Both the position numbers and the translations under genes were made by a program. 64,000 nt of DNA, from positions 62,001 to 126,000 of the forward strand of contig CADCFN010000004.1 in the NCBI GenBank assembly GCA_902800715.1, given 5' to 3'. The notes beneath the pieces are model-generated. The model searched no databases, had not been told where the DNA came from, and saw nothing but the letters and a program-made list of their open reading frames with translations. The first letter of the stretch is position 1. Each line of letters opens with the position of its first letter. Shown here piece after piece: positions 1 to 64,000 of this stretch. This DNA comes from an uncultured Bacteroidales bacterium (GTDB lineage Bacteria > Bacteroidota > Bacteroidia > Bacteroidales > Muribaculaceae).

Positions 1-2534
1 TCGAAGTAACGGTCGGTCTCAAAGCCCCAGATTTCGCCATACTGCTTACCAGAGTAGTTGGTGTTGATCATGTTATTGCTGTCCCACTTAGTGATCTTGG
101 TCTTGTAGTCACTCACGATAGCGGTAGCATAGAAATCAACATTGCCGATGCGGTTGCGGTAGTCAACACTAACTTCCCAACCACGGGTGCGCATATTACC
201 AGCGTTCTCCCATGCAGCGCTTGAACCGATGACTGAAGGCAGAGCCTTACCGGGAGCGAGCATGTCCTTATTCTCACGCTGGAACCAGTCGGCGGTCACA
301 TTCAGGTGGCCATTAAAGAAGGCCAGGTCAAGACCCACATTGAGGGTATGGATTTTCTCCCAGGTCAGCGATTCCGAAACCATCTTGGGAGCTGAGAAGT
401 AGTCATACTTGGAGTTACCGGTACCAATCCAGTTCACGTCGTTGGTCTGCTTGGCCATGGTCTCGAGGAACATGTACTGGCCAACCTCCTGGTTACCAAT
501 CATACCATAAGAAGCGCGAATCTTGGCATTGCTGATGGTGTTCTTGATAGGAGCCCAGAAAGCCTCCTCACTGATGCGATAACCGATAGAACCTGAGGGG
601 AAGAATGCCCACTGGTCCTTCTTGGGGAACTTGCTCGAACCGTCATAGCGACCGTTCAACTCAATCAGGTAGATACCCTTGTAGTCATAGTTGATGCGGC
701 CGAAGAAGCCTGCCGAGCCCCAGTGGTCATGCCTGTGACTATAGCTGTAGTCCTCGTTAGTGAGAGCAAGCTCAGGCATGTTAAGATCCTGAAGACCGTG
801 ACGCTCATAGTACAGGTACTCATAGTCGGTCTTATCCACGTTGGCGCCCACCTTCAGGTTGAAGTTGTGAGCATCCTTGATGGAGCGGCGCCAGTCGAAG
901 TAGCCGTTAGCTACATGGTTCTCGGTGAAGGCGCGAGAGGTCTCGATGAAGGTTGAACCCGTGATGTCCACAGGACCTTGAGGATTCAGACCCCAAGTGT
1001 TATAGACAATCGAGGGAAGACCGATGCCTTTATACCTGTTGGTCCTCTTGATGAAGGTGTAGTCGGCATTGAAGCTCAAACCGTAACCGAAGTCGATTTT
1101 GCCAAATACGCCCAGACTCATGTTGTTCATCTTGTAGTAGCAGTCACCACCAGTGTTGCGACCGCCGATCATCGTGCGGGCGTCATACTGCTTGCCGTCG
1201 TTAGGATCCTCGAAGTAGCCGTAAGGGCCGAAGAACGAACCCCAGCGCCACAGGTACTGATAGGTACCGGCACCGCGCTTGTAGGGAGTGTTATAGGTCC
1301 TGTCAACATAGCTGACACGGGTACCCAGTTCCAACCAATCGGTAGCACGCACCGATACATTGGCCGTAGCGTTGTACTTGCGGAACTTGTCGGGGTTGAA
1401 GTTCATCAATGACTGCTTCTGGTTGTAGCCAACCGAGGTGTAGAAATTGATGCGGCCCGAGTTGCCAGTTACGCTCAGGTTGTGGCTCTGTGAGGGAGCA
1501 TGGTTGTTGAAGATGATGCCGGGCACATCCCAGTTGGCATAGTAACCGTTCTCATCATAGTCGTCACCATAGACCATCTTGCGATACTTTTCCTTGATGT
1601 CGCCATGCTTCTTGATCCAGTTGTTGATACCGTTCTGGAAAGCCTCGCTGTCCATGTACATACCGAAGAGCTCCGATGCAACGCCCATGCGGTGGTTCAC
1701 GTCGTTAAGGGCGCTAACTTGGGTGGGAACGTTGGGGTAGTCGGGCAAGGTGGTAGCCTGGCTCCAAGCGAAGTTGTTGTTGTAGCTCACCCTGACGTTG
1801 TCCTTCACGTGGGCGGTTCTGGTGGTAATCAATACAACACCGAAGGCTGCACGCGTACCGTAGATTGAGGTCGAAGCAGCATCCTTCAGGACACTGATGT
1901 TCTCAATATCGGCGGGGTTCAGGTCACCCAGAGATTCAACGGGTACACCGTCAACGATATACAACGGGTTGGAAACACCATTGTTGGACAGCGTACCGAT
2001 ACCACGGATAACAATCGAAGGATCGGCACTGATGTCACCGTTGGCGTTCAAAATCGTCAAGCCAGGGACGGTACCTTGCAGGGACTTCCTGACGTCGGTC
2101 TCGGACTTGGAACCGAGCACCTTGTCAACGTCCACGGTGCTCACGGCACCGGTCAGGTTGGCCTTACGCTGCGTACCGTAACCAACGACTACGATTTCAT
2201 CGAGGCGGGCATTGTCCTCGGGGAGAACGACGCGCATGCCGCTGGCAGCGCGCACGGTCTGCGTCTTGTAGCCGATAAACGAAATCTGAAGCTTAGCGTT
2301 GGGGCTAGCTTTGAACGAGAAGTTACCGTCCACATCGGTCGATGTGCCACGGGTCGTTCCAACCTCGACAATGCTGGCGCCGATGACGGGTTCACCCTGT
2401 TCATCGACAACGCGGCCTGTCACAATGCTGGTGGCGGATGTAGCCGACACCTGGGGCGCGGGTGCTGCCTGTGCCTGGTAACCGGTACCGCACAGCATCA
2501 ACAAAGCGCCCAAAAGAGCTAAATGTCTTTTCAT
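1..2534 (-). CDS. SusC-like TonB-dependent transporter, C-terminus outside window
   Basis: Open from an ATG at 2534 to the left edge, giving 844 codons; the last barrel strands lie outside the window, since SusC proteins are usually about 1000 residues. Visible parts are a signal peptide (about residues 1-23, ending QAQA), a carboxypeptidase-D-like beta-sandwich (about 38-108, GRVVDEQGEPVIGAS), the DEIVVVGYGTQ segment (112-122), a plug with SVLKDAAS and IYGTRAAFGVVLITT, then aromatic-rich barrel strands. The family forms ligand-gated outer-membrane pores that import oligosaccharides or peptides with a SusD lid, powered by TonB. A SusD partner would be expected beyond the left edge. The gene diverges from the next SusC across a 165-bp AT-rich spacer. 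The substrate cannot be read from sequence. Confidence 0.93.
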   Translation of the reverse strand, partial: MKRHLALLGALLMLCGTGYQAQAAPAPQVSATSATSIVTGRVVDEQGEPVIGASIVEVGTTRGTSTDVDGNFSFKASPNAKLQISFIGYKTQTVRAASGMRVVLPEDNARLDEIVVVGYGTQRKANLTGAVSTVDVDKVLGSKSETDVRKSLQGTVPGLTILNANGDISADPSIVIRGIGTLSNNGVSNPLYIVDGVPVESLGDLNPADIENISVLKDAASTSIYGTRAAFGVVLITTRTAHVKDNVRVSYNNNFAWSQATTLPDYPNVPTQVSALNDVNHRMGVASELFGMYMDSEAFQNGINNWIKKHGDIKEKYRKMVYGDDYDENGYYANWDVPGIIFNNHAPSQSHNLSVTGNSGRINFYTSVGYNQKQSLMNFNPDKFRKYNATANVSVRATDWLELGTRVSYVDRTYNTPYKRGAGTYQYLWRWGSFFGPYGYFEDPNDGKQYDARTMIGGRNTGGDCYYKMNNMSLGVFGKIDFGYGLSFNADYTFIKRTNRYKGIGLPSIVYNTWGLNPQGPVDITGSTFIETSRAFTENHVANGYFDWRRSIKDAHNFNLKVGANVDKTDYEYLYYERHGLQDLNMPELALTNEDYSYSHRHDHWGSAGFFGRINYDYKGIYLIELNGRYDGSSKFPKKDQWAFFPSGSIGYRISEEAFWAPIKNTISNAKIRASYGMIGNQEVGQYMFLETMAKQTNDVNWIGTGNSKYDYFSAPKMVSESLTWEKIHTLNVGLDLAFFNGHLNVTADWFQRENKDMLAPGKALPSVIGSSAAWENAGNMRTRGWEVSVDYRNRIGNVDFYATAIVSDYKTKITKWDSNNMINTNYSGKQYGEIWGFETDRYF

Positions 2535-2699
2535 AAGCACGTTTTAATTTGTTAATATTAAGTTGTTAATTCACCTTTTTCTTTTGCCACATGAACCCTC
2601 TTCTTTGTCCAGAGGGTTTTTAATTTTTTTTAATAAAGTGCAAAATTCTATATTTTTTTTGAAACAGCCAAAAAAAACGGGCTTGTTTTACAAATACAA

Positions 2700-5600
2700 A
2701 TGTTAAAAACTACAAAAATCCGTACAAGACCTATAAATTTTAGCAGAAATACTATTGTTTACGGTAGTGATAATGTTTTTTTCTTCTCAAAGATTTGGTC
2801 ATGTGATTTTTTAAAACAATTAGCACTGCTCTGTACACTGGCGATAGCCATGGGAGTGCCTGCAGGACTGGCGCCAAGTCAGTCATGGACGGGCTTCACA
2901 GCTGTTGCCCAGAGCAACCGAGTCAACGGCGTCGTTAAGGACGCCAACGGAGAGCCGATGATTGGCGTTAATGTGAGGGTAAAGGGCACTAACACGGGTA
3001 CGACCACCGACATCGATGGCCGTTATTCGATTAAGGCCGACCCCAACCAGACGCTCGTCTTCTCCTTTGTGGGCTATGACGCGATCGAAGTTCCCGCGTC
3101 GCAAGCCGCCAACGTACAGTTGACCGAAGGCGCCAACACCCTGCAGGATGTGGTGGTGACGGCCGAGTTCGGTATGAAACGTGTCGCCCGCACCGTGGGT
3201 TCCTCGGTGCAGAACGTGAAGGCCCAGGACATTGTTGAGTCGGGCCGCACCGACTTTATCTCGGCCCTGCAAGGTCGTGTATCGGGTATGAGCGTCGTTA
3301 GTTCGGGTGGTGCCCCTGGTTCATCAACGACTGTTGTGCTGCGCAGTGCCACGTCACTGAGCGGTAACAACCAGCCGCTGTATGTTATCGATGGTATCCC
3401 CATGAACAACACTTCGTTCAACCCCACCACGGGTCTGGCAGCTGCCGATGGCGGTATCACTGGCCTGACTCCCCGTACCACTGACTACTCGTCGCGTGGT
3501 AACGACTTCAACCCCGAGGACATCGAGTCGATGACCGTGCTGAAGGGTGCTGCTGCAGCCGCTCTGTATGGTAGTGACGCCTCGAACGGTGCCATCATCA
3601 TCACCACCAAGAAAGGTCGCTCAGGCCGCGCTCGCGTGACCTACAGCAACCAGATTACTTGGTCCAAGGCCTATGGTTGGCCCAAGATTCAGGACAAGTA
3701 CATCAATGGTGCTTATGGTGCTGCCAACTTCTACTACACCAGCCGTTACGGTTCGTTGTATGACGGCACGATGCCGTTCTATGACAACACGGCTGCCGTG
3801 CTGCAGACTGGTTTCATGCACCGCCACAACCTGTCGATGGAGGCTGGTAACGACAAGATGTCGGTTCGCGCCAGCGCTTCATTCTTTGACCAGGATGGTG
3901 TTATCAAGACCACGAGCCTGACGCGTACTAACCTGTCGTTGGCCGGCCGCGCCGAACTGACCAAGTGGTTGTCGATGGAAGGTAGCATGCAGTATGTGAA
4001 CGCCAAGAACGACAAGGCCCTGCGTGGTCTGTATGGTCCCGTTCGCAACAGCTATCGCTGGCCGAGTGTCGATGACATGAGCATCTATCTGGCCGAGGAC
4101 GGTGCCCACATGAAGTATCCCGCCTTCTATACCGACACCGACCTGCTGAACCCGCTGTATGGCTTGAAGAAGAACTTGATGCACGATGAAACCGACCGTA
4201 TCATCAGCGCTTTCTCGCTGAACTTCACGCCGATCCGTCACACTTACCTGCGCTTGCAGATGGGTTGGGACGTGAGCACCTCGACCTATGAGACGGGCAC
4301 GCATCCCTATTATACAAGTGCCAACCAGAGTGTCGACGACAGCAATAATAGCGGTACCTATAACATCACCAAGTACAACACCAACGACCCGACGCTCAAC
4401 GTGCTGGCCGGTTACAACAACAGCTGGATGGACAACAAGTTCTCGCTGGGTCTGCAGGCTGGTTACCACCAGCTGGAGAACGGCGTGACGAGCCTGTCGT
4501 CCTATGGTACCAACTTCAAGGTGATTGACTTCTACAGCATCAACAACTGTACCGAGAGCACCGTGACCAGCAAGAAGCGCTCGACCAAGCGCCGCGTGCA
4601 GGCTATCTCGGGCCAGTTGGAGCTGGGCTTCAACAATATGATCTTCTTGACTGGCCGTTTCCGTAACGACTGGTCTTCGACCCTGCCCAAGGATAATAAC
4701 AGCTACTTCTATCCCGCTGGCGAGCTTTCAATCGTGTTGAGTGAGATGGGCTTCATGAAGCATGTCGGCTTCATCAACTACCTGAAACTGCGTGGCGCTA
4801 TCGCCCAGGTAGGTAAGGATGCTCCCGTGCTCTCGATTGACCCCGAGCTCGAGCCCACCGGCCTGACAGGTGGCGGTTACAAGTATGGCTACACCGGTCC
4901 CAACCGCAGCCTCAAGCCTGAGATGACCACCTCCTATGAAGCTGGTGTTGAGGCCCGCTTCTGGAATGACCGCATCAATGCCGACTTCACCTGGTTCCGC
5001 ACCCATTGCGCCGACCAGATTGTGACTGGCTTCCGCATGAGCTACGCTACCGGTTTCGTGCTGAACAATATGAACGTGGGTACGTTTAACACGTGGGGCT
5101 GGGAAGGCCACGCCGACGTTGACGTAGTCCGCACAAATGATGTCCGCTGGAATGTGGGCGTGAACCTCTCTCACACCAACAGTGAGGTCGTTTACCTGCC
5201 CGAGAACCTGGTTGAGTTCTACAATGCTTACACCTGGAACTCAGGTAACATCCGCAATGGTGTGATGAAGGGACATCCCATCAGCACCGTAACCGGTAAC
5301 GCCTACGAGCGCAACGAGGCTGGTCAGATTCTGATCAATCCCACGACGGGTCTGCCTCGCGTCAGCGCCGATTGGAGCATCCTGGGTAACCGTGAGCCTA
5401 AGCTGCGCTTCGGTCTCACCACCGCCTTGAGCGTGAAGAACTGGCGCCTGAGCGCTATGTTCCAGGGTCGCTACCATGCCGACGTTGTCAACGGTACCAT
5501 GCGTGACATGTTGGGCACCGGTCTGAACTGGCTGTCGGTTGACATGCGCGAGAAGGGCTTCGTCGTATTTGACGGTGTGCTCTACGATGGCAAGCAAGAT

Positions 5601-6506
5601 ACTCCCAATCCCACCAAAAACACCATCGCTGTCAACCTAGGCGAGTATGGCCAGTACACCTACACTGGTGGTGATGAGGACTGGATCCAGCACAAGATCA
5701 ACTATATTCGTTGCCAAGAGCTGCGTCTGGCTTATATCATTCCGCAGAATTGGCTCCGCAACGTGACCCGTGGCACCATTCAGAATGGTAGCATCTATGT
5801 ATCAGGCAATGACTTGTTCACCATCACCAACTACACGGGTACCGACGTTGCCGGTAACACCATGTCGGCTGCTGCCGGTGGTACCGGTGGTGAGGGCTAT
5901 GACATGTGGTCGCTGCCCACTCCGCGCAGCTACTCTGTCGGCCTGAGCGTGACCTTCGGTTCCAACGATGAGGCTCCCAAGCCTGTTTATCAGAACACGA
6001 CGGCCCTCAACGACCAGATCAATGACTTGCGCGCACAGCTCGCCAATGCCGAGAACAACTATAACAGCCGCCTGGCTCAGCTGCAGGGTGACCTCGACAA
6101 CGCTACCCGCGCCCTGGCCAACTGCAAGAGCGACTTGGCAGCTGCTAAGAATGTTGCCCCCAAGATTGTCGACAACAGCAAGCAGTATATGAACATTCTT
6201 GTTCACTACCCCGTGAACAAGACCGCTATCGGTGCTGACCAGCGTCCCAATGTGGAGCGCATCGCTTCCTACATGAAGAGCCATCCCGAGGCAACCTGCG
6301 TCATCAAGGGTTATGCTTCGCCCGAGGGCAATCAGGAGAACAACATCAAGCTCGCTAACGGCCGTGCCGCCAGCGTGAGGGATCTGCTCGTGAACAAGTA
6401 TGGTATCGCTGCCAACCGCATCAAAGCCGAGGGTCAGGGTATCAGCAACATGTTTGACGAATTGAGCTGGAACCGTGTTTCGATTTGCGAAATCATCGTG
6501 AAGTAA
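2700..6506 (+). CDS. SusC-like TonB-dependent transporter with C-terminal coiled coil and OmpA-like domain
   Basis: A 1268-residue protein. An unusual, AT-rich N-region of about 38 residues precedes a hydrophobic stretch (39-58); no ATG lies closer to it, so the ATG at 2700 is taken by default. Then come a carboxypeptidase-D-like domain (about 74-142), the LQDVVVTAEFG segment, a plug (SMTVLKGAAAAALYGSDAS) and a barrel ending near residue 1095 (YSVGLSVTFGS). Beyond the normal SusC end there is a heptad-rich helix (about 1100-1150, ALNDQINDLRAQLANAE) and an OmpA_C-like domain (about 1158-1267: GYASPEG, NGRAASVRDLL, WNRVSI). OmpA_C domains bind peptidoglycan; here the Asp of the usual GHTD motif is Ser, while the RA arginine is kept. 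First gene of an operon with a SusD-like protein and a lipoprotein. The fusion is read directly from one open frame; its role in anchoring the transporter to the cell wall is inferred. Confidence 0.92.
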   Translation: MLKTTKIRTRPINFSRNTIVYGSDNVFFFSKIWSCDFLKQLALLCTLAIAMGVPAGLAPSQSWTGFTAVAQSNRVNGVVKDANGEPMIGVNVRVKGTNTGTTTDIDGRYSIKADPNQTLVFSFVGYDAIEVPASQAANVQLTEGANTLQDVVVTAEFGMKRVARTVGSSVQNVKAQDIVESGRTDFISALQGRVSGMSVVSSGGAPGSSTTVVLRSATSLSGNNQPLYVIDGIPMNNTSFNPTTGLAAADGGITGLTPRTTDYSSRGNDFNPEDIESMTVLKGAAAAALYGSDASNGAIIITTKKGRSGRARVTYSNQITWSKAYGWPKIQDKYINGAYGAANFYYTSRYGSLYDGTMPFYDNTAAVLQTGFMHRHNLSMEAGNDKMSVRASASFFDQDGVIKTTSLTRTNLSLAGRAELTKWLSMEGSMQYVNAKNDKALRGLYGPVRNSYRWPSVDDMSIYLAEDGAHMKYPAFYTDTDLLNPLYGLKKNLMHDETDRIISAFSLNFTPIRHTYLRLQMGWDVSTSTYETGTHPYYTSANQSVDDSNNSGTYNITKYNTNDPTLNVLAGYNNSWMDNKFSLGLQAGYHQLENGVTSLSSYGTNFKVIDFYSINNCTESTVTSKKRSTKRRVQAISGQLELGFNNMIFLTGRFRNDWSSTLPKDNNSYFYPAGELSIVLSEMGFMKHVGFINYLKLRGAIAQVGKDAPVLSIDPELEPTGLTGGGYKYGYTGPNRSLKPEMTTSYEAGVEARFWNDRINADFTWFRTHCADQIVTGFRMSYATGFVLNNMNVGTFNTWGWEGHADVDVVRTNDVRWNVGVNLSHTNSEVVYLPENLVEFYNAYTWNSGNIRNGVMKGHPISTVTGNAYERNEAGQILINPTTGLPRVSADWSILGNREPKLRFGLTTALSVKNWRLSAMFQGRYHADVVNGTMRDMLGTGLNWLSVDMREKGFVVFDGVLYDGKQDTPNPTKNTIAVNLGEYGQYTYTGGDEDWIQHKINYIRCQELRLAYIIPQNWLRNVTRGTIQNGSIYVSGNDLFTITNYTGTDVAGNTMSAAAGGTGGEGYDMWSLPTPRSYSVGLSVTFGSNDEAPKPVYQNTTALNDQINDLRAQLANAENNYNSRLAQLQGDLDNATRALANCKSDLAAAKNVAPKIVDNSKQYMNILVHYPVNKTAIGADQRPNVERIASYMKSHPEATCVIKGYASPEGNQENNIKLANGRAASVRDLLVNKYGIAANRIKAEGQGISNMFDELSWNRVSICEIIVK

Positions 6507-6517
6507 GTATAAATCAA

Positions 6518-6545
6518 GTTGTCAGTTGCCAGTTGTCAGTTGTCA
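6518..6545. repeat. Heptad array, unit GTTGTCA x4
   Basis: Four consecutive 7-bp units (GTTGTCA, GTTGCCA, GTTGTCA, GTTGTCA) start 11 bp after the SusC stop. They are close to the reverse complement of the array at 6561-6595, so a transcript could fold into an imperfect hairpin between susC-like and susD-like genes. Confidence 0.85.
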
Positions 6546-6560
6546 GCGGCATCCGCAATC

Positions 6561-6595
6561 AACTGAAAACTGAAAACTGAAAACTGAAAACTAAA
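6561..6595. repeat. Heptad array, unit AACTGAA x5
   Basis: Five 7-bp units, four of them AACTGAA and the last AACTAAA, ending 10 bp before the SusD start codon. Together with the opposite-sense array at 6518-6545 it fills most of the spacer between the two genes. Confidence 0.88.
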
Positions 6596-6605
6596 AGAAA
6601 AAGAT

Positions 6606-8492
6606 ATGAAATCATTCAAATCAATTATACTGTGTGCGCTGGCTTGCTTGGCTATGGGTCTGACATCCTGTGACGACTATTTGGATGTGAATAAGAACAC
6701 CGACGCTCCTGACTATGTGGAGGGTTACCTCTATCTGGCAGGTATCCAGCAGGCTTATCAGGGCATCTATTGGGACATCCGTGCCATCGGACCGCTCACC
6801 CAGATGATGGGTACCTCGAGTTACACCAGCTTTGCCAACCATTATTACAGCAAGGCCAGCGATGCCGGTGGTGAGGCTTGGCGCATGGTTTACTGGAACC
6901 AGGGAATGAACCTGGAGAACATGATTAACCAGAGTGTTGAGGCTGAGAATTGGACATTGGCCGGTATAGGCATGGCGATGAAGGCTTTCTCTTGGGACCT
7001 GCTGACCAAGATTAATGGTGAGGCACCCATGAAGCAGGCCTATGAGGCAGGACGCCTTGACCATCAGTATGACTACCAGTATGACATCTATCCCCAGGTG
7101 CGCGAGTGGGCCTATAAGGCTATTGAGTACCTGCAGAAGGAAGATAATTCGGCCTATGGTAATCGTATCAAGAACAACGACTACATCTACGGCGGCGACA
7201 AGGACAAGTGGATCAAGTTCTGCTATGCGGTGATTGTCCGCAACCTGGCCTCGCTGAGCAACAAGAAGGACTTTTCGGAGAAATACCTTAGTGAGTTCAT
7301 GGACGCTTTCCACAAGGCTTTTGCCAGCAACGATGACAATGCTACCCTGAAGATTGCCGGTGGTGGTGCCGACGCAGCCGAGAGCGGTTACAACAACTTC
7401 TGGGGTACCTATCGTGGCAACCTGGTTTACAGCTACTTCCAGCATGACTATCCCGTACAGCTGTTCACGGGTACCATCCGCAAGTATGACGAGCAGGGCA
7501 ACTATATCCAGACCGAGGACACCGTGCCCCTGAACAAGCAGCATTATCCCTACCAGCTGCTTGACAAGCAGATTACCAGCGACACCCTGCCCGATGCCGG
7601 TCACTTCGACCCGCGCCGCCTTGTGAAGCTGGCAACCACCGATAGCAGCAACTATGCCACCATTGCCGACCGCGAGGTGCTCCGCAGCCTCTACTATGTG
7701 GGCTCGGGCTTCACCGGTGCTACCGGTCCCATTGGCACTGCTCCCTCGTTCTGGGGTCGCAACGCTACGTCTAATACCAGCTATGACGGCGCTGGACACT
7801 GGCTCTATCGTGACGATGCTCCCTATATCTTGACTACCTATGCCGAGTTGCTGTTTGACGTCGCCGAGGTACTGTTCAAGTATGGCAGCAAGTCTGATGC
7901 CTTTGAAGTATGGAAGCAGGCCATGGCTGCCGATATGGAATTCACTGCCAACTACATCGTAGCCGGTACCTATGACGGCAAGTACCGTCAGGGTGACCGT
8001 GTGACCAAGGCCACCTTTAATGCGCTGGCCCAGGAATACTTGAATGGTCCCTATGTGGCTGGTCTGCCCATGAGTGACTTCTCACTCTCGCACATCATGA
8101 TGCAGAAGTACCTCGCCCTCTATCCTTGGGGCGCTCCCGAGGCTTGGGTTGACCTGCGCAAGTACTTCTATGACATCCAGTACACTGGCGATTATCCCAA
8201 GTACAATAATGGTTGGGATAAGACCACTCTTGACCAGAAACGCGACGAGGACCCCACCAAGGTTTACAAGGGATTCTGGCTGCAGCCTGCACAGGTACAG
8301 GGCCGTAAGAGCGCTTTCAATGTTGACAACAACGGTTCGCCCTGTTTCCGCATCCGCCCGCGCTACAACTCCGAGTACATGTGGAACAAGACCAACCTGG
8401 ATGCTCTCAAGCCCATTGGCGGTCAAGAACTTGATTACCAGTGCTCAATCATGTGGTTCTGCTATCCTGGAGATATGCCTACTACAAGATGA
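6606..8492 (+). CDS. SusD/RagB-like outer-membrane lipoprotein (SusD_2 type)
   Basis: 628 residues with a lipoprotein signal peptide (hydrophobic 5-18, lipobox LTSC, lipidated Cys about 22) followed by DDYLDVNKNTDAP, the opening typical of the SusD/RagB superfamily. The length and the conserved WAPEAWVDLRKYF-like region near the C-terminus (seen as GAPEAWVDLRKYFYD) fit the SusD_2 branch. Such proteins sit on the cell surface, cap the SusC pore and bind the substrate. It lies 99 bp behind the SusC-OmpA fusion, the spacer being filled by heptad repeats, and is followed after 32 bp by another lipoprotein, so the three are probably one operon. Substrate unknown. Confidence 0.92.
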   Translation: MKSFKSIILCALACLAMGLTSCDDYLDVNKNTDAPDYVEGYLYLAGIQQAYQGIYWDIRAIGPLTQMMGTSSYTSFANHYYSKASDAGGEAWRMVYWNQGMNLENMINQSVEAENWTLAGIGMAMKAFSWDLLTKINGEAPMKQAYEAGRLDHQYDYQYDIYPQVREWAYKAIEYLQKEDNSAYGNRIKNNDYIYGGDKDKWIKFCYAVIVRNLASLSNKKDFSEKYLSEFMDAFHKAFASNDDNATLKIAGGGADAAESGYNNFWGTYRGNLVYSYFQHDYPVQLFTGTIRKYDEQGNYIQTEDTVPLNKQHYPYQLLDKQITSDTLPDAGHFDPRRLVKLATTDSSNYATIADREVLRSLYYVGSGFTGATGPIGTAPSFWGRNATSNTSYDGAGHWLYRDDAPYILTTYAELLFDVAEVLFKYGSKSDAFEVWKQAMAADMEFTANYIVAGTYDGKYRQGDRVTKATFNALAQEYLNGPYVAGLPMSDFSLSHIMMQKYLALYPWGAPEAWVDLRKYFYDIQYTGDYPKYNNGWDKTTLDQKRDEDPTKVYKGFWLQPAQVQGRKSAFNVDNNGSPCFRIRPRYNSEYMWNKTNLDALKPIGGQELDYQCSIMWFCYPGDMPTTR

Positions 8493-8524
8493 TGTTTTAT
8501 TAATTGATTAAAAACGCAATAACT

Positions 8525-9397
8525 ATGAAATATTTCAAATATATAGCATTATTGTTGCTGGTTGCAGTGATGATGGGCTCTTGTGACAAGAAGGACGTGT
8601 CCTACATGGCCGAACCCGTTGACGAGACCCAGATGGCATACGTGCAGGTGGGCTATTATGCACCTGTTACTGCCGGTGCAGCCAATTACATGTACTACAT
8701 TGACCTTAATGGCATTGAATATGGTAATGAGGGCGGTACTTTCTTAGCTACCTTCAATACTGTTCCTTCAGGTGGCACCAACCGCTTCTATGTTGTTCCA
8801 GCTGGTTCCCTCAACCTCAAGTTGCACTCGCGCGTGAGTGATGGCAACGGTGGCTACACCTACCCCGTCGTTTATGACCAGAACGTGACCGTGCAGGCCG
8901 GCAAGCGCTATTGTCTGTATGTACACGACCTGAACAAGGCTCCCATCCCCATCGAGATGACTCCCGCTCCCGAGTTTAACAAGGGTCTCGATACCGACTC
9001 GCTGTGCCGTGTTCACTTCGTCAACCTGCTCTACGAGGCTGACGGAACGCCCTACACCGGCAAGGTGCAGTATGGTGTTCAAAACTTGGATACCAAGGAA
9101 TATGAGCCCGTGGGCGAGCCCATCGGCTTCGGTGAGAGCACCAAGTGGTTCACTGTAAAGATTCGCAAGACCGTTTACAACAGTAGTGGTTCTCAGCGTC
9201 GCGAGGTTTGCCTCTTTGCTGTGGATAACGCTGGTAAGGTAACGGGTAAGCTCCCCTACACCTTGTCTAACGGCAACCAGGGTGAGTTTACCGATTACTG
9301 GACCTGGTACATCGGCCGTGCTTATCGTCAGATTGCCGCTGGTAACTGCGGCAGCAAGACCATCCGCTGCACCCTCTATCAGTTCGTGATTGAGTAA
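8525..9397 (+). CDS. Lipoprotein, DUF4397-like, third gene of SusC/SusD operon
   Basis: 290 residues from the ATG at 8525, which puts a standard lipoprotein signal (KYFKYIALLLLVAVMMGSC) at the N-terminus; an upstream in-frame TTG at 8504 is less likely. The following region (AYVQVGYYAP, GTNRFYVVPAGSLNLKL, VTVQAGKRYCLYVHDL) resembles DUF4397, a beta-sandwich found in many Bacteroidota surface lipoproteins. Being third in a SusC-SusD operon, it may be an additional surface substrate-binding protein. The family call is from memory of the fold pattern and is only moderately secure; the lipoprotein call is firm. Confidence 0.75.
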   Translation: MKYFKYIALLLLVAVMMGSCDKKDVSYMAEPVDETQMAYVQVGYYAPVTAGAANYMYYIDLNGIEYGNEGGTFLATFNTVPSGGTNRFYVVPAGSLNLKLHSRVSDGNGGYTYPVVYDQNVTVQAGKRYCLYVHDLNKAPIPIEMTPAPEFNKGLDTDSLCRVHFVNLLYEADGTPYTGKVQYGVQNLDTKEYEPVGEPIGFGESTKWFTVKIRKTVYNSSGSQRREVCLFAVDNAGKVTGKLPYTLSNGNQGEFTDYWTWYIGRAYRQIAAGNCGSKTIRCTLYQFVIE

Positions 9398-9437
9398 ACC
9401 AGTAGGGAATATCCCCTACCCTCTCCATTAATAACGA

Positions 9438-9470
9438 CCGCCGAGGCTTCACTGCCCCGGCGGCGTTTTT
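9438..9470. terminator. Rho-independent terminator between convergent genes
   Basis: A 10-bp GC-rich stem (CCGCCGAGGC / GCCCCGGCGG, one A-C mismatch) with loop TTCACT, followed by GTTTTT on the plus strand. It ends the operon 2700-9397. Confidence 0.85.
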
Positions 9471-9526
9471 AATATTGAATCAGGATATTGTTACTATATT
9501 ATGATGACTTCTTGTGGTATTGAGGC

Positions 9527-10999
9527 TTATTTATATGCCTCATTTTGCTGCCCTGCAAGTGCAGGGTTGGCATTGATCTCATCCTGATCGATGGGCAGAA
9601 CGATTTTGCCGAACGTGCGGTCGATGGTTTTGGGCCGTCCGTTGACTGCAATGCCGCCAAAGTCATCGTTGAAGGTGATGGAACGGTTCATTCTCATCAT
9701 GTCAAAGAAACGGTGTCCCTCGCAAAACAGTTCCTTGCTACGCTCATCAAGAATCATGTCATCGTTGATCGTCGATGCAGTGGCTGGTTCCAGTGATGTG
9801 GCGCGGCATCGAATGGCGTTGAGGTATTGGGCGGCTTGCTCGGCATTGGGCTTCGAGGCATGCAAGGCGGCTTCGGCTGCAATGAGGTAAATCTCACTCA
9901 ACCTAATGACTTTAATGTTGACCGATGTAGGAGATTCCTTGCCGTCGCCATTCATGTCAGGCCCACCCATGTACTTGTTGCAACTGCCCAAATGGGTGTA
10001 TTCGCTCTCGTCCTGATACATCACACTCCAACGCACGTCGGTGGGGTCTTGTGCCAGACGCTCAAGGTAGTAATCGCTTGCCATGAACCATCCTGCAGCA
10101 CCGCTCTTCAAGCCGTAGCGCATGAGGTAAAACCCCAGCGAATAGGTGCCCAAATCAGCCTCTGCTGAATAAATGCCCAGCTCAAAGATGCTCTCAGAGC
10201 CAAACTGCTTTTTCCATGAGTCGGCCCACTGTGAGGGCTCATAAAGCTTGAACTTTCCACTGCCGATGATTTCTTGAGCGGCAGCCAGTGCTCCGTCATA
10301 ATCTTCCATATAAAGCTTTACACGGGCTTGTTCGGCCAGGTTGGCATAGTAGCCCATGTAACCGTCTTGCTGAACTTTGCCGTTCTCGAGAAGAGACTTA
10401 CCTTGGTTCAGATCGCTAATGATTTGCTTGTAAACCTCCTCGACAGTGGCTCGGGTGGGTTGAGCACTAGCAGGCAGGGTTTGGGTTACCAAGGGAACAC
10501 CCAAGCTGCCCTTATCATAGTTGTAAGGCTTGCCATAGAGGCGCACAAGGTCAAAGTAGATGAGAGCACGCAACGTGAAAGCCTCGCCCTTACACTGATT
10601 ATAGCTGGCGGCATCCTCGCTGGTACCGTTTTCAGTAATGCGGTCAATGTTCTCAAGCAGGTTATTCACTTGAAGGATGCAATAATAGCCAGTGGACCAG
10701 AAACCACTGTAAGAACCCGATGTGGCAGAGTGATTGAAACTGTACAATCCGTCTAAGCCACGTCCTTGAGAGGCGATAGTGAGATCGCCGCCCTTGGCAT
10801 CTCCGTACATAAAGAAATTGCGGCCGTAGTAGGACGATGATGCCATGGTACGCATGATGCCGTTGATGATAACGCGGGCATCTGTCGGCGTGGCAATTGC
10901 TTCGGCACTGTTAGCACTGTTAGTGGGCTCCATGTCAAGGAAATCGTTACATGACACGAGCATCAGCATGGACAGCAACAGGAATGATATCTTTTTCAT
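9527..10999 (-). CDS. SusD/RagB-family nutrient-binding lipoprotein
   Basis: 490 residues from the ATG at 10999; the longer in-frame start at 11029 would spoil the signal peptide. Lipoprotein signal MKKISFLLLSMLMLVSC with lipidation at Cys about 17, then NDFLDMEPTNSANS, a standard SusD opening. The TPR-like helical body and the C-terminal signature (ILDERSKELFCEGHRFFDMMRMN) match RagB/SusD proteins. It follows the SusC gene 11036-14191 with a 36-bp gap, in the order SusC then SusD usual for the family. It would form the surface lid of that transporter. No glycoside hydrolase or peptidase accompanies the pair in this window, so the substrate cannot be guessed. Confidence 0.94.
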   Translation of the reverse strand: MKKISFLLLSMLMLVSCNDFLDMEPTNSANSAEAIATPTDARVIINGIMRTMASSSYYGRNFFMYGDAKGGDLTIASQGRGLDGLYSFNHSATSGSYSGFWSTGYYCILQVNNLLENIDRITENGTSEDAASYNQCKGEAFTLRALIYFDLVRLYGKPYNYDKGSLGVPLVTQTLPASAQPTRATVEEVYKQIISDLNQGKSLLENGKVQQDGYMGYYANLAEQARVKLYMEDYDGALAAAQEIIGSGKFKLYEPSQWADSWKKQFGSESIFELGIYSAEADLGTYSLGFYLMRYGLKSGAAGWFMASDYYLERLAQDPTDVRWSVMYQDESEYTHLGSCNKYMGGPDMNGDGKESPTSVNIKVIRLSEIYLIAAEAALHASKPNAEQAAQYLNAIRCRATSLEPATASTINDDMILDERSKELFCEGHRFFDMMRMNRSITFNDDFGGIAVNGRPKTIDRTFGKIVLPIDQDEINANPALAGQQNEAYK

Positions 11000-11035
11000 T
11001 GATATGTCGTGATTGAAAAGTTTGACCATGTTTAG

Positions 11036-14000
11036 TTAAAATTTCAAGTTAACGCCTAGAGTGAAAGTCTTGCCCAGCGGGGTTTCCCAACCGCGGGTTC
11101 CATACTGGTTCACCTCGGGATCGGCATCCTTGTACTTGCTAAAAGTGAGCAAGTTAGTAGCGCTAAAGTAAATGCGTGCTCCCTGCATGTAAGCTTTCGA
11201 GACGAAGGCCTTGGGCAGGTTGTAGCCAATGCTGACATTCTTGAGGCGCAGGAAACTGGCATTGCAGATGTGGCGTGAAGAATACTGCATGGCATCCTCC
11301 AGGTCAATACCACGAATCATAGGCTCGCTACCGTTGTGATTCTCGGCTGTCCACATGTTGTCATAGTAGTTCTTGGAGCGGATGCGTTCCCAGTAGTAAC
11401 CATCATCGGCCACATCCTTGTAAGCACCATCATAGAGGCTTCCACCAATCTTATAGATGAAGTTGGCAGCCAGTTCAATGCCCTTATAACTCAAAGTGGT
11501 GTTGAGACCTCCTGTAACATCGGGAATGGCATTGCCAATAATTGTATTGTTGGCTTTTTTATAGTCATAGGTCGCTCCACGACCGTTGTAAATAAAGTCA
11601 CCTGCCTGGTCATCTTCCGGGGCATTGACATAATATACGCTGGCACCATTTGACTGATCCACACCAGCCCATTCATAGCCATAAAATGCCAATGTGGATT
11701 CACCCTCACGATAGATGTACTGTGCGCGATCATCGTCACCAGTGGGGTCATACCAGATAATGTCTGCTCCATTATAAAGTCTTTTGACCTTGCTGGTAAG
11801 GAAAGTGGCGTTGACCGATGCTGTCCACTTCCAATCGCGGTTGCTAATGATGTCATAGCTCACTTCGGTTTCCACACCGTGGTTGTTGATACGTCCTATA
11901 TTGCGCAGGGTTGATGAAAATCCCGTGACACGTGTGATGGGCATATCCTGAAGCAGGTTCTTGGATGTGCGGTTGAAGTACTCAATGCTACCACGCAGAC
12001 GATTACCCCAGAATCCGAAGTCGATGCCCACATTATAGGTGTAGTTGGTCTCCCACGACAAGTCATTGTCTGCAAGGGTGGAAAGTGTGCCGCCTGGGTC
12101 ACCCATGTACTTAGTGTTATAAGTAATGAGGTTCATGTAGCCGTAATTGTTGGTGGGCAAGGTACCATTTACACCATATGACATGCGCAGCCTGAGGGTG
12201 CTCACATTTTCCAGCGACTCCATGAAGCTCTCGTGCTTGATATTCCATGAACCAGCAAGCGACCAGAAGTTACCCCAGCGTGAATTGCGGCTCAACTTAG
12301 ATGAACCATCACGGCGGAAACTTGCTGAAGCAAAATACTTGCCTGCATACTGGTAGTCGGCCTTGCTAAGGAACGAAACGAGTGAATTACCCCAACGGTA
12401 GCCCGATGCCTCGGTGCTGCCTGCAGTGCTCACGGTGTGGAGCGTACTGGTGGGCAGATTGGTACCTGTTGAGCGTGTGAAATCGGTCTTGTTCTTCTCG
12501 GCTTCAAAGCCTGCCATCAATTGTATGTTGTGGTCGCCAAAACTCTGGTTGTAATTGGCTGTAGTGCTTGATACCATCTTCTCATAGACCGTGCGCATCT
12601 CATGCACTCTGCCATTATCGGACGAAGCAGAGAAGTGGTCGGCGCTGAAGTAGATGTGATCCTTAACAGCGGTGTTGTCATAGGAGAAAATCGACTTAAC
12701 GTCAAGTACAGGCAACAGATGCAAGTTGAGGGCTTCGGTGACATTGAACTTGTTGTTCTGTGCCTTGTTTTCCCACTGCTTGTTGTAGTAGAGCGCATTG
12801 TAGGCATAACTGCCATAACGGCTGGTCCAATCTTCGCCTGTCTCAAAGTCGGTGGGCCAGTAAAACCCCCAAAGCAGGTTGCGTGTCTGCATGAACAAAT
12901 TATTGCCAGTGTTGCGGGTGTCGTTGTAGCCTTCAGTGGTCGTGCGACTGGCGCTGACGTTGGAAGACAACTCGAGGAATTTGCCAGCCTTGGCTGTCAA
13001 GTTGATGCGTCCGCTGAAGCGGTCAAAATTGTTGATGCGGATACGGCCCTCATCGCGGGTGTATGCAAACGAGGTGTAGTAGTTAACATTAGGAGTTGCA
13101 CCGCTCACAGCGAAGTCATAGTTCTGGAAGGTGGCAGTACGGAAATAGGCTTTGTCCCAGTCGAAGTATTTACCTGCTCTACCCGAGTTGTTGTAGTCGC
13201 TGATGATAATCGGCGCATTCAGGCCAACACCCTCGGTGGAGAAGGCATAGCCGTGCTTGTTGAACCTGCGGTTGAGCTGCCCCAAGGAATAAGAATTAGC
13301 GGCTTCATCGCTGCTGCCCCCCGAGGTTTTATAATCATGGAATACTTTGTAAAGCATTTCCACCTGCTGCTCAGTCTTGGCGGGCTCATAGTTTTTAGTT
13401 GCCCACGATGGCGTGAAACCCACCGATATATTCAAATCAACATGGGTCTTGCCTTGGGAGCCTTTCTTTGTTGTGATGAGGATAACACCATTAGCAGCGC
13501 GTGAACCATAGAGTGATGATGCGGCAGCGTCCTTAAGCACAGAGATAGACTCGATGTCGTTAGGACTGAGCGAATTCATCACGTTGTTGGTTGAGTAGAT
13601 ATAGTCACTCATTTGTCCAACGTCACCGCTGGTAACGGGCACACCATCGATGACATAAAGGGGCTCATTGCTCGCGTTCATTGACCCTATACCGCGGATG
13701 CGGATGCTTGGAGCCGAACCAGCCTGACCGCTACTGTTGGAAACCTGGAGGCCCGCAACGCGTCCATTGAGCGCATTCTCAAAAGTGGTGATGGGGATGT
13801 CCTTGAGCGCATTTTGGCCTACCATACTGGCAGATCCGCTGTAACTGCTTTTCTTGGCAGTGCCATAAGCGACAACGATTACCTCGTTCAGATCATGAGG
13901 AGATTCACTCATGCGAACCTCAATAGAAGTTTTACCCTCCACGTCATGCTCCTGTGAAAGAAAACCAATGTAGTCAAATGTAAGCGTTGCTCCTGGAGAA

Positions 14001-14191
14001 CACTTGATGGAAAAGCGACCATTGGCATCGGTCATTGTAGCCGTAGAAGTTCCCTTAACATGGACGCTAACCCCCATGAGGGGTTCGTCATGGTCGTCGA
14101 GCACTGTCCCAGAAAATGTCTGGCCGCTCTGAGCCATTGCATTGATGAAACTGATCATCAACACAAATACTAGAATTAAGATTTTTTTCAT
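11036..14191 (-). CDS. SusC/RagA-type TonB-dependent transporter
   Basis: 1051 residues, full length for a SusC protein. Signal peptide about 1-20 (FVLMISFINAMAQ), carboxypeptidase-D-like domain about 24-95 (GTVLDDHDEPLMGVSVHV), NEVIVVAYGTAKK segment, plug with SISVLKDAAASSLYGSRAANG, and a barrel ending in the usual aromatic terminus (TFTLGVNLKF). It is the first gene of a two-gene operon with the SusD protein 9527-10999. A TAATTTTG element on the minus strand (plus coordinates 14286-14293) lies about 95 bp upstream and may be its -7 box. Role: TonB-driven import across the outer membrane together with its SusD. Confidence 0.95.
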   Translation of the reverse strand: MKKILILVFVLMISFINAMAQSGQTFSGTVLDDHDEPLMGVSVHVKGTSTATMTDANGRFSIKCSPGATLTFDYIGFLSQEHDVEGKTSIEVRMSESPHDLNEVIVVAYGTAKKSSYSGSASMVGQNALKDIPITTFENALNGRVAGLQVSNSSGQAGSAPSIRIRGIGSMNASNEPLYVIDGVPVTSGDVGQMSDYIYSTNNVMNSLSPNDIESISVLKDAAASSLYGSRAANGVILITTKKGSQGKTHVDLNISVGFTPSWATKNYEPAKTEQQVEMLYKVFHDYKTSGGSSDEAANSYSLGQLNRRFNKHGYAFSTEGVGLNAPIIISDYNNSGRAGKYFDWDKAYFRTATFQNYDFAVSGATPNVNYYTSFAYTRDEGRIRINNFDRFSGRINLTAKAGKFLELSSNVSASRTTTEGYNDTRNTGNNLFMQTRNLLWGFYWPTDFETGEDWTSRYGSYAYNALYYNKQWENKAQNNKFNVTEALNLHLLPVLDVKSIFSYDNTAVKDHIYFSADHFSASSDNGRVHEMRTVYEKMVSSTTANYNQSFGDHNIQLMAGFEAEKNKTDFTRSTGTNLPTSTLHTVSTAGSTEASGYRWGNSLVSFLSKADYQYAGKYFASASFRRDGSSKLSRNSRWGNFWSLAGSWNIKHESFMESLENVSTLRLRMSYGVNGTLPTNNYGYMNLITYNTKYMGDPGGTLSTLADNDLSWETNYTYNVGIDFGFWGNRLRGSIEYFNRTSKNLLQDMPITRVTGFSSTLRNIGRINNHGVETEVSYDIISNRDWKWTASVNATFLTSKVKRLYNGADIIWYDPTGDDDRAQYIYREGESTLAFYGYEWAGVDQSNGASVYYVNAPEDDQAGDFIYNGRGATYDYKKANNTIIGNAIPDVTGGLNTTLSYKGIELAANFIYKIGGSLYDGAYKDVADDGYYWERIRSKNYYDNMWTAENHNGSEPMIRGIDLEDAMQYSSRHICNASFLRLKNVSIGYNLPKAFVSKAYMQGARIYFSATNLLTFSKYKDADPEVNQYGTRGWETPLGKTFTLGVNLKF

Positions 14192-14285
14192 GTGTAAATT
14201 CTATAGATACTGATAACGTTTATAAACATTTGAATGAAAAATATAACAAAAAAGTGTACAAAATTCATGTTAATTTCTTTGTTGA

Positions 14286-14293
14286 CAAAATTA
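14286..14293 (-). promoter_or_regulatory. Candidate -7 box (TAATTTTG) for SusC/SusD operon
   Basis: Minus-strand TAATTTTG matches the Bacteroidota TAnnTTTG -7 consensus about 95 bp before the SusC start. No TTTG is seen at the expected -33 spacing, so this is tentative. Confidence 0.4.
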
Positions 14294-14360
14294 TTGAGCG
14301 CTTTTGTGTTTCATTAATAGTTTTATACAAATTTTGTTGTCCATTTAATAAACAATGTAA

Positions 14361-14395
14361 GAGGGTGTGTCATAATTCAGTTATGGCACACCCTC
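14361..14395 (-). terminator. Long hairpin after glycosyltransferase gene
   Basis: A 15-bp stem with a single G-T wobble (GAGGGTGTGTCATAA / TTATGGCACACCCTC, loop TTCAG). It sits 30 bp past the stop of the minus-strand glycosyltransferase; the T-tract after it is weak. Confidence 0.65.
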
Positions 14396-14425
14396 AAAAT
14401 TCTTGGTTGCTCGTGAGTCTCGTCT

Positions 14426-15574
14426 CTATTCTTCGGTCTCTCCCTGCTCTGGAATCACGATGTTGATGACCGGGGCTTTCTCGAGCAAGCTGCGGTAGAG
14501 GTCGGTCATCTTCTTGTAGAAGGCGGGGTAGTCGAGGTTTTCCTCGAAATCCTTCTGTGCCTGGGTGCCCATGCGGCTGCGGGAGGCGGTGTCGTTGATG
14601 AGCTGGTTGATGGCATTGGTGAGCGCTTGTTCGTCGCCTGGAGGCACGAGCAAGCCGTTCACGCCGTCGTGGACATACTCGGGTTGGGCTCCATTGTTGC
14701 TGCAGATGTGTGCTTTGCCTGCCATCATATACTCCAAGTTGCTGATTCCCAGCGCTTCTTGCTGTATTGAAGGCAGTACACCGAAGTCGGCCTGGCGCAG
14801 GTATTCCAGGATGTTATCGCGGAAACCGAGCAACGACACGTTGTGTACGAGACCGTTGGCAACGATGAAACCTTTGATTTTTGCCTTGTATTTGGGCTGT
14901 CCTTCGCCGATGATGGCCAGATGGTACTTGGCCTTATCTACATGGGTTAACGCGCTCAGAAGGGCATCTAAGCCTTTTTCAGGGGCAAGCTTGCCATGGT
15001 ACATGATGAGCGCCTGGTGGCTGTCGAGGTTAAGTTCGCGTCGCAGGTCGGGCACCTGAGTGCCTATCTGGCTGTCACACACGCTGTCGCGCAACACGAT
15101 ACCACGGTCGGCATATTGTTTCTTGGCCTTGCCCAGGAAGGCGTCACGTGCCATCTCGGACGAGAATACAAAGCAATCGATAGACTTGTACAGCTTGGTG
15201 TACATGTAGTTTTTCTTGGGCTTGTAGACGCCGTGGACGCTCACCACGACGCGAGTGTCGCGGTTCTCGCTGATGCGCCTTGCCATGACTGCCATGAAGG
15301 CGTCCTTGAAACTGTGCACATGGATGATGTTCTGCCCCTTGCGCAACAGGCGTGCAAAGCGCACAGGGCTATCGATGTCGGTCACGCCCTTGAGGGGCAG
15401 GATGGAGATGGGAATCTCCAAGCGGCGGTATTGCTTGAGCACGTTGGGGTGCTTGCGGCAGACGACCTCGACATAGAAGTCAGGATCGTTGCGCAGCCGC
15501 TCCACCAGGTCATAAGTATATTGCTCAGCACCGGTCCAGTGCTTGTTAGAAACGATATGGAATACGTTAATCAT
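14426..15574 (-). CDS. Glycosyltransferase, GT4 family (GT-B fold)
   Basis: 382 residues, the usual GT4 length. The N-terminal Rossmann-like domain starts MINVFHIVSNKHWTGAEQYT with the Gly-Ala donor-loop pattern, and VHVHSF / VVVSVHGVYK follow. The C-terminal domain has the typical MYHGKLAPEKGLDALLSAL and GLLVPPGDEQAL segments, and the EX7E-like motif region reads EALGISNLEYMMAGK. It would transfer a sugar from a nucleotide donor, probably in surface polysaccharide synthesis, in the cytosol or at the inner membrane. Donor and acceptor are unknown. It appears to be a single-gene unit with a TACTTTTG -7 box at 15631-15638 on the minus strand. Confidence 0.88.
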   Translation of the reverse strand: MINVFHIVSNKHWTGAEQYTYDLVERLRNDPDFYVEVVCRKHPNVLKQYRRLEIPISILPLKGVTDIDSPVRFARLLRKGQNIIHVHSFKDAFMAVMARRISENRDTRVVVSVHGVYKPKKNYMYTKLYKSIDCFVFSSEMARDAFLGKAKKQYADRGIVLRDSVCDSQIGTQVPDLRRELNLDSHQALIMYHGKLAPEKGLDALLSALTHVDKAKYHLAIIGEGQPKYKAKIKGFIVANGLVHNVSLLGFRDNILEYLRQADFGVLPSIQQEALGISNLEYMMAGKAHICSNNGAQPEYVHDGVNGLLVPPGDEQALTNAINQLINDTASRSRMGTQAQKDFEENLDYPAFYKKMTDLYRSLLEKAPVINIVIPEQGETEE

Positions 15575-15630
15575 CTGTTAATCAGATTTTTGAGGATATA
15601 CTCGAAAGTATTGTATAGATATGATTGCTA

Positions 15631-15638
15631 CAAAAGTA
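15631..15638 (-). promoter_or_regulatory. Candidate -7 box (TACTTTTG) for glycosyltransferase
   Basis: Minus-strand TACTTTTG about 57 bp before the start at 15574; no clear TTTG at -33. Confidence 0.45.
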
Positions 15639-15696
15639 CAAAATAATCCTCTATTTTCTTCTTCCCTGCCCCATAAAAACACAAATTGGCAAAAAA

Positions 15697-15724
15697 CAGG
15701 CGCAGCAAAATTTTGCCGCGCCTG
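15697..15724 (-). terminator. Rho-independent terminator of SPFH/NfeD operon
   Basis: Palindrome CAGGCGC-x-GCAAAA / TTTTGC-x-GCGCCTG with one mismatch; on the minus strand it is followed directly by a run of T. It lies about 45 bp after the SPFH stop codon. Confidence 0.85.
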
Positions 15725-15766
15725 TTGATTGAGAATCTGATAGATGGGTTGTTCTCCCCTACCCGA

Positions 15767-16732
15767 TTATTCTTTCTTGCCGTCGCTGCCGAAGAGTTCC
15801 TTGATGCCGCCGATAGAGCCGAGCAGGTTGGTAGCCTCATAGGGCAGGTAAACCGTCTTGGTCTTGTCTCCACTGGCCACAGTATCAAGCATTTGGATAT
15901 ACTTTTGGGCAAGCAGGTAATTGGCGGGATTGGTGCTCTGTCCAACTGCCTCGGTAATTTTGTCGATGGCGATAGCCTCGGCTTCGGCTTTGCGGATGCG
16001 AGCCTGGGCTTCACCTTCGGCGCGCAGGATTTCGGTCTGCTTGTCGGCCTCGGCCTGGTTGATGCGAGCGGTCTTCTGGCCCTCGGACTGGAGGATGGCA
16101 GCCTGTTTCTGACCTTCGCTGGTGAGGATGGTAGCGCGCTTGTTACGCTCGGCCTGCATCTGCTTCTCCATGGCCTGGAGCACGGTTTGAGGCGGCTGAA
16201 TGTCCTGTAACTCAACGCGGTTCACTTTGATACCCCATTTGTTGGTGGCGTCGTCCAGCACGGCACGCAGCTTGCTGTTGATGGTGTCGCGCGAGGTCAG
16301 CGTCTGGTCCAGCTCGAGTTCACCGATGATGTTACGCAGCGTGGTCTGAGTCAGTTTCTCGATAGCGTTGGGCAGGTTGTTGATTTCATACACTGCCTTG
16401 AACGGATCCATAATCTGGAAATAGAGCAACGCGTTGATTTGCGTCATGACGTTATCTTTGGTAATCACGTTCTGCTTGTCGAAGTCATAGACTTGCTCGC
16501 GCAGGTCAATCACGTTGGTTGTGCGGTAGCGGCCATGCTCGTAGGCTACGATGCTCTTGGCGCGGTCAATAAACGGGATAATGATATTGATACCGGGTTT
16601 GAGGGTGGCATAGTATTTACCCAAGCGTTCGATAATCTTGGTCTCGCTCTGCGGGATAATTACAAGGCTGTTCTTCACCAGGATCAGAGCCAGCAGAATA
16701 ATGACGATAAGAAAAATTGTTACTGGAGACAT
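15767..16732 (-). CDS. SPFH/band 7 membrane protein (stomatin/paraslipin, QmcA-like)
   Basis: 321 residues: an N-terminal membrane segment (about 3-19, VTIFLIVIILLALILVK), an SPFH/band 7 domain (about 25-190, IIERLGKYYATLKPGINIIIPF, VITKDNVMTQINALLYFQI), then a long Ala/Glu/Lys/Gln-rich helix (about 190-260) with repeated ILxSEGQKQAA and AEAEA motifs that drives oligomerisation. Stomatin-type proteins assemble into large membrane rings or microdomains and often modulate partner proteases or channels. It is the downstream gene of a pair with NfeD (44-bp gap), an arrangement conserved across bacteria (like YbbK-YbbJ in E. coli), which supports a joint membrane-quality role. Confidence 0.93.
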   Translation of the reverse strand: MSPVTIFLIVIILLALILVKNSLVIIPQSETKIIERLGKYYATLKPGINIIIPFIDRAKSIVAYEHGRYRTTNVIDLREQVYDFDKQNVITKDNVMTQINALLYFQIMDPFKAVYEINNLPNAIEKLTQTTLRNIIGELELDQTLTSRDTINSKLRAVLDDATNKWGIKVNRVELQDIQPPQTVLQAMEKQMQAERNKRATILTSEGQKQAAILQSEGQKTARINQAEADKQTEILRAEGEAQARIRKAEAEAIAIDKITEAVGQSTNPANYLLAQKYIQMLDTVASGDKTKTVYLPYEATNLLGSIGGIKELFGSDGKKE

Positions 16733-16776
16733 AATATTATTTTTTTAAAGTGAATACTAAAGTTGATATGACTCGA

Positions 16777-17229
16777 TTAGTCGATAGGCTCGACGGTAAC
16801 GATGATGCTGTCCATCTTCACGACGCGCACTCGGGTGTCCTTATCAATGGTACTGCCGTCGGCGCTACGTGCTTTCCAGTCATCACCATCGATGGCAACG
16901 CGACCATAGCCGCCAGCCTCGATACGCTCACTCACCCTACCCTGCTGGCCAATCATAGCCTCGACATTGCTCAGGCGTTCGCGGTTAGGTTTGTGAAGCT
17001 TCCTCAGTAATGTGGGACGCACTAGCAGGAGGCTCAGGACAGAGATGACTGCAAACGTGATAATCTGCACGGTAAGGTTGGCTCCGCATCCGGCCACAAT
17101 AGCGGTCACGGCGGCTCCGATGGCAAAGCACAGGATGAAGCAATCACCAGATGATAATTCAAGAATCAGGCACACGATGGAAATGATAACCCAAATGAGC
17201 CAAAGGTTGGATGTGAAAAACTCGATCAT
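16777..17229 (-). CDS. NfeD-like membrane protein (short form)
   Basis: 150 residues. Transmembrane helices span about 7-26 (LWLIWVIISIVCLILELSSG), 29-46 and 50-70, followed by a C-terminal OB-fold beta-barrel (about 88-150: GQQGRVSERIEAGGYGRVAIDGDDWKA). This is the short NfeD type that lacks the ClpP-like protease domain. It is first in an operon with the SPFH protein and is expected to bind it in the inner membrane. No convincing TAnnTTTG box was found upstream. Confidence 0.9.
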   Translation of the reverse strand: MIEFFTSNLWLIWVIISIVCLILELSSGDCFILCFAIGAAVTAIVAGCGANLTVQIITFAVISVLSLLLVRPTLLRKLHKPNRERLSNVEAMIGQQGRVSERIEAGGYGRVAIDGDDWKARSADGSTIDKDTRVRVVKMDSIIVTVEPID

Positions 17230-17796
17230 AATATTGAAGTTTTATGTTGTTATACTTTATTCTCTTCTTTTTATTCTTTAGACGCATGACCCAATCTAAA
17301 AACTACACGAACGGGTGGAAAAATTTTCAAAAAAATGTCATGCGAGGCACAAATGTTCAATTCCAATGCTATGCTGTAACTCAGTTGCAGTGACATTTGG
17401 GATTCGCCCCCAAAGTTACATGTTCACCTTTAAATCTGCAAATTTTATGCCATTTTTAATCAAATATTCTCCATCGGATGCTCGAATTGCACCAAATTTT
17501 GAATTCTCAAGCGGTTAAAATGCTATTTGTCGCTGTTAATCAGCATTTTTGGCGTTTTTGCCGAATTCTCAGAAAAATCGAGAAAAGATATCTTGCGGTA
17601 CAAGATGGCCTATTGCTACAGAAAAACAGTATAATCCTATTTAAATTGAGCATCTGGTGCCATTTCATGATTCCTTGTCCAGCTTGATGGCCGAAGTTGG
17701 AGTTTTTTCAAGGGTGTCATGTGAAACTTGCGGTTTTGTTCTTGTTTTTTAAAATAATGTGTTATCTTTGTGTCACGTTTCTTAAGCACTGAAGCA
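17230..17796. other. 567-bp intergenic region with no supported gene
   Basis: Separates the divergent nfeD and ybeY transcription units. Two short open frames here (about 70 codons) show no recognisable protein signature and were rejected. A weak TTTGGG/CCCAAA hairpin lies at 17396-17414 and the ybeY -7 box at 17763-17770. It is AT-rich; nothing else could be assigned. Confidence 0.6.
17741..17770 (+). promoter_or_regulatory. Promoter of ybeY-mnmG (TATCTTTG at 17763)
   Basis: TATCTTTG at 17763-17770 matches the -7 consensus, with CTTG at 17741-17744 about 18 bp upstream as an imperfect -33. It places the start of transcription after the in-frame GTG at 17770, so translation of ybeY must begin at the ATG at 17797. 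Confidence 0.65.
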
Positions 17797-18243
17797 ATGA
17801 CCGAAATTAACTACATGACCCAGGGAAAAGTCGAGATGCCGAAGCTCAATGAGCCCGCCGTCCTCGACTGGATTGTCGCCGTGGCTGCCACCTTGAATCA
17901 GAAGGTGGGCTGCCTGACGTACGTCTTTTGTGATGATGACTACATTCTCGAAACCAATCGTCAGTTCTTAGGACATGATTTCTACACCGATATCATCACG
18001 TTTGATTACACCAATTCAAGGCACATTGCCGGTGATATGGTAATCTCTCTTGATACCGTCAAGAGCAATTCCGAAGAACTGGGTGTGGCTTATGAAACAG
18101 AACTCATGCGAGTCATTATCCATGGTGTATTGCACTTGTGTGGCATCAATGATAAAGGTCCTGGAGAGCGTGAAATCATGGAACAACATGAGAATGCCGC
18201 ACTCTCAATTTTGCCAAAAAACGTATTTCTCGATATCGATTGA
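17797..18243 (+). CDS. ybeY: YbeY, 16S rRNA 3'-end endoribonuclease/maturation factor
   Basis: 148 residues from the ATG at 17797; the upstream GTG overlaps the promoter. YbeY is a zinc-dependent RNase acting in 16S rRNA 3'-end maturation and ribosome quality control. The metal site is visible as HGVLHLCGINDKGPGER, with two His; the third ligand position is Asp (GINDK) rather than the His of the classical H-x3-H-x5-H, a variant I associate with Bacteroidota. DYILETNRQFLGHDFYTDIITF is also typical. The stop codon precedes the mnmG start by 14 bp, so the two genes are very likely co-transcribed. Confidence 0.93.
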   Translation: MTEINYMTQGKVEMPKLNEPAVLDWIVAVAATLNQKVGCLTYVFCDDDYILETNRQFLGHDFYTDIITFDYTNSRHIAGDMVISLDTVKSNSEELGVAYETELMRVIIHGVLHLCGINDKGPGEREIMEQHENAALSILPKNVFLDID

Positions 18244-18257
18244 TTCAAGGATTGCTG

Positions 18258-20135
18258 ATGACTAACGACTATGATGTCATAGTGGTGGGTGCCGGTCATG
18301 CCGGTTGTGAGGCGGCTTGTACTTCGGCTCGCTTAGGGTCGCGCACGCTCCTTATCACGATAGACATGAATAAGGTGGCGCAGATGAGTTGCAATCCTGC
18401 CGTTGGCGGTATTGCCAAGGGGCAAATCGTGCGCGAAATTGATGCATTGGGCGGACAGATGGGCATCGTTACTGACCGTAGCAGCATCCAATTCCGCATG
18501 CTCAATCGCAGCAAGGGGCCTGCCATGTGGAGCCCACGTTCACAGAGCGACCGCCAGCAGTTCATCCTTGAATGGCGCGAAGTGCTTGAGAATACGCCAA
18601 ATCTGTCCATGTGGCAGGATTCAGTCAATGAATTTATCATTGAGGGTGGGGTAGTGAAGGGTGTGAAAACCGCCCTCGGCATCACATTTAATGCTAAGGC
18701 TGTCATCCTCACAGCTGGCACATTCTTGAACGGATTGATGCATGTGGGACGTGTTCAAACTCCTGGTGGCCGTGTTTCAGAACCGCCTGCACGAGGTATT
18801 ACCGAGCAGTTGGCTTCCCTCGGTTTCACCGTGGGCCGCATGAAGACGGGAACGCCACCGCGTCTTGACGAGCGCACCATCGATTTCTCGCAGTGCATCA
18901 AGCAGGAAGGGGAGCACGATTTTCATCATTTTTCTTTCATGCCTGGGGTGACTTCCAAGCTGCCTCAGCGTCCGTGCTGGATTGTCCACACCAATGAGAA
19001 AGTTCATGAGGTGCTGCGTGAAGGCTTGCCACAATCACCGCTCTATAATGGTCAAATCACGAGCATCGGGCCCCGTTATTGCCCCAGCATCGAGACCAAA
19101 ATCGTGACCTTTGCCGACAAGACATCGCATCAGCTTTTCATCGAGCCTGAAGGTGCTACAACACATGAGATGTACCTCAATGGCTTCTCTTCGTCGCTGC
19201 CCTGGGATGTGCAGATTGAGGCATTGCGCCACATTCCGGCGCTCGAGAATGTACACGCATTCCGACCCGGCTATGCCATCGAATACGATTTCTTTGATCC
19301 CACCCAGCTCAATCACACACTAGAGTCCAAACTCGTCAAGAACCTGTTCCTGGCTGGTCAGGTTAACGGGACAACGGGCTATGAGGAAGCGGCAGGGCAG
19401 GGACTCGTTGCCGGCATCAACGCCCACCAGAATATCACGGGCGGCGAGCCGTTCACTCTGGCCCGCAACGAGGCCTATATCGGGGTGCTGATTGACGACC
19501 TGGTGACCTGTGGCGTGGATGAGCCTTACCGCATGTTCACATCGCGTGCCGAGCATCGCATCCTGTTGCGTCAGGATGATGCCGACATGCGCCTCACCGA
19601 GAAAGGCTACCGCTTGGGGCTCGCGACTCAGGAGAGATATGAACTCATGTGCGCTAAGAGGAGACAAGTGGAAGACCTCACGGCATTCTGCCGCGAATAT
19701 ACCGTCAAGGCCGTTGTCATCAACCCCGTGCTTGAGGCTCATGGTATGCAGCCCTTGACTCAAGGACAACGCTTGCATGACTTGCTGCTGCGTCCGCAGT
19801 TGACAATGTCAATCCTTGCCGAGGCGTTGCCTGATTTGCAGTCGCAGATTGATAAACTGGAGGCTGCACGTCGCGATGAAATCGTTGAGGCGATCGAGAT
19901 TGCCATCAAGTACCGTGGCTACATCGAGCGCGAAACACTCATTGCCGACAGGGTTGCGCGACTCGACAATGTTACACTCAAGGGTAAATTTGATTACTCC
20001 CAGATTCACCAGATTTCAACCGAAGCGCGCCAGAAACTCCAAGCCATAGACCCTGAAACGGTGGGGCAGGCTTCGCGCATACCTGGTGTGTCACCAAGCG
20101 ATATCAATATCCTGCTCGTTTTGTTGGGCAGATGA
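18258..20135 (+). CDS. mnmG: tRNA uridine 5-carboxymethylaminomethyl modification enzyme MnmG (GidA)
   Basis: 625 residues from the ATG at 18258; the TTG at 18240 overlaps the ybeY stop and is unlikely. The FAD-binding Rossmann motif VVGAGHAGCEAA is at the N-terminus, followed by NPAVGGIAKGQIVREIDALGG and the GTFLNG and MKTGTPPRL signatures of MnmG. With MnmE it installs the carboxymethylaminomethyl group on wobble uridine 34 of several tRNAs. Length matches the family (about 620). An exact parS site begins 2 bp after the stop codon; gidA is frequently near the replication origin in bacteria, which agrees with parS. Confidence 0.97.
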   Translation: MTNDYDVIVVGAGHAGCEAACTSARLGSRTLLITIDMNKVAQMSCNPAVGGIAKGQIVREIDALGGQMGIVTDRSSIQFRMLNRSKGPAMWSPRSQSDRQQFILEWREVLENTPNLSMWQDSVNEFIIEGGVVKGVKTALGITFNAKAVILTAGTFLNGLMHVGRVQTPGGRVSEPPARGITEQLASLGFTVGRMKTGTPPRLDERTIDFSQCIKQEGEHDFHHFSFMPGVTSKLPQRPCWIVHTNEKVHEVLREGLPQSPLYNGQITSIGPRYCPSIETKIVTFADKTSHQLFIEPEGATTHEMYLNGFSSSLPWDVQIEALRHIPALENVHAFRPGYAIEYDFFDPTQLNHTLESKLVKNLFLAGQVNGTTGYEEAAGQGLVAGINAHQNITGGEPFTLARNEAYIGVLIDDLVTCGVDEPYRMFTSRAEHRILLRQDDADMRLTEKGYRLGLATQERYELMCAKRRQVEDLTAFCREYTVKAVVINPVLEAHGMQPLTQGQRLHDLLLRPQLTMSILAEALPDLQSQIDKLEAARRDEIVEAIEIAIKYRGYIERETLIADRVARLDNVTLKGKFDYSQIHQISTEARQKLQAIDPETVGQASRIPGVSPSDINILLVLLGR

Positions 20136-20137
20136 TT

Positions 20138-20153
20138 TGTTCCACGTGAAACA
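20138..20153. promoter_or_regulatory. parS site 1 (ParB-binding)
   Basis: TGTTCCACGTGAAACA matches the broadly conserved chromosomal parS consensus TGTTNCACGTGAAACA at every position. It lies between mnmG and apt, 1.1 kb from a second exact site. ParB (Spo0J) binds parS, spreads, and with ParA and SMC organises origin segregation. Confidence 0.9.
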
Positions 20154-20179
20154 ATTATAACTTAAAATACTGATTTACA

Positions 20180-20713
20180 ATGAATAAGCAAGAATTAGAA
20201 AAAGTAAAAAGTGTGGTGCGCAACATCCCAGACTTTCCTGTTCCAGGCATCCAGTTCAAGGACCTGACCACAGCATTTAAGGATCCCGAGGCCCTGCAAA
20301 TCATGACCCGTGCCATGGCAGATTTGTACCGTGACGCTGGCGTCACCAAGGTGGTGGGTATCGAGGCTCGCGGCTTCATCGGTGGCTCCATTCTCGCTAC
20401 CCAGTTGAATGCTGGTTTCGTGCCCCTGCGCAAGCCGGGCAAGCTGCCTGCCATGGTAATCCAGAAGTCCTATACCAAGGAATACGGCACCGACACCATC
20501 GAGATTCATCAGGATGCAATCACCCCTGACGATGTGGTGGTCATCCATGACGACCTGTTGGCTACCGGTGGCACCATGCTCGCAGCCTATGAGTTGGTGA
20601 AGTCGATGAATCCCAAGAAGGTTTATATCAACTTCATCTGCGACCTCGCTGACCTGCATGGACGTGATGTCTTCCCGCCTGACGTGGAAATCACCTCCCT
20701 GTTCACCTTCTGA
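20180..20713 (+). CDS. apt: Adenine phosphoribosyltransferase
   Basis: 177 residues, standard for Apt. It converts adenine and PRPP to AMP and pyrophosphate (purine salvage, cytosol). Motifs are FPVPGIQFKDLTTAF at the N-terminus, GIEARGFIGGSILA in the core, and the PRPP-binding loop VVVIHDDLLATGGTM; the last normally reads VxxVDDLxATGGT, so the Val-Asp position is Ile-His here, which is within family variation. It is followed by uvrC after 49 bp. Confidence 0.96.
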   Translation: MNKQELEKVKSVVRNIPDFPVPGIQFKDLTTAFKDPEALQIMTRAMADLYRDAGVTKVVGIEARGFIGGSILATQLNAGFVPLRKPGKLPAMVIQKSYTKEYGTDTIEIHQDAITPDDVVVIHDDLLATGGTMLAAYELVKSMNPKKVYINFICDLADLHGRDVFPPDVEITSLFTF

Positions 20714-20762
20714 TAAGATTATAGTACCTATCGAATCTATAGTCTAGGATTGACGGGCACCC

Positions 20763-22586
20763 ATGACCGACGAGCTCAAGCTGAAATTGTCGTTGCTCCC
20801 CGATGAGCCGGGCGTTTACCGCTACCGCAATCGGGAGGGTGTCATCATCTATGTGGGTAAGGCAAAGAACCTCAAGCGCCGCGTCCATTCCTATTTCAAC
20901 CGTGAGCACACTTCGGTGCGCACCACGATGCTTGTGCGCAATATTGCCGACCTGGAATATACCGTGGTCAACACCGAGGAGGAGGCGCTCGACCTGGAAA
21001 ATGCCCTCATCAAGGAGTACCAGCCGCGCTATAACGTGCTGCTCAAGGATGACAAAAGCTATCCGTGGATATGTGTCTCGGGCGGACTTTATCCGCGCGT
21101 GTACATTACCCGCGACGCACGGCTCAAGGGTGACCGCTTCTATGGTCCGTATCCACGTGCCGAGGTGGCTAAGGTACTCATCGATACCATCCGTCAAATC
21201 TATCCGCTGCGCACTTGCCGCCTAAATGTTTCACGTGAAACAATCGAAGCCGACAAGCACCGCTTGTGCCTGCAATACCACATCCATCGTTGTGAGGGCT
21301 GCTGCAAGGGGCTGGTGAGCGCCGAGCGCTATGGGGAATACATCAGTGAGATACGCCAGATTCTCAACGGTGACACCCATCAGTTGATGGATTATCTAAT
21401 GCAGCAGATGCAGCAATTGGCAAGTGAACTGCGCTTTGAGGAGGCAGAAATTATCAAGCGCCGTTACAAACTGCTGGAGCATGTGCGGCGCCGTTCGGTC
21501 ATCGTCAGCCCTTCGATTCACAACATCGACGTGTTCGGACTGTTGCGTGACGAGGATGCCGCGTGGGTCAACTTCATGCACATGCGGGGTGGGGCAGTGG
21601 TGCAGTCCTATACGCTCGAGTACCGTCTCTCGACCCATGACGAGACCGATGCCGAAATCATGTCGATGGCGATAGCCGAGGTGCGGCAACGCTTTGCCGA
21701 GACCTATGCCCGCGACCGTGTGACCGAGGTAACGGTCAATGTGTTGCCCGACGTGGAGTTTGCCGGTCTCACGTTTGCCATCCCGCAGCGTGGTGACAAG
21801 AAGAAACTGCTGGACATCGCCATCAAAAATGCGACCCAGAAGCGCACCGACCGTCTGCGCATGATGGAAAAGCTCAACCCTGAGCAGCGCACCACGCGCA
21901 CGCTGACCATCATCCAGCGCGACTTGCATCTGTCAGTCCTGCCGCGCCACATCGAGTGCTTTGATAACAGCAACATCAGCGGGTCTAGTCCCGTGGCATC
22001 GTGTGTCGTGTTCCGCAACGCCAAGCCCGCCAAGAAGGAGTACCGCCATTTCAACATCAAGACCGTGGAGGGGTCCGATGACTTCGCTTCGATGCGTGAG
22101 GTTATCAACCGTCGATACACCCGCTTGGTACAGGAAGAACAGGACTTGCCTCAACTGCTCATCGTGGACGGTGGCAAGGGTCAGGTGACGTCGGCTGTCG
22201 AGGCGCTGGACCAGATCGGTTTGCAGGGACAGATTGCCGTCGTGGGTATCGCCAAGCGCCTGAACGAGGTCTTTTTCCCGGGTGACAGTGTTCCGTTGTA
22301 TATCGACAAGAACAGCGAGACATTACATGTCATTCAGCGCCTGCGCGACGAGGCTCACCGCTTTGCTATCACTTTCCACCGCAAGCAGCGCAGCAAGGGA
22401 CAGGTTCACAGTGCCCTTGACGAGGTGCCAGGCATTGGTCCCAAGACGCGCACCCTGCTGCTCAAGCATTTCAAGTCACTCAAGCGCATCAAGGAAGCCA
22501 GCGAGGAAGAGCTTGCCTCCCTCATCGGTCCTGCCAAGGCGCACAAACTATACAATGACCTGCAAACGACCACGCCAGTGCAGTGA
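20763..22586 (+). CDS. uvrC: UvrABC system protein C, excinuclease subunit
   Basis: 607 residues. Domains in order: GIY-YIG nuclease (about 12-90, PGVYRYRNREGVIIYVGKAKNLKRR), a Cys-containing segment (CLQYHIHRCEGCCKG), a UvrB/UvrC interaction helix pair (about 205-240, ELRFEEAEIIKRRYKLLEHV), an RNase H-like 5' nuclease domain (about 370-500, HIECFDNSNISGSSPVAS, LLIVDGGKGQ) and C-terminal helix-hairpin-helix (VPGIGPKTRTLLLKHF). It makes both incisions in nucleotide excision repair. A perfect parS palindrome is embedded in the reading frame at 21227-21242, where it encodes NVSRET. Confidence 0.97.
   Translation: MTDELKLKLSLLPDEPGVYRYRNREGVIIYVGKAKNLKRRVHSYFNREHTSVRTTMLVRNIADLEYTVVNTEEEALDLENALIKEYQPRYNVLLKDDKSYPWICVSGGLYPRVYITRDARLKGDRFYGPYPRAEVAKVLIDTIRQIYPLRTCRLNVSRETIEADKHRLCLQYHIHRCEGCCKGLVSAERYGEYISEIRQILNGDTHQLMDYLMQQMQQLASELRFEEAEIIKRRYKLLEHVRRRSVIVSPSIHNIDVFGLLRDEDAAWVNFMHMRGGAVVQSYTLEYRLSTHDETDAEIMSMAIAEVRQRFAETYARDRVTEVTVNVLPDVEFAGLTFAIPQRGDKKKLLDIAIKNATQKRTDRLRMMEKLNPEQRTTRTLTIIQRDLHLSVLPRHIECFDNSNISGSSPVASCVVFRNAKPAKKEYRHFNIKTVEGSDDFASMREVINRRYTRLVQEEQDLPQLLIVDGGKGQVTSAVEALDQIGLQGQIAVVGIAKRLNEVFFPGDSVPLYIDKNSETLHVIQRLRDEAHRFAITFHRKQRSKGQVHSALDEVPGIGPKTRTLLLKHFKSLKRIKEASEEELASLIGPAKAHKLYNDLQTTTPVQ
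21227..21242. promoter_or_regulatory. parS site 2 (ParB-binding), inside uvrC
   Basis: TGTTTCACGTGAAACA is a perfect 16-bp palindrome identical to the consensus chromosomal parS. It is inside the uvrC coding sequence, as parS sites often are inside genes. Confidence 0.93.
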
Positions 22587-22625
22587 GTCGCTAGCCAGTG
22601 TCTTAATTTCTAAACCTCAGACTGA

Positions 22626-23492
22626 ATGATGAAACAGTTGTTGATTTTTGGGAATACTTATCAGCAGGAAGATGTCAGCAAGGTGCTGTCGCTGCTGGAA
22701 TACCTGCGCGGACGCGGCTTGGATGTCGCTGTCGAGCGCGAATACCTGCAGTTCCTGAATGGCGGTAAGCAGACGAGTCTTGCGTCTTTTGAAGCAAATC
22801 GTTTGCCTGATGCCGATATGGCATTATCACTGGGTGGTGACGGCACGTTTCTCACCACGGCGATGTGGGTGTCACCACAGGGAATGCCCATTTTAGGAAT
22901 CAATTTGGGCCATTTGGGCTATTTGACTGCAGGACACCTCGACGAGAAAATCAGTCTGATTGACGAGGTCCTGGCTGGCAATTACCGCATCGAGGAGCGC
23001 ACAATGCTGCAGGTGTCGTGTGATGCCGTTGAGATAACGCATCCCTGGGCGCTCAACGAGGTAGCCATCCTGCGACATGACACCTCATCGATGCTGGACA
23101 TGGAAACGCGGTTGCGTGGACATGAACTCACCGTTTATCGTGGTGACGGCTTGATTGTGAGCACGCCGACAGGTTCAACAGCTTACAACATGAGTGTGGG
23201 CGGTCCCATTCTGGAGCCCACCACGTCATGTCTTGTGTTGTCGCCCATCTCGCCCCATTCGCTGACGATGCGCCCGCTCGTGGTGCGTGATGACAGTGAG
23301 ATTGCTGTTCGCACTTATTCTCGTGCCGAGCGCTATGAGGTGAGTATTGACGGTGAGGTGACCTTGTGCCCCACGGGCTCAACGCTGACTATTATGCGTG
23401 CGCCTTACTGTGCCCGTGTGGTACAGTTGTTGGGCAACAACTTTGCCAGTACCCTGCGCCAGAAACTCCTGTGGGGTACCGACCAGCGCTGA
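22626..23492 (+). CDS. nadK: NAD kinase
   Basis: 288 residues (or 287 from the second ATG at 22629). It phosphorylates NAD+ to NADP+ in the cytosol. The signature GGDGT is at about 70-74 (ALSLGGDGTFLTTAM), followed by GINLGHLGYLTA, the conserved NE of WALNEVAIL, and the DGLIVSTPTGSTAYNMSVGGPI substrate loop. It lies 39 bp after uvrC in the same direction. In Bacteroides, as I recall, nadK neighbours pdxJ; here pdxJ is about 35 kb further on. Confidence 0.96.
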   Translation: MMKQLLIFGNTYQQEDVSKVLSLLEYLRGRGLDVAVEREYLQFLNGGKQTSLASFEANRLPDADMALSLGGDGTFLTTAMWVSPQGMPILGINLGHLGYLTAGHLDEKISLIDEVLAGNYRIEERTMLQVSCDAVEITHPWALNEVAILRHDTSSMLDMETRLRGHELTVYRGDGLIVSTPTGSTAYNMSVGGPILEPTTSCLVLSPISPHSLTMRPLVVRDDSEIAVRTYSRAERYEVSIDGEVTLCPTGSTLTIMRAPYCARVVQLLGNNFASTLRQKLLWGTDQR

Positions 23493-23522
23493 TTGCGCTA
23501 TCATCGGCAGGCTAGAAATCAA

Positions 23523-23553
23523 AAGGGCGTCGACCATCATGATCGGCGCCCTT
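23523..23553. terminator. Bidirectional terminator between nadK and glycosyltransferase
   Basis: An 11-bp stem AAGGGCGTCGA / TCGGCGCCCTT (one wobble) with a 9-nt loop, between convergent genes; the minus-strand side continues into TTTTGATTT. Confidence 0.75.
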
Positions 23554-23580
23554 CTTGATATATCTTATCACGAGTTTGGT

Positions 23581-24720
23581 TTACTCGTACAAGCGGCGGT
23601 GGGTGAGAATCGAGCGGTAGATGTGAATCATGTGGTCGGCAAGCACTTTGCTGGTAAAGCGCTCGGTGTTCTCACGGGATTTAGCCAGCATTTCAGCCTT
23701 CAGACTCTCATTCTCGAGGACGTCACTCAGTTTGTCGGCACCGTCATGTTGGTCAGTGTAGTAGATAGCTCCGTCTCCGCCATATTCCCGTGCCTTGGCC
23801 GAATCCTTGCAGATGACGAGGGCACCGCTACGCTGAGCGTTGATAATCTTGAAGTTATCGCGCATGCGGTCGGTGTTGGGGATGATAACGGCTTTAGCCA
23901 TCTTGCACACGGCGGTGAGGTCGGCATGGTGGATTCTGTCTACCTGTTTGAAGCGGTGGAAGATGTGCAAGTCGTGAGCAGCCTCCTTGATGACTTCATC
24001 AAAAAAGTCGGTGCGGTATCCCAGCAGTACAATAGAAATCTTGCGGTTGCGCAGCTCGTGAACCAGCTTCATGGCTTCTACCAGGTTGTCGTCAGAGTTG
24101 AATCGTCCCTTGTACAGGATGAATTGCTCGGGAAGATGGTACTTTTCGCGCAGGATGTCAAACATGTTCTCGGGCACCGATTCATCGCAGCCATCGAAGT
24201 AGCAAGGATGCACCACCTCGACATTGTCGGGATGTACATGATAGTGGTCCACAATTACCTGGCGGTCTTCCTCGTTGAGGGCAACCACACACTTGGCAAA
24301 CTTGCACGCCTTGCGGGCGCGACGTTGCATGAGCATGCGCTTCATCCAACTGCTCTCGCAGTGATACAGCGGGTCGGTCATGGTAAACACGGTGGGGAAG
24401 CTGCTGCCGTTGAAGCCTGCAGGCAGTCCATCGTCAATACCATGGAATGTGTTTACGCCATGGGCCTTAGCCGACCTGACGATACCCGACTTGCGATACC
24501 ATCTTTCCTTGTCGTGGATGTGGTTGCGCGGGAATTTCACGCGCACGCTGTCCTCGTTGTACAGCGCCGTGAGCCTTTTATTCCGCTCGTTCTTAGGGGA
24601 ATAAAGAATGTAATAGTTGTCGGGATAATGTTTGGCAAGCGCCTTGATAAGGATGCGTCCATAGTATGACGTATCATTGTTCTCCATTATTATGCGGCGA
24701 CCACCGTAACCTACTACCAT
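23581..24720 (-). CDS. Glycosyltransferase, GT4-like (GT-B fold)
   Basis: 379 residues. It begins MVVGYGGRRIIMENNDTSYYGRILIKAL, the family N-terminal nucleotide; VFTMTDPLYH and VVALNEEDRQVIVDHYHVHPDNVEVVHPCYF precede the C-terminal donor domain (FILYKGRFNSDDNLVEAMKLV, IVLLGYRT). The usual EX7E region is diverged (INAQRSGALVICKDSA), so donor specificity cannot be guessed. It is a single gene with a candidate TAATTTTG -7 box at 24787-24794 (minus), divergent from the DUF4923 lipoprotein. Probably acts in cell-surface polysaccharide synthesis. Confidence 0.82.
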   Translation of the reverse strand: MVVGYGGRRIIMENNDTSYYGRILIKALAKHYPDNYYILYSPKNERNKRLTALYNEDSVRVKFPRNHIHDKERWYRKSGIVRSAKAHGVNTFHGIDDGLPAGFNGSSFPTVFTMTDPLYHCESSWMKRMLMQRRARKACKFAKCVVALNEEDRQVIVDHYHVHPDNVEVVHPCYFDGCDESVPENMFDILREKYHLPEQFILYKGRFNSDDNLVEAMKLVHELRNRKISIVLLGYRTDFFDEVIKEAAHDLHIFHRFKQVDRIHHADLTAVCKMAKAVIIPNTDRMRDNFKIINAQRSGALVICKDSAKAREYGGDGAIYYTDQHDGADKLSDVLENESLKAEMLAKSRENTERFTSKVLADHMIHIYRSILTHRRLYE

Positions 24721-24786
24721 AAGATAATTCTATTATATTGTGTTTTTGTTTGCTTGTTTTGAATGCTCTAATACGCTAAAAGCGTG

Positions 24787-24794
24787 CAAAATTA
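24787..24794 (-). promoter_or_regulatory. Candidate -7 box (TAATTTTG) for glycosyltransferase
   Basis: Minus-strand TAATTTTG, 67 bp before the start at 24720; no obvious TTTG at -33. Confidence 0.45.
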
Positions 24795-24847
24795 CTACTT
24801 TTTTTTCTTTGAGCGGTTTTTTGTGCCGATTTTTATCATTTTTCACT

Positions 24848-24855
24848 TAACTTTG
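24848..24855 (+). promoter_or_regulatory. Candidate -7 box (TAACTTTG) for DUF4923 lipoprotein
   Basis: TAACTTTG 17 bp before the ATG at 24873, with TTTG at 24820-24823 (24-bp gap, slightly long). It implies a short leader. Confidence 0.55.
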
Positions 24856-24872
24856 CCCTAAAAATAGAGATT

Positions 24873-25481
24873 ATGAAAAAGTATTTATCGTTTTTTAGTG
24901 CTGTTCTGCTGGTGTTCACATCATGTGCAACGTCAAGGCACGCCTCCTCTAGCCGGGACCTGAATCCCAACGAAGTGTTCACGGTTACCGACGAGGACAT
25001 CGCCCGTGAGACCTTGCAAATCAATCATGCCCTCAAGGGTGAGTGGAAATACAACGGACCGGCTGTTGACGTGAGCGGGAAAAACCTGCTTGCTGGAGTG
25101 GGGAAACCCATTGCTAAAGGAAAACTCAAGAAAAAGCTTAAAAATGCTTTTAAAAAGATTGGCCTGGATAAGGCTCGTCCGCAATTCACCTTTAACGATG
25201 ACGGTACTTGTACAATCAGGTTGCTGGGTGTGAATCTCAACGGGCAATACAATTACAATCCTGATACCGAAAAAATCGCCTTAAAATGGCATGGTGTGCC
25301 CCTGAATGCCAGTCTCAAGCGCGACGGCAAGAAGAAGCTGCGGCTGACCTTTGAAGCCGACAAACTGCTGCGCCTGCTGTCATTGGCGAGCAGAGTGAGC
25401 GACAGCTCAGCCCTTAAGGCGCTTGGCACGCTGCTGGACAACTATGAGGACATCATGGTGGGCTTCGAACTCAAGCAGTAA
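24873..25481 (+). CDS. DUF4923-like lipoprotein
   Basis: 202 residues with lipoprotein signal MKKYLSFFSAVLLVFTSC (Cys about 18). The body (LKGEWKYNGPAVDVSGKNLLAGVGKPIAKGKL, PQFTFNDDGTCTIRLLGVNLNGQYNYN, LRLTFEADKLLRLLSLASRV) is a lipocalin-like beta pattern that I recognise as the Bacteroidota DUF4923 family. A paralogue with the same plan is at 49882-50568 in this window: signal, GxW/YY segment, internal F-x-GKVKGI-x-L-x-GTYTFD-type strands, and a C-terminal FGVRLGFE-like end. Function unknown; location is probably the inner face of the outer membrane. Confidence 0.8.
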   Translation: MKKYLSFFSAVLLVFTSCATSRHASSSRDLNPNEVFTVTDEDIARETLQINHALKGEWKYNGPAVDVSGKNLLAGVGKPIAKGKLKKKLKNAFKKIGLDKARPQFTFNDDGTCTIRLLGVNLNGQYNYNPDTEKIALKWHGVPLNASLKRDGKKKLRLTFEADKLLRLLSLASRVSDSSALKALGTLLDNYEDIMVGFELKQ

Positions 25482-25507
25482 CGCCACGGTAGTGCTGAAA
25501 AGCCATA

Positions 25508-25548
25508 AATCAAGAGTGGAATCCATCAATCGGATTCCACTCTTGATT
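25508..25548. terminator. Strong bidirectional terminator
   Basis: A perfect 17-bp stem (AATCAAGAGTGGAATCC and its complement) with a 7-nt loop, lying between two convergent genes. Confidence 0.85.
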
Positions 25549-25575
25549 ATGTTTATCTGTATCGGTCAACAGCCC

Positions 25576-26187
25576 TTAACGGCGGGGAGGCTGACTCATC
25601 TGGTGCTTGCCCTGGTTGACAGCCTGCCTTTTGCTCATGCCGGGCTGGCTCTTGCTGCCAGGTTGGCTCTTGTATCCAGGCTGGCCCATCATACTGCCAG
25701 AACCGGGCTTGGGCTGCGATTTGCTTTCAGGAGCGCCAAAGGTGCGGCCGCTGTAGGCACTGTGGTCAAAGTAGCGGTTAGAACCCTTGTAAACCTGGTA
25801 TCCCGGAGGTGCTGCATAGTAGAAGCGATCCTTAGGATAGCGGTTGTAGATTGTGAATACAAACCGCCTGTTGTCCCACGATACAGGACGATAGAAGTAC
25901 TCAAGCGTCATGTACATCTGATACTGCGCAGGCGAGAGCACATAGCGCAGCTCGTTGTTGCGGCGGGTCCAGAAGGTGCCGAAGATGTCATCATACGCAT
26001 CAAGACACATGATATAGTCGATGTTGATTTCATACACGGCATTATACTGGTCGGCACTCAGTGCCAGCTCGTAAGCCATCTTGTCCGTCAGGAAGAACGC
26101 TTTATCGCGTGCTGCCTTGTAACTCATTGCGTTGGCGGCTGCCCCGAGAGCCAAGATTGCCACCATTGTTAAGATAAACCTTTTCAT
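25576..26187 (-). CDS. Small exported protein with low-complexity C-terminus, unknown function
   Basis: 203 residues. A signal peptide (MKRFILTMVAILALGAAANA) leads into a helical region with LTDKMAYELALSADQYNAVYEINIDY, a spacing (LT-x2-M-x2-EL-x-L-x2-Q) reminiscent of periplasmic Spy/CpxP-like helical proteins, although no family can be named. After residue about 130 it turns into a Gly/Ser/Gln/Pro/Lys-rich tail with repeated SQPG and QPGYKSQ units, ending QPPRR. Basic low-complexity tails of this kind could bind polyanions; this is inference only. It has the best-formed promoter of the window (26226-26257). Confidence 0.78.
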   Translation of the reverse strand: MKRFILTMVAILALGAAANAMSYKAARDKAFFLTDKMAYELALSADQYNAVYEINIDYIMCLDAYDDIFGTFWTRRNNELRYVLSPAQYQMYMTLEYFYRPVSWDNRRFVFTIYNRYPKDRFYYAAPPGYQVYKGSNRYFDHSAYSGRTFGAPESKSQPKPGSGSMMGQPGYKSQPGSKSQPGMSKRQAVNQGKHQMSQPPRR

Positions 26188-26225
26188 AGTGCGTATGTTT
26201 TATCGTTATTAAATGTTTGTTGCCT

Positions 26226-26257
26226 CAAAATTAGCCACATTGTTGATTTGTTGCAAA
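26226..26257 (-). promoter_or_regulatory. Bacteroidota promoter (TTTG-N20-TAATTTTG)
   Basis: On the minus strand, TTTG (plus 26254-26257) is separated by 20 bp from TAATTTTG (plus 26226-26233), matching both consensus elements and their spacing. It lies 39 bp upstream of the start at 26187. Confidence 0.8.
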
Positions 26258-26441
26258 TATTTTAGACAAATATTCATAAACAATCGACTAATCATCCATG
26301 AAATCTGCATATTTAATGCCAATAATCTGTGATAAATTGCGTTATTGCCGCTGTTGAGGGCGACGGGTCGATTATTATAGACGAACGAGTCCATTTACAC
26401 GATTTTTGGGCACTTGTTTATCGTGTTTCGGGGTTTATTTG

Positions 26442-26449
26442 TAATTTTG
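26442..26449 (+). promoter_or_regulatory. -7 box (TAATTTTG) almost touching the GH3 start codon
   Basis: TAATTTTG ends 7 bp before the ATG at 26457, so a transcript would start within a few nucleotides of the start codon. No clear TTTG at -33 is present. Confidence 0.55.
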
Positions 26450-26456
26450 CACTTGT

Positions 26457-27971
26457 ATGATAGACATCACACCATTGCTCCGAAACCATTTTCTGGACCG
26501 CTTGCAGCAGCATGTGCGCTATATTGACCATGCCGATGCTGTACAGCAGGGTGAACTGGTGCGCCTGGTCGAGAAAGCGTCATTGACGCGCATCGGGCGC
26601 AAATATGATTTCTCATCCATCAGGACCTACCGCCAGTTTGCTTCGACCTTGCCGTTGTTCTCCTACGAGAATCTGCAGCCCCACATTATGCGCATGGTCA
26701 ACGGTTCCAAGGATGAGCTGTGGCCAGGGCGTTGCATGAATTTTGCTCAATCATCGGGCACGAGCGATGGTCGCAGCAAGTATATCCCCATCACACGTGA
26801 GTCCTTCCGATGGAACCATTACCAGGGCAGCAGTGACGTGGTGTCCCACTATTTGAACCTCAACCCGTCGAGTCGCATCTTCTCGGGCAAGGCTTTCATT
26901 TTGGGCGGCAGTTTTGCCAACAACCTGAGTCTGAAACCTGGTGTTAGGGTAGGGGACTTGAGTGCCAACCTTATTGAGTGCATGAACCCGCTGGCTAATC
27001 TGGCGCGCATCCCTAGTCGCAAGATTGCACTAATGGAAGACTGGACCGAAAAACTGCCGCTGCTGGTCGAGGCGTCAATAGGAGAGAATGTGACCAACCT
27101 GAGCGGTGTGCCCTCTTGGTTTCTCGTCGTCCTCAGGGAAGTGCTCAAGAAAACGGGCAAAACCTGTCTGCATGAGGTGTGGCCCAATCTGGAAGTCTTC
27201 TTCCACGGGGGTATTGCCTTTGAGCCTTACAGGCAGCAGTATGAGGCAATCTGCGACATGAGCAAGATGCATTTCCTCGACACCTACAACGCCAGCGAGG
27301 GCTTCTTCGCGGTGCAGAGCGACTGGTCGAGCCGGGCGATGCTGTTGCTGCTCGATGTGGGCGTGTTCTATGAGTTCCTGCCTGTTGAGGAAAGTGAAAG
27401 CGAGACACCTGAGGTCTATCCCATCTGGGAAATCGAGCAGGGGCGCACCTATGAGTTGATAATCACTGCAGCCAACGGCTTGTGGCGTTATCGCCTGGGC
27501 GACACTGTGAAGATTGAACAACACAATCCTGTCAAGATTACCATTGCCGGCCGCACCCGTAGTTTCATCAACGCCTTTGGCGAAGAACTGATGGTGCACA
27601 ATGCCGACCATGCCATCACCCTGGCGGCACAGGAGACCGAAGCCGAGGTACTCAACTATACCGCCGCTCCCGTTTATTCCATCAGTGGGCAGAGCGGCCA
27701 TCACCAGTGGCTCATTGAGTTTGCCCGTGAACCGCAGGAGAAGGAGCGTTTCATGCAGTTGTTGGACCAGCACCTGCGCGAGGTCAACAGCGACTACGAC
27801 GCCAAGCGCACGGGCGACATATTCCTGCTAGCGCCGTCGCTGGTCATCGCACCTAACGGTCTGTTTGACCGCTGGCTGGCATCCACCGGCAAGCTGGGCG
27901 GCCAGCGCAAGGTGCCTCGCCTGAGCAACAACCGCGACATCATCGACCAGATGCTCACCCTAATGAAATGA
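26457..27971 (+). CDS. GH3 auxin-responsive-promoter family protein (acyl-adenylating ANL superfamily)
   Basis: 504 residues. It is related to plant GH3 acyl-acid amido synthetases, which adenylate a carboxylate and pass it to an amine. All three nucleotide motifs are visible: motif I NFAQSSGTSDGRSKYIPIT, motif II DTYNASEGFFAVQ, motif III GLWRYRLGDTVKI. The start matches the usual beginning of bacterial members (PLLRNHFLDRLQQH), so the ATG at 26457 is likely right even though the -7 box is only 7 bp upstream. The bacterial substrate is unknown. Sequence is GC-rich like the surrounding core genes. Confidence 0.9.
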   Translation: MIDITPLLRNHFLDRLQQHVRYIDHADAVQQGELVRLVEKASLTRIGRKYDFSSIRTYRQFASTLPLFSYENLQPHIMRMVNGSKDELWPGRCMNFAQSSGTSDGRSKYIPITRESFRWNHYQGSSDVVSHYLNLNPSSRIFSGKAFILGGSFANNLSLKPGVRVGDLSANLIECMNPLANLARIPSRKIALMEDWTEKLPLLVEASIGENVTNLSGVPSWFLVVLREVLKKTGKTCLHEVWPNLEVFFHGGIAFEPYRQQYEAICDMSKMHFLDTYNASEGFFAVQSDWSSRAMLLLLDVGVFYEFLPVEESESETPEVYPIWEIEQGRTYELIITAANGLWRYRLGDTVKIEQHNPVKITIAGRTRSFINAFGEELMVHNADHAITLAAQETEAEVLNYTAAPVYSISGQSGHHQWLIEFAREPQEKERFMQLLDQHLREVNSDYDAKRTGDIFLLAPSLVIAPNGLFDRWLASTGKLGGQRKVPRLSNNRDIIDQMLTLMK

Positions 27972-28005
27972 AGTCTCTTTATTGACAGTAATAACCCATA
28001 GTGTG

Positions 28006-29034
28006 ATGATGGATCAAGAAAAGACAAATCCAACAGAGTTGTTATCATCAGAATATCAACAGTTGGTTGATAGAATTTCCTCAGTTTGGGATAGCGCAAA
28101 GTCCAAAGCCATACAAGCGGTAAATGCTCAGTTAATCGACGCAAATTGGTTAACTGGCCAACAGATTGTAGAATTTGAGCAGCAAGGTAATATACGTGCT
28201 CAGTATGGCAAGCAACTTCTTGTTAAATTGGCTAAAGACTTGACAGCGAAGCGGGGAAGAGGTTTCAGCAGGTCCAATCTCACCTATATGCGCAAGCTGT
28301 ATCTGACTTTTCCAAAATGTGAGACATTGTCTCACAAATTGACATGGAGCCATTATTTTGAATTATTGAAGTGTGATGACCCGTTGGAATTGCAGTTCTA
28401 CTTTAATGAGGCCATTAAAGAAGGATGGAAGGTGAGAGAATTAAAAAGGCAGATGAAAAGCTCTTTATTTCAGCGTCTGTCACTTAGTTCCGACAAACAG
28501 GGCGTACTTGCTTTGGCTAATGAGGGACATCAAATAATGACCCCCGAAGACATTATACATGATCCCTATGTCTTAGAGTTTACAGGACTGCCTCCTAAGA
28601 AACGCTATAAAGAGGGAGAATTGGAAAGTGCGTTAAAGAAGCACATGGAGCAATTCCTGCTAGAACTGGGGAGGGGATTTGCTTTTATTGGTCGGCAATA
28701 CATGATTCCTATCGGTAGCCGACGATTCAAGGTGGATTTGGTTTTTTATCATTGTATCTTGAAATGCTATGTGTTGATTGACCTTAAACGGGCTGAAATC
28801 AAGCATGGGGATATTGGTCAGATGAATCTGTACTTAAATTATTTTAAAACAGAGATTTGTCAACCCGATGACAATCCGCCGATTGGAATAGTGCTTGGTA
28901 CAAAGAAAGATGAGCTATTAATGGAATATGCTTTGCAAGGTATAACAAATCAATTGTTTGCAGCGAGATATCAATTGTATTTGCCTAAACGGGAAGAACT
29001 CCAGGCTCAGTATAATAGCTTATTAAACGAGTAA
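28006..29034 (+). CDS. DUF1016/YhcG-type PDDEXK nuclease-domain protein
   Basis: 342 residues from the ATG at 28006 (a second ATG is at 28009). The N-terminal helical domain (WDSAKSKAIQAVNAQLIDANWLTGQQI, AKRGRGFSRSNLTYMRKLYLTFP, TWSHYFELLKCDDP) and C-terminal PDDEXK nuclease core (FAFIGRQYMIPIGSRRFKVDLVFYH followed by YVLIDLKRAEIKHGDIGQMNLYLNYF) match YhcG. The catalytic Asp (KVDLVF) and the Asp-x-Lys (LIDLKR) are present. The gene is visibly AT-richer than both neighbours and is squeezed 34 bp after GH3 and 5 bp before the next gene, which suggests horizontal insertion. YhcG genes are often in defence or mobile contexts; the precise function is unsettled. Confidence 0.92.
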   Translation: MMDQEKTNPTELLSSEYQQLVDRISSVWDSAKSKAIQAVNAQLIDANWLTGQQIVEFEQQGNIRAQYGKQLLVKLAKDLTAKRGRGFSRSNLTYMRKLYLTFPKCETLSHKLTWSHYFELLKCDDPLELQFYFNEAIKEGWKVRELKRQMKSSLFQRLSLSSDKQGVLALANEGHQIMTPEDIIHDPYVLEFTGLPPKKRYKEGELESALKKHMEQFLLELGRGFAFIGRQYMIPIGSRRFKVDLVFYHCILKCYVLIDLKRAEIKHGDIGQMNLYLNYFKTEICQPDDNPPIGIVLGTKKDELLMEYALQGITNQLFAARYQLYLPKREELQAQYNSLLNE

Positions 29035-29039
29035 TTATC

Positions 29040-30995
29040 ATGTTCAAGAGGGTTGTTCATAGTAATATCGGGGCTGCGGTGTTGAATATGGCGGTGGCCT
29101 ATCTCGTGTGGATGCTTTCGCGTGTGGCGTTCTTTGCCGAGAACTGGTCCACCTTTGCGCCCTATATGTCGTGGTCGCTGTTCAAGAGCATGTTGCACGG
29201 GTCACTGGTGTTCGACACGTCGGCGCTGCTCTATGTCAACGCGCTCTATCTGGCGCTCATGCTGCTGCCGTTCCACCTCAAGGAGCGTCCAGGCTTCCAC
29301 AAGGCGCTGAAGTGGCTCTTTGTGGTGACCAATGCCGTGGCCATTGCCATGAATCTCATGGATGCGGTCTATTTCCAATATACGGGCCGCCGTTCAACTG
29401 TGACGGTGTTTACCGAATTTGCCAACGAGGGCAACATCACGTCAATCATCTTGACCGAGTTTGTGCGCCATTGGTACCTTGTGCTGGCGTTTGCAGCCCT
29501 GGTGTTCATCCTGTGGCGCTGTTACACCAAGCCGCGACTTGATGTCTATCGCTTTGGTTCCCAGTATTATATCTCACAGACTGTCGCTCTGGTGGTAATG
29601 GCTCCGCTGGCCATAGTGGGCATCCGTGGCAGTGTCACTGCAGGCACCCGTCCCATCACCATCAGCAATGCCAACCAGTTTGTCAACCGCCCTGTCGAGT
29701 CGTCGGTGGTGCTTAACACGCCGTTCTCGATGATACGCAGCATCGGCAAGAAGGCCTTTGTCACCCCCGACTACATGCCCCGTGAGCAGATGGAGGCCAT
29801 CTATACCCCCGTCCACAACCATCCTGAGTCCTCGGCTCAAGCCCCGTTGACCAAGAACGTGGTCATCCTCATTGTCGAGAGCATGGGCAAGGAGTATATC
29901 GGCGCGTTCAACCGTGACCTCGACGGCGGCCGCTACAATGGCTATATGCCCTTTATCGACAGCTTGGTGGAGCGTTCGTTGACCTTTGAGTACAGTTATG
30001 CCAACGGACGCATCAGCATGGACGCCATGCCCTCGATTTTGTCGGGCCTGCCCATGATGGTTGAGTCGATTTTCCTTACTCCCGCGTCGCTCAACGATGT
30101 GGACGGCATCTCGTCCATCCTGGATCGTGAGGGCTACAGCACCGCCTTTTTCCACGGCGGTCACAACATCTCGATGGGTTTCAGCGCCTATGCCCACAGC
30201 ATCGGCTACAAACAGTATTACGGCCTTGACGAGTATTGCAAGTCGCCCAAGTATGGCGGCATGGACGACTTTGACGGCAAGTGGGCCATCTGGGACGAAC
30301 CTTTCCTGCAGTTCACGCTCGACAATATCGACCAGATGAAGCAGCCTTTCCTCGCCACGGTATTCACTGCCTCGTCCCACCACCCCTATAACGTCCCCAA
30401 GCAGTACCGTGACTCGCTGCTTGACGAGGGCGGTCAGCCCATCCACAAGTGCGTGCGTTACACCGATATGGCGCTGCGCCGTTTCTTTGAGCGCGCCAGC
30501 CGTGAGCCGTGGTACCAGAACACCATCTTTGTCCTCGTTGCTGACCACACCAACCAGACCAGCCACGACGTCTATAAGACCGACCTGGGGCTCTACAGCA
30601 TCCCCATCATCTTCTTCACGCCCGATGGCTCATTGCCCGCCATGCGTGATACCACCAAAATTGCTCAGCAGACCGATATCACACCCACCTTGCTCGACTG
30701 GTTGGGCTACAAGAAGCCTTATCTGGCCTTTGGCAGTGACCTCCTGGCAGGTAATGCCGATAACACATGGGCTTTCAGCTATAACGCAGGCGTTTACCAG
30801 CTGGTAAAGGGAGACCTGATGCTGCAGTTCGACGGCACGCGCACGACAGCCGTCTATCGCTTCAAGACCGACAGGTTGATGAAGCATAACCTGGTGAACC
30901 AGCTGCCCGAGCAGCAGGAGATGGAACTGTTCATCAAGGCGCTGATTCAGCAATACATGTCCCGCATGAACGAGAACCGCCTTATGCCCTTGTGA
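29040..30995 (+). CDS. LtaS-like membrane phosphoglycerol/phosphoethanolamine transferase or sulfatase
   Basis: 651 residues. Five or so N-terminal membrane helices (about 10-190) are followed by an extracytoplasmic alkaline-phosphatase-superfamily domain (about 270-600). Metal-site segments are visible: VVILIVESMGKEYIGAFN near the start of the domain, SYANGRISMDAMPSILSG at the nucleophile position (Ser in place of the Thr of staphylococcal LtaS), STAFFHGGHNISMG, and FVLVADHTNQTSHD. Gram-negative members decorate lipids or glycans with phosphoglycerol or phosphoethanolamine; the substrate here is unknown. Its stop codon overlaps the first copy of a composite intergenic repeat. Confidence 0.88.
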   Translation: MFKRVVHSNIGAAVLNMAVAYLVWMLSRVAFFAENWSTFAPYMSWSLFKSMLHGSLVFDTSALLYVNALYLALMLLPFHLKERPGFHKALKWLFVVTNAVAIAMNLMDAVYFQYTGRRSTVTVFTEFANEGNITSIILTEFVRHWYLVLAFAALVFILWRCYTKPRLDVYRFGSQYYISQTVALVVMAPLAIVGIRGSVTAGTRPITISNANQFVNRPVESSVVLNTPFSMIRSIGKKAFVTPDYMPREQMEAIYTPVHNHPESSAQAPLTKNVVILIVESMGKEYIGAFNRDLDGGRYNGYMPFIDSLVERSLTFEYSYANGRISMDAMPSILSGLPMMVESIFLTPASLNDVDGISSILDREGYSTAFFHGGHNISMGFSAYAHSIGYKQYYGLDEYCKSPKYGGMDDFDGKWAIWDEPFLQFTLDNIDQMKQPFLATVFTASSHHPYNVPKQYRDSLLDEGGQPIHKCVRYTDMALRRFFERASREPWYQNTIFVLVADHTNQTSHDVYKTDLGLYSIPIIFFTPDGSLPAMRDTTKIAQQTDITPTLLDWLGYKKPYLAFGSDLLAGNADNTWAFSYNAGVYQLVKGDLMLQFDGTRTTAVYRFKTDRLMKHNLVNQLPEQQEMELFIKALIQQYMSRMNENRLMPL

Positions 30996-31080
30996 TGCTC
31001 GCAGTTTAGGGTTTAGGGTTTAGAGTTTAGAGAGGCTCCGCACCCGATTTGCCTCACGCTAAGACGCCAAGCCGCTAAGG
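30994..31080. repeat. Composite intergenic repeat, copy 1
   Basis: Begins GATGCTCGC inside the upstream stop codon, continues with four 7-bp GTTTAGG/GTTTAGA units, then GAGGCTCCGCACCCGATTTG and CCTCACGCTAAGACGC. The same order recurs at 32310-32394 and 32395-32490. Confidence 0.85.
31004..31031. repeat. Heptad array, GTTTAGG/GTTTAGA x4
   Basis: Four contiguous 7-bp units, two GTTTAGG then two GTTTAGA, resembling plant-type telomere heptamers by coincidence of sequence. Confidence 0.9.
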
Positions 31081-31116
31081 GTTTTAAAAACAACAAAAAC
31101 AACATTACTTTATTAT

Positions 31117-31162
31117 GCATCCGCACCGGATTTGCCTCACGCTAAGACGCCAAGCCGCTAAA
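31117..31162. repeat. Partial copy of composite repeat (3' half)
   Basis: GCATCCGCACCGGATTTG followed by CCTCACGCTAAGACGCCAAG, without the heptad half, 37 bp after copy 1. Confidence 0.8.
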
Positions 31163-31202
31163 ATTTTTATATATTGATTTCCTTTTATCCGTGCGAATGC
31201 CA

Positions 31203-31265
31203 ACTATTCACTATTCACTATTCACTATTAACTATTAACTGCTCACTGTTCTCTGTTAACTATTA
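31203..31265. repeat. Heptad array, ACTATTC/ACTATTA x9
   Basis: Nine consecutive 7-bp units (ACTATTC x3, ACTATTA x2, ACTGCTC, ACTGTTC, TCTGTTA, ACTATTA) fill 63 bp with no phase slip. The unit differs from the neighbouring GTTTAGG array but the period is the same. Confidence 0.9.
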
Positions 31266-31345
31266 ACTAAATCGCGAGTCATCCGAATAATATGTTAAAT
31301 CAGTGTTAAAATGGGGGGGTAGATGTGAATAACTGTGAATTGTTA

Positions 31346-31353
31346 TACCTTTG
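31346..31353 (+). promoter_or_regulatory. Candidate -7 box (TACCTTTG) for secreted protein gene
   Basis: TACCTTTG 44 bp before the ATG at 31398; no TTTG at -33. Confidence 0.5.
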
Positions 31354-31397
31354 TAAAGACTATATCAATAAACAATAACAACTAAATCATTCAAGGC

Positions 31398-32306
31398 ATG
31401 AAAAAGACAATACTTATCACATTATTAGCCCTGCTGGGCATGACCCAGGCGGTGGCTCAAGAGGGTTGGGAGGAATGGCTTTCAGATTATCTTCCGATTG
31501 TTCGCGAGGGTGTGAAATGGGTCAATGAGAAGGTGATTGTCAATCACGGTGACACAACTTGTTACTATTATTCTTATGAGTTCTGTGGCAATGACACCCA
31601 GACAAATCTGCCTGGTCAAATCAATAATGCCTGTTATTACTATACAGGGGAGAACCTGAATACAGAACAGGACAGTCTGATAGCTGGGTTGAGGGATGGA
31701 TTCGGAGAGGTTACATTCTTCAGGAATCATGCCTATGCCAAGATGCAATCTGAGGGCAGGGTACTGATCGACTTGCCGATGTATTTAGATGGCGGAACCC
31801 GAACCCTTTACGACTTTAGGCCCATATTTGAAGATGAGTGCCTAGGTTTTTTTCTATGGTGTCAAGAATACGCAGTAAAGGATCCTTTTCTGACCGAAGA
31901 TAATTTCATAGTAATTGAACCGATTACCATTGGGAGCTGTAGTTGCAGCCGATTTGTCTATTTAGATGAGCAAGGTCGGCCTTTGGCTTACATTGTTGAA
32001 GGCATCGGCTTTGACAGTTATGACATGGGTGACCTGCTGACGCCGTTCACGCGCAAGCCCGACCCCGATGCCGACTATCAGGAGTGGTGCGGACTGAGCC
32101 ATGTGGTGAAGGACGGCAAAATCATCTACAAAGGCATGCGCTACCGTCATGGTGCCTTCGATGGCATCGACGAGGTGGTGGCCGACAAGTCACCGCGTCC
32201 GCAGGATGACAACTACTACAACCTGATGGGCCAGCCCGTGGGCAAGGACGTCCCCACCGCCCCCGGCATCTACATCCACAACGGCAAGAAAATCATCGTC
32301 AGATAG
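31398..32306 (+). CDS. Secreted protein with T9SS-type C-terminal sorting-like tail, unknown function
   Basis: 302 residues: signal peptide (MKKTILITLLALLGMTQAVAQ), a body without recognisable domain (Cys- and Tyr-rich in the middle: SCSCSRFVYLDEQGRPLAYIV), and a C-terminal segment YYNLMGQPVGKDVPTAPGIYIHNGKKIIVR written here as its parts NLMGQPV, APGIYIHNGKK and IIVR. That pattern is common at the C-terminus of Bacteroidota secreted proteins and resembles a type IX secretion sorting domain. The gene is bracketed by composite repeats in the same orientation, which could have mediated its gain or movement. The body function is not recognisable. Confidence 0.82.
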   Translation: MKKTILITLLALLGMTQAVAQEGWEEWLSDYLPIVREGVKWVNEKVIVNHGDTTCYYYSYEFCGNDTQTNLPGQINNACYYYTGENLNTEQDSLIAGLRDGFGEVTFFRNHAYAKMQSEGRVLIDLPMYLDGGTRTLYDFRPIFEDECLGFFLWCQEYAVKDPFLTEDNFIVIEPITIGSCSCSRFVYLDEQGRPLAYIVEGIGFDSYDMGDLLTPFTRKPDPDADYQEWCGLSHVVKDGKIIYKGMRYRHGAFDGIDEVVADKSPRPQDDNYYNLMGQPVGKDVPTAPGIYIHNGKKIIVR

Positions 32307-32309
32307 CGT

Positions 32310-32394
32310 GATGCTCGCCTCGCTCGCAGTTTAGGGTTTAGAGTTTAGAGTTTAGAGAGGCTCCGCATCCGATTTGCCTCACGCTAAGACGCAT
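32310..32394. repeat. Composite intergenic repeat, copy 2
   Basis: Starts 4 bp after the stop of the secreted-protein gene: GATGCTCGC, four GTTTAGG/GTTTAGA heptads (32329-32356), then GGCTCCGCATCCGATTTG and CCTCACGCTAAGACGC (32359-32392). Confidence 0.88.
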
Positions 32395-32490
32395 GATGCT
32401 CGCTGCGCTCGCAGTTTAGGGTTTAGAGTTTAGGGTTTAGAGAGGCTCCGCATCCGATTTGCTTCACGCCAAGACGCAAAGCCGCGAAGG
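32395..32490. repeat. Composite intergenic repeat, copy 3 (tandem with copy 2)
   Basis: Directly abuts copy 2: GATGCTCGC, heptads at 32414-32441 alternating GTTTAGG and GTTTAGA, then GGCTCCGCATCCGATTTG and CTTCACGCCAAGACGC. Confidence 0.88.
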
Positions 32491-32538
32491 TTTATATATG
32501 GCATCCGCTTTGTATTTGTTGTGCTTGTTGTTTTCTAT

Positions 32539-32567
32539 ACTTAGCGTCTTTGCGCCTTAGCGTGAGG
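32539..32567. repeat. Inverted copy of the repeat core
   Basis: ACTTAGCGTCTTTGCGCCTT and AGCGTGAGG is close to the reverse complement of the CCTCACGCTAAGACGC core of the composite repeats, so copies 2/3 and this one can pair across about 60 bp. Confidence 0.75.
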
Positions 32568-32699
32568 GGTTACGTTGACGGCCACACCAAGGCGAGGCCC
32601 TACAGAATGGGAGTGTAGCGAGCATCACGCTCGCTATTGTTTTTTTTCAAAAAATCATAAAAAGGTCGGTATTGTGCCTGATTGTTTCCATTTATTGTG

Positions 32700-32707
32700 T
32701 ATCTTTG
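32700..32707 (+). promoter_or_regulatory. Candidate -7 box (TATCTTTG) for rpoN
   Basis: TATCTTTG 28 bp before the ATG at 32736. It lies downstream of an in-frame upstream start at 32682, so that longer frame is not the real start. Confidence 0.6.
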
Positions 32708-32735
32708 TAAGTCAAACACAAAACCTCTTACAATC

Positions 32736-34196
32736 ATGGCAGTACAGCGACTCACACAAGAACAGAAGCAAACGCAACGCTTGGCACTGGAACAGCAACG
32801 CCTGTTGGGCCTGGTGCTGGAAAAAAGCGATGCCGAGATGGCCGAGTTTATCGACAACAAGGTCAGTGAGAATCAGGCGCTTGAAAAGGTGTCGGACGAT
32901 GAAGACAATGAGCAGAACCCCGAGAACAACAGCCGTGCCGCTGATGAAAGGCGCGCTAACGACGACAGCGTCAACGAGAACAGCGGTGACGATGATGCCG
33001 TGGCTTGGTATCGCTTCATCGCAAACAACCATAGCCGTGACGACGAGTACTTTGCCCCCACTGCGGTGAGCGAGAAGACCTTGCAGGAATACCTCGCCGA
33101 CCAGCTGGGCGAGCTGGAACTCGACGAGACCCAGCAAATCATCACCAACGCCATCGTGGGCAACCTGGAGGATAGCGGCTATCTGCGCCGCAGCGCTTCG
33201 GAGATTGCCGATGACGTGACCTTCAACGATGGCTATATGGTCGATGCCCAGCAGGTCGAGGAGATGATAAAGGTCGTGCAGTCGCTGGATCCGGCAGGTA
33301 TCGCTGCCCGTGACCTGCGCGAATGCATACTGCTGCAACTGCGTCGCAAGCCGCACAGCGAGAATGTGGACCTCGCCATCACGATGGTTGACAAGTACTT
33401 TGATGACTTTGCCGCCATGCGGTTTGATGCTCTGGGGCGCAAGATGGGCGTGGAATCCAGCCGTCTGGAGGAGGTGTTCAAGCATGAAATCAGGCGCGGG
33501 TTGAATCCCTATCCTGGCAGCGCCTTCGGCTCCCGAAACGACGGCAACCAGCAGGTGACGCCCGACTTTGACGTCGAACTTGACGGGGAAACGGGCCGCT
33601 TGACGGTCACCCTGCGCAACAATATCCCTGCCCTGCAAATCAGCGAGAGCTACGCCTTGATGAACGATAGATACAAGAAGAGCTCGAGCACCCTGAGCGT
33701 GAGCGAGAACAAGGACAAGAAACGCATCCAGGACGCCTATCAGCGCGCCAGCATGTTCATCGAGGTGCTCAAGCAGCGCCAGGAAACGCTGTTCAACACC
33801 ATGAGCGCCATCGTCAAGTGCCAGCAGGAGTATTTCTACAGTGGTGACGAGCGTGACCTCAAACCGCTGGGACAGAAACAGATTGCCGATATGATTGGGA
33901 AGGACGTCTCGGTCGTGTCGAGGGCGGTGAGCAACAAGTATGTGCAGCTGCCGTGGGGCGTGAGGAGCCTGAAATCGTTCTTTGGCGAGGACATCAACGG
34001 AGCGTCAAGGCACGAGGTGTATGACGACCTGAAGAAGATTGTCGATGCCGAGGACAAGCGCCATCCGCTGAGCGATGACGCCCTGTGTGACCGCCTCAAG
34101 GAACTGGGTTACCAACTGGAGCGTCGCACGGTGGCGAAGTACCGCACCACGCTCAATATCCCCAGCAGCACCGTCCGTCGCAAGATGGCCAAATGA
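32736..34196 (+). CDS. rpoN: RNA polymerase sigma-54 factor
   Basis: 486 residues from the ATG at 32736. Region I is the Gln/Leu-rich activator-interaction segment (LTQEQKQTQRLALEQQRLLGLVL), region II is acidic (about 60-90), then the core-binding region (EYLADQLGEL, VQSLDPAGIAARDLRECILLQL) and the DNA-binding part with a helix-turn-helix (KQIADMIGKDVSVVSRAVSNKYVQ) and the RpoN box, seen as ERRTVAKYR where the usual first residue is Ala. Sigma-54 recognises -24/-12 promoters and needs an AAA+ activator; none is encoded in this window. It is followed after 26 bp by a PAP2-like gene. Confidence 0.96.
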   Translation: MAVQRLTQEQKQTQRLALEQQRLLGLVLEKSDAEMAEFIDNKVSENQALEKVSDDEDNEQNPENNSRAADERRANDDSVNENSGDDDAVAWYRFIANNHSRDDEYFAPTAVSEKTLQEYLADQLGELELDETQQIITNAIVGNLEDSGYLRRSASEIADDVTFNDGYMVDAQQVEEMIKVVQSLDPAGIAARDLRECILLQLRRKPHSENVDLAITMVDKYFDDFAAMRFDALGRKMGVESSRLEEVFKHEIRRGLNPYPGSAFGSRNDGNQQVTPDFDVELDGETGRLTVTLRNNIPALQISESYALMNDRYKKSSSTLSVSENKDKKRIQDAYQRASMFIEVLKQRQETLFNTMSAIVKCQQEYFYSGDERDLKPLGQKQIADMIGKDVSVVSRAVSNKYVQLPWGVRSLKSFFGEDINGASRHEVYDDLKKIVDAEDKRHPLSDDALCDRLKELGYQLERRTVAKYRTTLNIPSSTVRRKMAK

Positions 34197-34222
34197 GTTA
34201 GACTATAGACAAGAAACCGATA

Positions 34223-34867
34223 ATGCCAATTACAAGATTCACAGTCAATAAATGCATCGCTGGACTGGCCCATTTCCTGTCCACGGCATTGACCCCGCTG
34301 ATGATGCCCACCTATGGCGTCTTCCTGGCGCTGTGGGTGTCGGTGCTGTGCCTGCTGCCCTATGGCACCCGTGTGTCGGTGCTGCTGGTGTGCATGGGCA
34401 TCACCTGCATCCTGCCTCTCATCTTCTTGAGTGTGCTACGGCATCTCAAGCTCGTCAAGGACCTGCACGTCAACATTCGTGAGCAGCGCCTGTTCCCTTA
34501 CCTGTTTACGGCCCTGTGCTATGCCGTGGCGGCCTATTACCTGTATTACTGCCATTCACCGCAGTGGTTCATGATGTTCATGGTGGGTTCGGCGATTACA
34601 GTGCTGCTCATGGCGTTGATTAACCTCAAGTGGAAAATCAGTGCCCACATGGCGGGCATCGGTGGCGTGATAGCGCTCATTTATCAGATTCATGTGATGG
34701 GATTGAGTGCTTTTGACCTGCTGTGGCTGCTGTGTCTCTCAATAGTGGTGGCTGGTGCGCTGGGTTCGGCAAGGCTGGCGCTCAGGCGTCATGACATATT
34801 GGAGGTGTTGGCAGGCGTTGTGCTGGGTTTCCTGTGCGTGATGCTGACCATGAGATTTCTAGGATAA
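34223..34867 (+). CDS. PAP2-like integral membrane protein
   Basis: 214 residues with about six membrane helices. Motif-like segments resemble the PAP2 phosphatase superfamily but are degenerate: KISAHMAGIGG where a PSGH-type motif is expected, and SARLALRRHDILEVLAGVVLG where SR-x5-H-x3-D is expected (the His and the following acidic residue are present as H-D-I-L-E). It could be a lipid phosphate phosphatase acting at the inner membrane, for example on undecaprenyl pyrophosphate, or a catalytically altered relative. It sits in the rpoN-PAP2-ispG run, probably co-transcribed with rpoN. Confidence 0.75.
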   Translation: MPITRFTVNKCIAGLAHFLSTALTPLMMPTYGVFLALWVSVLCLLPYGTRVSVLLVCMGITCILPLIFLSVLRHLKLVKDLHVNIREQRLFPYLFTALCYAVAAYYLYYCHSPQWFMMFMVGSAITVLLMALINLKWKISAHMAGIGGVIALIYQIHVMGLSAFDLLWLLCLSIVVAGALGSARLALRRHDILEVLAGVVLGFLCVMLTMRFLG

Positions 34868-34880
34868 AATAATATAAACA

Positions 34881-34928
34881 GCCGTTGGTTCTCGGCTCTG
34901 AAGAGGGGCCGCTAAACCCGCTAACGGC
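34881..34928 (+). promoter_or_regulatory. Structured leader upstream of ispG
   Basis: GCCGTT (34881-34886) can pair with AACGGC (34923-34928), enclosing a GC-rich inner hairpin around GGCTC and GGGCC. It ends 22 bp before the ispG start. Whether it is a terminator, leader or chance structure cannot be told. Confidence 0.3.
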
Positions 34929-34950
34929 AGACTAAAAGTTAAGACCAATT

Positions 34951-36777
34951 ATGAACAAAACATTCAATTATACCAGGCGTAAGACCGTGAGCGTCCCCGT
35001 GGGTGGTATCGCGATGGGAAGCGACTACCCGGTCAGGGTACAGACGATGACTAACACACCGACCGACGATATTGAGGCGAGCGCGGCTCAGTGCCAGCGT
35101 GTTGCCTACAGTGGCGCTGAATATGTCCGTCTCACCGCTCAGGGCGTGAAACAGGCCGAGAGCATCGGATTGATTTCGCGCGTGTTGCGTTCACATGACT
35201 GCAACATTCCCCTTATTGCCGACATTCATTTCAACCCCAAGGCAGCGTTGGCTGCAGCCAGCGTGTGTGAAGGCGTCCGCATCAACCCCGGCAACTTTGT
35301 CGATCCTGCCCGCACGTTCAAGCAGCTGGATTATACCGATGAGGAATACCAGGCCGAACTGGACCGCATACATGACGAATTGCTGCCCTTTATCGCCGTG
35401 TGCCGTGAACATGGTACTGCTGTGCGTCTGGGCGTGAATCACGGCTCACTCAGCGACCGCATCATGAGCCGCTATGGCAACACGGCTGCGGGTATGGTCG
35501 AGAGCGTGATGGAGTTCCTGCGTGTTTTTGTTGAGGAGCAGTTTATGAATGTCGTCATCTCGATGAAGGCTTCCAATGTCGTGGTCATGGTCGAGGCGGT
35601 TAGGCGCCTTGTTGACGCTATGGACAAGGAGGATATGCATTTCCCGCTGCATCTGGGCGTGACCGAGGCCGGATTTGGCGAGGATGGCCGTGTCAAGAGC
35701 GCCGTAGGCATTGGTGCCCTCATGGCCGAGGGTTTGGGCGACACCATCCGTGTCTCACTCAGCGAGGAACCCGAGGAGGAAGTGCCTGTAGCTAGCAAAC
35801 TGGTGGACTACATGGCTCAGCGCCAGGGACATGAGCCTATCGAAGGCGATTACAGCGAGGGCTATGACTATCTGTGTCCCGAGCGGCGATTGACTGTCGA
35901 GGTGAACAATCGCATCGGCGGCTCCTGCCTGCCGGTGGTCATTGCGGGTTATCGGCCCGACCAGCTCAACGATGCGGAGTTGCAGCCCGATTTTTACTAT
36001 AGCGCCGATGGACTGATTGACGGCATGCATCAGTTTTTAGTACCTTTTAACAGTTGGAAGGGAGAACGCAACGTCTATCCCTTGCTTACACTGGGCGAGT
36101 GGGACCTTTGCCCCTCGGGACCGTTGCGTTTCCTGCAGCTGCCCGCCACCACGCCCGCCAGTAAGCTGGAATTCCTGCGCGGACGCAGCGACACGGTGCT
36201 GGTCATCACTCCCGTGGGTATCAACATCCCCGGTGAACAGCAGGCGTTGACTCATGCGCTCGACAAGGCCGGTATCAACTGCCCCGTCATTTTGCGCAAT
36301 ACTTATACCGATAGTTCCAACGAGTGGCTGCAGGTCAAGGCGGGTGCCGACTTGGGCGCTGTGCTGCTCAACCGTCGTGCCGACGGCATCTGGCTCGAAG
36401 CCCCCAACTGCCACAGTGGCGGCGAGGTGGTGCGCTATGCCTTTGCTATCCTGCAGGCGGCGCGTCAGCGCATCAGCAAGACGGAGTTTATCTCCTGCCC
36501 TGGCTGCGGCAGAACGATGTTTGACTTGCAATCGACCGTGCAACGCGTGCAACAGGCGACAGCCCACCTCACGCATCTCAAAATCGGCGTGATGGGCTGT
36601 ATCGTCAACGGACCCGGCGAGATGGCTGATGCCGATTATGGTTATGTGGGTGCTGCTGCGGGCCACATCAGCCTGTACAAGGGCAAGGAGTGCGTCGAGG
36701 TGAACATTCCTGAAGAGGATGCCATCGATCGCCTGGTCGAACTGATTAAGCAGAACAACGACTGGCGTGAGCCCTAG
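34951..36777 (+). CDS. ispG: 4-hydroxy-3-methylbut-2-enyl diphosphate synthase (IspG, long form)
   Basis: 608 residues, the long IspG form found in Bacteroidota and plants, with an extra domain between the TIM barrel and the iron-sulphur domain. The N-terminal barrel starts RRKTVSVPVGGIAMGSDYPVRVQTMTNTPT; the [4Fe-4S] ligands lie in CPGCGRT (about 516) and MGCIVNGPGE (about 549). It converts methylerythritol cyclodiphosphate to HMBPP in the non-mevalonate isoprenoid pathway. The stop codon overlaps the in-frame GTG of the next ORF; the next real gene starts about 40 bp later. Confidence 0.97.
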   Translation: MNKTFNYTRRKTVSVPVGGIAMGSDYPVRVQTMTNTPTDDIEASAAQCQRVAYSGAEYVRLTAQGVKQAESIGLISRVLRSHDCNIPLIADIHFNPKAALAAASVCEGVRINPGNFVDPARTFKQLDYTDEEYQAELDRIHDELLPFIAVCREHGTAVRLGVNHGSLSDRIMSRYGNTAAGMVESVMEFLRVFVEEQFMNVVISMKASNVVVMVEAVRRLVDAMDKEDMHFPLHLGVTEAGFGEDGRVKSAVGIGALMAEGLGDTIRVSLSEEPEEEVPVASKLVDYMAQRQGHEPIEGDYSEGYDYLCPERRLTVEVNNRIGGSCLPVVIAGYRPDQLNDAELQPDFYYSADGLIDGMHQFLVPFNSWKGERNVYPLLTLGEWDLCPSGPLRFLQLPATTPASKLEFLRGRSDTVLVITPVGINIPGEQQALTHALDKAGINCPVILRNTYTDSSNEWLQVKAGADLGAVLLNRRADGIWLEAPNCHSGGEVVRYAFAILQAARQRISKTEFISCPGCGRTMFDLQSTVQRVQQATAHLTHLKIGVMGCIVNGPGEMADADYGYVGAAAGHISLYKGKECVEVNIPEEDAIDRLVELIKQNNDWREP

Positions 36778-36817
36778 CGTGGAACAGCGCCATTATCCTG
36801 ATAACAAAAGAATGACA

Positions 36818-37819
36818 ATGAAGACTTTACAATATCTTGCCCTCTTGTTGTCGCTCACCATGGCGATGGCCTCGTGCAGTGGTGACAGTTTCAAGATTGA
36901 TGGCAAACTCGCTAATTTCGACAGTGGTATGGTGAGGGTGATTTTCCCCACCGATTCGGGTATGGTCGATGAGTGGGTCAGTGTGGACAAAAAAGGCAAA
37001 TTCTCCTATCGGGGAGTGGTGGCCGACCCCGTCATCGTCAGTCTCCTCGATAGTCGCAGTCACTTGTTGGTGATGCTCGTGGCGTCTAGCGGTGACCATA
37101 TCAAGGTCAAGGGCGATGCTGCCCAGCCCAAAACAATAAAAATCAAGGGCAGCAAGGTGAACGAGGATTGGCAGCTCTTCCGTGACGAGCATGCGGCTTT
37201 TTACACCGATCCCAATCCTAGCCGCCTGGATGCCGCTATCGAAAAATATGTGCGCGAGCATCCTGCCGATTTGCTCTCCACGGTGCTGCTCATGGCGGAT
37301 TACAGCGACTACAGTGACGTTGATAAAATCAATGCAATGCTCAAGGGAATTGATGTCAAGGTTCGGCCTGGGTCGTTGGTCCAGTCGTTTGAGGGCAGGT
37401 CGATGAATGCCCAGACAAGTCGTCTGCCGCGCATCATGGCGCTCAAACTGGTGAAACATGGCGGCGACTTTGAGGACGTCAGCCTGGTTGACCGCATGAC
37501 GCTTATCAGTTTTTGGGCTAATCCGCAAGACAAACGTTCGGCGCTGATTAACAAACTGAATCAAGTGGGAGAGGATATCCGCGTCATCGATGTTCTCACC
37601 GAGAGCGACACCCTGCGTTGGCACCAGACCATTGCTGCTGACCCCAAGGAATGGAAACACTATTGGGCTCCAGGCGGTCCCATGGAACAGGATGTCCAGT
37701 TGCTGGGTATCAAATCTTTGCCGTGGTATGCCGTAACCGACAGCACGGGCCTTGTCACTTATTCGGGACCTAGCCTGGATGCCGCCTTGGGCAAAGTTAC
37801 GGTCAAGCCTGAACAATAA
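36818..37819 (+). CDS. Thioredoxin-fold lipoprotein with DUF4369-like N-terminus
   Basis: 333 residues from the ATG at 36818 (an ATG at 36812 adds two residues). Lipoprotein signal ending MAMASC. The N-terminal beta domain (FKIDGKLANFDSGMVRVIF, KGKFSYRGVVADPVIVSLL, GDHIKVKGDA) matches DUF4369. The C-terminal part (LVDRMTLISFWANPQDKRSALINKL, IDVLTESDTLRWHQTI, LPWYAVTDSTGLVTYSG) follows a thioredoxin/TlpA fold, but the CxxC pair is absent: the position after the SFWA strand reads NPQDK. It is therefore probably not a disulfide reductase. Directly downstream of ispG and upstream of a HExxH protein. Confidence 0.8.
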   Translation: MKTLQYLALLLSLTMAMASCSGDSFKIDGKLANFDSGMVRVIFPTDSGMVDEWVSVDKKGKFSYRGVVADPVIVSLLDSRSHLLVMLVASSGDHIKVKGDAAQPKTIKIKGSKVNEDWQLFRDEHAAFYTDPNPSRLDAAIEKYVREHPADLLSTVLLMADYSDYSDVDKINAMLKGIDVKVRPGSLVQSFEGRSMNAQTSRLPRIMALKLVKHGGDFEDVSLVDRMTLISFWANPQDKRSALINKLNQVGEDIRVIDVLTESDTLRWHQTIAADPKEWKHYWAPGGPMEQDVQLLGIKSLPWYAVTDSTGLVTYSGPSLDAALGKVTVKPEQ

Positions 37820-37840
37820 AATCAAGAAAGGGTAAGGTAT

Positions 37841-38635
37841 ATGAAATCAGATTCTTGGAGACTATCCGTACTGTTGCTTTTTCTTGTGCTTGGCGTCGCC
37901 ACAATGGCTGCGCGGCAGATTGGAAACCGCCATCAAGGCAGTGCTCCTGCGCTTGACGGGAACATCTATGTGTTGACCTGCTATATATCCGAGACGGGAT
38001 GGACTGACACTGAGTATGAGCAGTACAGCGCCATGATTCAGGAGGCTGAGGATTGGCTCGTGGCACAAGCTGCCACCTATGGCAAGGAAGTGTCGTTCCA
38101 GAATGGTGTGTACGGCATTGAAACGCCGTTGCTGTATGACAACATCGTGAGCGGCAATGGGGTGGGGGATGAGCCCGTGGATTTAGTTTCCAAACTGATG
38201 CCCAAAATTGGCTATAAGAATGGGCTGGAATTCGTTGATTGGGTCCACAAGAATACCGACTGCACCGGTTGCCTGGTGTTGATTGCCGCCAATAAGCCCG
38301 GCAGGGGCTATTCGATGGCTTATAAAGATGAGTATGACAGGAAGAAGTACTTCCTGGAGGGTACGATACTTTATACTTCTTACGAGGAAGGGGTGCCAGG
38401 CTGTGCAGCAGGCATCGCCCATGAGTTGTGCCACCTGTTCGGAGCCGAGGACTTGTATGCCACGTTCATACAGACCGCAGAGAACGAGGCGCGCGCACGG
38501 GAACTGTTTCCCGACGATATCATGCTCAGGGTTTCGTACGACATCAGTACCCAGAAGATTGACAAGTTGACAGCCTGGCTGATTGGTCTGACGGATGAAA
38601 TGGAGGACTGGTACATGTCATTTCTGTATGAATAA
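37841..38635 (+). CDS. Exported putative zinc metallopeptidase (HExxH)
   Basis: 264 residues. An N-terminal hydrophobic segment (about 7-24, RLSVLLLFLVLGVATMAA) acts as signal or anchor. The zinc-peptidase motif HELCHLFGAEDLY is at about 194-206, preceded by a small-residue loop PGCAAGIA, and the third ligand could be the Glu or Asp within GAEDLY. No named family was recognised. The gene follows the lipoprotein by 21 bp and precedes comM by 31 bp, all in one direction, but a functional link to ComM or IspG is not apparent. GC-rich like its neighbours. Confidence 0.75.
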   Translation: MKSDSWRLSVLLLFLVLGVATMAARQIGNRHQGSAPALDGNIYVLTCYISETGWTDTEYEQYSAMIQEAEDWLVAQAATYGKEVSFQNGVYGIETPLLYDNIVSGNGVGDEPVDLVSKLMPKIGYKNGLEFVDWVHKNTDCTGCLVLIAANKPGRGYSMAYKDEYDRKKYFLEGTILYTSYEEGVPGCAAGIAHELCHLFGAEDLYATFIQTAENEARARELFPDDIMLRVSYDISTQKIDKLTAWLIGLTDEMEDWYMSFLYE

Positions 38636-38666
38636 CTAAAGTCTAAGGTCTAAAAACATAATAGTT

Positions 38667-40214
38667 ATGTTAGCGAGAACGATAGCAGCAGCCGTGCAAG
38701 GCATCGACGCCATCCGCGTCGAGATTGAGGTGACTGTGGACTGGGGCTCAGGGTTTATGGTTATCGGACTGCCCGACACGGCAGTCAAGGAGAGCGCCGA
38801 GCGCGTGCGTTGTGCCATGCAGCAGACGGGCTTCAATTTCCCGGGCAAGAAGGTGATGATCAATATGTCGCCTGCCGACATCAAGAAGGAAGGCTCGGCC
38901 TATGACCTGCCGCTGGCGGTGGGCATCCTGGCGGGTGACGAGAAAATCAGCACCGACAAGTTGGACCGTTATATGCTCATGGGCGAACTCTCGCTTGACG
39001 GCAGCCTGCGGCCCATCAAGGGCGCCCTGCCCATGGCAATCCTGGCGCGTGAACTGCATCTTGACGGCTTTATCGTTCCGCGTGCCAACGCTATGGAGGC
39101 CGCTGTAGTCAACAACCTCAACATCTATGGCGTGGATAACCTCGTCGAGGTGGTGCAGTTCCTCAACGGCGGCATCTCGCTCACACCCACTGTCGTGGAT
39201 ACCCGTGCCGAATTTGCTAAGGCACAGGGCGTTTTCCCCTATGATTTCGCCGATGTCAAGGGGCAGGAGAACGTGAAACGCGCGTTCGAGGTCGCCTGTG
39301 CCGGAGGGCATAACATCTTGCTGGTGGGCAGCCCAGGCTCTGGTAAGTCAATGATGGCGAAGCGCCTGCCGTCTATCATGCCGCCGCTCACGCTGAGCGA
39401 GGCGCTCGAAACCACCAAAATCCATAGCGTAGCGGGCAAACTGCCCCAAGGTACCACGCTGATGACCGTGCGCCCATTCCGCAGCCCTCATCACACCATA
39501 TCGCCCGTCGCCCTCGTCGGTGGCGGCAGCTTCCCCATGCCCGGCGAAATCAGTCTGGCGCACAATGGCGTCCTATTTCTTGATGAGCTGCCTGAATTTT
39601 CGCGAAATGTCTTGGAGGTGATGCGCCAGCCGTTGGAAGACAGGATTATAAGTATCAGTAGGGCGAAATACAGCACCGAATACCCCGCATCGTTTATGCT
39701 CGTGGCGAGTATGAACCCTTGCCCCTGCGGGTACTATGGGCACCCCAAGAAAAAGTGCGTCTGCAATGAGTACCAGCGCACCCACTATATGAGCAAGATT
39801 TCGGGTCCGCTTCTAGACCGCATCGACCTGCAGATCGAGGTCCAGCCCGTCGATTTTGACCAGATGTCATCTAAAGCCCCAGGCGAGCCCTCTGCCGCCA
39901 TCCGCCAACGCGTCATCGCTGCCAGGATGCTCCAGGAGCGCCGCTTCAAGGATGAACCCGGCATCCACTGCAACGCCCAGATGACCCCCTCCCTGCTACA
40001 CAAATACGCCGAGCCCAACGCCGCCGGCCTGGAAAAGTTGAAGGACGCCATGGAGCGCATGAACATGAGCGCCCGCGCCTACGACCGCATCCTCAAAGTC
40101 GCCCGCACCATCGCCGACCTCGAGGCCTGCGCCGACGTCCTCGACCACCACATCATGGAAGCCATCGCCTACCGCAACCTCGACCGCCCCACCTACCTCG
40201 GCACCTCACTATGA
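38667..40214 (+). CDS. comM: ComM/YifB family Mg-chelatase-like AAA+ ATPase
   Basis: 515 residues, full length. N-terminal domain (MLARTIAAAVQGIDAIRVEIEV, FMVIGLPDTAVKESAERVRCA), AAA+ core with Walker A LLVGSPGSGKS, Walker B LFLDELPEF and MNPCPCGYYGHP, then a C-terminal lid domain (MSARAYDRILKVARTIADL). ComM is a helicase that aids branch migration during natural transformation. Two fragments of another comM copy lie about 5 kb downstream, on the far side of the AT-rich island, so this gene marks the island boundary. The 3' end (40060-40214) is strikingly C-rich in third codon positions compared with the rest. Confidence 0.95.
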   Translation: MLARTIAAAVQGIDAIRVEIEVTVDWGSGFMVIGLPDTAVKESAERVRCAMQQTGFNFPGKKVMINMSPADIKKEGSAYDLPLAVGILAGDEKISTDKLDRYMLMGELSLDGSLRPIKGALPMAILARELHLDGFIVPRANAMEAAVVNNLNIYGVDNLVEVVQFLNGGISLTPTVVDTRAEFAKAQGVFPYDFADVKGQENVKRAFEVACAGGHNILLVGSPGSGKSMMAKRLPSIMPPLTLSEALETTKIHSVAGKLPQGTTLMTVRPFRSPHHTISPVALVGGGSFPMPGEISLAHNGVLFLDELPEFSRNVLEVMRQPLEDRIISISRAKYSTEYPASFMLVASMNPCPCGYYGHPKKKCVCNEYQRTHYMSKISGPLLDRIDLQIEVQPVDFDQMSSKAPGEPSAAIRQRVIAARMLQERRFKDEPGIHCNAQMTPSLLHKYAEPNAAGLEKLKDAMERMNMSARAYDRILKVARTIADLEACADVLDHHIMEAIAYRNLDRPTYLGTSL

Positions 40215-40256
40215 TAAAGCAATATATTCTTGTGAATTTTGGCATGTTAATTCGAT

Positions 40257-40264
40257 TATCTTTG
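40257..40264 (+). promoter_or_regulatory. Orphan -7-like box (TATCTTTG)
   Basis: TATCTTTG on the plus strand just after comM, with no plus-strand gene following it until the comM fragment at 44504. It may be a relic of the locus before the island inserted, or chance. Confidence 0.25.
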
Positions 40265-40304
40265 TTAATTCTGAGTATTTGAATCGTTTTTCTTTAAATT
40301 TCGT

Positions 40305-41336
40305 CTATTCTTTTTTTTTACTATGAATCTCAGAATGTTCTTTTAGAAACTTTGCAACACCAGCATAACCAGGGAACATGGTTGAAGCATTATAACCTAT
40401 TCTTTCTACAAAAGAATAAATTTCATATGCAGCATCTTGTGGGATAGTAATTTGATAAAGGATGGGAACCTCTGTTGCTTTGTTTTCTCTCAAATAAGTA
40501 TCAAGTAAAACATCAAGCGATTTTCTATTTGTAATTTGCTCGGCACAAGCCTTAAAATCAGGCTTTCCTTCTTTTCCTGACATACCAGGATAATCACTTT
40601 CCCAGAATGTGAGCATTCCTTTTTGAGCACATAGATTATCATTATTATGGTATCGAGGTTGTATGATATGGAAGGGGATTTTAGGGTTGAATAAAACCAA
40701 ATCTATATTCAAAGCCCATATTTCCAAATTATGTTTTGGATAAAAATTATTGCCTTTTCTAAATGTCGTGAAAGTCTTGAGTGAGTGAAATTTTTCATTC
40801 GAATCATAATAAACACCTTTAGTTGCAAAATACAAGGCAACATAGATATCATGAGTCCAGTCTAGTAAACGAGTTTTAACACCATAGTGTTGAGCAAGAG
40901 CAGCTAACTCCCAATACTTTTTAGGAATCCATTTCGACTTACATAATATTGTTTCGACATCAACACCTGGACATAATGAATTACGAAGCGATTCTATATG
41001 AGGAATGTATAGGCCGCATGTGTCGCAAACTCTAAAGAAATTTTGGAGCAAATTATATTCTTGTAGGATTTGCGCAAACTCAGTTTGGGCAAATGATTCG
41101 AATACATATATATCGTCAGCAGAATTCAATTGATTAGAATTGGTGGTATCAAGAACTAGGTTTCCTCTTAGAGCAGTTGGAATCAGTTCATACTCATCAG
41201 TTGAATGTCCACGAAATATATAATGTCTATCGAACAAATTATATAACTCTCCCTTATACGAAATGGCTTTTATAAAATCATCTGCATTTTCATAATGGAT
41301 GGCCTTGATATATGGTGAATCTTGTACGTGTAGCAT
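40305..41336 (-). CDS. FRG-domain protein, possible defence/toxin-type factor
   Basis: 343 residues, AT-rich. The FRG domain is seen at HYIFRGHSTDEYELIPTALR (about 37-56) and its second conserved block ELAALAQHYGVKTRLLDWTHDIYVALYFAT (about 142-171, shown here by its key residues QHYG-x3-RLLDWT). FRG proteins are scattered, often on mobile elements, and have been linked to phage defence or toxin-like roles; the biochemical activity is not established. A 56-residue gene lies 36 bp upstream in the same direction. No signal peptide, so cytoplasmic. Confidence 0.88.
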   Translation of the reverse strand: MLHVQDSPYIKAIHYENADDFIKAISYKGELYNLFDRHYIFRGHSTDEYELIPTALRGNLVLDTTNSNQLNSADDIYVFESFAQTEFAQILQEYNLLQNFFRVCDTCGLYIPHIESLRNSLCPGVDVETILCKSKWIPKKYWELAALAQHYGVKTRLLDWTHDIYVALYFATKGVYYDSNEKFHSLKTFTTFRKGNNFYPKHNLEIWALNIDLVLFNPKIPFHIIQPRYHNNDNLCAQKGMLTFWESDYPGMSGKEGKPDFKACAEQITNRKSLDVLLDTYLRENKATEVPILYQITIPQDAAYEIYSFVERIGYNASTMFPGYAGVAKFLKEHSEIHSKKKE

Positions 41337-41372
41337 AGCTCATTATTTATTAAATATATCATTATCATACAA

Positions 41373-41543
41373 TCACTTTTGTGATTTCTGTATTGCTTCT
41401 AGCCATTTTGCAAAATGTGTTACATCATCTATCTGCTGGCAATACTTTTCTGCTACAAAAGGATGAAAAGTAGCTCTTATTGATTGTTTGAGCGCTTGAA
41501 CGAGAAATTCTCTCCTGATATCATTTACGATGTCATTCTCCAT
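41373..41543 (-). CDS. Small 56-residue protein upstream of FRG gene
   Basis: Translating the minus strand from the ATG at 41543 to the TGA at 41373 gives 56 residues starting MENDIVNDIRREFLVQALKQ and ending WLEAIQKSQK. It is predicted to be helical and mildly charged, with no membrane segment. A TACCTTTG -7 box lies 27 bp upstream and the FRG gene follows after 36 bp, so the two are probably co-transcribed. It could be a small regulator or antitoxin-like partner; no family recognised. Confidence 0.6.
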   Translation of the reverse strand: MENDIVNDIRREFLVQALKQSIRATFHPFVAEKYCQQIDDVTHFAKWLEAIQKSQK

Positions 41544-41570
41544 ATTACTGATTTTGAATTTTTACGGAGA

Positions 41571-41578
41571 CAAAGGTA
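41571..41578 (-). promoter_or_regulatory. -7 box (TACCTTTG) for small gene/FRG operon
   Basis: Minus-strand TACCTTTG 28 bp before the ATG at 41543. Confidence 0.55.
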
Positions 41579-41689
41579 TTCATTAAATCTATAAAAAGAC
41601 ATTTATTCTTGTGTTGTTTTATTGACAGTCTATTTACATATTATTGTATCAAAAAATTAATCAATGTGTTGTGCAGCGGCAAATAAAAG

Positions 41690-41722
41690 CGGTTGATCCA
41701 TCTTCGTAGTAAATCAACCGCG
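41690..41722 (-). terminator. Terminator after small secreted protein gene
   Basis: A 9-bp stem GCGGTTGAT / ATCAACCGC; on the minus strand it is followed by CTTTTATTTG. It lies 20 bp after the stop of 41743-42216. Confidence 0.75.
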
Positions 41723-41742
41723 TTATGCCATTATAAATGTGA

Positions 41743-42216
41743 TTATTCAACTATAATCGTTTTTGTAGTGTAGTTTGAATATACAACAATCTGGACACCC
41801 TTTTCATCCTTGTTCACGGGCAAGCCCTGAAGGTTGAATCTAGCCACTTCATATGCTTCAGTATCATCCGCTAAATCTCTTTGGTGCGTTACAATATCGG
41901 GATTATCTGGGTTAGTAGAAGATGTTTTTTTTGAGAGTAGATAGTTAACCGTAGTTATAAAAGAGCTGGCATTTATTGAAGTTGCTGAACTGCTCATAAA
42001 TTCAACTTCATAACCTTCTTGTGCTAGGAGGTTAAGAATGTTACCAACTTTATCAGCAATATAACTACTCATACCCTCTGGAATGTCACCAGTAAGATAA
42101 CAATATTGGTTGGTTTGATTACTTAATTGAGTTGCATACAAATTAATATAACTCTTTTGTGCATAAGAACTAGCGCCCGCTACGAGAAGCAATAAAAATA
42201 AGAAAATTTTTTTCAT
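41743..42216 (-). CDS. Small secreted protein with T9SS-type tail, unknown function
   Basis: 157 residues: signal peptide MKKIFLFLLLLVAGASSYAQ, a short mature domain (INLYATQLSNQTNQYCYLTGD, GYEVEFMSSSATSINASSF), and a C-terminal pattern ARFNLQGLPVNKDEKGVQIVVYS then TIIVE, similar in layout to the tail of 31398-32306 and to type IX sorting-like tails. Function not recognised. AT-rich, within the island, with its own terminator. Confidence 0.75.
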   Translation of the reverse strand: MKKIFLFLLLLVAGASSYAQKSYINLYATQLSNQTNQYCYLTGDIPEGMSSYIADKVGNILNLLAQEGYEVEFMSSSATSINASSFITTVNYLLSKKTSSTNPDNPDIVTHQRDLADDTEAYEVARFNLQGLPVNKDEKGVQIVVYSNYTTKTIIVE

Positions 42217-42316
42217 AAATCTATATCTTTGAAGTTAATAGAAAATTTTAGTTTAATCTGTTGATATTCAGAGGTCATTTCAATAAAAGACGTGGGCTGC
42301 ATTTTATGCCACGCTT

Positions 42317-42447
42317 TGTAGTCTGACAGTCGTGAGAAAATCTTGAACGCAAAAGGGGATAAAAGAGGACAGTTCACGCCGTAGCGCGGAAGCCATCTTG
42401 CGTTCATCTTGCGTTCGTTTGAAAGATTCTCACGTTTTCAGACTACA
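42317..42447. repeat. Possible MITE: 131 bp with terminal inverted repeats
   Basis: The ends are TGTAGTCTGA (42317-42326) and its exact complement TCAGACTACA (42438-42447), and the similarity continues imperfectly inward through GTGAGA, ATCTT and AACGC for about 35 bp. The centre has a doubled GCGTTC. No clear target-site duplication was seen. Confidence 0.5.
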
Positions 42448-42588
42448 AGAATAAGCATAACGCTTCTTGATTCCAAAATGTCATGGATTGACCAGCAATC
42501 CACCCGCAAATATACATGTTATTCTTAAAATTTGCAAGAAATACCTATATCTTTCTATCTCTTGTTCTATTTGGTACTGATAAAAAAC

Positions 42589-42618
42589 GTCCCGTGGCAA
42601 TAATAGGCAGTCACGGGA
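42589..42618 (-). terminator. Terminator of three-gene operon
   Basis: Stem GTCCCGTG / CACGGGAC; on the minus strand it is followed by a six-T run. It lies about 50 bp after the stop at 42666. Confidence 0.85.
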
Positions 42619-42665
42619 CTTTGTATAGGACATATGAATGAAGCTATTAGAAATGAAAGTTAGTG

Positions 42666-43214
42666 TCATTCATTTCGTTTGTAATCACCAGCAAGTTCCT
42701 GAATATAGGCATTAATCTTAATCGCATCAGGTCTATCGACAGGAACACGTCCAGTATAGCTTACAAATCTTGACATCATCTGCATGGTAAATATCCGTTT
42801 CATCTGACCAATGTATTCTAGATTCTGAGATAGATCAATGGACTTCACCAGTTGGAAGTCCACAACCAGCAGACATGCATCAATTATGGGATTGGGATCA
42901 AAGAAAAAATAACGGCATACTTGGGTGTTGTGGATGTACTTTCCAAGGAAATCAACAAACGAGCTCCATCCTTTCTTTGAAAGGGTGTAATCATCAGCAT
43001 TTGCTACGTGGCCCTTATACTCCTTTGACTTTGACAGAGTCTCAGCCGCAGGCAATAAAGCAGCGACAATAAGGTACTCCGCCTTATTGTTTTCTAGGTC
43101 GCAAGCATTAGAGAGCACTATGCTCAAAGGGTTCTGTTCACCTTGTCCCCAATCCACGCCATCGACTATCGCTCCTTGTGTTATTTCTTGATACGGTTCC
43201 TCAATCCACTCCAT
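42666..43214 (-). CDS. Unrecognised protein C of three-gene operon
   Basis: 182 residues, no signal or membrane segment. The N-terminal part reads ITQGAIVDGVDWGQGEQ then LSIVLSNACDLENNKAEYL; a QG-x-I...(S/T)-x2-CDL layout is one I have seen in small accessory proteins of unknown function in defence-like contexts, but I cannot name a family. The C-terminal half is helical (MKRIFTMQMMSRFVSYTGRVP). It is last in a three-gene operon, starting 2 bp after the stop of protein B, and is followed by a good terminator. AT-rich, island-borne. Confidence 0.72.
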   Translation of the reverse strand: MEWIEEPYQEITQGAIVDGVDWGQGEQNPLSIVLSNACDLENNKAEYLIVAALLPAAETLSKSKEYKGHVANADDYTLSKKGWSSFVDFLGKYIHNTQVCRYFFFDPNPIIDACLLVVDFQLVKSIDLSQNLEYIGQMKRIFTMQMMSRFVSYTGRVPVDRPDAIKINAYIQELAGDYKRNE

Positions 43215-43216
43215 GA

Positions 43217-43489
43217 TTAATCAACGATTTCGGCAACTTCACCAAGGCTCTTATTGTTATAGTGTCTGTTGAACCAATCACCTTCACCAATTTTCTTATA
43301 CCTGTTCCTATAACTCTTTTTGCGTCTTTCAATCTTGATTTCGTCTTGGGACAAGAATGTATTCGTGCTGCAAGTAATAACTACCTTAGGGCCACTGGTG
43401 ACTAGTTCTGCTGGGGAATGAACAGCAGTAGCCGTAGATGCTGAAAATGCTGTAAGCAAAGCTACAGTTATCCTAGTTCTTGTGTCCAT
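43217..43489 (-). CDS. Unrecognised protein B (90 residues) of three-gene operon
   Basis: 90 residues. The first part is moderately hydrophobic and Ala/Thr/Ser-rich (TRITVALLTAFSASTATAVHS), which could be a weak signal or a buried helix; the second is very basic (KIERRKKSYRNRYKKIGEGDW) and could bind nucleic acid. It starts 4 bp after the stop of protein A and ends 2 bp before the start of protein C. Function unknown; its size and position between the two larger genes suggest a bridging or small partner subunit. Confidence 0.68.
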   Translation of the reverse strand: MDTRTRITVALLTAFSASTATAVHSPAELVTSGPKVVITCSTNTFLSQDEIKIERRKKSYRNRYKKIGEGDWFNRHYNNKSLGEVAEIVD

Positions 43490-43493
43490 ATCG

Positions 43494-44120
43494 TTATCCT
43501 CCTACTAAGATTGAGAAGAACTTCTCTTCCAAGAATTCTTCCGAACTTTCAAACAATTTACTCAACATATCCTGTGATGGGAATTCTTTCATTTCACTTG
43601 CATGATGATGATTAACCGAAGCGAAAATACCGTCATTCCTGCCAACTCTTGGCATGAATTCTAGATTAACGACCTCGTTTTCATTCATCACAAATCTGAA
43701 TGAGACCCTATTGCATTGGTTCATAGGCGCAATCGCCATCGATGGATTGATGAACCTATTCCAAATCCACTCACTTGACTGGGAGTCCATGTCTATCCAT
43801 TGATACTCACTATTGATTCCAAAAGCAGCAGAATCCATTGGAATCCCATTACTTTTAAATTCTTTAGCAAGAGCCGCCACATAGTTTGCCAGTTCCTCTA
43901 CTTTTTGAGCTTTAAAAACTATCTTTTGCGGAGTAATTGTAATAGAGGGCATTGGCTTGTTCTCAACTGCTATCACATACCCTTCAGGTGTCATTCCATT
44001 GAAGGTATCGTATGGCATACCAAACAATTCACGGCAGAACTTGTTCTCTAAGGCTGGCACACCTGGCAAAGCCTGAGAAAATACTGCAACAAATGATACA
44101 CTTATGCGTTCCTTCTTCAT
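43494..44120 (-). CDS. Unrecognised protein A of three-gene operon
   Basis: 208 residues from the ATG at 44120. The longer in-frame start at 44189 is excluded because the -7 box TACCTTTG covers 44187-44194. The sequence starts MKKERISVSFVAVFSQALPG and alternates strands and helices (SITITPQKIVFKAQKVEELANYVA, SFRFVMNENEVVNLEFMPRVG), suggesting a compact alpha/beta domain, with an acidic helical end (LFESSEEFLEEKFF). No family recognised and no signal peptide. First gene of the operon A-B-C, all within 10 bp of each other. Confidence 0.72.
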   Translation of the reverse strand: MKKERISVSFVAVFSQALPGVPALENKFCRELFGMPYDTFNGMTPEGYVIAVENKPMPSITITPQKIVFKAQKVEELANYVAALAKEFKSNGIPMDSAAFGINSEYQWIDMDSQSSEWIWNRFINPSMAIAPMNQCNRVSFRFVMNENEVVNLEFMPRVGRNDGIFASVNHHHASEMKEFPSQDMLSKLFESSEEFLEEKFFSILVGG

Positions 44121-44186
44121 ATTAATTAATCCTGAATTAGTTTCTCTTTTGTCTCTTGTGTTTGGTGTGGAGTAGATTTCGCCATG

Positions 44187-44194
44187 CAAAGGTA
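44187..44194 (-). promoter_or_regulatory. -7 box (TACCTTTG) of three-gene operon
   Basis: Minus-strand TACCTTTG 67 bp before the ATG at 44120; it decides the start of protein A. Confidence 0.6.
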
Positions 44195-44400
44195 ATCAAT
44201 AAAATGATTGATTGTATGTTTTAACGATGTTAATTTCCCCTATTGATTGAAATTCTACGATTTTCAACTTAAAAACACACAAATACTATGCCAAATTGCC
44301 ATAATATGTTAGTGCATCCTTAATATGAAATTATTAAGAAACTATGTATGAGGGATGTATCTTTTTATATGAGATTTATCGTTTATATCTGAGAAAAGTT

Positions 44401-44408
44401 TATCTTTG
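44401..44408 (+). promoter_or_regulatory. Orphan -7-like box (TATCTTTG) before comM fragment
   Basis: TATCTTTG on the plus strand 96 bp before the comM fragment; no intact gene follows closely. Confidence 0.25.
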
Positions 44409-44503
44409 TGGGTGTGAATGCTATTATGAAAAATATGGTGCTTGTTTCAGCGGTGTTGGGGCTGCTGATGGAGGCATGGTAATGGTACCATTTCTTCCGC
44501 TTG

Positions 44504-44650
44504 GATGAGCTGCCTGAATTTTCGCGAAATGTCTTGGAAGTGATGAGGCAACCGTTGGAAGACAGGATAATAAGTATCAGTAGGGCTAAATATTCGACCG
44601 AGTATCCCGCGTCGTTTATGCTGGTGGCTTCGATGAATCCGTGCCCGTGC
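44504..44650 (+). pseudogene. comM fragment 1 (49 codons, foreign allele)
   Basis: 49 in-frame codons from [10 protein letters not shown] to ASMNPCPC are identical in protein to resident comM 39582-39728, which spans Walker B. Counting codons, 16 of 49 differ and every difference is synonymous. The frame then runs into unrelated sequence and stops at 44698-44700. It has neither the ATPase N-terminus nor the C-terminus, so it is a relic. The codon pattern points to a comM from a different strain or species rather than a recent duplication. Confidence 0.9.
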
Positions 44651-44703
44651 ACCCTGTCAAACAACTGTGACAACAGAACATCAACGGGAACAACTTTCTA
44701 GCA

Positions 44704-44738
44704 AACAACTGATTCATCTGAGATTTCTGATAGCATCC
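44704..44738. repeat. 35-bp direct repeat, copy 1
   Basis: AACAACTGATTCATCTGAGA followed by TTTCTGATAGCATCC. Copy 2 at 45021-45056 differs by one inserted A. The copies flank the tRNA-like remnant. Confidence 0.9.
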
Positions 44739-44739
44739 A

Positions 44740-44787
44740 GGTCTAACCTTCAGTCCCCAACTTGGGAAGCTGATGCTCTACCAATGG
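44740..44787 (-). pseudogene. tRNA-Gly(CCC)-like remnant
   Basis: On the minus strand, ATTGGTAGAGC (3' side of a D-arm) is followed by a five-pair anticodon stem with loop TTCCCAA (anticodon CCC) and a degraded variable/T-arm region (GGTTAGACC). The acceptor stem and 5' D-stem are missing, so this is a fragment, as left by integration at a tRNA gene. Confidence 0.6.
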
Positions 44788-44980
44788 ACTTATTATGTCA
44801 AGAATATGGATAAGCAGTAGGATTTTTAAGCTATCTTGCATAAAAGAGACAAGATATTTGTTATCAGTTTTTTAGAATGTTTATTATGATAAACTATTGT
44901 TGTTTTATCTTGATAAAGCTGCAAATAGATGTAGATATATCTCCAACTGTGGCAATCTTGAAATTACTGCCGCGTTTGCT

Positions 44981-45086
44981 TCAAAGTCGCCTGCACCATC
45001 ACCGACCTCGAAGAAATTTCAACAACTGATTCATCTGAGATTTCTGATAAGCATCCGCGCACAAGGCATCGCCGACGTACTCGACC
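44981..45086 (+). pseudogene. comM fragment 2 (3' end), interrupted
   Basis: 44981-45013 matches resident comM from 40093 (TCAAAGTCGC, then CTGCACCATC and ACCGACCTCG) at about 30 of 33 positions. 45071-45086 (GCCGACGTACTCGACC) matches the next comM stretch at 15 of 16. Between them sits direct-repeat copy 2, so the comM relic was itself interrupted. Confidence 0.8.
45021..45056. repeat. 35-bp direct repeat, copy 2
   Basis: Same as 44704-44738 with one extra A. It lies inside comM fragment 2, 282 bp from copy 1. Confidence 0.9.
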
Positions 45087-45245
45087 GTTAGAGCAGGGGC
45101 GCACATTGCCTCATCCAACCCTCGAGAGCCAAGCTAACCAGGCAACAATAATTTCTTAATATGTCAGAGATAATAGAATTATATGTGATAGAATGGATGG
45201 GACCTTATAAGTCCCTCCTGGCACGGTTATAAAAAACTTAAAGTT

Positions 45246-45773
45246 ATGGAGATATTACATCAATACTATTACCGGAAGGGGTTGGCTGCTACAAAGGCGG
45301 TCGCCTATGTGATACTGTCGGTGGCTTTGGTCGCTCTCGGTGTGTTCTGCTTTACACATTGGGACCTGTCGTTCCTGTTTGATGATTGGCATGGCTATGT
45401 GATAATCATTGTCTATGGCCTGATTACACTTGGCACGATACTGTTGACTGTCGAAAATTTCCGGAGGACTGCTAAAGCCCGCCACGGTATACCCGCATTT
45501 GCCGTCGGCGCTGACTTCTTCGTCTTCTACGACAATGACGGCTTGGCCACAACGATACCCTTTGCTGACTGTGAACAAGTGAGGTTCAAGACTGTCTTGG
45601 AATTTCGTATACCCACGCTTAAGTTCATCGTGAAATATCATGAAAAGACGGACCCTGAGAACACCCTTCGTTACGAAGTGAAGTTAAAAGAACTCGACCG
45701 TCCCATCAATGAGATTGACAAACAGTTGAAAAAAGTGTATCAGAAATACAAGAAAACTCTTCCAGACGAATGA
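45246..45773 (+). CDS. Two-helix membrane protein, unknown function
   Basis: 175 residues with two membrane helices (about 18-37, VAYVILSVALVALGVFCFTH, and 50-68, GYVIIIVYGLITLGTILLTV) followed by a cytoplasmic PH-like beta domain (IPAFAVGADFFVFYDNDGLATTIPFADCEQVRFKT, FIVKYHEKTDPENTLRYEVKL). This layout matches the small bacterial membrane proteins with a PH-like domain of the YcxB/STM3941 kind. It is the first intact gene after the island and has a strong terminator. Function unknown. Confidence 0.78.
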   Translation: MEILHQYYYRKGLAATKAVAYVILSVALVALGVFCFTHWDLSFLFDDWHGYVIIIVYGLITLGTILLTVENFRRTAKARHGIPAFAVGADFFVFYDNDGLATTIPFADCEQVRFKTVLEFRIPTLKFIVKYHEKTDPENTLRYEVKLKELDRPINEIDKQLKKVYQKYKKTLPDE

Positions 45774-45834
45774 TACTTATTGGCCGCATTAAATCGTAAG
45801 GACTAAGAATGAGTATAGGTGGTAGTATGTTCTG

Positions 45835-45882
45835 AATAAATGCCTGTAAAACCAATGTTTGTCGGTTTTACAGGCATTTATT
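45835..45882. terminator. Strong bidirectional terminator
   Basis: A perfect 19-bp stem (AATAAATGCCTGTAAAACC and complement) with a 10-nt loop, between two convergent genes. Confidence 0.88.
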
Positions 45883-45914
45883 CTCCTGAGATTTTGACCT
45901 AAAGGTCTGTTTTT

Positions 45915-47534
45915 TTAGTGATAGAGGAAGCGTTTGATGGTTCTCTTCGGGGTTTTTTCGAAGGGTTCTGCCATCATCTCTACTTTTGTGATTTTACTGT
46001 AAGCGGGTAGGGACTTGTTGGCCTCGTCGCGGATTTGTCCAGGGATGGCAGCCTTGGTCGCCTCGTCCATGTCTTCGGGGAATTCGGTGTAGATGAGCGC
46101 TGTGATTTTCCCGTCGCGGTCCACTACCAGGCACTCATCCACATTCTGGCAGTTGGCCAAGACGGCTTCAACCTCTTCGGGGTAGATGTTTTGGCCCGAG
46201 GAGTTGAGAATCATCGACTTGATGCGTCCGCGGATGAAGATGTTGCCCTTCGCGTCTATAATGCCCAAGTCACCGGTGCGGAACCATCCGTCCTCGGTGA
46301 AAGCTGCTGCAGTGGCTTCGGGATTCTTGTAATAGCCGATGGTGAGATTGGGGCCCTTGGCTTGGATTTCGCCTGGTATATGTTGCGGGTCATCGGAGTC
46401 AATGCGGAGTTCGTGGACGGCTTTCCCGCAAGATCCAGGCACGAACTTCGTCCACCACTCATAACCCAGCAGCGGACAAGCCTCGGTCATGCCGTAGCCC
46501 ACCGTGTAGGGCAGGCGAATCTTCTTGAAACACTGTTCGGCTTCAGGGTTGAGCGCAGCGCCACCCATGATGAAGCATTCCACACTCCCGCCAAAAGCCT
46601 CAATCACCTTGTTGCGTGCTTTGCGGTAAATCAGTTTGTTCAGTCCAGGAATTGCCAGTAAGGATTTCGCCTTCTCAAGTGCCGGTTTGATGGCATTGGC
46701 ATAGATTTTCTCCATTACCAGGGGCACCGTGACCACCATATAGGGCTTGATATCCTTCATTGCCTTGAGCAGGGTGGTGGGCGACGGTGTCTTGCCCAGG
46801 AAATAAACGGTCACTCCATCGACGTTAGGATGGATGAACTCGATAGCCAATCCGTACATGTGAGCCAGGGGCAACATTGAAACTATCGTTTGGCCGGGAG
46901 TGTTCGGGAAGTGCCTGTTCGCGAAATCGTCGGTATCGGACATCGCGTTATAGGTGAGCATCACGCCCTTGGGGTTGCCCGTGGTTCCTGACGTGTAGTT
47001 GATGATGGCCAGGTCATCACCATTGTCGCCGGGATAGGACACCTGCTCGGGATACATTCCGTTTGGATATTGTTGTGTGAATGCTGCCTTGCGATTGTTC
47101 CAGGCACTAGCCACGTCCTCATCCTGGTGCCACAGCAGGTTGCCGTCCTTGACATTGATGGCCGCCTTGAGGTTAGGCATCTCGTCAGGGTTCATTTTTG
47201 TCCAGATGTCATCGTCGACAAAGAGCAGAACGCTGTCAGAATGGTTGGTGAGGGTGGAAACCGTATTGGGATGAAAATCGGACAGCAGTGGAACCGCTAC
47301 ACAGCCATTGACATTGATTCCCCAAAAGGTCATCGCCCAACGGGCGCTGTTGCGGGCGCAAATGGCGATTTTATCCCCTTTGCCGATGCCGACAGCAGAG
47401 AAAAAGATGCGGAACCGCTCAATGTTGATAGCCAATTGTGCATAGGTAAAGGAGTCGCCATTGTAGTCACACAAGGCTTTTTGGGTCCAGTGCTGGCGCA
47501 CAGTGTCTTCTAGATTCTTCAGATAGTGCCTCAT
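45915..47534 (-). CDS. Acyl-CoA synthetase / AMP-binding enzyme (long-chain type)
   Basis: 539 residues, ANL superfamily. The P-loop LAIINYTSGTTGNPKGVMLTY, the VGYGMTEACPLLGYEWWTKF adenylate motif and the hinge GWFRTGDLGIIDAKGNIFIRGR with catalytic-Lys region near the C-terminus (FEKTPKRTIKRFLYH) are all present. It would activate a fatty acid to acyl-AMP and then acyl-CoA, or activate acyl chains for ACP, in the cytosol. Substrate chain length cannot be deduced. A TACCTTTG -7 box lies 46 bp upstream at 47580-47587 (minus). Confidence 0.93.
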   Translation of the reverse strand: MRHYLKNLEDTVRQHWTQKALCDYNGDSFTYAQLAINIERFRIFFSAVGIGKGDKIAICARNSARWAMTFWGINVNGCVAVPLLSDFHPNTVSTLTNHSDSVLLFVDDDIWTKMNPDEMPNLKAAINVKDGNLLWHQDEDVASAWNNRKAAFTQQYPNGMYPEQVSYPGDNGDDLAIINYTSGTTGNPKGVMLTYNAMSDTDDFANRHFPNTPGQTIVSMLPLAHMYGLAIEFIHPNVDGVTVYFLGKTPSPTTLLKAMKDIKPYMVVTVPLVMEKIYANAIKPALEKAKSLLAIPGLNKLIYRKARNKVIEAFGGSVECFIMGGAALNPEAEQCFKKIRLPYTVGYGMTEACPLLGYEWWTKFVPGSCGKAVHELRIDSDDPQHIPGEIQAKGPNLTIGYYKNPEATAAAFTEDGWFRTGDLGIIDAKGNIFIRGRIKSMILNSSGQNIYPEEVEAVLANCQNVDECLVVDRDGKITALIYTEFPEDMDEATKAAIPGQIRDEANKSLPAYSKITKVEMMAEPFEKTPKRTIKRFLYH

Positions 47535-47579
47535 AAATATTTCGTTTTATCAAATAGTCATCAATTCAAGTAATCATCA

Positions 47580-47587
47580 CAAAGGTA
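47580..47587 (-). promoter_or_regulatory. -7 box (TACCTTTG) for acyl-CoA synthetase
   Basis: Minus-strand TACCTTTG 46 bp before the start at 47534; no -33 TTTG seen. Confidence 0.5.
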
Positions 47588-47670
47588 CAACATTTTATTG
47601 AATTATTGCATAATACTGAAGATTTCTTTGCTTTTTAAACACTGTATATGCTATTGCCAATGTCATCGGC

Positions 47671-47684
47671 CACCACATGTGGTG
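47671..47684. promoter_or_regulatory. Candidate operator, palindrome CACCACATGTGGTG
   Basis: A perfect 14-bp palindrome between two divergent promoters, a usual place for a dimeric repressor site. No regulator gene is adjacent. Confidence 0.35.
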
Positions 47685-47729
47685 AAGTCTTTTTGGGAGA
47701 ACAAGCAATGATATCGTGATTATAATCAT

Positions 47730-47737
47730 TATCTTTG
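47730..47737 (+). promoter_or_regulatory. -7 box (TATCTTTG) for PhzF-family gene
   Basis: TATCTTTG 148 bp before the ATG at 47885; leader would be about 140 nt. Confidence 0.45.
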
Positions 47738-47884
47738 CACCAAAACTATAGAAATGATGATTATGGGTGGTCATTGGTTGGTGATGGGCCTGGCGGTTGG
47801 TGAGCGCGAGTGAGGTATCCGGATTGTGACCTGTTCCAACTATGCGACCTGATTGGTCATTGTCGAATAAAAAATATCTTGGCT

Positions 47885-48736
47885 ATGAAGTACTATATTG
47901 TTGATGCGTTTACGAGTGAGCCGTTTGGCGGGAACCCTGCGGGAGTTGTGTTATTGGATAGCGTTTTCCCAGCCGACAAACTGATGCAGCAAGTGGCAGC
48001 CGAGTTGCGCTACAGCGAGACGGCCTTTGTGCAACGGAATGGTCCTGCCGAGTTCACGGTGCGTTATTTCACTCCTGCTGGCGAGGTGGACCTGTGCGGT
48101 CATGCGACTATCGCTACCTTTGGGGTGCTGTGCCAGAAGGGCATCTTGCGCGATGGCGATGTGTGCATGAACCACACGCTGGCAGGTGACCTTGAGGTGA
48201 AAGCTGGCGAACAAGTGATGATGCAGATGGCTGCTCCCCGTGTGATGGATAAGGATGTAGATACAGGACGCCTGCATCGCATCATGGCAGGCACTACTAT
48301 GCCCAGTTGGCCAGATATGCCCATCGAAATCGTCTCTACCGGATTGCCCGACATCATGATGCCCGTAGCTACCGTGGATGACCTGAATGCAATGCAGCCC
48401 GACATGGAAGCCTTGAGTGAACTAAGCCGGGAAATGGAGGTTACTGGAGTACATGCCTTTGCGTTGAGTGATGACGGCTACGTGGCCCATGTCCGCAATT
48501 TCGGTCCCCTGTATGGCATCAACGAGGAGTCGGCAACTGGCACTGCCAATGCTGCGCTGACTCATTATCTGTACCGTCGAGGGCTCATTACTGCGCCCGC
48601 CACAAGCCGTTTCTTGCAAGGCGAGGCAATGGGGCGCCCCTCGGTAGTCGCTACGATGCTGGAGGACAACGGCACCATCTGGGTGGGCGGCATGAGTTGT
48701 ATTCTTGCTGAGGGAGAATTCTTGTGCATCAGCTAA
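47885..48736 (+). CDS. PhzF-family isomerase/epimerase
   Basis: 283 residues from the ATG at 47885, where YYIVDAFTSEPFGGNPAGVVLL gives the standard PhzF opening. The catalytic Glu lies in ELRYSETAFV (about 45); DLCGHATIATFGVL and ESATGTANAALTHYLYRRG complete the family pattern. PhzF-like proteins adopt a diaminopimelate-epimerase fold and isomerise small substrates; outside phenazine producers the substrate is unknown. The stop codon overlaps the stop of the convergent LOG-family gene by 3 bp. Confidence 0.92.
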   Translation: MKYYIVDAFTSEPFGGNPAGVVLLDSVFPADKLMQQVAAELRYSETAFVQRNGPAEFTVRYFTPAGEVDLCGHATIATFGVLCQKGILRDGDVCMNHTLAGDLEVKAGEQVMMQMAAPRVMDKDVDTGRLHRIMAGTTMPSWPDMPIEIVSTGLPDIMMPVATVDDLNAMQPDMEALSELSREMEVTGVHAFALSDDGYVAHVRNFGPLYGINEESATGTANAALTHYLYRRGLITAPATSRFLQGEAMGRPSVVATMLEDNGTIWVGGMSCILAEGEFLCIS

Positions 48737-49698
48737 CGCTGAGGCTTCTTTTCCTTTGAAAAATTGACGAGCACATCTACCACCTCGTCAATGTCATCGG
48801 TGAGGGAGAGCAACAGGTTCTGATATTTACCGGTTTTCATCAATTGTTCCAGCAGGGGATAAACAGGCATCTCGGTGCTCCAGTATTCCTTGCCCAGGAA
48901 TATCATCGGACTTGCAAACCCAAAAGAGAGGTAATGGTTCTGAACCGCTTCCTGGAAGATTTCCTGCATGGTACCCGCGCTGCCTGGCGTATAGACCAGT
49001 CCGCCATAAGCTAGCGTGAGGATGCTGTCCTCGCGCACGCTATTGTCGAAGAATTTGGCGATGTGGGTGGCAAACGGTGTTGACGGCTCGTGGCCATACA
49101 GCCAAGTCGGGATGCCCAAGCTCACATAGCGTTCCTGTGGAAATTTCTTCATCACGCGGAAGGCAGAACAAAGCCAACCTTTATCCTTGAACGACGGGGT
49201 GGGGGTAAGCATGGCAATCGCCTCGTCCAGCTCTTCGCTGGTGCGTCCAGCCATCCAGGCGCCCAGGTGGGTCGCTTCCATTGCTCCCGGTCCTCCACCG
49301 CTCAGCATGATAAACCCTTTCTCGGTGAGCTTTTTGCTCAAGGCTGCGATTTCGGGATACATCTCAACGGTTCTGGGTAAGGCATGGCCGCCCATCACAC
49401 CAACCCACCGCTGCGGGTCGTACTCCCCCATGAATTCCCTTAAAGCCGCGTGAATGCCATGGTCGTGCAGACTGCGCGCCAACGATTCATACACACTGGT
49501 CTCCTGCATCCCAGTGAACTGGTAATACTGATACACCTTGCCGTCAAAGCAGTTGCCGTAACTGTCCTCATCGTCAATCTTGAAACCCTCATATAGCTCG
49601 TTGGCGTTATACAGCGCCTTGCGGGTCACGCAGTAAGGCGTTTTGTCAAGATAGTCCATGATTTCCTTCACCTCGTTTAAGCCTGTATTGGTAATCAT
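48733..49698 (-). CDS. LOG-family protein (Rossmann nucleotide-binding)
   Basis: 321 residues from the ATG at 49698; a longer in-frame start at 49827 would read through the -7 box at 49736-49743. Core motifs are VGVMGGHAL and FIMLSGGGPGAMEATHLGAWMAG, and LVYTPGSAGTMQEIFQEAVQNHY, close to the PGGxGTxxE signature of LOG phosphoribohydrolases with Ser for the second Gly. LOG enzymes split ribose-5-phosphate from nucleoside monophosphates; this longer form, with a roughly 90-residue N-terminal extension, is of unknown substrate. Confidence 0.85.
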   Translation of the reverse strand: MITNTGLNEVKEIMDYLDKTPYCVTRKALYNANELYEGFKIDDEDSYGNCFDGKVYQYYQFTGMQETSVYESLARSLHDHGIHAALREFMGEYDPQRWVGVMGGHALPRTVEMYPEIAALSKKLTEKGFIMLSGGGPGAMEATHLGAWMAGRTSEELDEAIAMLTPTPSFKDKGWLCSAFRVMKKFPQERYVSLGIPTWLYGHEPSTPFATHIAKFFDNSVREDSILTLAYGGLVYTPGSAGTMQEIFQEAVQNHYLSFGFASPMIFLGKEYWSTEMPVYPLLEQLMKTGKYQNLLLSLTDDIDEVVDVLVNFSKEKKPQR

Positions 49699-49735
49699 CT
49701 CGCAGTGGTCACGTTTTATAGGTTCATGTCTGTTG

Positions 49736-49743
49736 CAAAGGTA
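49736..49743 (-). promoter_or_regulatory. -7 box (TACCTTTG) for LOG-family gene
   Basis: Minus-strand TACCTTTG 38 bp before the start at 49698; it rules out the longer frame. Confidence 0.55.
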
Positions 49744-49835
49744 GTAAAAATTCCAGTTTTCTGGAAAATACCTGTAGTTTTTCGTGAATTGGCTTAAATT
49801 TCGGCAAAACTGGTTGGCTATTCGCATTATTTAGT

Positions 49836-49843
49836 TAAATTTG
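49836..49843 (+). promoter_or_regulatory. -7 box (TAAATTTG) for DUF4923 lipoprotein
   Basis: TAAATTTG 39 bp before the ATG at 49882, with TTGG about 18 bp upstream as an imperfect -33. Confidence 0.5.
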
Positions 49844-49881
49844 CGCCAACAGAACGATAAAAACCATTAAACATCAGAACG

Positions 49882-50568
49882 ATGAAGAAGATTTACACGA
49901 CAATGTTGGCAGCTCTGCTGCTGTTGGGCAGCGGATGTTCGATGCTGGGCAACATGGGTATGGGCTCTGGTACAGGAGCCGAGAATGGCAATGGTACACT
50001 TGGAGACATACTTGGTAATGTGCTGGGCGGCGTGTTGGGCTCATTGGGCTCCCAAAACACGATTGACGGCCTGCTGGGCCTGGTTATCGGTAGTGTCAAG
50101 CTGAACGAGAGCGAGCTCTATGGCCCTTGGTACTACACTCAGCCAGGTTGCGCCTTCACCAGCGAGAATCTGCTTGCCAAAGCCGGTGGCGCAGTGGCCG
50201 CCCAAACCTGCAAAGAGAAGCTGCTTCCTGTTTACAATTCATTGGGCATCAGTTCCCAGAATACCCAATTCCAGTTTACTGAGGACCATCAGTTCGCTGG
50301 CAAGGTCAAGGGAATTCCCTTGAGCGGCACTTACACTTTTGATCCCTCAAGTGGTACCCTCAAATTGCAGACATTGCTGTTCTCAACCAATGCCTACATC
50401 ACCCGCACCGGTAATGGTTTGGCGCTTACCTTCGAGAGCAAGAACCTCTTGAAGGTGCTTCAGGCTGTCGCTGCCGTGAGCGGTAACAGCACGATTCAGA
50501 CGGTGGGCGACCTGAGCAAGCAGTTTGACGGCGTGCGATTGGGCTTCGAAATGGCCCCCGCCAGGTAA
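49882..50568 (+). CDS. DUF4923-like lipoprotein, second copy
   Basis: 228 residues with lipoprotein signal MKKIYTTMLAALLLLGSGC (Cys about 19), a Gly-rich linker (about 25-65, GNMGMGSGTGAENGNG) and a DUF4923-like domain (KLNESELYGPWYYTQPGCAF, FQFTEDHQFAGKVKGIPLSGTYTFD, LALTFESKNLLKVLQAVAAVSG, FDGVRLGFEMAP). It shares plan and many positions with 24873-25481 but has the extra Gly-rich linker. Monocistronic, with its own -7 box; a weak TCAAGGCA/TGCCTTGA hairpin follows at 50603-50644. Function unknown. Confidence 0.8.
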   Translation: MKKIYTTMLAALLLLGSGCSMLGNMGMGSGTGAENGNGTLGDILGNVLGGVLGSLGSQNTIDGLLGLVIGSVKLNESELYGPWYYTQPGCAFTSENLLAKAGGAVAAQTCKEKLLPVYNSLGISSQNTQFQFTEDHQFAGKVKGIPLSGTYTFDPSSGTLKLQTLLFSTNAYITRTGNGLALTFESKNLLKVLQAVAAVSGNSTIQTVGDLSKQFDGVRLGFEMAPAR

Positions 50569-50778
50569 TTTGCAGCACTTTTCGGTAAAATAGAGAATGA
50601 CCTCAAGGCATATCACGGCTTTTGATGGACGGGGTGTGCCTTGAAGGTGTAATCGTGTGTTATATTTACCTTATTTAGGCTTGTATGATGCTCGATTTTC
50701 ATGTGCTTCCATTGATTTTTGGTTGATGAATATCAATAATTTGTTGAATTAAAGGAGAAAAAGGGCAATTCAATGAGC

Positions 50779-50806
50779 TTTGTTGCGTTGAATTGATATA
50801 TATTTG
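50779..50806 (+). promoter_or_regulatory. Promoter of VTC operon (TATATTTG at 50799)
   Basis: TATATTTG at 50799-50806 ends 8 bp before the ATG at 50815; TTTG at 50779-50782 is 16 bp upstream, shorter than the usual 19-20. The leader would be only a few nucleotides. Confidence 0.55.
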
Positions 50807-50814
50807 CACTCCCA

Positions 50815-51612
50815 ATGGACAGCATCATCAGGACATATAACCCCATTACCCTCGATGAAATGAGTGGCATCAAGTTGATGAATCGCACCGACACCAAGTT
50901 TGTCACGACGATAGACAAGCTCAGGTCGCTGTTGATGCTTGCCCATGATGACTATCGTGTTCAGGATATAGACGGCCAGCGCATAGCCTCATACTACACG
51001 GCTTACTTTGATACGCCCGACAATAACATGTATATCGTGCATCAGAACGGTCATGCCGGGCGTCAGAAGCTGCGCATACGCTCCTATGTGGAAACTGGAC
51101 TCAATTTTCTGGAGGTGAAGACCAAGAACAACCACGGGCGCACCAAGAAGAAACGCGTCGATATGATTGGTTTTGACCCTAGGAACCCCGACCATGGCAT
51201 CCGCTTCATGCGCCAAGATGACCAGTACAGGAGGTATGACGAGTTCTTGCGTAAGCATTTGCGCTATGACCCGACCATCTTGACTGAACATCTCGAGAAT
51301 AACTTCAAACGCATCACACTGGTCAACAAGGCGAAAACCGAACGCCTGACCATTGACACCGAGTTGAAGTTCCACAACCTCAAGACGGGGCGTAATAAGG
51401 ACTTGACAGGACTTGTCATTATCGAGTTGAAACGTGATGGTCTGCAACCGTCGCCCATCTTGGGAATGCTGCGCGATTTGCGCATCAAGCCCTGCGGTTT
51501 CAGCAAGTATTGCATGGGGTCGGCATTGACCAACCCAGACTTGAAACGCAACAACTTCAAGGAGCGGCTGCGAATGGTGGAACGCTTCTTGTCACGCGCT
51601 CAACTTCAATGA
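50815..51612 (+). CDS. VTC-domain polyphosphate polymerase
   Basis: 265 residues. The VTC tunnel fold is marked by the lysine-rich opening (KLMNRTDTKFVTTIDKL), the R-x-R of QKLRIRSYV (about 87-89), the FLEVKTKNN strand (Glu 100, Lys 102), LTIDTELKF, the VIIELKRDG strand (Glu 204, Lys 206) and the C-terminal GFSKYCMG whose Lys (about 231) matches the catalytic lysine near the end of VTC4. It would polymerise polyphosphate from ATP on the cytoplasmic side. First gene of a run with a DUF4956 membrane protein, DUF2490 barrel and Cthe_2159 proteins, so the phosphate polymer may be handed to an envelope process. Confidence 0.92.
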   Translation: MDSIIRTYNPITLDEMSGIKLMNRTDTKFVTTIDKLRSLLMLAHDDYRVQDIDGQRIASYYTAYFDTPDNNMYIVHQNGHAGRQKLRIRSYVETGLNFLEVKTKNNHGRTKKKRVDMIGFDPRNPDHGIRFMRQDDQYRRYDEFLRKHLRYDPTILTEHLENNFKRITLVNKAKTERLTIDTELKFHNLKTGRNKDLTGLVIIELKRDGLQPSPILGMLRDLRIKPCGFSKYCMGSALTNPDLKRNNFKERLRMVERFLSRAQLQ

Positions 51613-51657
51613 AATCAACATTAACGACTTAAGATAAAGGGAAAAAACACAACTATT

Positions 51658-52398
51658 ATGAGAGTATTACAGGAATTTTCACCTATAGAGGACGGCGCCG
51701 ATGCGATACAGGATGTCGTGAGTGGTGTGGTCCCGAGTTTCAGGTGGTTTGATGCCGCTGGAGTAATCGAGATGTTATTACGTTTCGGTTTCTTCATGGT
51801 GGTGTTGTTCTTTATCGTCTATTATTTATATTACCGAAAGACGCATCGTCGCGACTACTTTTTCACGCTCGTGTTGCTGAGCGTGAGCATATTCTTCCTG
51901 ATTTACCTGTTGGGAAGTGTGAAGGTGAAGATTGGTTTCGCTCTGGGACTGTTTGCCATTTTCGGGGTGTTGCGATACCGCACCGAGACGATTCCCGTGC
52001 GTGAGATGTCCTATATGTTCGGCGTCATCAGCCTTTCGGTCATCAATGCCTTGGCCGACTCGTTGAGCTTTGCCGAACTGCTGGTGCCCAATGTGGCGAT
52101 AGCGTTACTCATTTGGTTCTTTGAGACCGTTGTGTTGCGCCGCAATCTGGCCACCAAGTTGCTGCTGTATGACCGCATCGAACTCATCACACCCGAGCGT
52201 CGCGAAGAACTTCTCGAGGACCTCCAGAAGCGCACTGGCTTGAAGATTACCAAGATTAATGTTGGTTCCATCGACTTCCTCAAGGATACGGCCATCATCA
52301 AGATAGAGTACGAGAACGATGGCGGTGGCGGCAGTCATGTGAATAATACTTTGAAAATTCAAAAGGACGAATGGCAAGAAGTAAAAGAAAACAACTGA
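51658..52398 (+). CDS. DUF4956 membrane protein
   Basis: 246 residues with four membrane helices (about 40-60, 70-88, 95-112, 128-152) and a C-terminal cytoplasmic ferredoxin-like segment (LLYDRIELITPERREELLEDLQKRTGLKITKINVGSIDFLKDTAIIKIEYEN by its parts ELITPERREELL and KITKINVGSIDFL). I recognise this as DUF4956, a family commonly paired with VTC polyphosphate polymerases. It lies 45 bp after the polymerase and overlaps the DUF2490 gene by 28 bp, so translation is probably coupled. A likely role is membrane anchor or conduit for the polymerase; this is inference. Confidence 0.9.
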   Translation: MRVLQEFSPIEDGADAIQDVVSGVVPSFRWFDAAGVIEMLLRFGFFMVVLFFIVYYLYYRKTHRRDYFFTLVLLSVSIFFLIYLLGSVKVKIGFALGLFAIFGVLRYRTETIPVREMSYMFGVISLSVINALADSLSFAELLVPNVAIALLIWFFETVVLRRNLATKLLLYDRIELITPERREELLEDLQKRTGLKITKINVGSIDFLKDTAIIKIEYENDGGGGSHVNNTLKIQKDEWQEVKENN

Positions 52399-53117
52399 TA
52401 GCGTGCCTGATGTTGATGGTTTGCTCAGCGCTTCTCCCGACACCGTCGTTAGCCGACGATGCCGGGTTGATTGTTTCGGCGGGAACATCGCACAAGTTTA
52501 ATAAAAAGTTGACTGCGGGTTTTGATGCGGAATTCCGTTCGCGCAACAACTTCCGTACCGCCGAGCGTGTCAGTCTGGAAGCCAATATGAGTTACAAGCT
52601 GCTGCCATGGCTCAAGGCAGGCGTCAGTTATGCCCTGCTCATTGAGAATAACCAGGAAACGCTTTCCTATCATGACGACAACACTTACAACAACTGGCGT
52701 CCCAGTTATTGGGGTGTGCGTCACCGCTTCAACGTGATGCTCACGGGCAGCTACAAGGTGCAGCGGGTGGAATTGAGCCTGCGTGAGCGCTGGCAATACA
52801 CCTATCGCCCGTCCAAGATGATTGACAGTTTCGACTTTGACGAGGGTGAGTGGGAAGACCACGAGGTGAAAGGCAAGGGCAAGAACGTGTTGCGCAGCCG
52901 ACTGCAGTTGGACTGGGATATCCCCAAATGCAAGTTTGACCCCTATGCCAGTGTTGAATTCCATACGAGCAAAAAGCTGGACAAGACACGCATAATTGCT
53001 GGTGTGAACTACGCATTGAAAAAGAAACACAATTTCAAGCTTTATTACCGTTATCAATTGACCAATGGAGACCCCAATATCCACATGCTGGGCATGGGAT
53101 ACTCCTTTAAGTTTTAA
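52371..53117 (+). CDS. DUF2490 outer-membrane beta-barrel protein
   Basis: 248 residues. N-terminal signal (QLIACLMLMVCSALLPTPSLA) and then alternating amphipathic strands (HKFNKKLTAGFDAEFRSRNNF, SYKLLPWLKAGVSYALL, RVELSLRERWQYTYRP) ending in HMLGMGYSFKF, whose terminal Phe is typical of outer-membrane barrels; this is the DUF2490 pattern. It overlaps the DUF4956 gene by 28 bp. In a VTC/DUF4956 operon, it may be the outer-membrane component that exports or displays something made by the inner-membrane pair. Confidence 0.85.
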   Translation: MARSKRKQLIACLMLMVCSALLPTPSLADDAGLIVSAGTSHKFNKKLTAGFDAEFRSRNNFRTAERVSLEANMSYKLLPWLKAGVSYALLIENNQETLSYHDDNTYNNWRPSYWGVRHRFNVMLTGSYKVQRVELSLRERWQYTYRPSKMIDSFDFDEGEWEDHEVKGKGKNVLRSRLQLDWDIPKCKFDPYASVEFHTSKKLDKTRIIAGVNYALKKKHNFKLYYRYQLTNGDPNIHMLGMGYSFKF

Positions 53118-53123
53118 ACCGCT

Positions 53124-54338
53124 ATGAACAAGAGATTTTATTACTTTGGCCTATTGATGACGGTAATTGTGCTGGCATTGTCATCGTGCGTGAAAGATGA
53201 TACCGACCTCGACGAAGTCATCAAGCAGTATCAGGTTCAACCCGTTGAGATTGAGTTGGACTTCTCTGCTCTTGCCGAGGCTGCCGATGTGCCCGTTACC
53301 GATGAGGATGATATTGCTTACAACGACTATGTTGAGAATACTGATTGGAACAGGGTTATCAACATCACCTTCAATGGTGAGACGGCCACTGTTGATGGCA
53401 GTGTGCCCGGCTTGGCCATCCAGCGCAACGGCGCCCATTTGACGATAACCAACATAGTAGGCCCGATAAAGTTCGTTGTGAGTGGCACTACGGCCAACGG
53501 TTCGCTCAAGTTCTATGGCGACAAGCGTTTCCAGCTGTTGCTCAATGGCGCTGACATCGCCAATCCCAAGGGTGCCGCCATCAACAACCAGGGTGGCAAA
53601 TCCATGTATATTGTGCTCGCCGAGGGCTCAAATAACCATTTGGTCGATGGCGCTGACTACATCATGGTTGATGACGAGGACCAGAAAGCTGCGCTCTTCA
53701 GTGAGGGACAGATTATCTTCAGTGGTAAGGGCTCGCTCACAGTCAATGCCGTGGGGCGTGGCGGTATCCGCAGCGATGACTATATCCGTGTGAGGCCGGG
53801 TGTTAAGATCCATGTGAACAGTACCGCACTCGACGGTCTGCGTGCCAACGATGGCATCACCCTTGACGGCGGCGTCATCAATGTGGAAACCTCTGGAGCG
53901 GGTGCCAAGGGTGTGCGCAGCGGCGGCCCCTTGACCATTAACGGCGGGCGCCTCACTGCAATCACTCATGGCAACACCAGGATTGAGGTCGAGGATGTAA
54001 CCGATACAACGTCGTGTGCGGCTCTCTACTGCGACACGTTGATGACCGTTAATCGCGGGGTTATCAGGCTCAAGGCGACAGGCGATGGCGGCAAGGGCGT
54101 CAATGCCAAGCAGAACGTGGTCATCTGTGGTGGCTCTCTGGAGGCAGTAGCAACGGGAACCGCCGAGGACAAAAAGCCCAAGGGTGTGAAAATCGACGGC
54201 AACTTCAGCATCAGTGCCGGTTATTTCTATGCTTACAGCAAGCGCAGTGACCCGATGGAGGTTTTAGGAACAACCGATGTCGCTGCGGGCTACAAGACTT
54301 TGGACCATGGCCCCAAGTTGTTGATTATCGCATATTAA
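53124..54338 (+). CDS. Cthe_2159-type beta-helix lipoprotein
   Basis: 404 residues with a lipoprotein signal (LLMTVIVLALSSC, Cys about 22). The mature protein is a right-handed beta-helix of the Cthe_2159/DUF4353 carbohydrate-binding kind, with repeated turns: NGADIANPKGAAINNQGGKSMYIVLAEGS, SEGQIIFSGKGSLTVNAVGRGGIRSDDYI, NDGITLDGGVINVETSGAGAKGVRS, LKATGDGGKGVNAKQNVVICGG. Regularly spaced Asp/Asn-Gly turns are calcium-binding in the family. It follows the DUF2490 gene by 6 bp and precedes a second, paralogous protein. Likely surface-exposed, binding a charged glycan or polymer. Confidence 0.88.
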   Translation: MNKRFYYFGLLMTVIVLALSSCVKDDTDLDEVIKQYQVQPVEIELDFSALAEAADVPVTDEDDIAYNDYVENTDWNRVINITFNGETATVDGSVPGLAIQRNGAHLTITNIVGPIKFVVSGTTANGSLKFYGDKRFQLLLNGADIANPKGAAINNQGGKSMYIVLAEGSNNHLVDGADYIMVDDEDQKAALFSEGQIIFSGKGSLTVNAVGRGGIRSDDYIRVRPGVKIHVNSTALDGLRANDGITLDGGVINVETSGAGAKGVRSGGPLTINGGRLTAITHGNTRIEVEDVTDTTSCAALYCDTLMTVNRGVIRLKATGDGGKGVNAKQNVVICGGSLEAVATGTAEDKKPKGVKIDGNFSISAGYFYAYSKRSDPMEVLGTTDVAAGYKTLDHGPKLLIIAY

Positions 54339-54374
54339 CAGAACATCAAGATAAACACAGGTTACTATATTAAT

Positions 54375-55727
54375 ATGAAAAAGCTTTTATTGCTGGCATT
54401 GTCGTTTGTGGCGATAGCATTCCAGGCTTCGGCACTGACGGGCGATGTCAATAACGATGGCGAGGTGACCGTCAGCGACGTGAATGTGGTCATCAGTGCC
54501 ATTGTGAACAATACTGGAGACCTATCTGTCGATGTGAATAAGGACGGAGAAATCACGGTGAGCGATGTGAATGCGATTATCGAGATTATCGTGCATGGTC
54601 CCATCATCGAGGAGGTGGTCCCCAAAGAGATAGAATTGGACTTCTCGGAACTCATCGAGCCGAAAGAAACTTTCACTGATGATGAGGATGACCCCGATTT
54701 CGGGGACTATGTGGAGAATACGACATGGTCAACCACGGTCAGGATTGCCTTTGATGGCGAGACGGCGACCGTGACAGGCAATAGCTCATCGATTATACCT
54801 ACCATCGATGGCGCCCATGTGACTATTACCAGTGCCGCTAAGCGTGTGCGCTATATTGTGACTGGCACCACTACCAATGGCTCGCTCAAGTTCTATAGTG
54901 ACAAGAAGTTCCAGCTCCAGCTCGATGGCGTGGACATCACCAACCCCCATGGTGCTGCCATTAACAACCAGTGTGGCAAGTCGCTCTATGTCGTTTCTAA
55001 CGAGGGTACCGTCAACACCCTGCGCGACGGCGAGAACTACAACATGGTGGATGGCGAGGATCAGAAAGGGGCGCTCTTCAGCGAGGGACAGATTCTGGTC
55101 AGCGGCAAGGGCACGCTCAACATCTACAGCGTAGGCAAACACTGCATGGCGAGCGATGACTACATCTTCGTGCGACCTGGCAGCAAACTCTATCTTAACA
55201 GCACCAGCGGCCACGGCATCAAGGCCAAGGATTATGTCCACATCAAGGGCGGTGTCATCAACATGGAAATCACTGCCGATGGCGCCAAGGGCATCAACTG
55301 TGACAGCCTTGTTTACATCACCGGCGGACGTACTACCATCATCACCAGCGGCACCTCCAAACTGGAAACTGACTCGGTTGGCGAGTTGGTGTCAACTGGT
55401 TGCGCTGGCGTGAAGGCAGACTATAACATCACCATGACAGGTGGCATCCTCAATGTGAAGTGTACCGGAGACGACGCCAAGGGCATCAATGTGGCACAGC
55501 CTTTCCGCTTCGAGGGTGGGGAACTGAATGTGGTGTTGACAGGCAAGGAAGTGAGCGTGGCACCCAAGGGTGTCAAGTGTGACTCCGACTGTATCGTCAG
55601 CGGCGGCTCCTTCTATAGCTGTGCGCCTAACGGTCGTGCTCTTGACGTTGACGGCGAACTGACGGTTGCTGACGGCTACACGACATACAATCACGACGAT
55701 GACCGAATCGTGGAGATATACTACTGA
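54375..55727 (+). CDS. Dockerin-fused Cthe_2159-type beta-helix protein
   Basis: 450 residues: signal peptide (MKKLLLLALSFVAIAFQASA), then a dockerin type I module with two calcium-binding repeats (GDVNNDGEVTVSDVNVVISA about 23-42 and DVNKDGEITVSDVNAIIEI about 53-71), then a beta-helix domain clearly paralogous to 53124-54338 (DGVDITNPHGAAINNQCGKSLYVV, SEGQILVSGKGTLNIYSVGKH, GDDAKGINVAQPFRFEGGEL). Dockerins are usually C-terminal and bind cohesins; here it is N-terminal and no cohesin is encoded in the window. Unlike its neighbour it is not a lipoprotein. Last gene of the polyphosphate-polymerase run; terminator at 55751-55787. Confidence 0.9.
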   Translation: MKKLLLLALSFVAIAFQASALTGDVNNDGEVTVSDVNVVISAIVNNTGDLSVDVNKDGEITVSDVNAIIEIIVHGPIIEEVVPKEIELDFSELIEPKETFTDDEDDPDFGDYVENTTWSTTVRIAFDGETATVTGNSSSIIPTIDGAHVTITSAAKRVRYIVTGTTTNGSLKFYSDKKFQLQLDGVDITNPHGAAINNQCGKSLYVVSNEGTVNTLRDGENYNMVDGEDQKGALFSEGQILVSGKGTLNIYSVGKHCMASDDYIFVRPGSKLYLNSTSGHGIKAKDYVHIKGGVINMEITADGAKGINCDSLVYITGGRTTIITSGTSKLETDSVGELVSTGCAGVKADYNITMTGGILNVKCTGDDAKGINVAQPFRFEGGELNVVLTGKEVSVAPKGVKCDSDCIVSGGSFYSCAPNGRALDVDGELTVADGYTTYNHDDDRIVEIYY

Positions 55728-55750
55728 TAATCGTCGCGCATTTGAACTTG

Positions 55751-55787
55751 AAAACACCCGATTTCATCGATGAAATCGGGTGTTTTT
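55751..55787 (+). terminator. Terminator of VTC/beta-helix operon
   Basis: Near-perfect palindrome AAAACACCCGATTTCATC / GATGAAATCGGGTGTTTT followed by further T. Confidence 0.88.
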
Positions 55788-55859
55788 GTGCAAAAATGTA
55801 ATAACATACCGATTTTGCAAAAAAATAGTTACACATTATTAAATATAAAGCAAAAATAG

Positions 55860-55888
55860 TTTGCAATCAAAAAATATTACTATCTTTG
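55860..55888 (+). promoter_or_regulatory. Promoter of TPR/HTH regulator (TTTG-N17-TATCTTTG)
   Basis: TTTG at 55860-55863 and TATCTTTG at 55881-55888; the ATG follows after 7 bp (55896), so the transcript has almost no leader. Confidence 0.65.
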
Positions 55889-55895
55889 CAGTTGG

Positions 55896-57608
55896 ATGAT
55901 AAGAACTCATGTTTATATATGGCTTATTATCAGCACGCTGGCGGTTCTTTCTGTCAGTTGCGGTCGTGTCCCCGACTATGACAAGCGTCTGGTCGAGGTG
56001 GATAGTATCGTGGCAACTCAGCCGGCCCAAGCCAAGGCGGTTCTGCTAGATATCAATCCGAATGACCTCAATGATGCCGATGAAGCCTATTATAACCTGC
56101 TGCTCACCCAGGCGTGCTACATCAACTATGATGCCTTGACAGCCGGCAACGACAGCATTATTCAGCGGGCGTTGGACTATTACTCTGACCATCAGGCCGA
56201 TAAAGAGAAATTCACGCGTTCCAATATCTATAAAGGTGCAGTCTTAGAGGAACTTGGACGGGTGGATTCTGCCATGTTTTATTTTAAGAGGGCCGAAGTC
56301 TATGCCGATGAAAAGGACGACTTTAACCGTGGCTATGCCCAGTTGCGTATGGGTGACCTTTATAAGCGTCATCAAGCTTATGATGGCCGTGATATCGAGA
56401 AATTTGAAGATGCCTTAAAGAGTTTTAGAAAGATACAGAATAACCATTACCTTATCCTTACGTTAAAAGACCTGGGAACCCTTTATAGATATCGTAATGC
56501 CGAGAAGGCTGAGGAAGACTTGAATGAGGCTATCTTATTGGCTAAGAATGAAAAGGATACGACAAATTATGTCCACTGTGTCGCTAATTTGGCTTATCTG
56601 TATTTCATGCAGTCCTCTAAAGTCGGTAAAGACGCCACGGCATTAAACAAGGCCTATCAGGAGTTACAACAGATATTGAGGTTAAACTATCTGGACAAGC
56701 TCACGCCTTTTGAGTATTCTACATTTGCTAGTGTATATGCCAATAAAGGCAAAGTGGATTCGGCTTCAATATTCTTAGACTTGGCTGAGCTGCAATATGG
56801 TAGCGACCCATCTTTCTATGAATCAAATAATTTCAAGGAACCAATGAGCGAAATTGCCAAAGCTAATGGCAATATGCTCAAGTACTATAAATTAAGTCAT
56901 GAATGTGATAGCATATCTTTTTCTCTTTACAGGGATTTAGGTGTACTCAATGTCATGAATGCTGAAATTGATTGGGAAAAGCAATTCAAGGAAAAGCAGG
57001 ACGCTGATCGCCGTACCAGGTATTATTTCATGGCAGGCATGATGCTGTTGCTGCTGTTGCTGGCATTGCTGTTCTACCGTCGGGCGCACCGTTATGACAA
57101 ACTGGTGCTTGAGCTTAAAGACCAGTCGCGCAACCAGATGCAGGATTTGTCTGGCTTGCAAGGCAGCATCAACGAGCTGAAAATCAACGATGAGCGCCTC
57201 AAGAGCTTTATCTCTTCACACATGGGCATGATGCGCGAGATGATTGACGCCTGTTATCACGAGCCCAACAACCGCATTGCCGAGAATATGAAGCGCATCG
57301 TCAAGTTCCAGGACAGCAACCGTGACAATTGGGTGAAGCTCTATGACTACATCGACATGGAGCATAACAACATCATGACGCGCACCCGTGAGCAATACCC
57401 CCAGCTCAATGACAAGGATCTGCTGCTGTTGGCTCTTACCTGTATGGGTTACTCCTACATTCAGACGGCAATCATCATGGGCTACTCCAATGCGACCAGC
57501 GTGAGTGTCATCAAGCAGCGTTTGGCCAAGAAGATGGGACTCGATTGTTCGCTCAATGAGTACATCGAGAGGAACGAAAAGCAGGAAAACCCTAACGAAA
57601 AGGAGTGA
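55896..57608 (+). CDS. Membrane-spanning TPR sensor with C-terminal HTH regulator domain
   Basis: 570 residues. N-terminal hydrophobic segment with a lipobox-like end (LIISTLAVLSVSCGRV), a periplasmic region of TPR repeats (about 30-330: ALDYYSDHQADKEKF, AVLEELGRVDSAMFYFKRAEVY, ATLVYRYRNAEKAEEDLNEAILLA by pattern), one membrane helix (about 372-389, YYFMAGMMLLLLLLALLFY), a coiled coil (about 400-435) and a C-terminal LuxR-like helix-turn-helix (QLNDKDLLLLALTCMGYSYIQTAIIMGYSNATSVSVIKQRLAKKMG by its parts YSYIQTAIIMGYS and VSVIKQRLAKKMG). It would couple an envelope signal to DNA binding. It follows the beta-helix operon in the same direction and precedes a small exported protein, either of which could be its target. 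Confidence 0.87.
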   Translation: MIRTHVYIWLIISTLAVLSVSCGRVPDYDKRLVEVDSIVATQPAQAKAVLLDINPNDLNDADEAYYNLLLTQACYINYDALTAGNDSIIQRALDYYSDHQADKEKFTRSNIYKGAVLEELGRVDSAMFYFKRAEVYADEKDDFNRGYAQLRMGDLYKRHQAYDGRDIEKFEDALKSFRKIQNNHYLILTLKDLGTLYRYRNAEKAEEDLNEAILLAKNEKDTTNYVHCVANLAYLYFMQSSKVGKDATALNKAYQELQQILRLNYLDKLTPFEYSTFASVYANKGKVDSASIFLDLAELQYGSDPSFYESNNFKEPMSEIAKANGNMLKYYKLSHECDSISFSLYRDLGVLNVMNAEIDWEKQFKEKQDADRRTRYYFMAGMMLLLLLLALLFYRRAHRYDKLVLELKDQSRNQMQDLSGLQGSINELKINDERLKSFISSHMGMMREMIDACYHEPNNRIAENMKRIVKFQDSNRDNWVKLYDYIDMEHNNIMTRTREQYPQLNDKDLLLLALTCMGYSYIQTAIIMGYSNATSVSVIKQRLAKKMGLDCSLNEYIERNEKQENPNEKE

Positions 57609-57726
57609 AATATCGCTTTTTTTAGGGTGGTTTTCTGTGAAGAGGCTTTGTATTATGAACTATTTTTTAACTTATTGAAACTCAATTATCTAAAAATTCA
57701 ATGTATTAGCGTGTATTACGAAAAAA

Positions 57727-57758
57727 TTTGGTCATTTCGGCAAATGATTGTAATTTTG
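57727..57758 (+). promoter_or_regulatory. Bacteroidota promoter (TTTG-N20-TAATTTTG)
   Basis: TTTG at 57727-57730 and TAATTTTG at 57751-57758 with ideal 20-bp spacing, 49 bp before the ATG at 57808. Confidence 0.8.
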
Positions 57759-57807
57759 CATCAGAAAATCTAAACAGCATTTTTTATAATCTAAACATTT
57801 CGGAATT

Positions 57808-58254
57808 ATGAAACGATTTTACATCATCACAATAATGGCCATCATCTGCAGTTTGGCTGCGATGGCTCAAAATAGACCAGATATGGCCCACCAGACTAAT
57901 GGTGGCAATCGTCGTGATATTAAGACTTCATTGTCGATGCCTTCTGTGTCGTTATCGGGTAGTGATCTTACTGTAACCAACATTTCAGGCTACTGGACAG
58001 TGTGGATTACAGATGATTCAGGATTTACATGTATGTCACCTAGGTCATTTGAGGGTGAGATTGAATCAGAAGATATTGGTTTCTATGCTTCAAATGACGT
58101 GACTTACGTGCTCTACATAACAACTGCGGCCGGGAATACCTATACATGGTTTATTGAATACGGTATAATAAGTTCAGCCCAATGTGGTGAAATGCCAGCA
58201 AATCATATGGGCTCAAACATGAAGATGTTATTCTCAGGCTTTGAACTATATTAG
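57808..58254 (+). CDS. Small exported protein, DUF3244-like
   Basis: 148 residues with signal peptide MKRFYIITIMAIICSLAAMAQ and one Ig-like beta domain (MPSVSLSGSDLTVTNISGYWTVWITDDSG, DVTYVLYITTAAGNTYTWFIEYG) similar in layout to DUF3244, a family of small exported Bacteroidota proteins that I recall often sitting beside TPR-HTH regulators. That is the case here. The assignment is by pattern and moderate. It is AT-rich relative to the operons on either side, with a well-formed promoter and a terminator hairpin at 58333. Confidence 0.7.
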   Translation: MKRFYIITIMAIICSLAAMAQNRPDMAHQTNGGNRRDIKTSLSMPSVSLSGSDLTVTNISGYWTVWITDDSGFTCMSPRSFEGEIESEDIGFYASNDVTYVLYITTAAGNTYTWFIEYGIISSAQCGEMPANHMGSNMKMLFSGFELY

Positions 58255-58332
58255 AAGAATGTTTAGATTTTATAATAATTAGTAATCCTTAGGTTTAAGA
58301 AAGGAAAACACACTTTTCATCATCCAAATAAT

Positions 58333-58367
58333 TACCCGTCACCATCCTGGCGGGTAGTTGTTTTTTA
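58333..58367 (+). terminator. Terminator after DUF3244-like gene
   Basis: Stem TACCCG / CGGGTA with an inner CCA/TGG pairing, followed by GTTGTTTTTT. Confidence 0.7.
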
Positions 58368-58526
58368 TAACCCCATCTTGTCTGTTGGCTTTTACCTGCT
58401 GTTCGGGATATTTACTTTGTTTTCTCGCGCATTGCCCAATCAAAGCATTCCAGGCTGTGCCTATCTCGTCGGGCGATTTCCCCCTGTTACCGTTATTAAT
58501 GGTTTTTTTGGAAGAATTCACATTCC

Positions 58527-58546
58527 TTTTCACAACTATGTGAAAA
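58527..58546. promoter_or_regulatory. Candidate operator, TTTTCACA-N4-TGTGAAAA
   Basis: A perfect 8-bp inverted repeat with a 4-bp centre that ends 8 bp before the pdxJ -7 box, so a bound protein would cover the -33 region. Confidence 0.4.
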
Positions 58547-58554
58547 ATAATAGC

Positions 58555-58562
58555 TACTTTTG
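58555..58562 (+). promoter_or_regulatory. -7 box (TACTTTTG) for pdxJ operon
   Basis: TACTTTTG 75 bp before the ATG at 58638; the -33 region is occupied by an inverted repeat instead of TTTG. Confidence 0.5.
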
Positions 58563-58637
58563 CAGATTGTAGCCCCAGGCATCATAGATGGGGCAAACAA
58601 GGCAAAAGTCAATCCACGATAATAACAAAAAAAGATA

Positions 58638-59351
58638 ATGATTAACCTGAGTGTAAATGTCAATAAGATAGCGACTTTGCGCAACGCGCGGGGTGGCAAT
58701 GTCCCCGATGTACAGCAGGTGGCGATGGACTGTGAGCGCTTCGGTGCCGACGGCATCACCGTTCACCCCCGTCCCGACGAGCGCCATATTCGTCGCAGCG
58801 ACGTGTTTGCACTGCGTCCGCTAGTGCGCACCGAGTTCAACATCGAGGGTTACCCCAGCGAGCAGTTTATGGAGCTGGTGCTGGCAGTGCGTCCCACACA
58901 GGCGACGCTGGTACCCGATGCCCCAACAGCCCTCACCTCGTCGGCTGGCTGGGATGTGGTGCCCAATATGGAATTCCTTACCGGCATCGTTGACCGCTTG
59001 AAGGAGGCTGGCATCCGCACCAGCATCTTTGTGGGGACCGATTTGGATAACATCCGCGCAGCAGCACGCACCGGTGCCGACCGTGTCGAGCTGTATACCG
59101 GCCCCTATGCCGAGGAGTTCGCTGCCGACCCCGAACGTGCAGTGGCGCCCTTCACCGCAGCGGCCCAGGTTGCCCATAGCGTCGGGATGGGCCTCAACGC
59201 TGGTCACGACTTGAACCTGCACAACCTCAAGTTCTTCCAGCAGCATGTGCCCCACCTTGCCGAGGTATCGATAGGTCATGCACTAATCGCCGATGCCCTC
59301 TATCTGGGTCTTGAGGCTACCATTCGTGCATATAAAGACTGCTTGAAATAA
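58638..59351 (+). CDS. pdxJ: Pyridoxine 5'-phosphate synthase
   Basis: 237 residues, standard length. It condenses 1-deoxyxylulose-5-phosphate and 3-amino-2-oxopropyl phosphate to pyridoxine 5'-phosphate. Visible signatures: [30 protein letters not shown] (catalytic His), [23 protein letters not shown] and [13 protein letters not shown], ending [17 protein letters not shown]. It is followed after 64 bp by exbB and probably heads the operon pdxJ-exbB-exbD-tonB, a grouping I recall from other Bacteroidales. Confidence 0.96.
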
Positions 59352-59415
59352 ACAGGTATTTTTCACGTTATAATAATAGTATTAACAACGAATAACCAAA
59401 TAGTAAAAGATTAAT

Positions 59416-60216
59416 ATGTCAATCCTCAACATGATTCTCGCCCAAGTGACGCCTGCCGACACGATGATTCAGCAGGCCTCCGACACCCTGCAGCAGGCCA
59501 TGGACAGCGCCGCTCAGGTAGTCACCGACAGCGCAGCAGCTATTGCTGCCGCCGCAGCTCCCGTAGCCGAGGCTGCCGAACCCATTGTCAAGGAACTCTC
59601 GATGTGGGAACTCATCAAGGCCGGTGGCTGGTTCATCATGATTCCCCTTGCACTGCTGGCCATCGTGAGCATCTACATCTTCTTTGAACGTCTGTTCGCC
59701 ATCAACCACGCGAGCCGTCAGGACCGTTCGTTCATGGACCGCATCAAGGAATATATCCACCGCGGTGAGGTGGACCAGGCGCTCAAGCTGTGTCAGGACA
59801 CCAACACCCCCTATTCCCGCATGATTGAGAAAGGTGTCACCCGCATCGGTCGTCCCATGAACGATGTACTCGTTGCCATCGAGAACGTCGGCAACATGGA
59901 GGTCGCCAAGCTCGAGAAAGGTTTCAGCTGGCTCGCCACTACTGCCGCTGGTGCTCCCATGATCGGTTTCTTGGGCACCGTTATCGGTATGGTACAGGCC
60001 TTCTTCCAGCTCGCCAGTGCTGGTAACAACAGCAACGTCACCATCCTTGCCAGCGGTATCTACCAGGCGTTGGTGACCACCGTTGCCGGTTTGATTGTGG
60101 GTATTATCGCACTGTTTGCCTACAACTTCCTCACCTCGCGTGTCAACAGGGTGATGAACAAGCTCGAAGGCAAGACGATGGAATTCATGGATCTGCTCAA
60201 TGAGCCGGCCAAGTGA
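59416..60216 (+). CDS. exbB: ExbB/TolQ-family proton-channel protein
   Basis: 266 residues. An unusual Ala/Gln-rich N-terminal extension (about 1-60, SDTLQQAMDSAAQVV, AAAIAAAAAPVAEAAE) precedes the first membrane helix (about 70-90, GWFIMIPLALLAIVSIYIFFERLF). The two later helices are at about 172-200 (GFSWLATTAAGAPMIGFLGTVIGMVQAFF) and 215-237 (IYQALVTTVAGLIVGIIALFAYNF), matching MotA/TolQ/ExbB. With ExbD it forms the inner-membrane channel that uses proton flow to energise TonB. It would power the SusC transporters in this window. The spacer before exbD ends with a heptad array. Confidence 0.94.
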   Translation: MSILNMILAQVTPADTMIQQASDTLQQAMDSAAQVVTDSAAAIAAAAAPVAEAAEPIVKELSMWELIKAGGWFIMIPLALLAIVSIYIFFERLFAINHASRQDRSFMDRIKEYIHRGEVDQALKLCQDTNTPYSRMIEKGVTRIGRPMNDVLVAIENVGNMEVAKLEKGFSWLATTAAGAPMIGFLGTVIGMVQAFFQLASAGNNSNVTILASGIYQALVTTVAGLIVGIIALFAYNFLTSRVNRVMNKLEGKTMEFMDLLNEPAK

Positions 60217-60255
60217 GTTAGACTTTAGGGAAACGCAAGATTTTGCCTCTCTGAT

Positions 60256-60283
60256 AACCGAAAACTGATAACTGACAACTGAA
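60256..60283. repeat. Heptad array, AACTGAx x4, in exbD leader
   Basis: Four 7-bp units (AACCGAA, AACTGAT, AACTGAC, AACTGAA) end 2 bp before the exbD ATG. The unit is the same family as at 6561-6595. Confidence 0.88.
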
Positions 60284-60285
60284 AT

Positions 60286-60780
60286 ATGGCACTCAAGAGA
60301 CAACACCAGACCCTGTCGATGTTCAGCATGGCTTCGATGACCGACATCATCTTCCTGCTGCTCATCTTCTTCATGGTCACTTCGACGTTTGTCTTCCCCT
60401 CGGCACTGGAGGTCAACCTGCCACAGAGTAGTGAGCAGACCGCAATCAAGCCCTCCACACGCATCTATGTTGACAAGAGCCTCAACATGTATGCCACACA
60501 GACCAACGATATTGGAGAAACCGACCTCATGCCGATAGCCCCCGAGCAGCTCGAAGGCTTCATGCAGGCACTCAAGGCCGGTAACCCCAACGAGTTTGTA
60601 GCTGTCTATGCCGACGAGGAAGTGAGCTATGGCAAGATTGTCGAGATTCTGGACAAGGGCTCTAAGCAGGGCGTGAAAATCGTCCTCGCCACCAAGCCCA
60701 GCGAGGCCACTTTCGGCGGCCCCGTTGCCGACCAGCAACCCGTCACCGAGCCTGTTCCCGCCACTACCAACAACCTTTAA
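60286..60780 (+). CDS. exbD: ExbD/TolR-family proton-channel protein
   Basis: 164 residues with a single membrane helix (about 20-40) that carries the proton-binding Asp at about 20 (SMASMTDIIFLLLIFFMVTS). The periplasmic part (LEVNLPQSSEQ, RIYVDKSLNMYAT, VYADEEVSYGKIVEILDKGSKQGVKIVLAT) fits ExbD. It partners ExbB and TonB. Only one ExbD is present, whereas Bacteroidales often have two. The start codon is preceded by heptad repeats instead of a recognisable ribosome-binding site. Confidence 0.94.
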   Translation: MALKRQHQTLSMFSMASMTDIIFLLLIFFMVTSTFVFPSALEVNLPQSSEQTAIKPSTRIYVDKSLNMYATQTNDIGETDLMPIAPEQLEGFMQALKAGNPNEFVAVYADEEVSYGKIVEILDKGSKQGVKIVLATKPSEATFGGPVADQQPVTEPVPATTNNL

Positions 60781-60795
60781 TCATGCGTCACCACG

Positions 60796-61689
60796 ATGGA
60801 AGAAAATCGCCGCAAAAATAGCCTCTGGGCCTTGTTGCTCACACTGCTCATCACGGTGGGCACGATGGCGCTGTTGCTGCGTTTCTCGTTGCGCTACGAG
60901 CAGGACCCCAATATGCCTGACATCACTCAGCTGGCACAGGATTCCATCTTGTTTGGAGGCGAATATGTGATGCTGGGCAACACGCTCGACATGATGCAGA
61001 ACGACCTGATGGACCAGCAGGCTGCTGACCCCAGCGCCGCACCCGAGGAGGGTGATGACCCCGACATCGAAGCCGAGGACATGGAGGACGCTGGCGAGGC
61101 AACCCAGAAAACGCCACCTGTGGTCACCCAGAAGACCGAATCGCCTCACAAGGTGAAGGAGCAACCCAAGGAGCCCGAGCCCAAGAAGTCAGGACCTACC
61201 AAGGAGAATGACAAGAAGGTAGAGAAACCCAAAGCCAAGACCAATACCGCCGAGGCACAGGAAACCAAGTCCAAGCAGCCGAAACCCGAGCAGAAAAGTT
61301 CTACCAGCAACGCCACCGACAACAGGGTGAAAAACGCCTTCGGTTCAGGCAAGGGCAATGGCGGTGGAAAGCAGGGAACGGCAAGTGGTAACTCCAGCCA
61401 GGGCGTCCTCGCTGGCAAGCCCGGCATCAGCGGGCTCGTCGGCTATACCCTCGATTATTGGGCAAAACCCGATCCCAACAGCAAGTGGTCAGGACGAGTC
61501 TCGGTGCGAGTCACCGTCAACCCGCGCGGACAGGTCATCAAGGCCAATGCCGTGAGCGCTACGGGTGACCTCGCCTCGCATCCCGAGGTGCGCCGCGCCT
61601 GCGAGCGGGCTGCGCTCAAATCCCGATTCTCGGTCCCCAAGAACACCATGACCGAGGGCATCGGCACCGTCACCTACATCTGGCATTAA
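60796..61689 (+). CDS. TonB-like energy transducer
   Basis: 297 residues. N-terminal membrane anchor (about 9-30, SLWALLLTLLITVGTMALLLRF), then a long Pro/Glu/Lys-rich linker (about 75-170, KVKEQPKEPEPKKSGPTKEND, Q-rich KSKQPKPEQKSS) and a C-terminal TonB_C-like domain (about 205-297, KWSGRVSVRVTVNPRGQVIKANAVSATG, IGTVTYIWH). The Pro-Lys/Glu spacing is the stretchable periplasm-spanning part. It is third in exbB-exbD-tonB, which identifies it as the partner that opens the TonB-dependent outer-membrane pores. Confidence 0.9.
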   Translation: MEENRRKNSLWALLLTLLITVGTMALLLRFSLRYEQDPNMPDITQLAQDSILFGGEYVMLGNTLDMMQNDLMDQQAADPSAAPEEGDDPDIEAEDMEDAGEATQKTPPVVTQKTESPHKVKEQPKEPEPKKSGPTKENDKKVEKPKAKTNTAEAQETKSKQPKPEQKSSTSNATDNRVKNAFGSGKGNGGGKQGTASGNSSQGVLAGKPGISGLVGYTLDYWAKPDPNSKWSGRVSVRVTVNPRGQVIKANAVSATGDLASHPEVRRACERAALKSRFSVPKNTMTEGIGTVTYIWH

Positions 61690-61719
61690 CACAAGGCGAC
61701 AATCGCCTCTCATATCAAG

Positions 61720-61750
61720 AACCGTCCCTATGGCAGCAATAGGGGCGGTT
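61720..61750 (+). terminator. Terminator of exbB-exbD-tonB operon
   Basis: Stem AACCGTCCCTAT / ATAGGGGCGGTT (one T-G wobble), loop GGCAGCA, followed by TATTGATA. Confidence 0.75.
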
Positions 61751-61783
61751 TATTGATAGATATGCTTGAATGACTGAATTTAT

Positions 61784-61814
61784 TTTGCGATACAGGCTGG
61801 AATGATTATCTTTG
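61784..61814 (+). promoter_or_regulatory. Bacteroidota promoter (TTTG-N19-TATCTTTG)
   Basis: TTTG at 61784-61787 and TATCTTTG at 61807-61814, 19 bp apart. It sits 28 bp before the ATG at 61843, so an upstream in-frame TTG at 61816 is not the start. Confidence 0.8.
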
Positions 61815-61842
61815 CTTGACAATTAACAATAGCGCTTCATCC

Positions 61843-62964
61843 ATGAGCAATTACTTCAAGCAGACCAAACAAGAGACCATCATCTACACGATTGTGTGGT
61901 TTATCATCTTCTTGGCCCCTCTCTCGGAGTTTGTCGTCAATTATGACTCCGAGCATCCGTTCTGGATCAAGAATGGGCTGCTTGACACATGGAGCCACAT
62001 GCTGCTTTTCTTTGTCGCTTTCCTTATCCACAACCACATCTTGGCGCCCATCTTGGTAAAGCACAAGAAAGTGACTAAATACATCGTGGCATGTGTCGTC
62101 GTGATAGCTTTGTTCCAAACGGCCCAATGTGTCCACAGACCCGATCACAGGCCTCAAGGTCCGCAGACTGAGAGAACCTTTGATTATGAGCCACCTCCCC
62201 CTCCTAACGGACGCCCTCCCATCCACAGGCATGACATCACGATGTTTATTCTGGTAATTATGATGTTCGGTGCCAATTTGGGCGTGAAGACCTTCTGCCA
62301 AAATGAGGAAGAGAAAAAGCACCTCGCCAAGCTCAAGGAACAGAGCCTCAAGCAGGAGCTTGACTACTTGCGCTACCAGATTAACCCCCACTTCATCATG
62401 AACACGCTCAACAACATCCATGCCCTGGTTGATATCGACCCCGAACTGGCCAAGGACAGCATTGTGGACATGTCCAGGATGATGCGTTATCTGCTCTACG
62501 AGAGCGACAAGCACTGTGTATCGCTCAACAGTGCCATTATCTTTCTCAAGAAATACCTCAACCTGATGAAGTTGCGCTATATGGACACCGTGAATATCAA
62601 CCTTGACGTGCCCTCGTCCTGCAGCGATGATGTGGCACTGGTGCCCCTGGTGTTCATCCCCTTTGTGGAAAATGCCTTCAAGCATGGCGTGGGCATTGGC
62701 AAGACTTCGACCATCGATATTGACATCGAACACAAGAACGGACGCCTCCTGTTCCACTGCCATAACACCAAGAGCGGCGTGAAGCACGAGTACGGCGGCG
62801 TGGGGCTGAACAATGTCACCAAGCGCCTGGAACTCATCTATGGCAGTGACTACACCCTCGACATCAGCGATGAGGAAGACAGCTATGACGTGCGCCTCGA
62901 CTTGCCCGCCAAATGTCCAGGGGACTTCAAGTCGCGCACCAACACTGACGAAATAAACCGCTAA
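61843..62964 (+). CDS. LytS-type sensor histidine kinase
   Basis: 373 residues. Four membrane helices (about 13-33, 51-72, 80-97, 132-150) with a Pro-rich loop (EPPPPPNGRPP) are followed by a coiled stretch and the His_kinase domain: RYQINPHFIMNTLNNIHALV with the phosphorylated His about 183, RMMRYLLYES, and an ATPase domain (FIPFVENAFKHGVG, GGVGLNNVTKRLELIYGS). This is the LytS/YehU class. The signal is unknown. It is followed after 15 bp by its LytTR response regulator. The chromosome between it and exbD-tonB has a terminator and its own promoter, so it is a separate unit. Confidence 0.94.
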   Translation: MSNYFKQTKQETIIYTIVWFIIFLAPLSEFVVNYDSEHPFWIKNGLLDTWSHMLLFFVAFLIHNHILAPILVKHKKVTKYIVACVVVIALFQTAQCVHRPDHRPQGPQTERTFDYEPPPPPNGRPPIHRHDITMFILVIMMFGANLGVKTFCQNEEEKKHLAKLKEQSLKQELDYLRYQINPHFIMNTLNNIHALVDIDPELAKDSIVDMSRMMRYLLYESDKHCVSLNSAIIFLKKYLNLMKLRYMDTVNINLDVPSSCSDDVALVPLVFIPFVENAFKHGVGIGKTSTIDIDIEHKNGRLLFHCHNTKSGVKHEYGGVGLNNVTKRLELIYGSDYTLDISDEEDSYDVRLDLPAKCPGDFKSRTNTDEINR

Positions 62965-62979
62965 ACTCTCTGATTGACA

Positions 62980-63720
62980 ATGATTAAGTGTATTGCTATC
63001 GACGATGAACCGCTGGCCCTCAAGAAGCTGGTGACCTATATCAAGAAGATTCCCTATCTGGAACTCGTGGCTGAGTGCCGCAGTGCCATCGAGGCGCAAC
63101 AGGTGATAGACCAACAGCAAGTCGAAGCCATCTTCCTTGACATTAACATGCCCGACCTCAACGGTCTGGACTTTGCCAAGTCGCTGGAGAAGGACCAACG
63201 GCGAGGACCCGTCATGGTGTTCACCACCGCCTACAGCGAGTATGCCATCGAGGGATACAAGGCTAACGGCGTCGGCTACCTGCTCAAGCCTTACAGCTTC
63301 GAAGAGTTTGAAGAAGCGGCACAAAAGGTGCGCGACATCTGTGAGATACGTCAGCAGTCCACAACCGAAGTTTCTGCCGAAATCGACAATGACGTTATTT
63401 ACGTCAAGAGCGACTACAGGATTGTCCGCATCAGCATCAACAGCATCCGCTACATCGAGGCGATGAGCGAGTACCTCAGGATTACTTGCGACGACAGAGA
63501 CAAACCTGTCATCGTCCTGCTCAGCATGAAGAAGATTGAGGAGCATCTGCCTGATAATAAATTCATGCGCATCCACCGCTCCCACATCATCAACCTGAGC
63601 AAAATCAGCGAGGTCAAGAAAAACCACGTCGTCATCGAGGGCGGATTCTCGCTCCCCATCGGCGACAACTACAAGGACGCCTTTATGAACTACCTCAACA
63701 AGCGCATCCTCACCAAGTAA
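62980..63720 (+). CDS. LytTR-family response regulator
   Basis: 246 residues from the ATG at 62980; the in-frame TTG at 62974 is less likely. A receiver domain (IKCIAIDDEPLALKKLV, phosphoacceptor Asp about 54 in AIFLDINMPDLNG, conserved Lys in YLLKPYSFEEF) is joined to a LytTR DNA-binding domain (about 145-245: VKSDYRIVRISINSIRYIEAMSEYLRIT, FMRIHRSHIINLSKI, VIEGGFSLPIGDNYK). It is the partner of the adjacent LytS-type kinase. Its target genes are not evident. Confidence 0.94.
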   Translation: MIKCIAIDDEPLALKKLVTYIKKIPYLELVAECRSAIEAQQVIDQQQVEAIFLDINMPDLNGLDFAKSLEKDQRRGPVMVFTTAYSEYAIEGYKANGVGYLLKPYSFEEFEEAAQKVRDICEIRQQSTTEVSAEIDNDVIYVKSDYRIVRISINSIRYIEAMSEYLRITCDDRDKPVIVLLSMKKIEEHLPDNKFMRIHRSHIINLSKISEVKKNHVVIEGGFSLPIGDNYKDAFMNYLNKRILTK

Positions 63721-64000
63721 CCCCCATCATCTCATATTAGACCATTTCAAGTCAGAGACCTATAGTCCCCTATGTGGCGTTGTCAACGCCACCATTGCGG
63801 TAACAGGTTTCTGGCTGTATCCGTAACGTCGCGGGGGGATGCCCCCAACGATGCCGCTCATTAATGAAAAAGGAACCATTAATTGGTAGTAATATTCATT
63901 TTTTCTCATAATCATAGAGAATTCCACTTTTCTATAGGTTTTCTTAGCTATCTGAATGCTCCAAAAAAAGCAAATAATTTTAACTACTAATTGATGGTAC
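63721..64000. other. Right-edge intergenic sequence
   Basis: No gene supported. A compact palindrome GTGGCGTTGTCAACGCCAC (63774-63792) and a GC-rich patch lie in it, followed by an AT-rich tail that could be the promoter region of a gene beyond the window. Confidence 0.5.

Follow-up and report, generated by a model that had tools for sequence, protein, structure and literature searches.

The window, the whole 64,000-nucleotide stretch of DNA that we analysed, carries at its left end two divergent susC genes. The rightward one encodes in one frame a SusC-type transporter, a long predicted helix and an OmpA-like domain, and is followed by susD and a third gene. The features are:

3..2540, minus strand: 5' part of a divergent second SusC-OmpA fusion, type C, continuing beyond the left window edge
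2541..2699, no strand: region between the divergent fusions, differing from eight aligned relatives
2700..6506, plus strand: susC-coil-ompA fusion gene, type A, a single uninterrupted frame of 1268 aa
2922..3158, plus strand: CarboxypepD_reg-like domain, residues 75-153 (Pfam CarbopepD_reg_2)
3189..3593, plus strand: TonB plug domain, residues 164-298 (Pfam Plug)
5925..5960, plus strand: last barrel strand, residues 1076-1087 (model and ends of unfused orthologues)
5961..5996, plus strand: variable linker, residues 1088-1099 (alignment and model)
5997..6149, plus strand: long helix with heptads, residues 1100-1150 (model and heptad shuffle statistics)
6189..6503, plus strand: OmpA-like, putative peptidoglycan-binding fold, residues 1164-1268 (PF00691 core 1172-1250, and model)
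6318-6320, plus strand: Ser1207 codon, at the site of the ligand Asp
6363-6365, plus strand: Arg1222 codon, the second ligand residue
6606..8492, plus strand: susD partner, SusD-like_2 (Pfam), with leader KSIILC
8528..9397, plus strand: third gene of the operon, lipoprotein-like by eye (DUF4397 below the cut-off only)

A SusC transporter extended by a coil and an OmpA-like domain

The 1268-residue product belongs to the SusC/RagA family. TIGR04056 (NCBIfam) matched residues 74-1086 over its full length (model positions 2-981 of 981) with 625.6 bits against a cut-off of 368.25, the SusC signature TIGR04057 scored over its cut-off at residues 274-304, Pfam placed the TonB_dep_Rec barrel at residues 468-958, and the plug, 22 predicted strands and an adjacent SusD are all present. 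A chain end at the last barrel strand is a usual, not a defining, feature of SusC proteins; here 181 residues lie beyond the final Phe1087. Within them PF00691 (OmpA) matched residues 1172-1250 with 46.5 bits, clearly above its cut-off of 27.2, and the models predict an OmpA-like fold. An earlier note on this DNA had read a complete SusC barrel, a helix and a full OmpA domain in one frame and had proposed a Pfam search of the C-terminal part; Pfam, NCBIfam and the fold model all agree with that reading. The nearest solved SusC is BT2264 of B. thetaiotaomicron (PDB 5fq6-5fq8), the top PDB match by sequence (302 bits vs 129 for the next) and first by Foldseek for the model of the fusion protein. 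The two have the plug, the 22-strand barrel and the SusD partner in common; however, the match stops with the barrel, at residue 1084 of 1268.

The barrel ends at residue 1087, in the sequence RSYSVGLSVTF, and unfused orthologues terminate at that Phe. The predicted final strand (1076-1087) is the 22nd by our count, made on a whole-protein model with a mean pLDDT of only 59. In the models 22 strands, a helix and an OmpA fold follow one another, with the final strand preceding the helix that starts at 1100, as the earlier note had expected; its claim of a complete barrel held, and the end that it had set near 1095 moves to 1087. The helix that it had called heptad-rich spans residues 1100-1150. 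Its heptad contrast was reached by 180 of 20,000 shuffles with the residue set ILMVF and by 1898 of 20,000 with the wider set AILMVFYW, with which the heptad pattern is weak.

The best fold matches of the tail model were the C-domains of OprF and A. baumannii OmpA, and 3td5, a structure with a peptidoglycan peptide, was among the top matches. According to the excerpted text of PMC5974059, Asp271 and Arg286 of A. baumannii OmpA contact diaminopimelate. In the fusion protein Ser1207 replaces the first of these, the Asp of the GHTD motif, and Arg1222 corresponds to the second. Among 84 distinct tail sequences the Arg was kept in all and the Asp position was Ser in 83 and Val in the remaining one. 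The substitution had thus been noticed correctly; it is not peculiar to the fusion, for all four aligned standalone OmpA proteins of the genus also have Ser, which rules out a ligand site specific to the fusion. The affinity or ligand of the tail domain may nevertheless differ from that of the usual OmpA, because one of the two diaminopimelate contacts is Ser. Median dN/dS values of 0.11-0.18 across types A, B, C and D indicate purifying selection on the OmpA domain of each fused type.

The type C neighbour comprises 1279 aa in all, its coil-OmpA end lying beyond the left window edge, in L009 from position 8701. In this genome 2 of the 17 SusCs above the TIGR04056 cut-off are fused, and both are these divergent neighbours. 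Six further OmpA-family matches were found in the genome; since it keeps other OmpA-family proteins, a fused SusC is not its sole possible tether. The leader KSIILC of the adjacent SusD is of the type found beside most of the compared A-, B- and C-type fused SusCs, and the product of the third gene had no match in a PDB sequence search at E 1. Judging by the aligned relatives, the region between the two fusions is probably rearranged, and expression of the window copy is uncertain because its own 5' end is unusual.

Fused transporters are restricted to one clade

Of the 101 genomes of the genus that were searched, 38 had a module match reaching into a SusC end, and the same SusC-coil-OmpA order recurs in many separate assemblies. 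Neither of the doubts raised with the first reading, a frameshift join or a lack of like homologues in related genomes, stands against this recurrence. What had looked like a single oddity is a module that several SusC genes, the divergent neighbour among them, carry across the clade. Type A occurs with the tail in 14 rows (own included; 91-100% identity) and without it in 13 (65-73%; frames of 997-1147 aa). Type D has the tail in 17 rows (78-82%; 1122-1260 aa) and lacks it in nine (64-69%; 971-1058 aa), and type C shows the same split. The same susCD operons occur in other species of the genus, several of them divergently arranged as here, with SusC ending at the terminal Phe; the unfused loci that we read consist of a shorter susC and then susD, with no ompA gene between. 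In an ObgE tree rooted on two other genera, 15 of 15 fused species fell in one clade (support 95/90); the tree holds 28 of 30 chosen genomes, G009 and G016 having no ObgE match, so that G009 is unplaced. Among the matches listed for the family, order and phylum samples there was no SusC-OmpA fusion. The two OmpA-matching frames >1000 aa among the matches listed elsewhere in the order have other architectures: VWA-propeller-OmpA (L233) and SprB-repeat-OmpA (L234).

One tail lineage lies on unrelated barrels

Four SusC genes, A, B, C and D, carry the fused tails, and the C locus has two alternative barrels, C1 and C2, that are ~49% identical. In the tail tree all 59 fused tails grouped as a single clade (SH-aLRT 96), next to the standalone OmpA proteins of G000 and G009. 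A standalone OmpA-family protein (~415 aa, G000:C15:46992-47489) has the same coil-OmpA tail as the fusion, and tails are 56-62% identical to the standalone OmpA proteins listed for fused genomes. Compared with the two-domain proteins OmpA and OprF, the fusion has a SusC barrel in place of the standalone N-terminal part.

Starred branches of the barrel tree, a quick one that warns of its long branches, force 6 changes, and a single fused-barrel clade was rejected with p-AU 3.4e-6 in a test on 27 of 74 rows without a mixture model. Both results reject one ancestral fused SusC with later divergence of the barrel. In addition, G023 has a type C barrel bearing a tail of the A/B/D group. Because one tail lineage lies on four SusC genes and a single fused-barrel clade is rejected, we infer that the coil-OmpA tail was captured once and later copied between unrelated SusC genes.

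Tails of the same genome resembled each other more for A/B (0.919 vs 0.883; 81 of 20,000 permutations, 6 genomes) and by a small amount for B/C (0.809 vs 0.802; 77 of 20,000, 12 genomes); for A/C such similarity was absent (7984 of 20,000, 7 genomes). Likeness of this kind is a sign of ongoing copying, clear for A/B alone.

Discussion

We favour, as the probable explanation, a TonB-dependent SusC importer that gained a coil-OmpA tail as a wall tether, the tail having been captured once and then copied. The importer would pair with the SusD encoded at 6606-8492, and its 22-stranded barrel would close as in an ordinary SusC, the tail being added after the terminal strand. From there a short linker and a helix of ~50 residues (~7.5 nm at 0.15 nm per residue) would run into the periplasm. 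Because the chain ends in an OmpA-family domain, a putative peptidoglycan binder, we propose that the importer doubles as a non-covalent tether between outer membrane and wall. Most likely, then, the tail ties an active importer to peptidoglycan, which would keep the SusCD complex at a set distance and position over the wall; wall attachment could plausibly also provide firm support against the pull of TonB on the plug. The source of the tail may have been a standalone OmpA-family protein, whose coil and OmpA end would have been acquired by the ancestor of one clade; recombination would then have carried it onto further SusC genes (A, B, C, D). More tentative is the fuller version, in which the cassette copied between unrelated SusC genes is a transplantable wall anchor and the wall takes the reaction force of TonB.

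It is unlikely, in our judgement, that the tail is a passenger with no role in the importer, spread as a conserved 3' arm at which homologous exchange swaps susC barrels and susD leaders, and acting as a functional but dispensable tether. The partial intermixing of C1 and C2 tails, with 3 barrel-label changes among C rows, fits such exchange, as does the SusD leader [FL]KSII, found beside fused genes of type A (9/9), B (14/15) and C (15/15) and beside unfused ones in 0/11, 2/5 and 0/13 cases, respectively. However, barrel exchange needs no tail, because C1 and C2 both occur untailed in other species of the genus; the shared leader is present in 0 of 22 SusDs beside D-type genes, and dN/dS of 0.11-0.18 points to selection on the domain itself.

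We give still less credence to an OmpA domain that binds a periplasmic protein or lipoprotein instead of peptidoglycan, so that the tail would recruit importers or bring them together as oligomers; candidate partners are a chaperone, a part of the Ton system or another SusC tail. Ser in place of the ligand Asp in 83 of 84 distinct tails, with Val in the other, and a long heptad helix that could self-associate would suit this idea, but the same Ser in standalone OmpA proteins, the retained Arg and the overall fold weigh against it, and OmpA-family domains of outer membrane proteins usually bind the wall.

An artefact of assembly, sequencing or frameshift joining susC and ompA can be dismissed in substance as extremely improbable: by their titles the records stem from metagenome bins or from uncultured isolates, the tails nearly repeat one another and truncated copies occur (G019, G036, G136), yet the same architecture recurs in 38 of 101 genomes and on four genes, mostly in intact frames with susD directly downstream, and in the unfused loci read no ompA gene lies between the shorter susC and susD.

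SusCD importers are a major entry route for nutrients in gut Bacteroidales, and we know of no SusCD importer described as wall-anchored. Titles and abstract openings on SusC with OmpA or peptidoglycan, a thin basis with subscription papers mostly outside its scope, name no such fusion; they include work on Oar of Myxococcus and on PG1058 of the T9SS. As excerpted, Silale et al. (2023, PMC10628300) describe OmpM of diderm Firmicutes as a single protein that serves as a tether to the wall and also as a channel for nutrients. On that excerpt OmpM is a porin that forms trimers and carries an SLH domain at its N-terminus, whereas the fusion is a TonB-type importer whose OmpA domain lies at the C-terminus; the parts are unrelated. 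The fusion has neither the SLH domain (no SLH match among the 9 Pfam families) nor the trimeric porin barrel, and would be OmpM-like in working at most.

If the proposed tether is real, tethering and uptake would have been joined in a different phylum from that of OmpM and with unrelated parts. Modular evolution of susCD loci would include the transfer of a protein domain from one importer gene to a distantly related one, in some loci along with the leader of the neighbouring susD. One clade would have anchored importers and related species the same importers free. Because those relatives keep the importers untailed, whether it matters that a TonB-dependent importer is held at the wall could be tested by comparison, and the unanchored species would serve as a natural control for transport, position and envelope mechanics.

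A second fused SusC protein lies beside the window gene

The window gene is a single open frame of 1268 aa at window 2700-6506 (+). Residue numbers below refer to its protein.

Residues 74-1086: SusC/RagA family TIGR04056 (NCBIfam, 625.6 bits)
Residues 75-153: CarboxypepD_reg-like domain (Pfam)
Residues 164-298: TonB plug (Pfam)
Residues 468-958: TonB-dependent barrel (Pfam)
Residues 1172-1250: OmpA domain (Pfam, 46.5 bits; cut-off 27.2)
Window 6606-8492, 3' of the window gene: SusD-like_2 protein (Pfam)
Window 8528-9397: lipoprotein-like gene, next after SusD-like_2
Window 3-2540 (-): divergent neighbour, a type C fusion of 1279 aa, cut by the window edge and full in extracted locus L009 at 8701-12540

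Four susC genes, here types A to D, bear a tail of coil and OmpA-family domain after the last barrel strand; the window gene is type A. The window spans G000:C4:62001-126000. A whole-genome search of the source genome (G000, an 89% complete assembly) gave 8 OmpA matches, two of them within frames of ~1280 aa: the window gene and its divergent neighbour. These are also the fused members among the 17 SusC proteins above the TIGR04056 cut-off. Another SusD/SusC pair, at window 9527-14191 (-), has no OmpA match. By sequence and by fold, the closest solved SusC to the window protein is BT2264 (5fq6). As the BT2264 complex carries peptides, our guess is a peptide substrate for the window importer.

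The fusion recurs across the genus

The earlier note had read the frame as a transporter joined to a wall-binding domain, and an assembly or frameshift artefact could give the same appearance. Using the 163-residue tail as query, we found many homologues with the same SusC-coil-OmpA order in the genus, in frames of about 1200-1363 aa, with shorter fusion frames at contig ends or breaks. The artefact is rejected, as the fusion occurs across many genus genomes. A named-genome scan gave 112 relatives, the best 80 of which represent 73 loci; their records are of uncultured Bacteroidales, Muribaculaceae, Prevotellaceae or Porphyromonadaceae bacteria, and goat, sheep, water buffalo or roe deer appear in several of the titles. 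The tail match extended into the SusC end in 38 of 101 genus genomes (E better than 1e-78). Among the other 63, 6 lacked any tail match at E 1e-30 and 57 had weaker matches only, with a best E of 9e-67. Of these 57, the ten shown row by row among the matches listed had standalone OmpA frames (414-428 aa). Many genus genomes are incomplete, so single absences carry little weight. Some fused copies in G127, G095, G019, G036 and G136 are shortened. Interrupted or shortened copies are also seen for type B in G017 and G032 and for type A in G032 (L047 12465-16183; L048 8910-12567, 15608-16795); these are either pseudogenes or bin errors.

Beyond the genus, no other SusC with this tail appeared among the matches listed (to about E 3e-11) for 393 genomes of the order, in 207 genera; the two other frames >1000 aa listed there were different proteins. 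Across 25 genomes (24 genera) of the family, the OmpA matches in frames >1000 aa, among those listed of 171, were the two of G000 alone. A tail match at E 1e-25 was seen in four of 395 genomes of the phylum: G000 and three others, whose matches lay in 384-389-aa frames. Independent SusC fusions with other OmpA domains are possible elsewhere.

The window gene start differs from its relatives. Seven of eight aligned relatives begin with GTGCGTATGAAAAAACAA; at window 2541-2900 the gene start is unlike all eight, the sequence before AAAACAATTAGC differing, and the relatives' conserved start had no match in the G000 genome within 3 mismatches. In five of the fused genomes compared (G025, G035, G024, G018 and G075), C and A are separated by a type B operon, and G000 has none there. 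Together, these observations indicate that the 5' end was probably rearranged, perhaps by loss of B; A directly adjoins C in several unfused species too. ATG 2700 is in frame, and about 37 extra residues may stand ahead of the signal core, making export of this copy uncertain.

The same importers occur without the tail

Fused and unfused rows separate cleanly in barrel-only searches. For type A, 14 rows at 91-100% identity, window gene included, carry the tail (the G095 frame and the tail of one G036 copy are shortened), and the frames of 13 further rows, at 65-73%, measure 997-1147 aa; three fragments, from G006 (two) and G032 (one), are not in this count. Type C gave frames of 1227-1301 aa in 12 rows at 82-93% and of 1097-1155 aa in 10 rows at 68-73%, besides two G036 fragments that are cut short; C2, another version of the barrel at about 48-53% identity, is both fused and unfused. 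For type D, 17 fused rows fell at 78-82% (G019 tail shortened) and 9 unfused at 64-69%. The last residue of the unfused proteins is the terminal Phe or the residue corresponding to it (e.g. ...RTYSVGLSVTF), and thus the tail starts directly after that Phe. Several unfused loci have the same divergent operon order, and in G002 a fused C adjoins an unfused B. The unfused type B barrel of G070 (L171 1090-4290) is nested among fused ones while G070 itself falls outside the fused clade, reflecting either barrel transfer or tail loss.

The tail was probably captured once and copied

A quick tree built from 74 SusC barrels carried long-branch warnings; on it the fused state required 6 changes, all forced by starred branches. 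In a test on 27 of the 74 rows, a single clade of fused barrels was rejected (p-AU 3.4e-6). In a tail tree that took in 12 standalone proteins, all 59 fused tails grouped in a single clade (SH-aLRT 96) next to the standalone OmpA proteins from G000 and G009. In an ObgE tree of 28 genomes, with two other genera as the root, the fused species formed one clade (15/15, support 95/90). From the single tail clade, the several barrels and the single fused-species clade, we infer one tail capture, later copied to other susC genes.

Tails mostly track locus: B and D each form one group, A shows two changes and C is separate. Within C, tails of the alternative barrels C1 and C2 are partly mixed (3 changes; the G032 C1 tail joins C2 tails in a starred group). 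This mixing suggests that barrels were swapped beneath the tail. In fused as well as unfused species, two barrels about 49% identical occupy this one divergent locus (e.g. L041 2285-6130, L042 1586-5506), a pattern of allelic barrel replacement. The tail of the G023 C1 gene (L053 2906-6769; tail also in L018) belongs to the A/B/D group, suggesting exchange of tails between genes.

The leader of the adjacent SusD bears on the source. The [FL]KSII motif occurs beside fused and unfused SusC, respectively, in 9/9 and 0/11 cases for type A, 15/15 and 0/13 for type C, and 14/15 and already 2/5 for type B. Copying of a tract out of the B locus would leave such a trace; the tail source is uncertain, since none of the 22 leaders listed beside type D genes has the motif and B does not come first in the tail tree. 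Within one genome, A and B tails were more alike than those of different genomes (0.919 vs 0.883; 81/20000 permutations, 6 genomes), B and C tails slightly so (0.809 vs 0.802; 77/20000, 12 genomes), and A and C tails showed no such excess (7984/20000, 7 genomes).

All four genes preserve the OmpA domain

In the whole-protein model (residues 70-1268, mean pLDDT 59), a count from the element list gives 22 barrel strands. The last strand, at 1076-1087, is followed by a helix at 1100-1149 and an OmpA-like fold. A tail-only model (mean pLDDT 74) gave a helix at 1100-1150 and an OmpA fold, with the peptidoglycan-binding domains of OprF and A. baumannii OmpA as top matches. In A. baumannii OmpA, Asp271 and Arg286 bind diaminopimelate (PMC5974059). 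The Arg286 counterpart is kept as Arg1222 and that of Asp271 is Ser1207. The Ser that the earlier note had singled out is thus present but not specific to the fusion, being common to all 4 aligned standalone OmpA of the genus; among 84 distinct tails, these positions hold Ser in 83 (Val in one) and Arg in all. Median dN/dS of the OmpA domain is 0.11-0.18 per type, indicating that selection has kept the domain in each of the four genes. Cys1200, before the GYAS motif, and Cys1263, in NRVSIC, are invariant in 12 fused tails compared and could possibly pair; Cys1263 occurs in all 16 aligned rows, standalone proteins included, and Cys1200 does not.

The window protein would combine active import with a wall anchor of its own. 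Its linker helix would bridge about 7.5 nm; the usual membrane-to-wall distance is near 7.5 nm. In Ton-driven uptake, peptidoglycan serves as an anchor on the motor side, via ExbD (PMC10771500); in the fusion, the wall would hold the transporter side too. OmpM of diderm Firmicutes likewise joins a tether and a nutrient channel, but with domains unrelated to those of the SusC-OmpA fusion (PMC10628300). An anchored transporter could gain footing for the pull, hold the complex in place, or merely add tethers.
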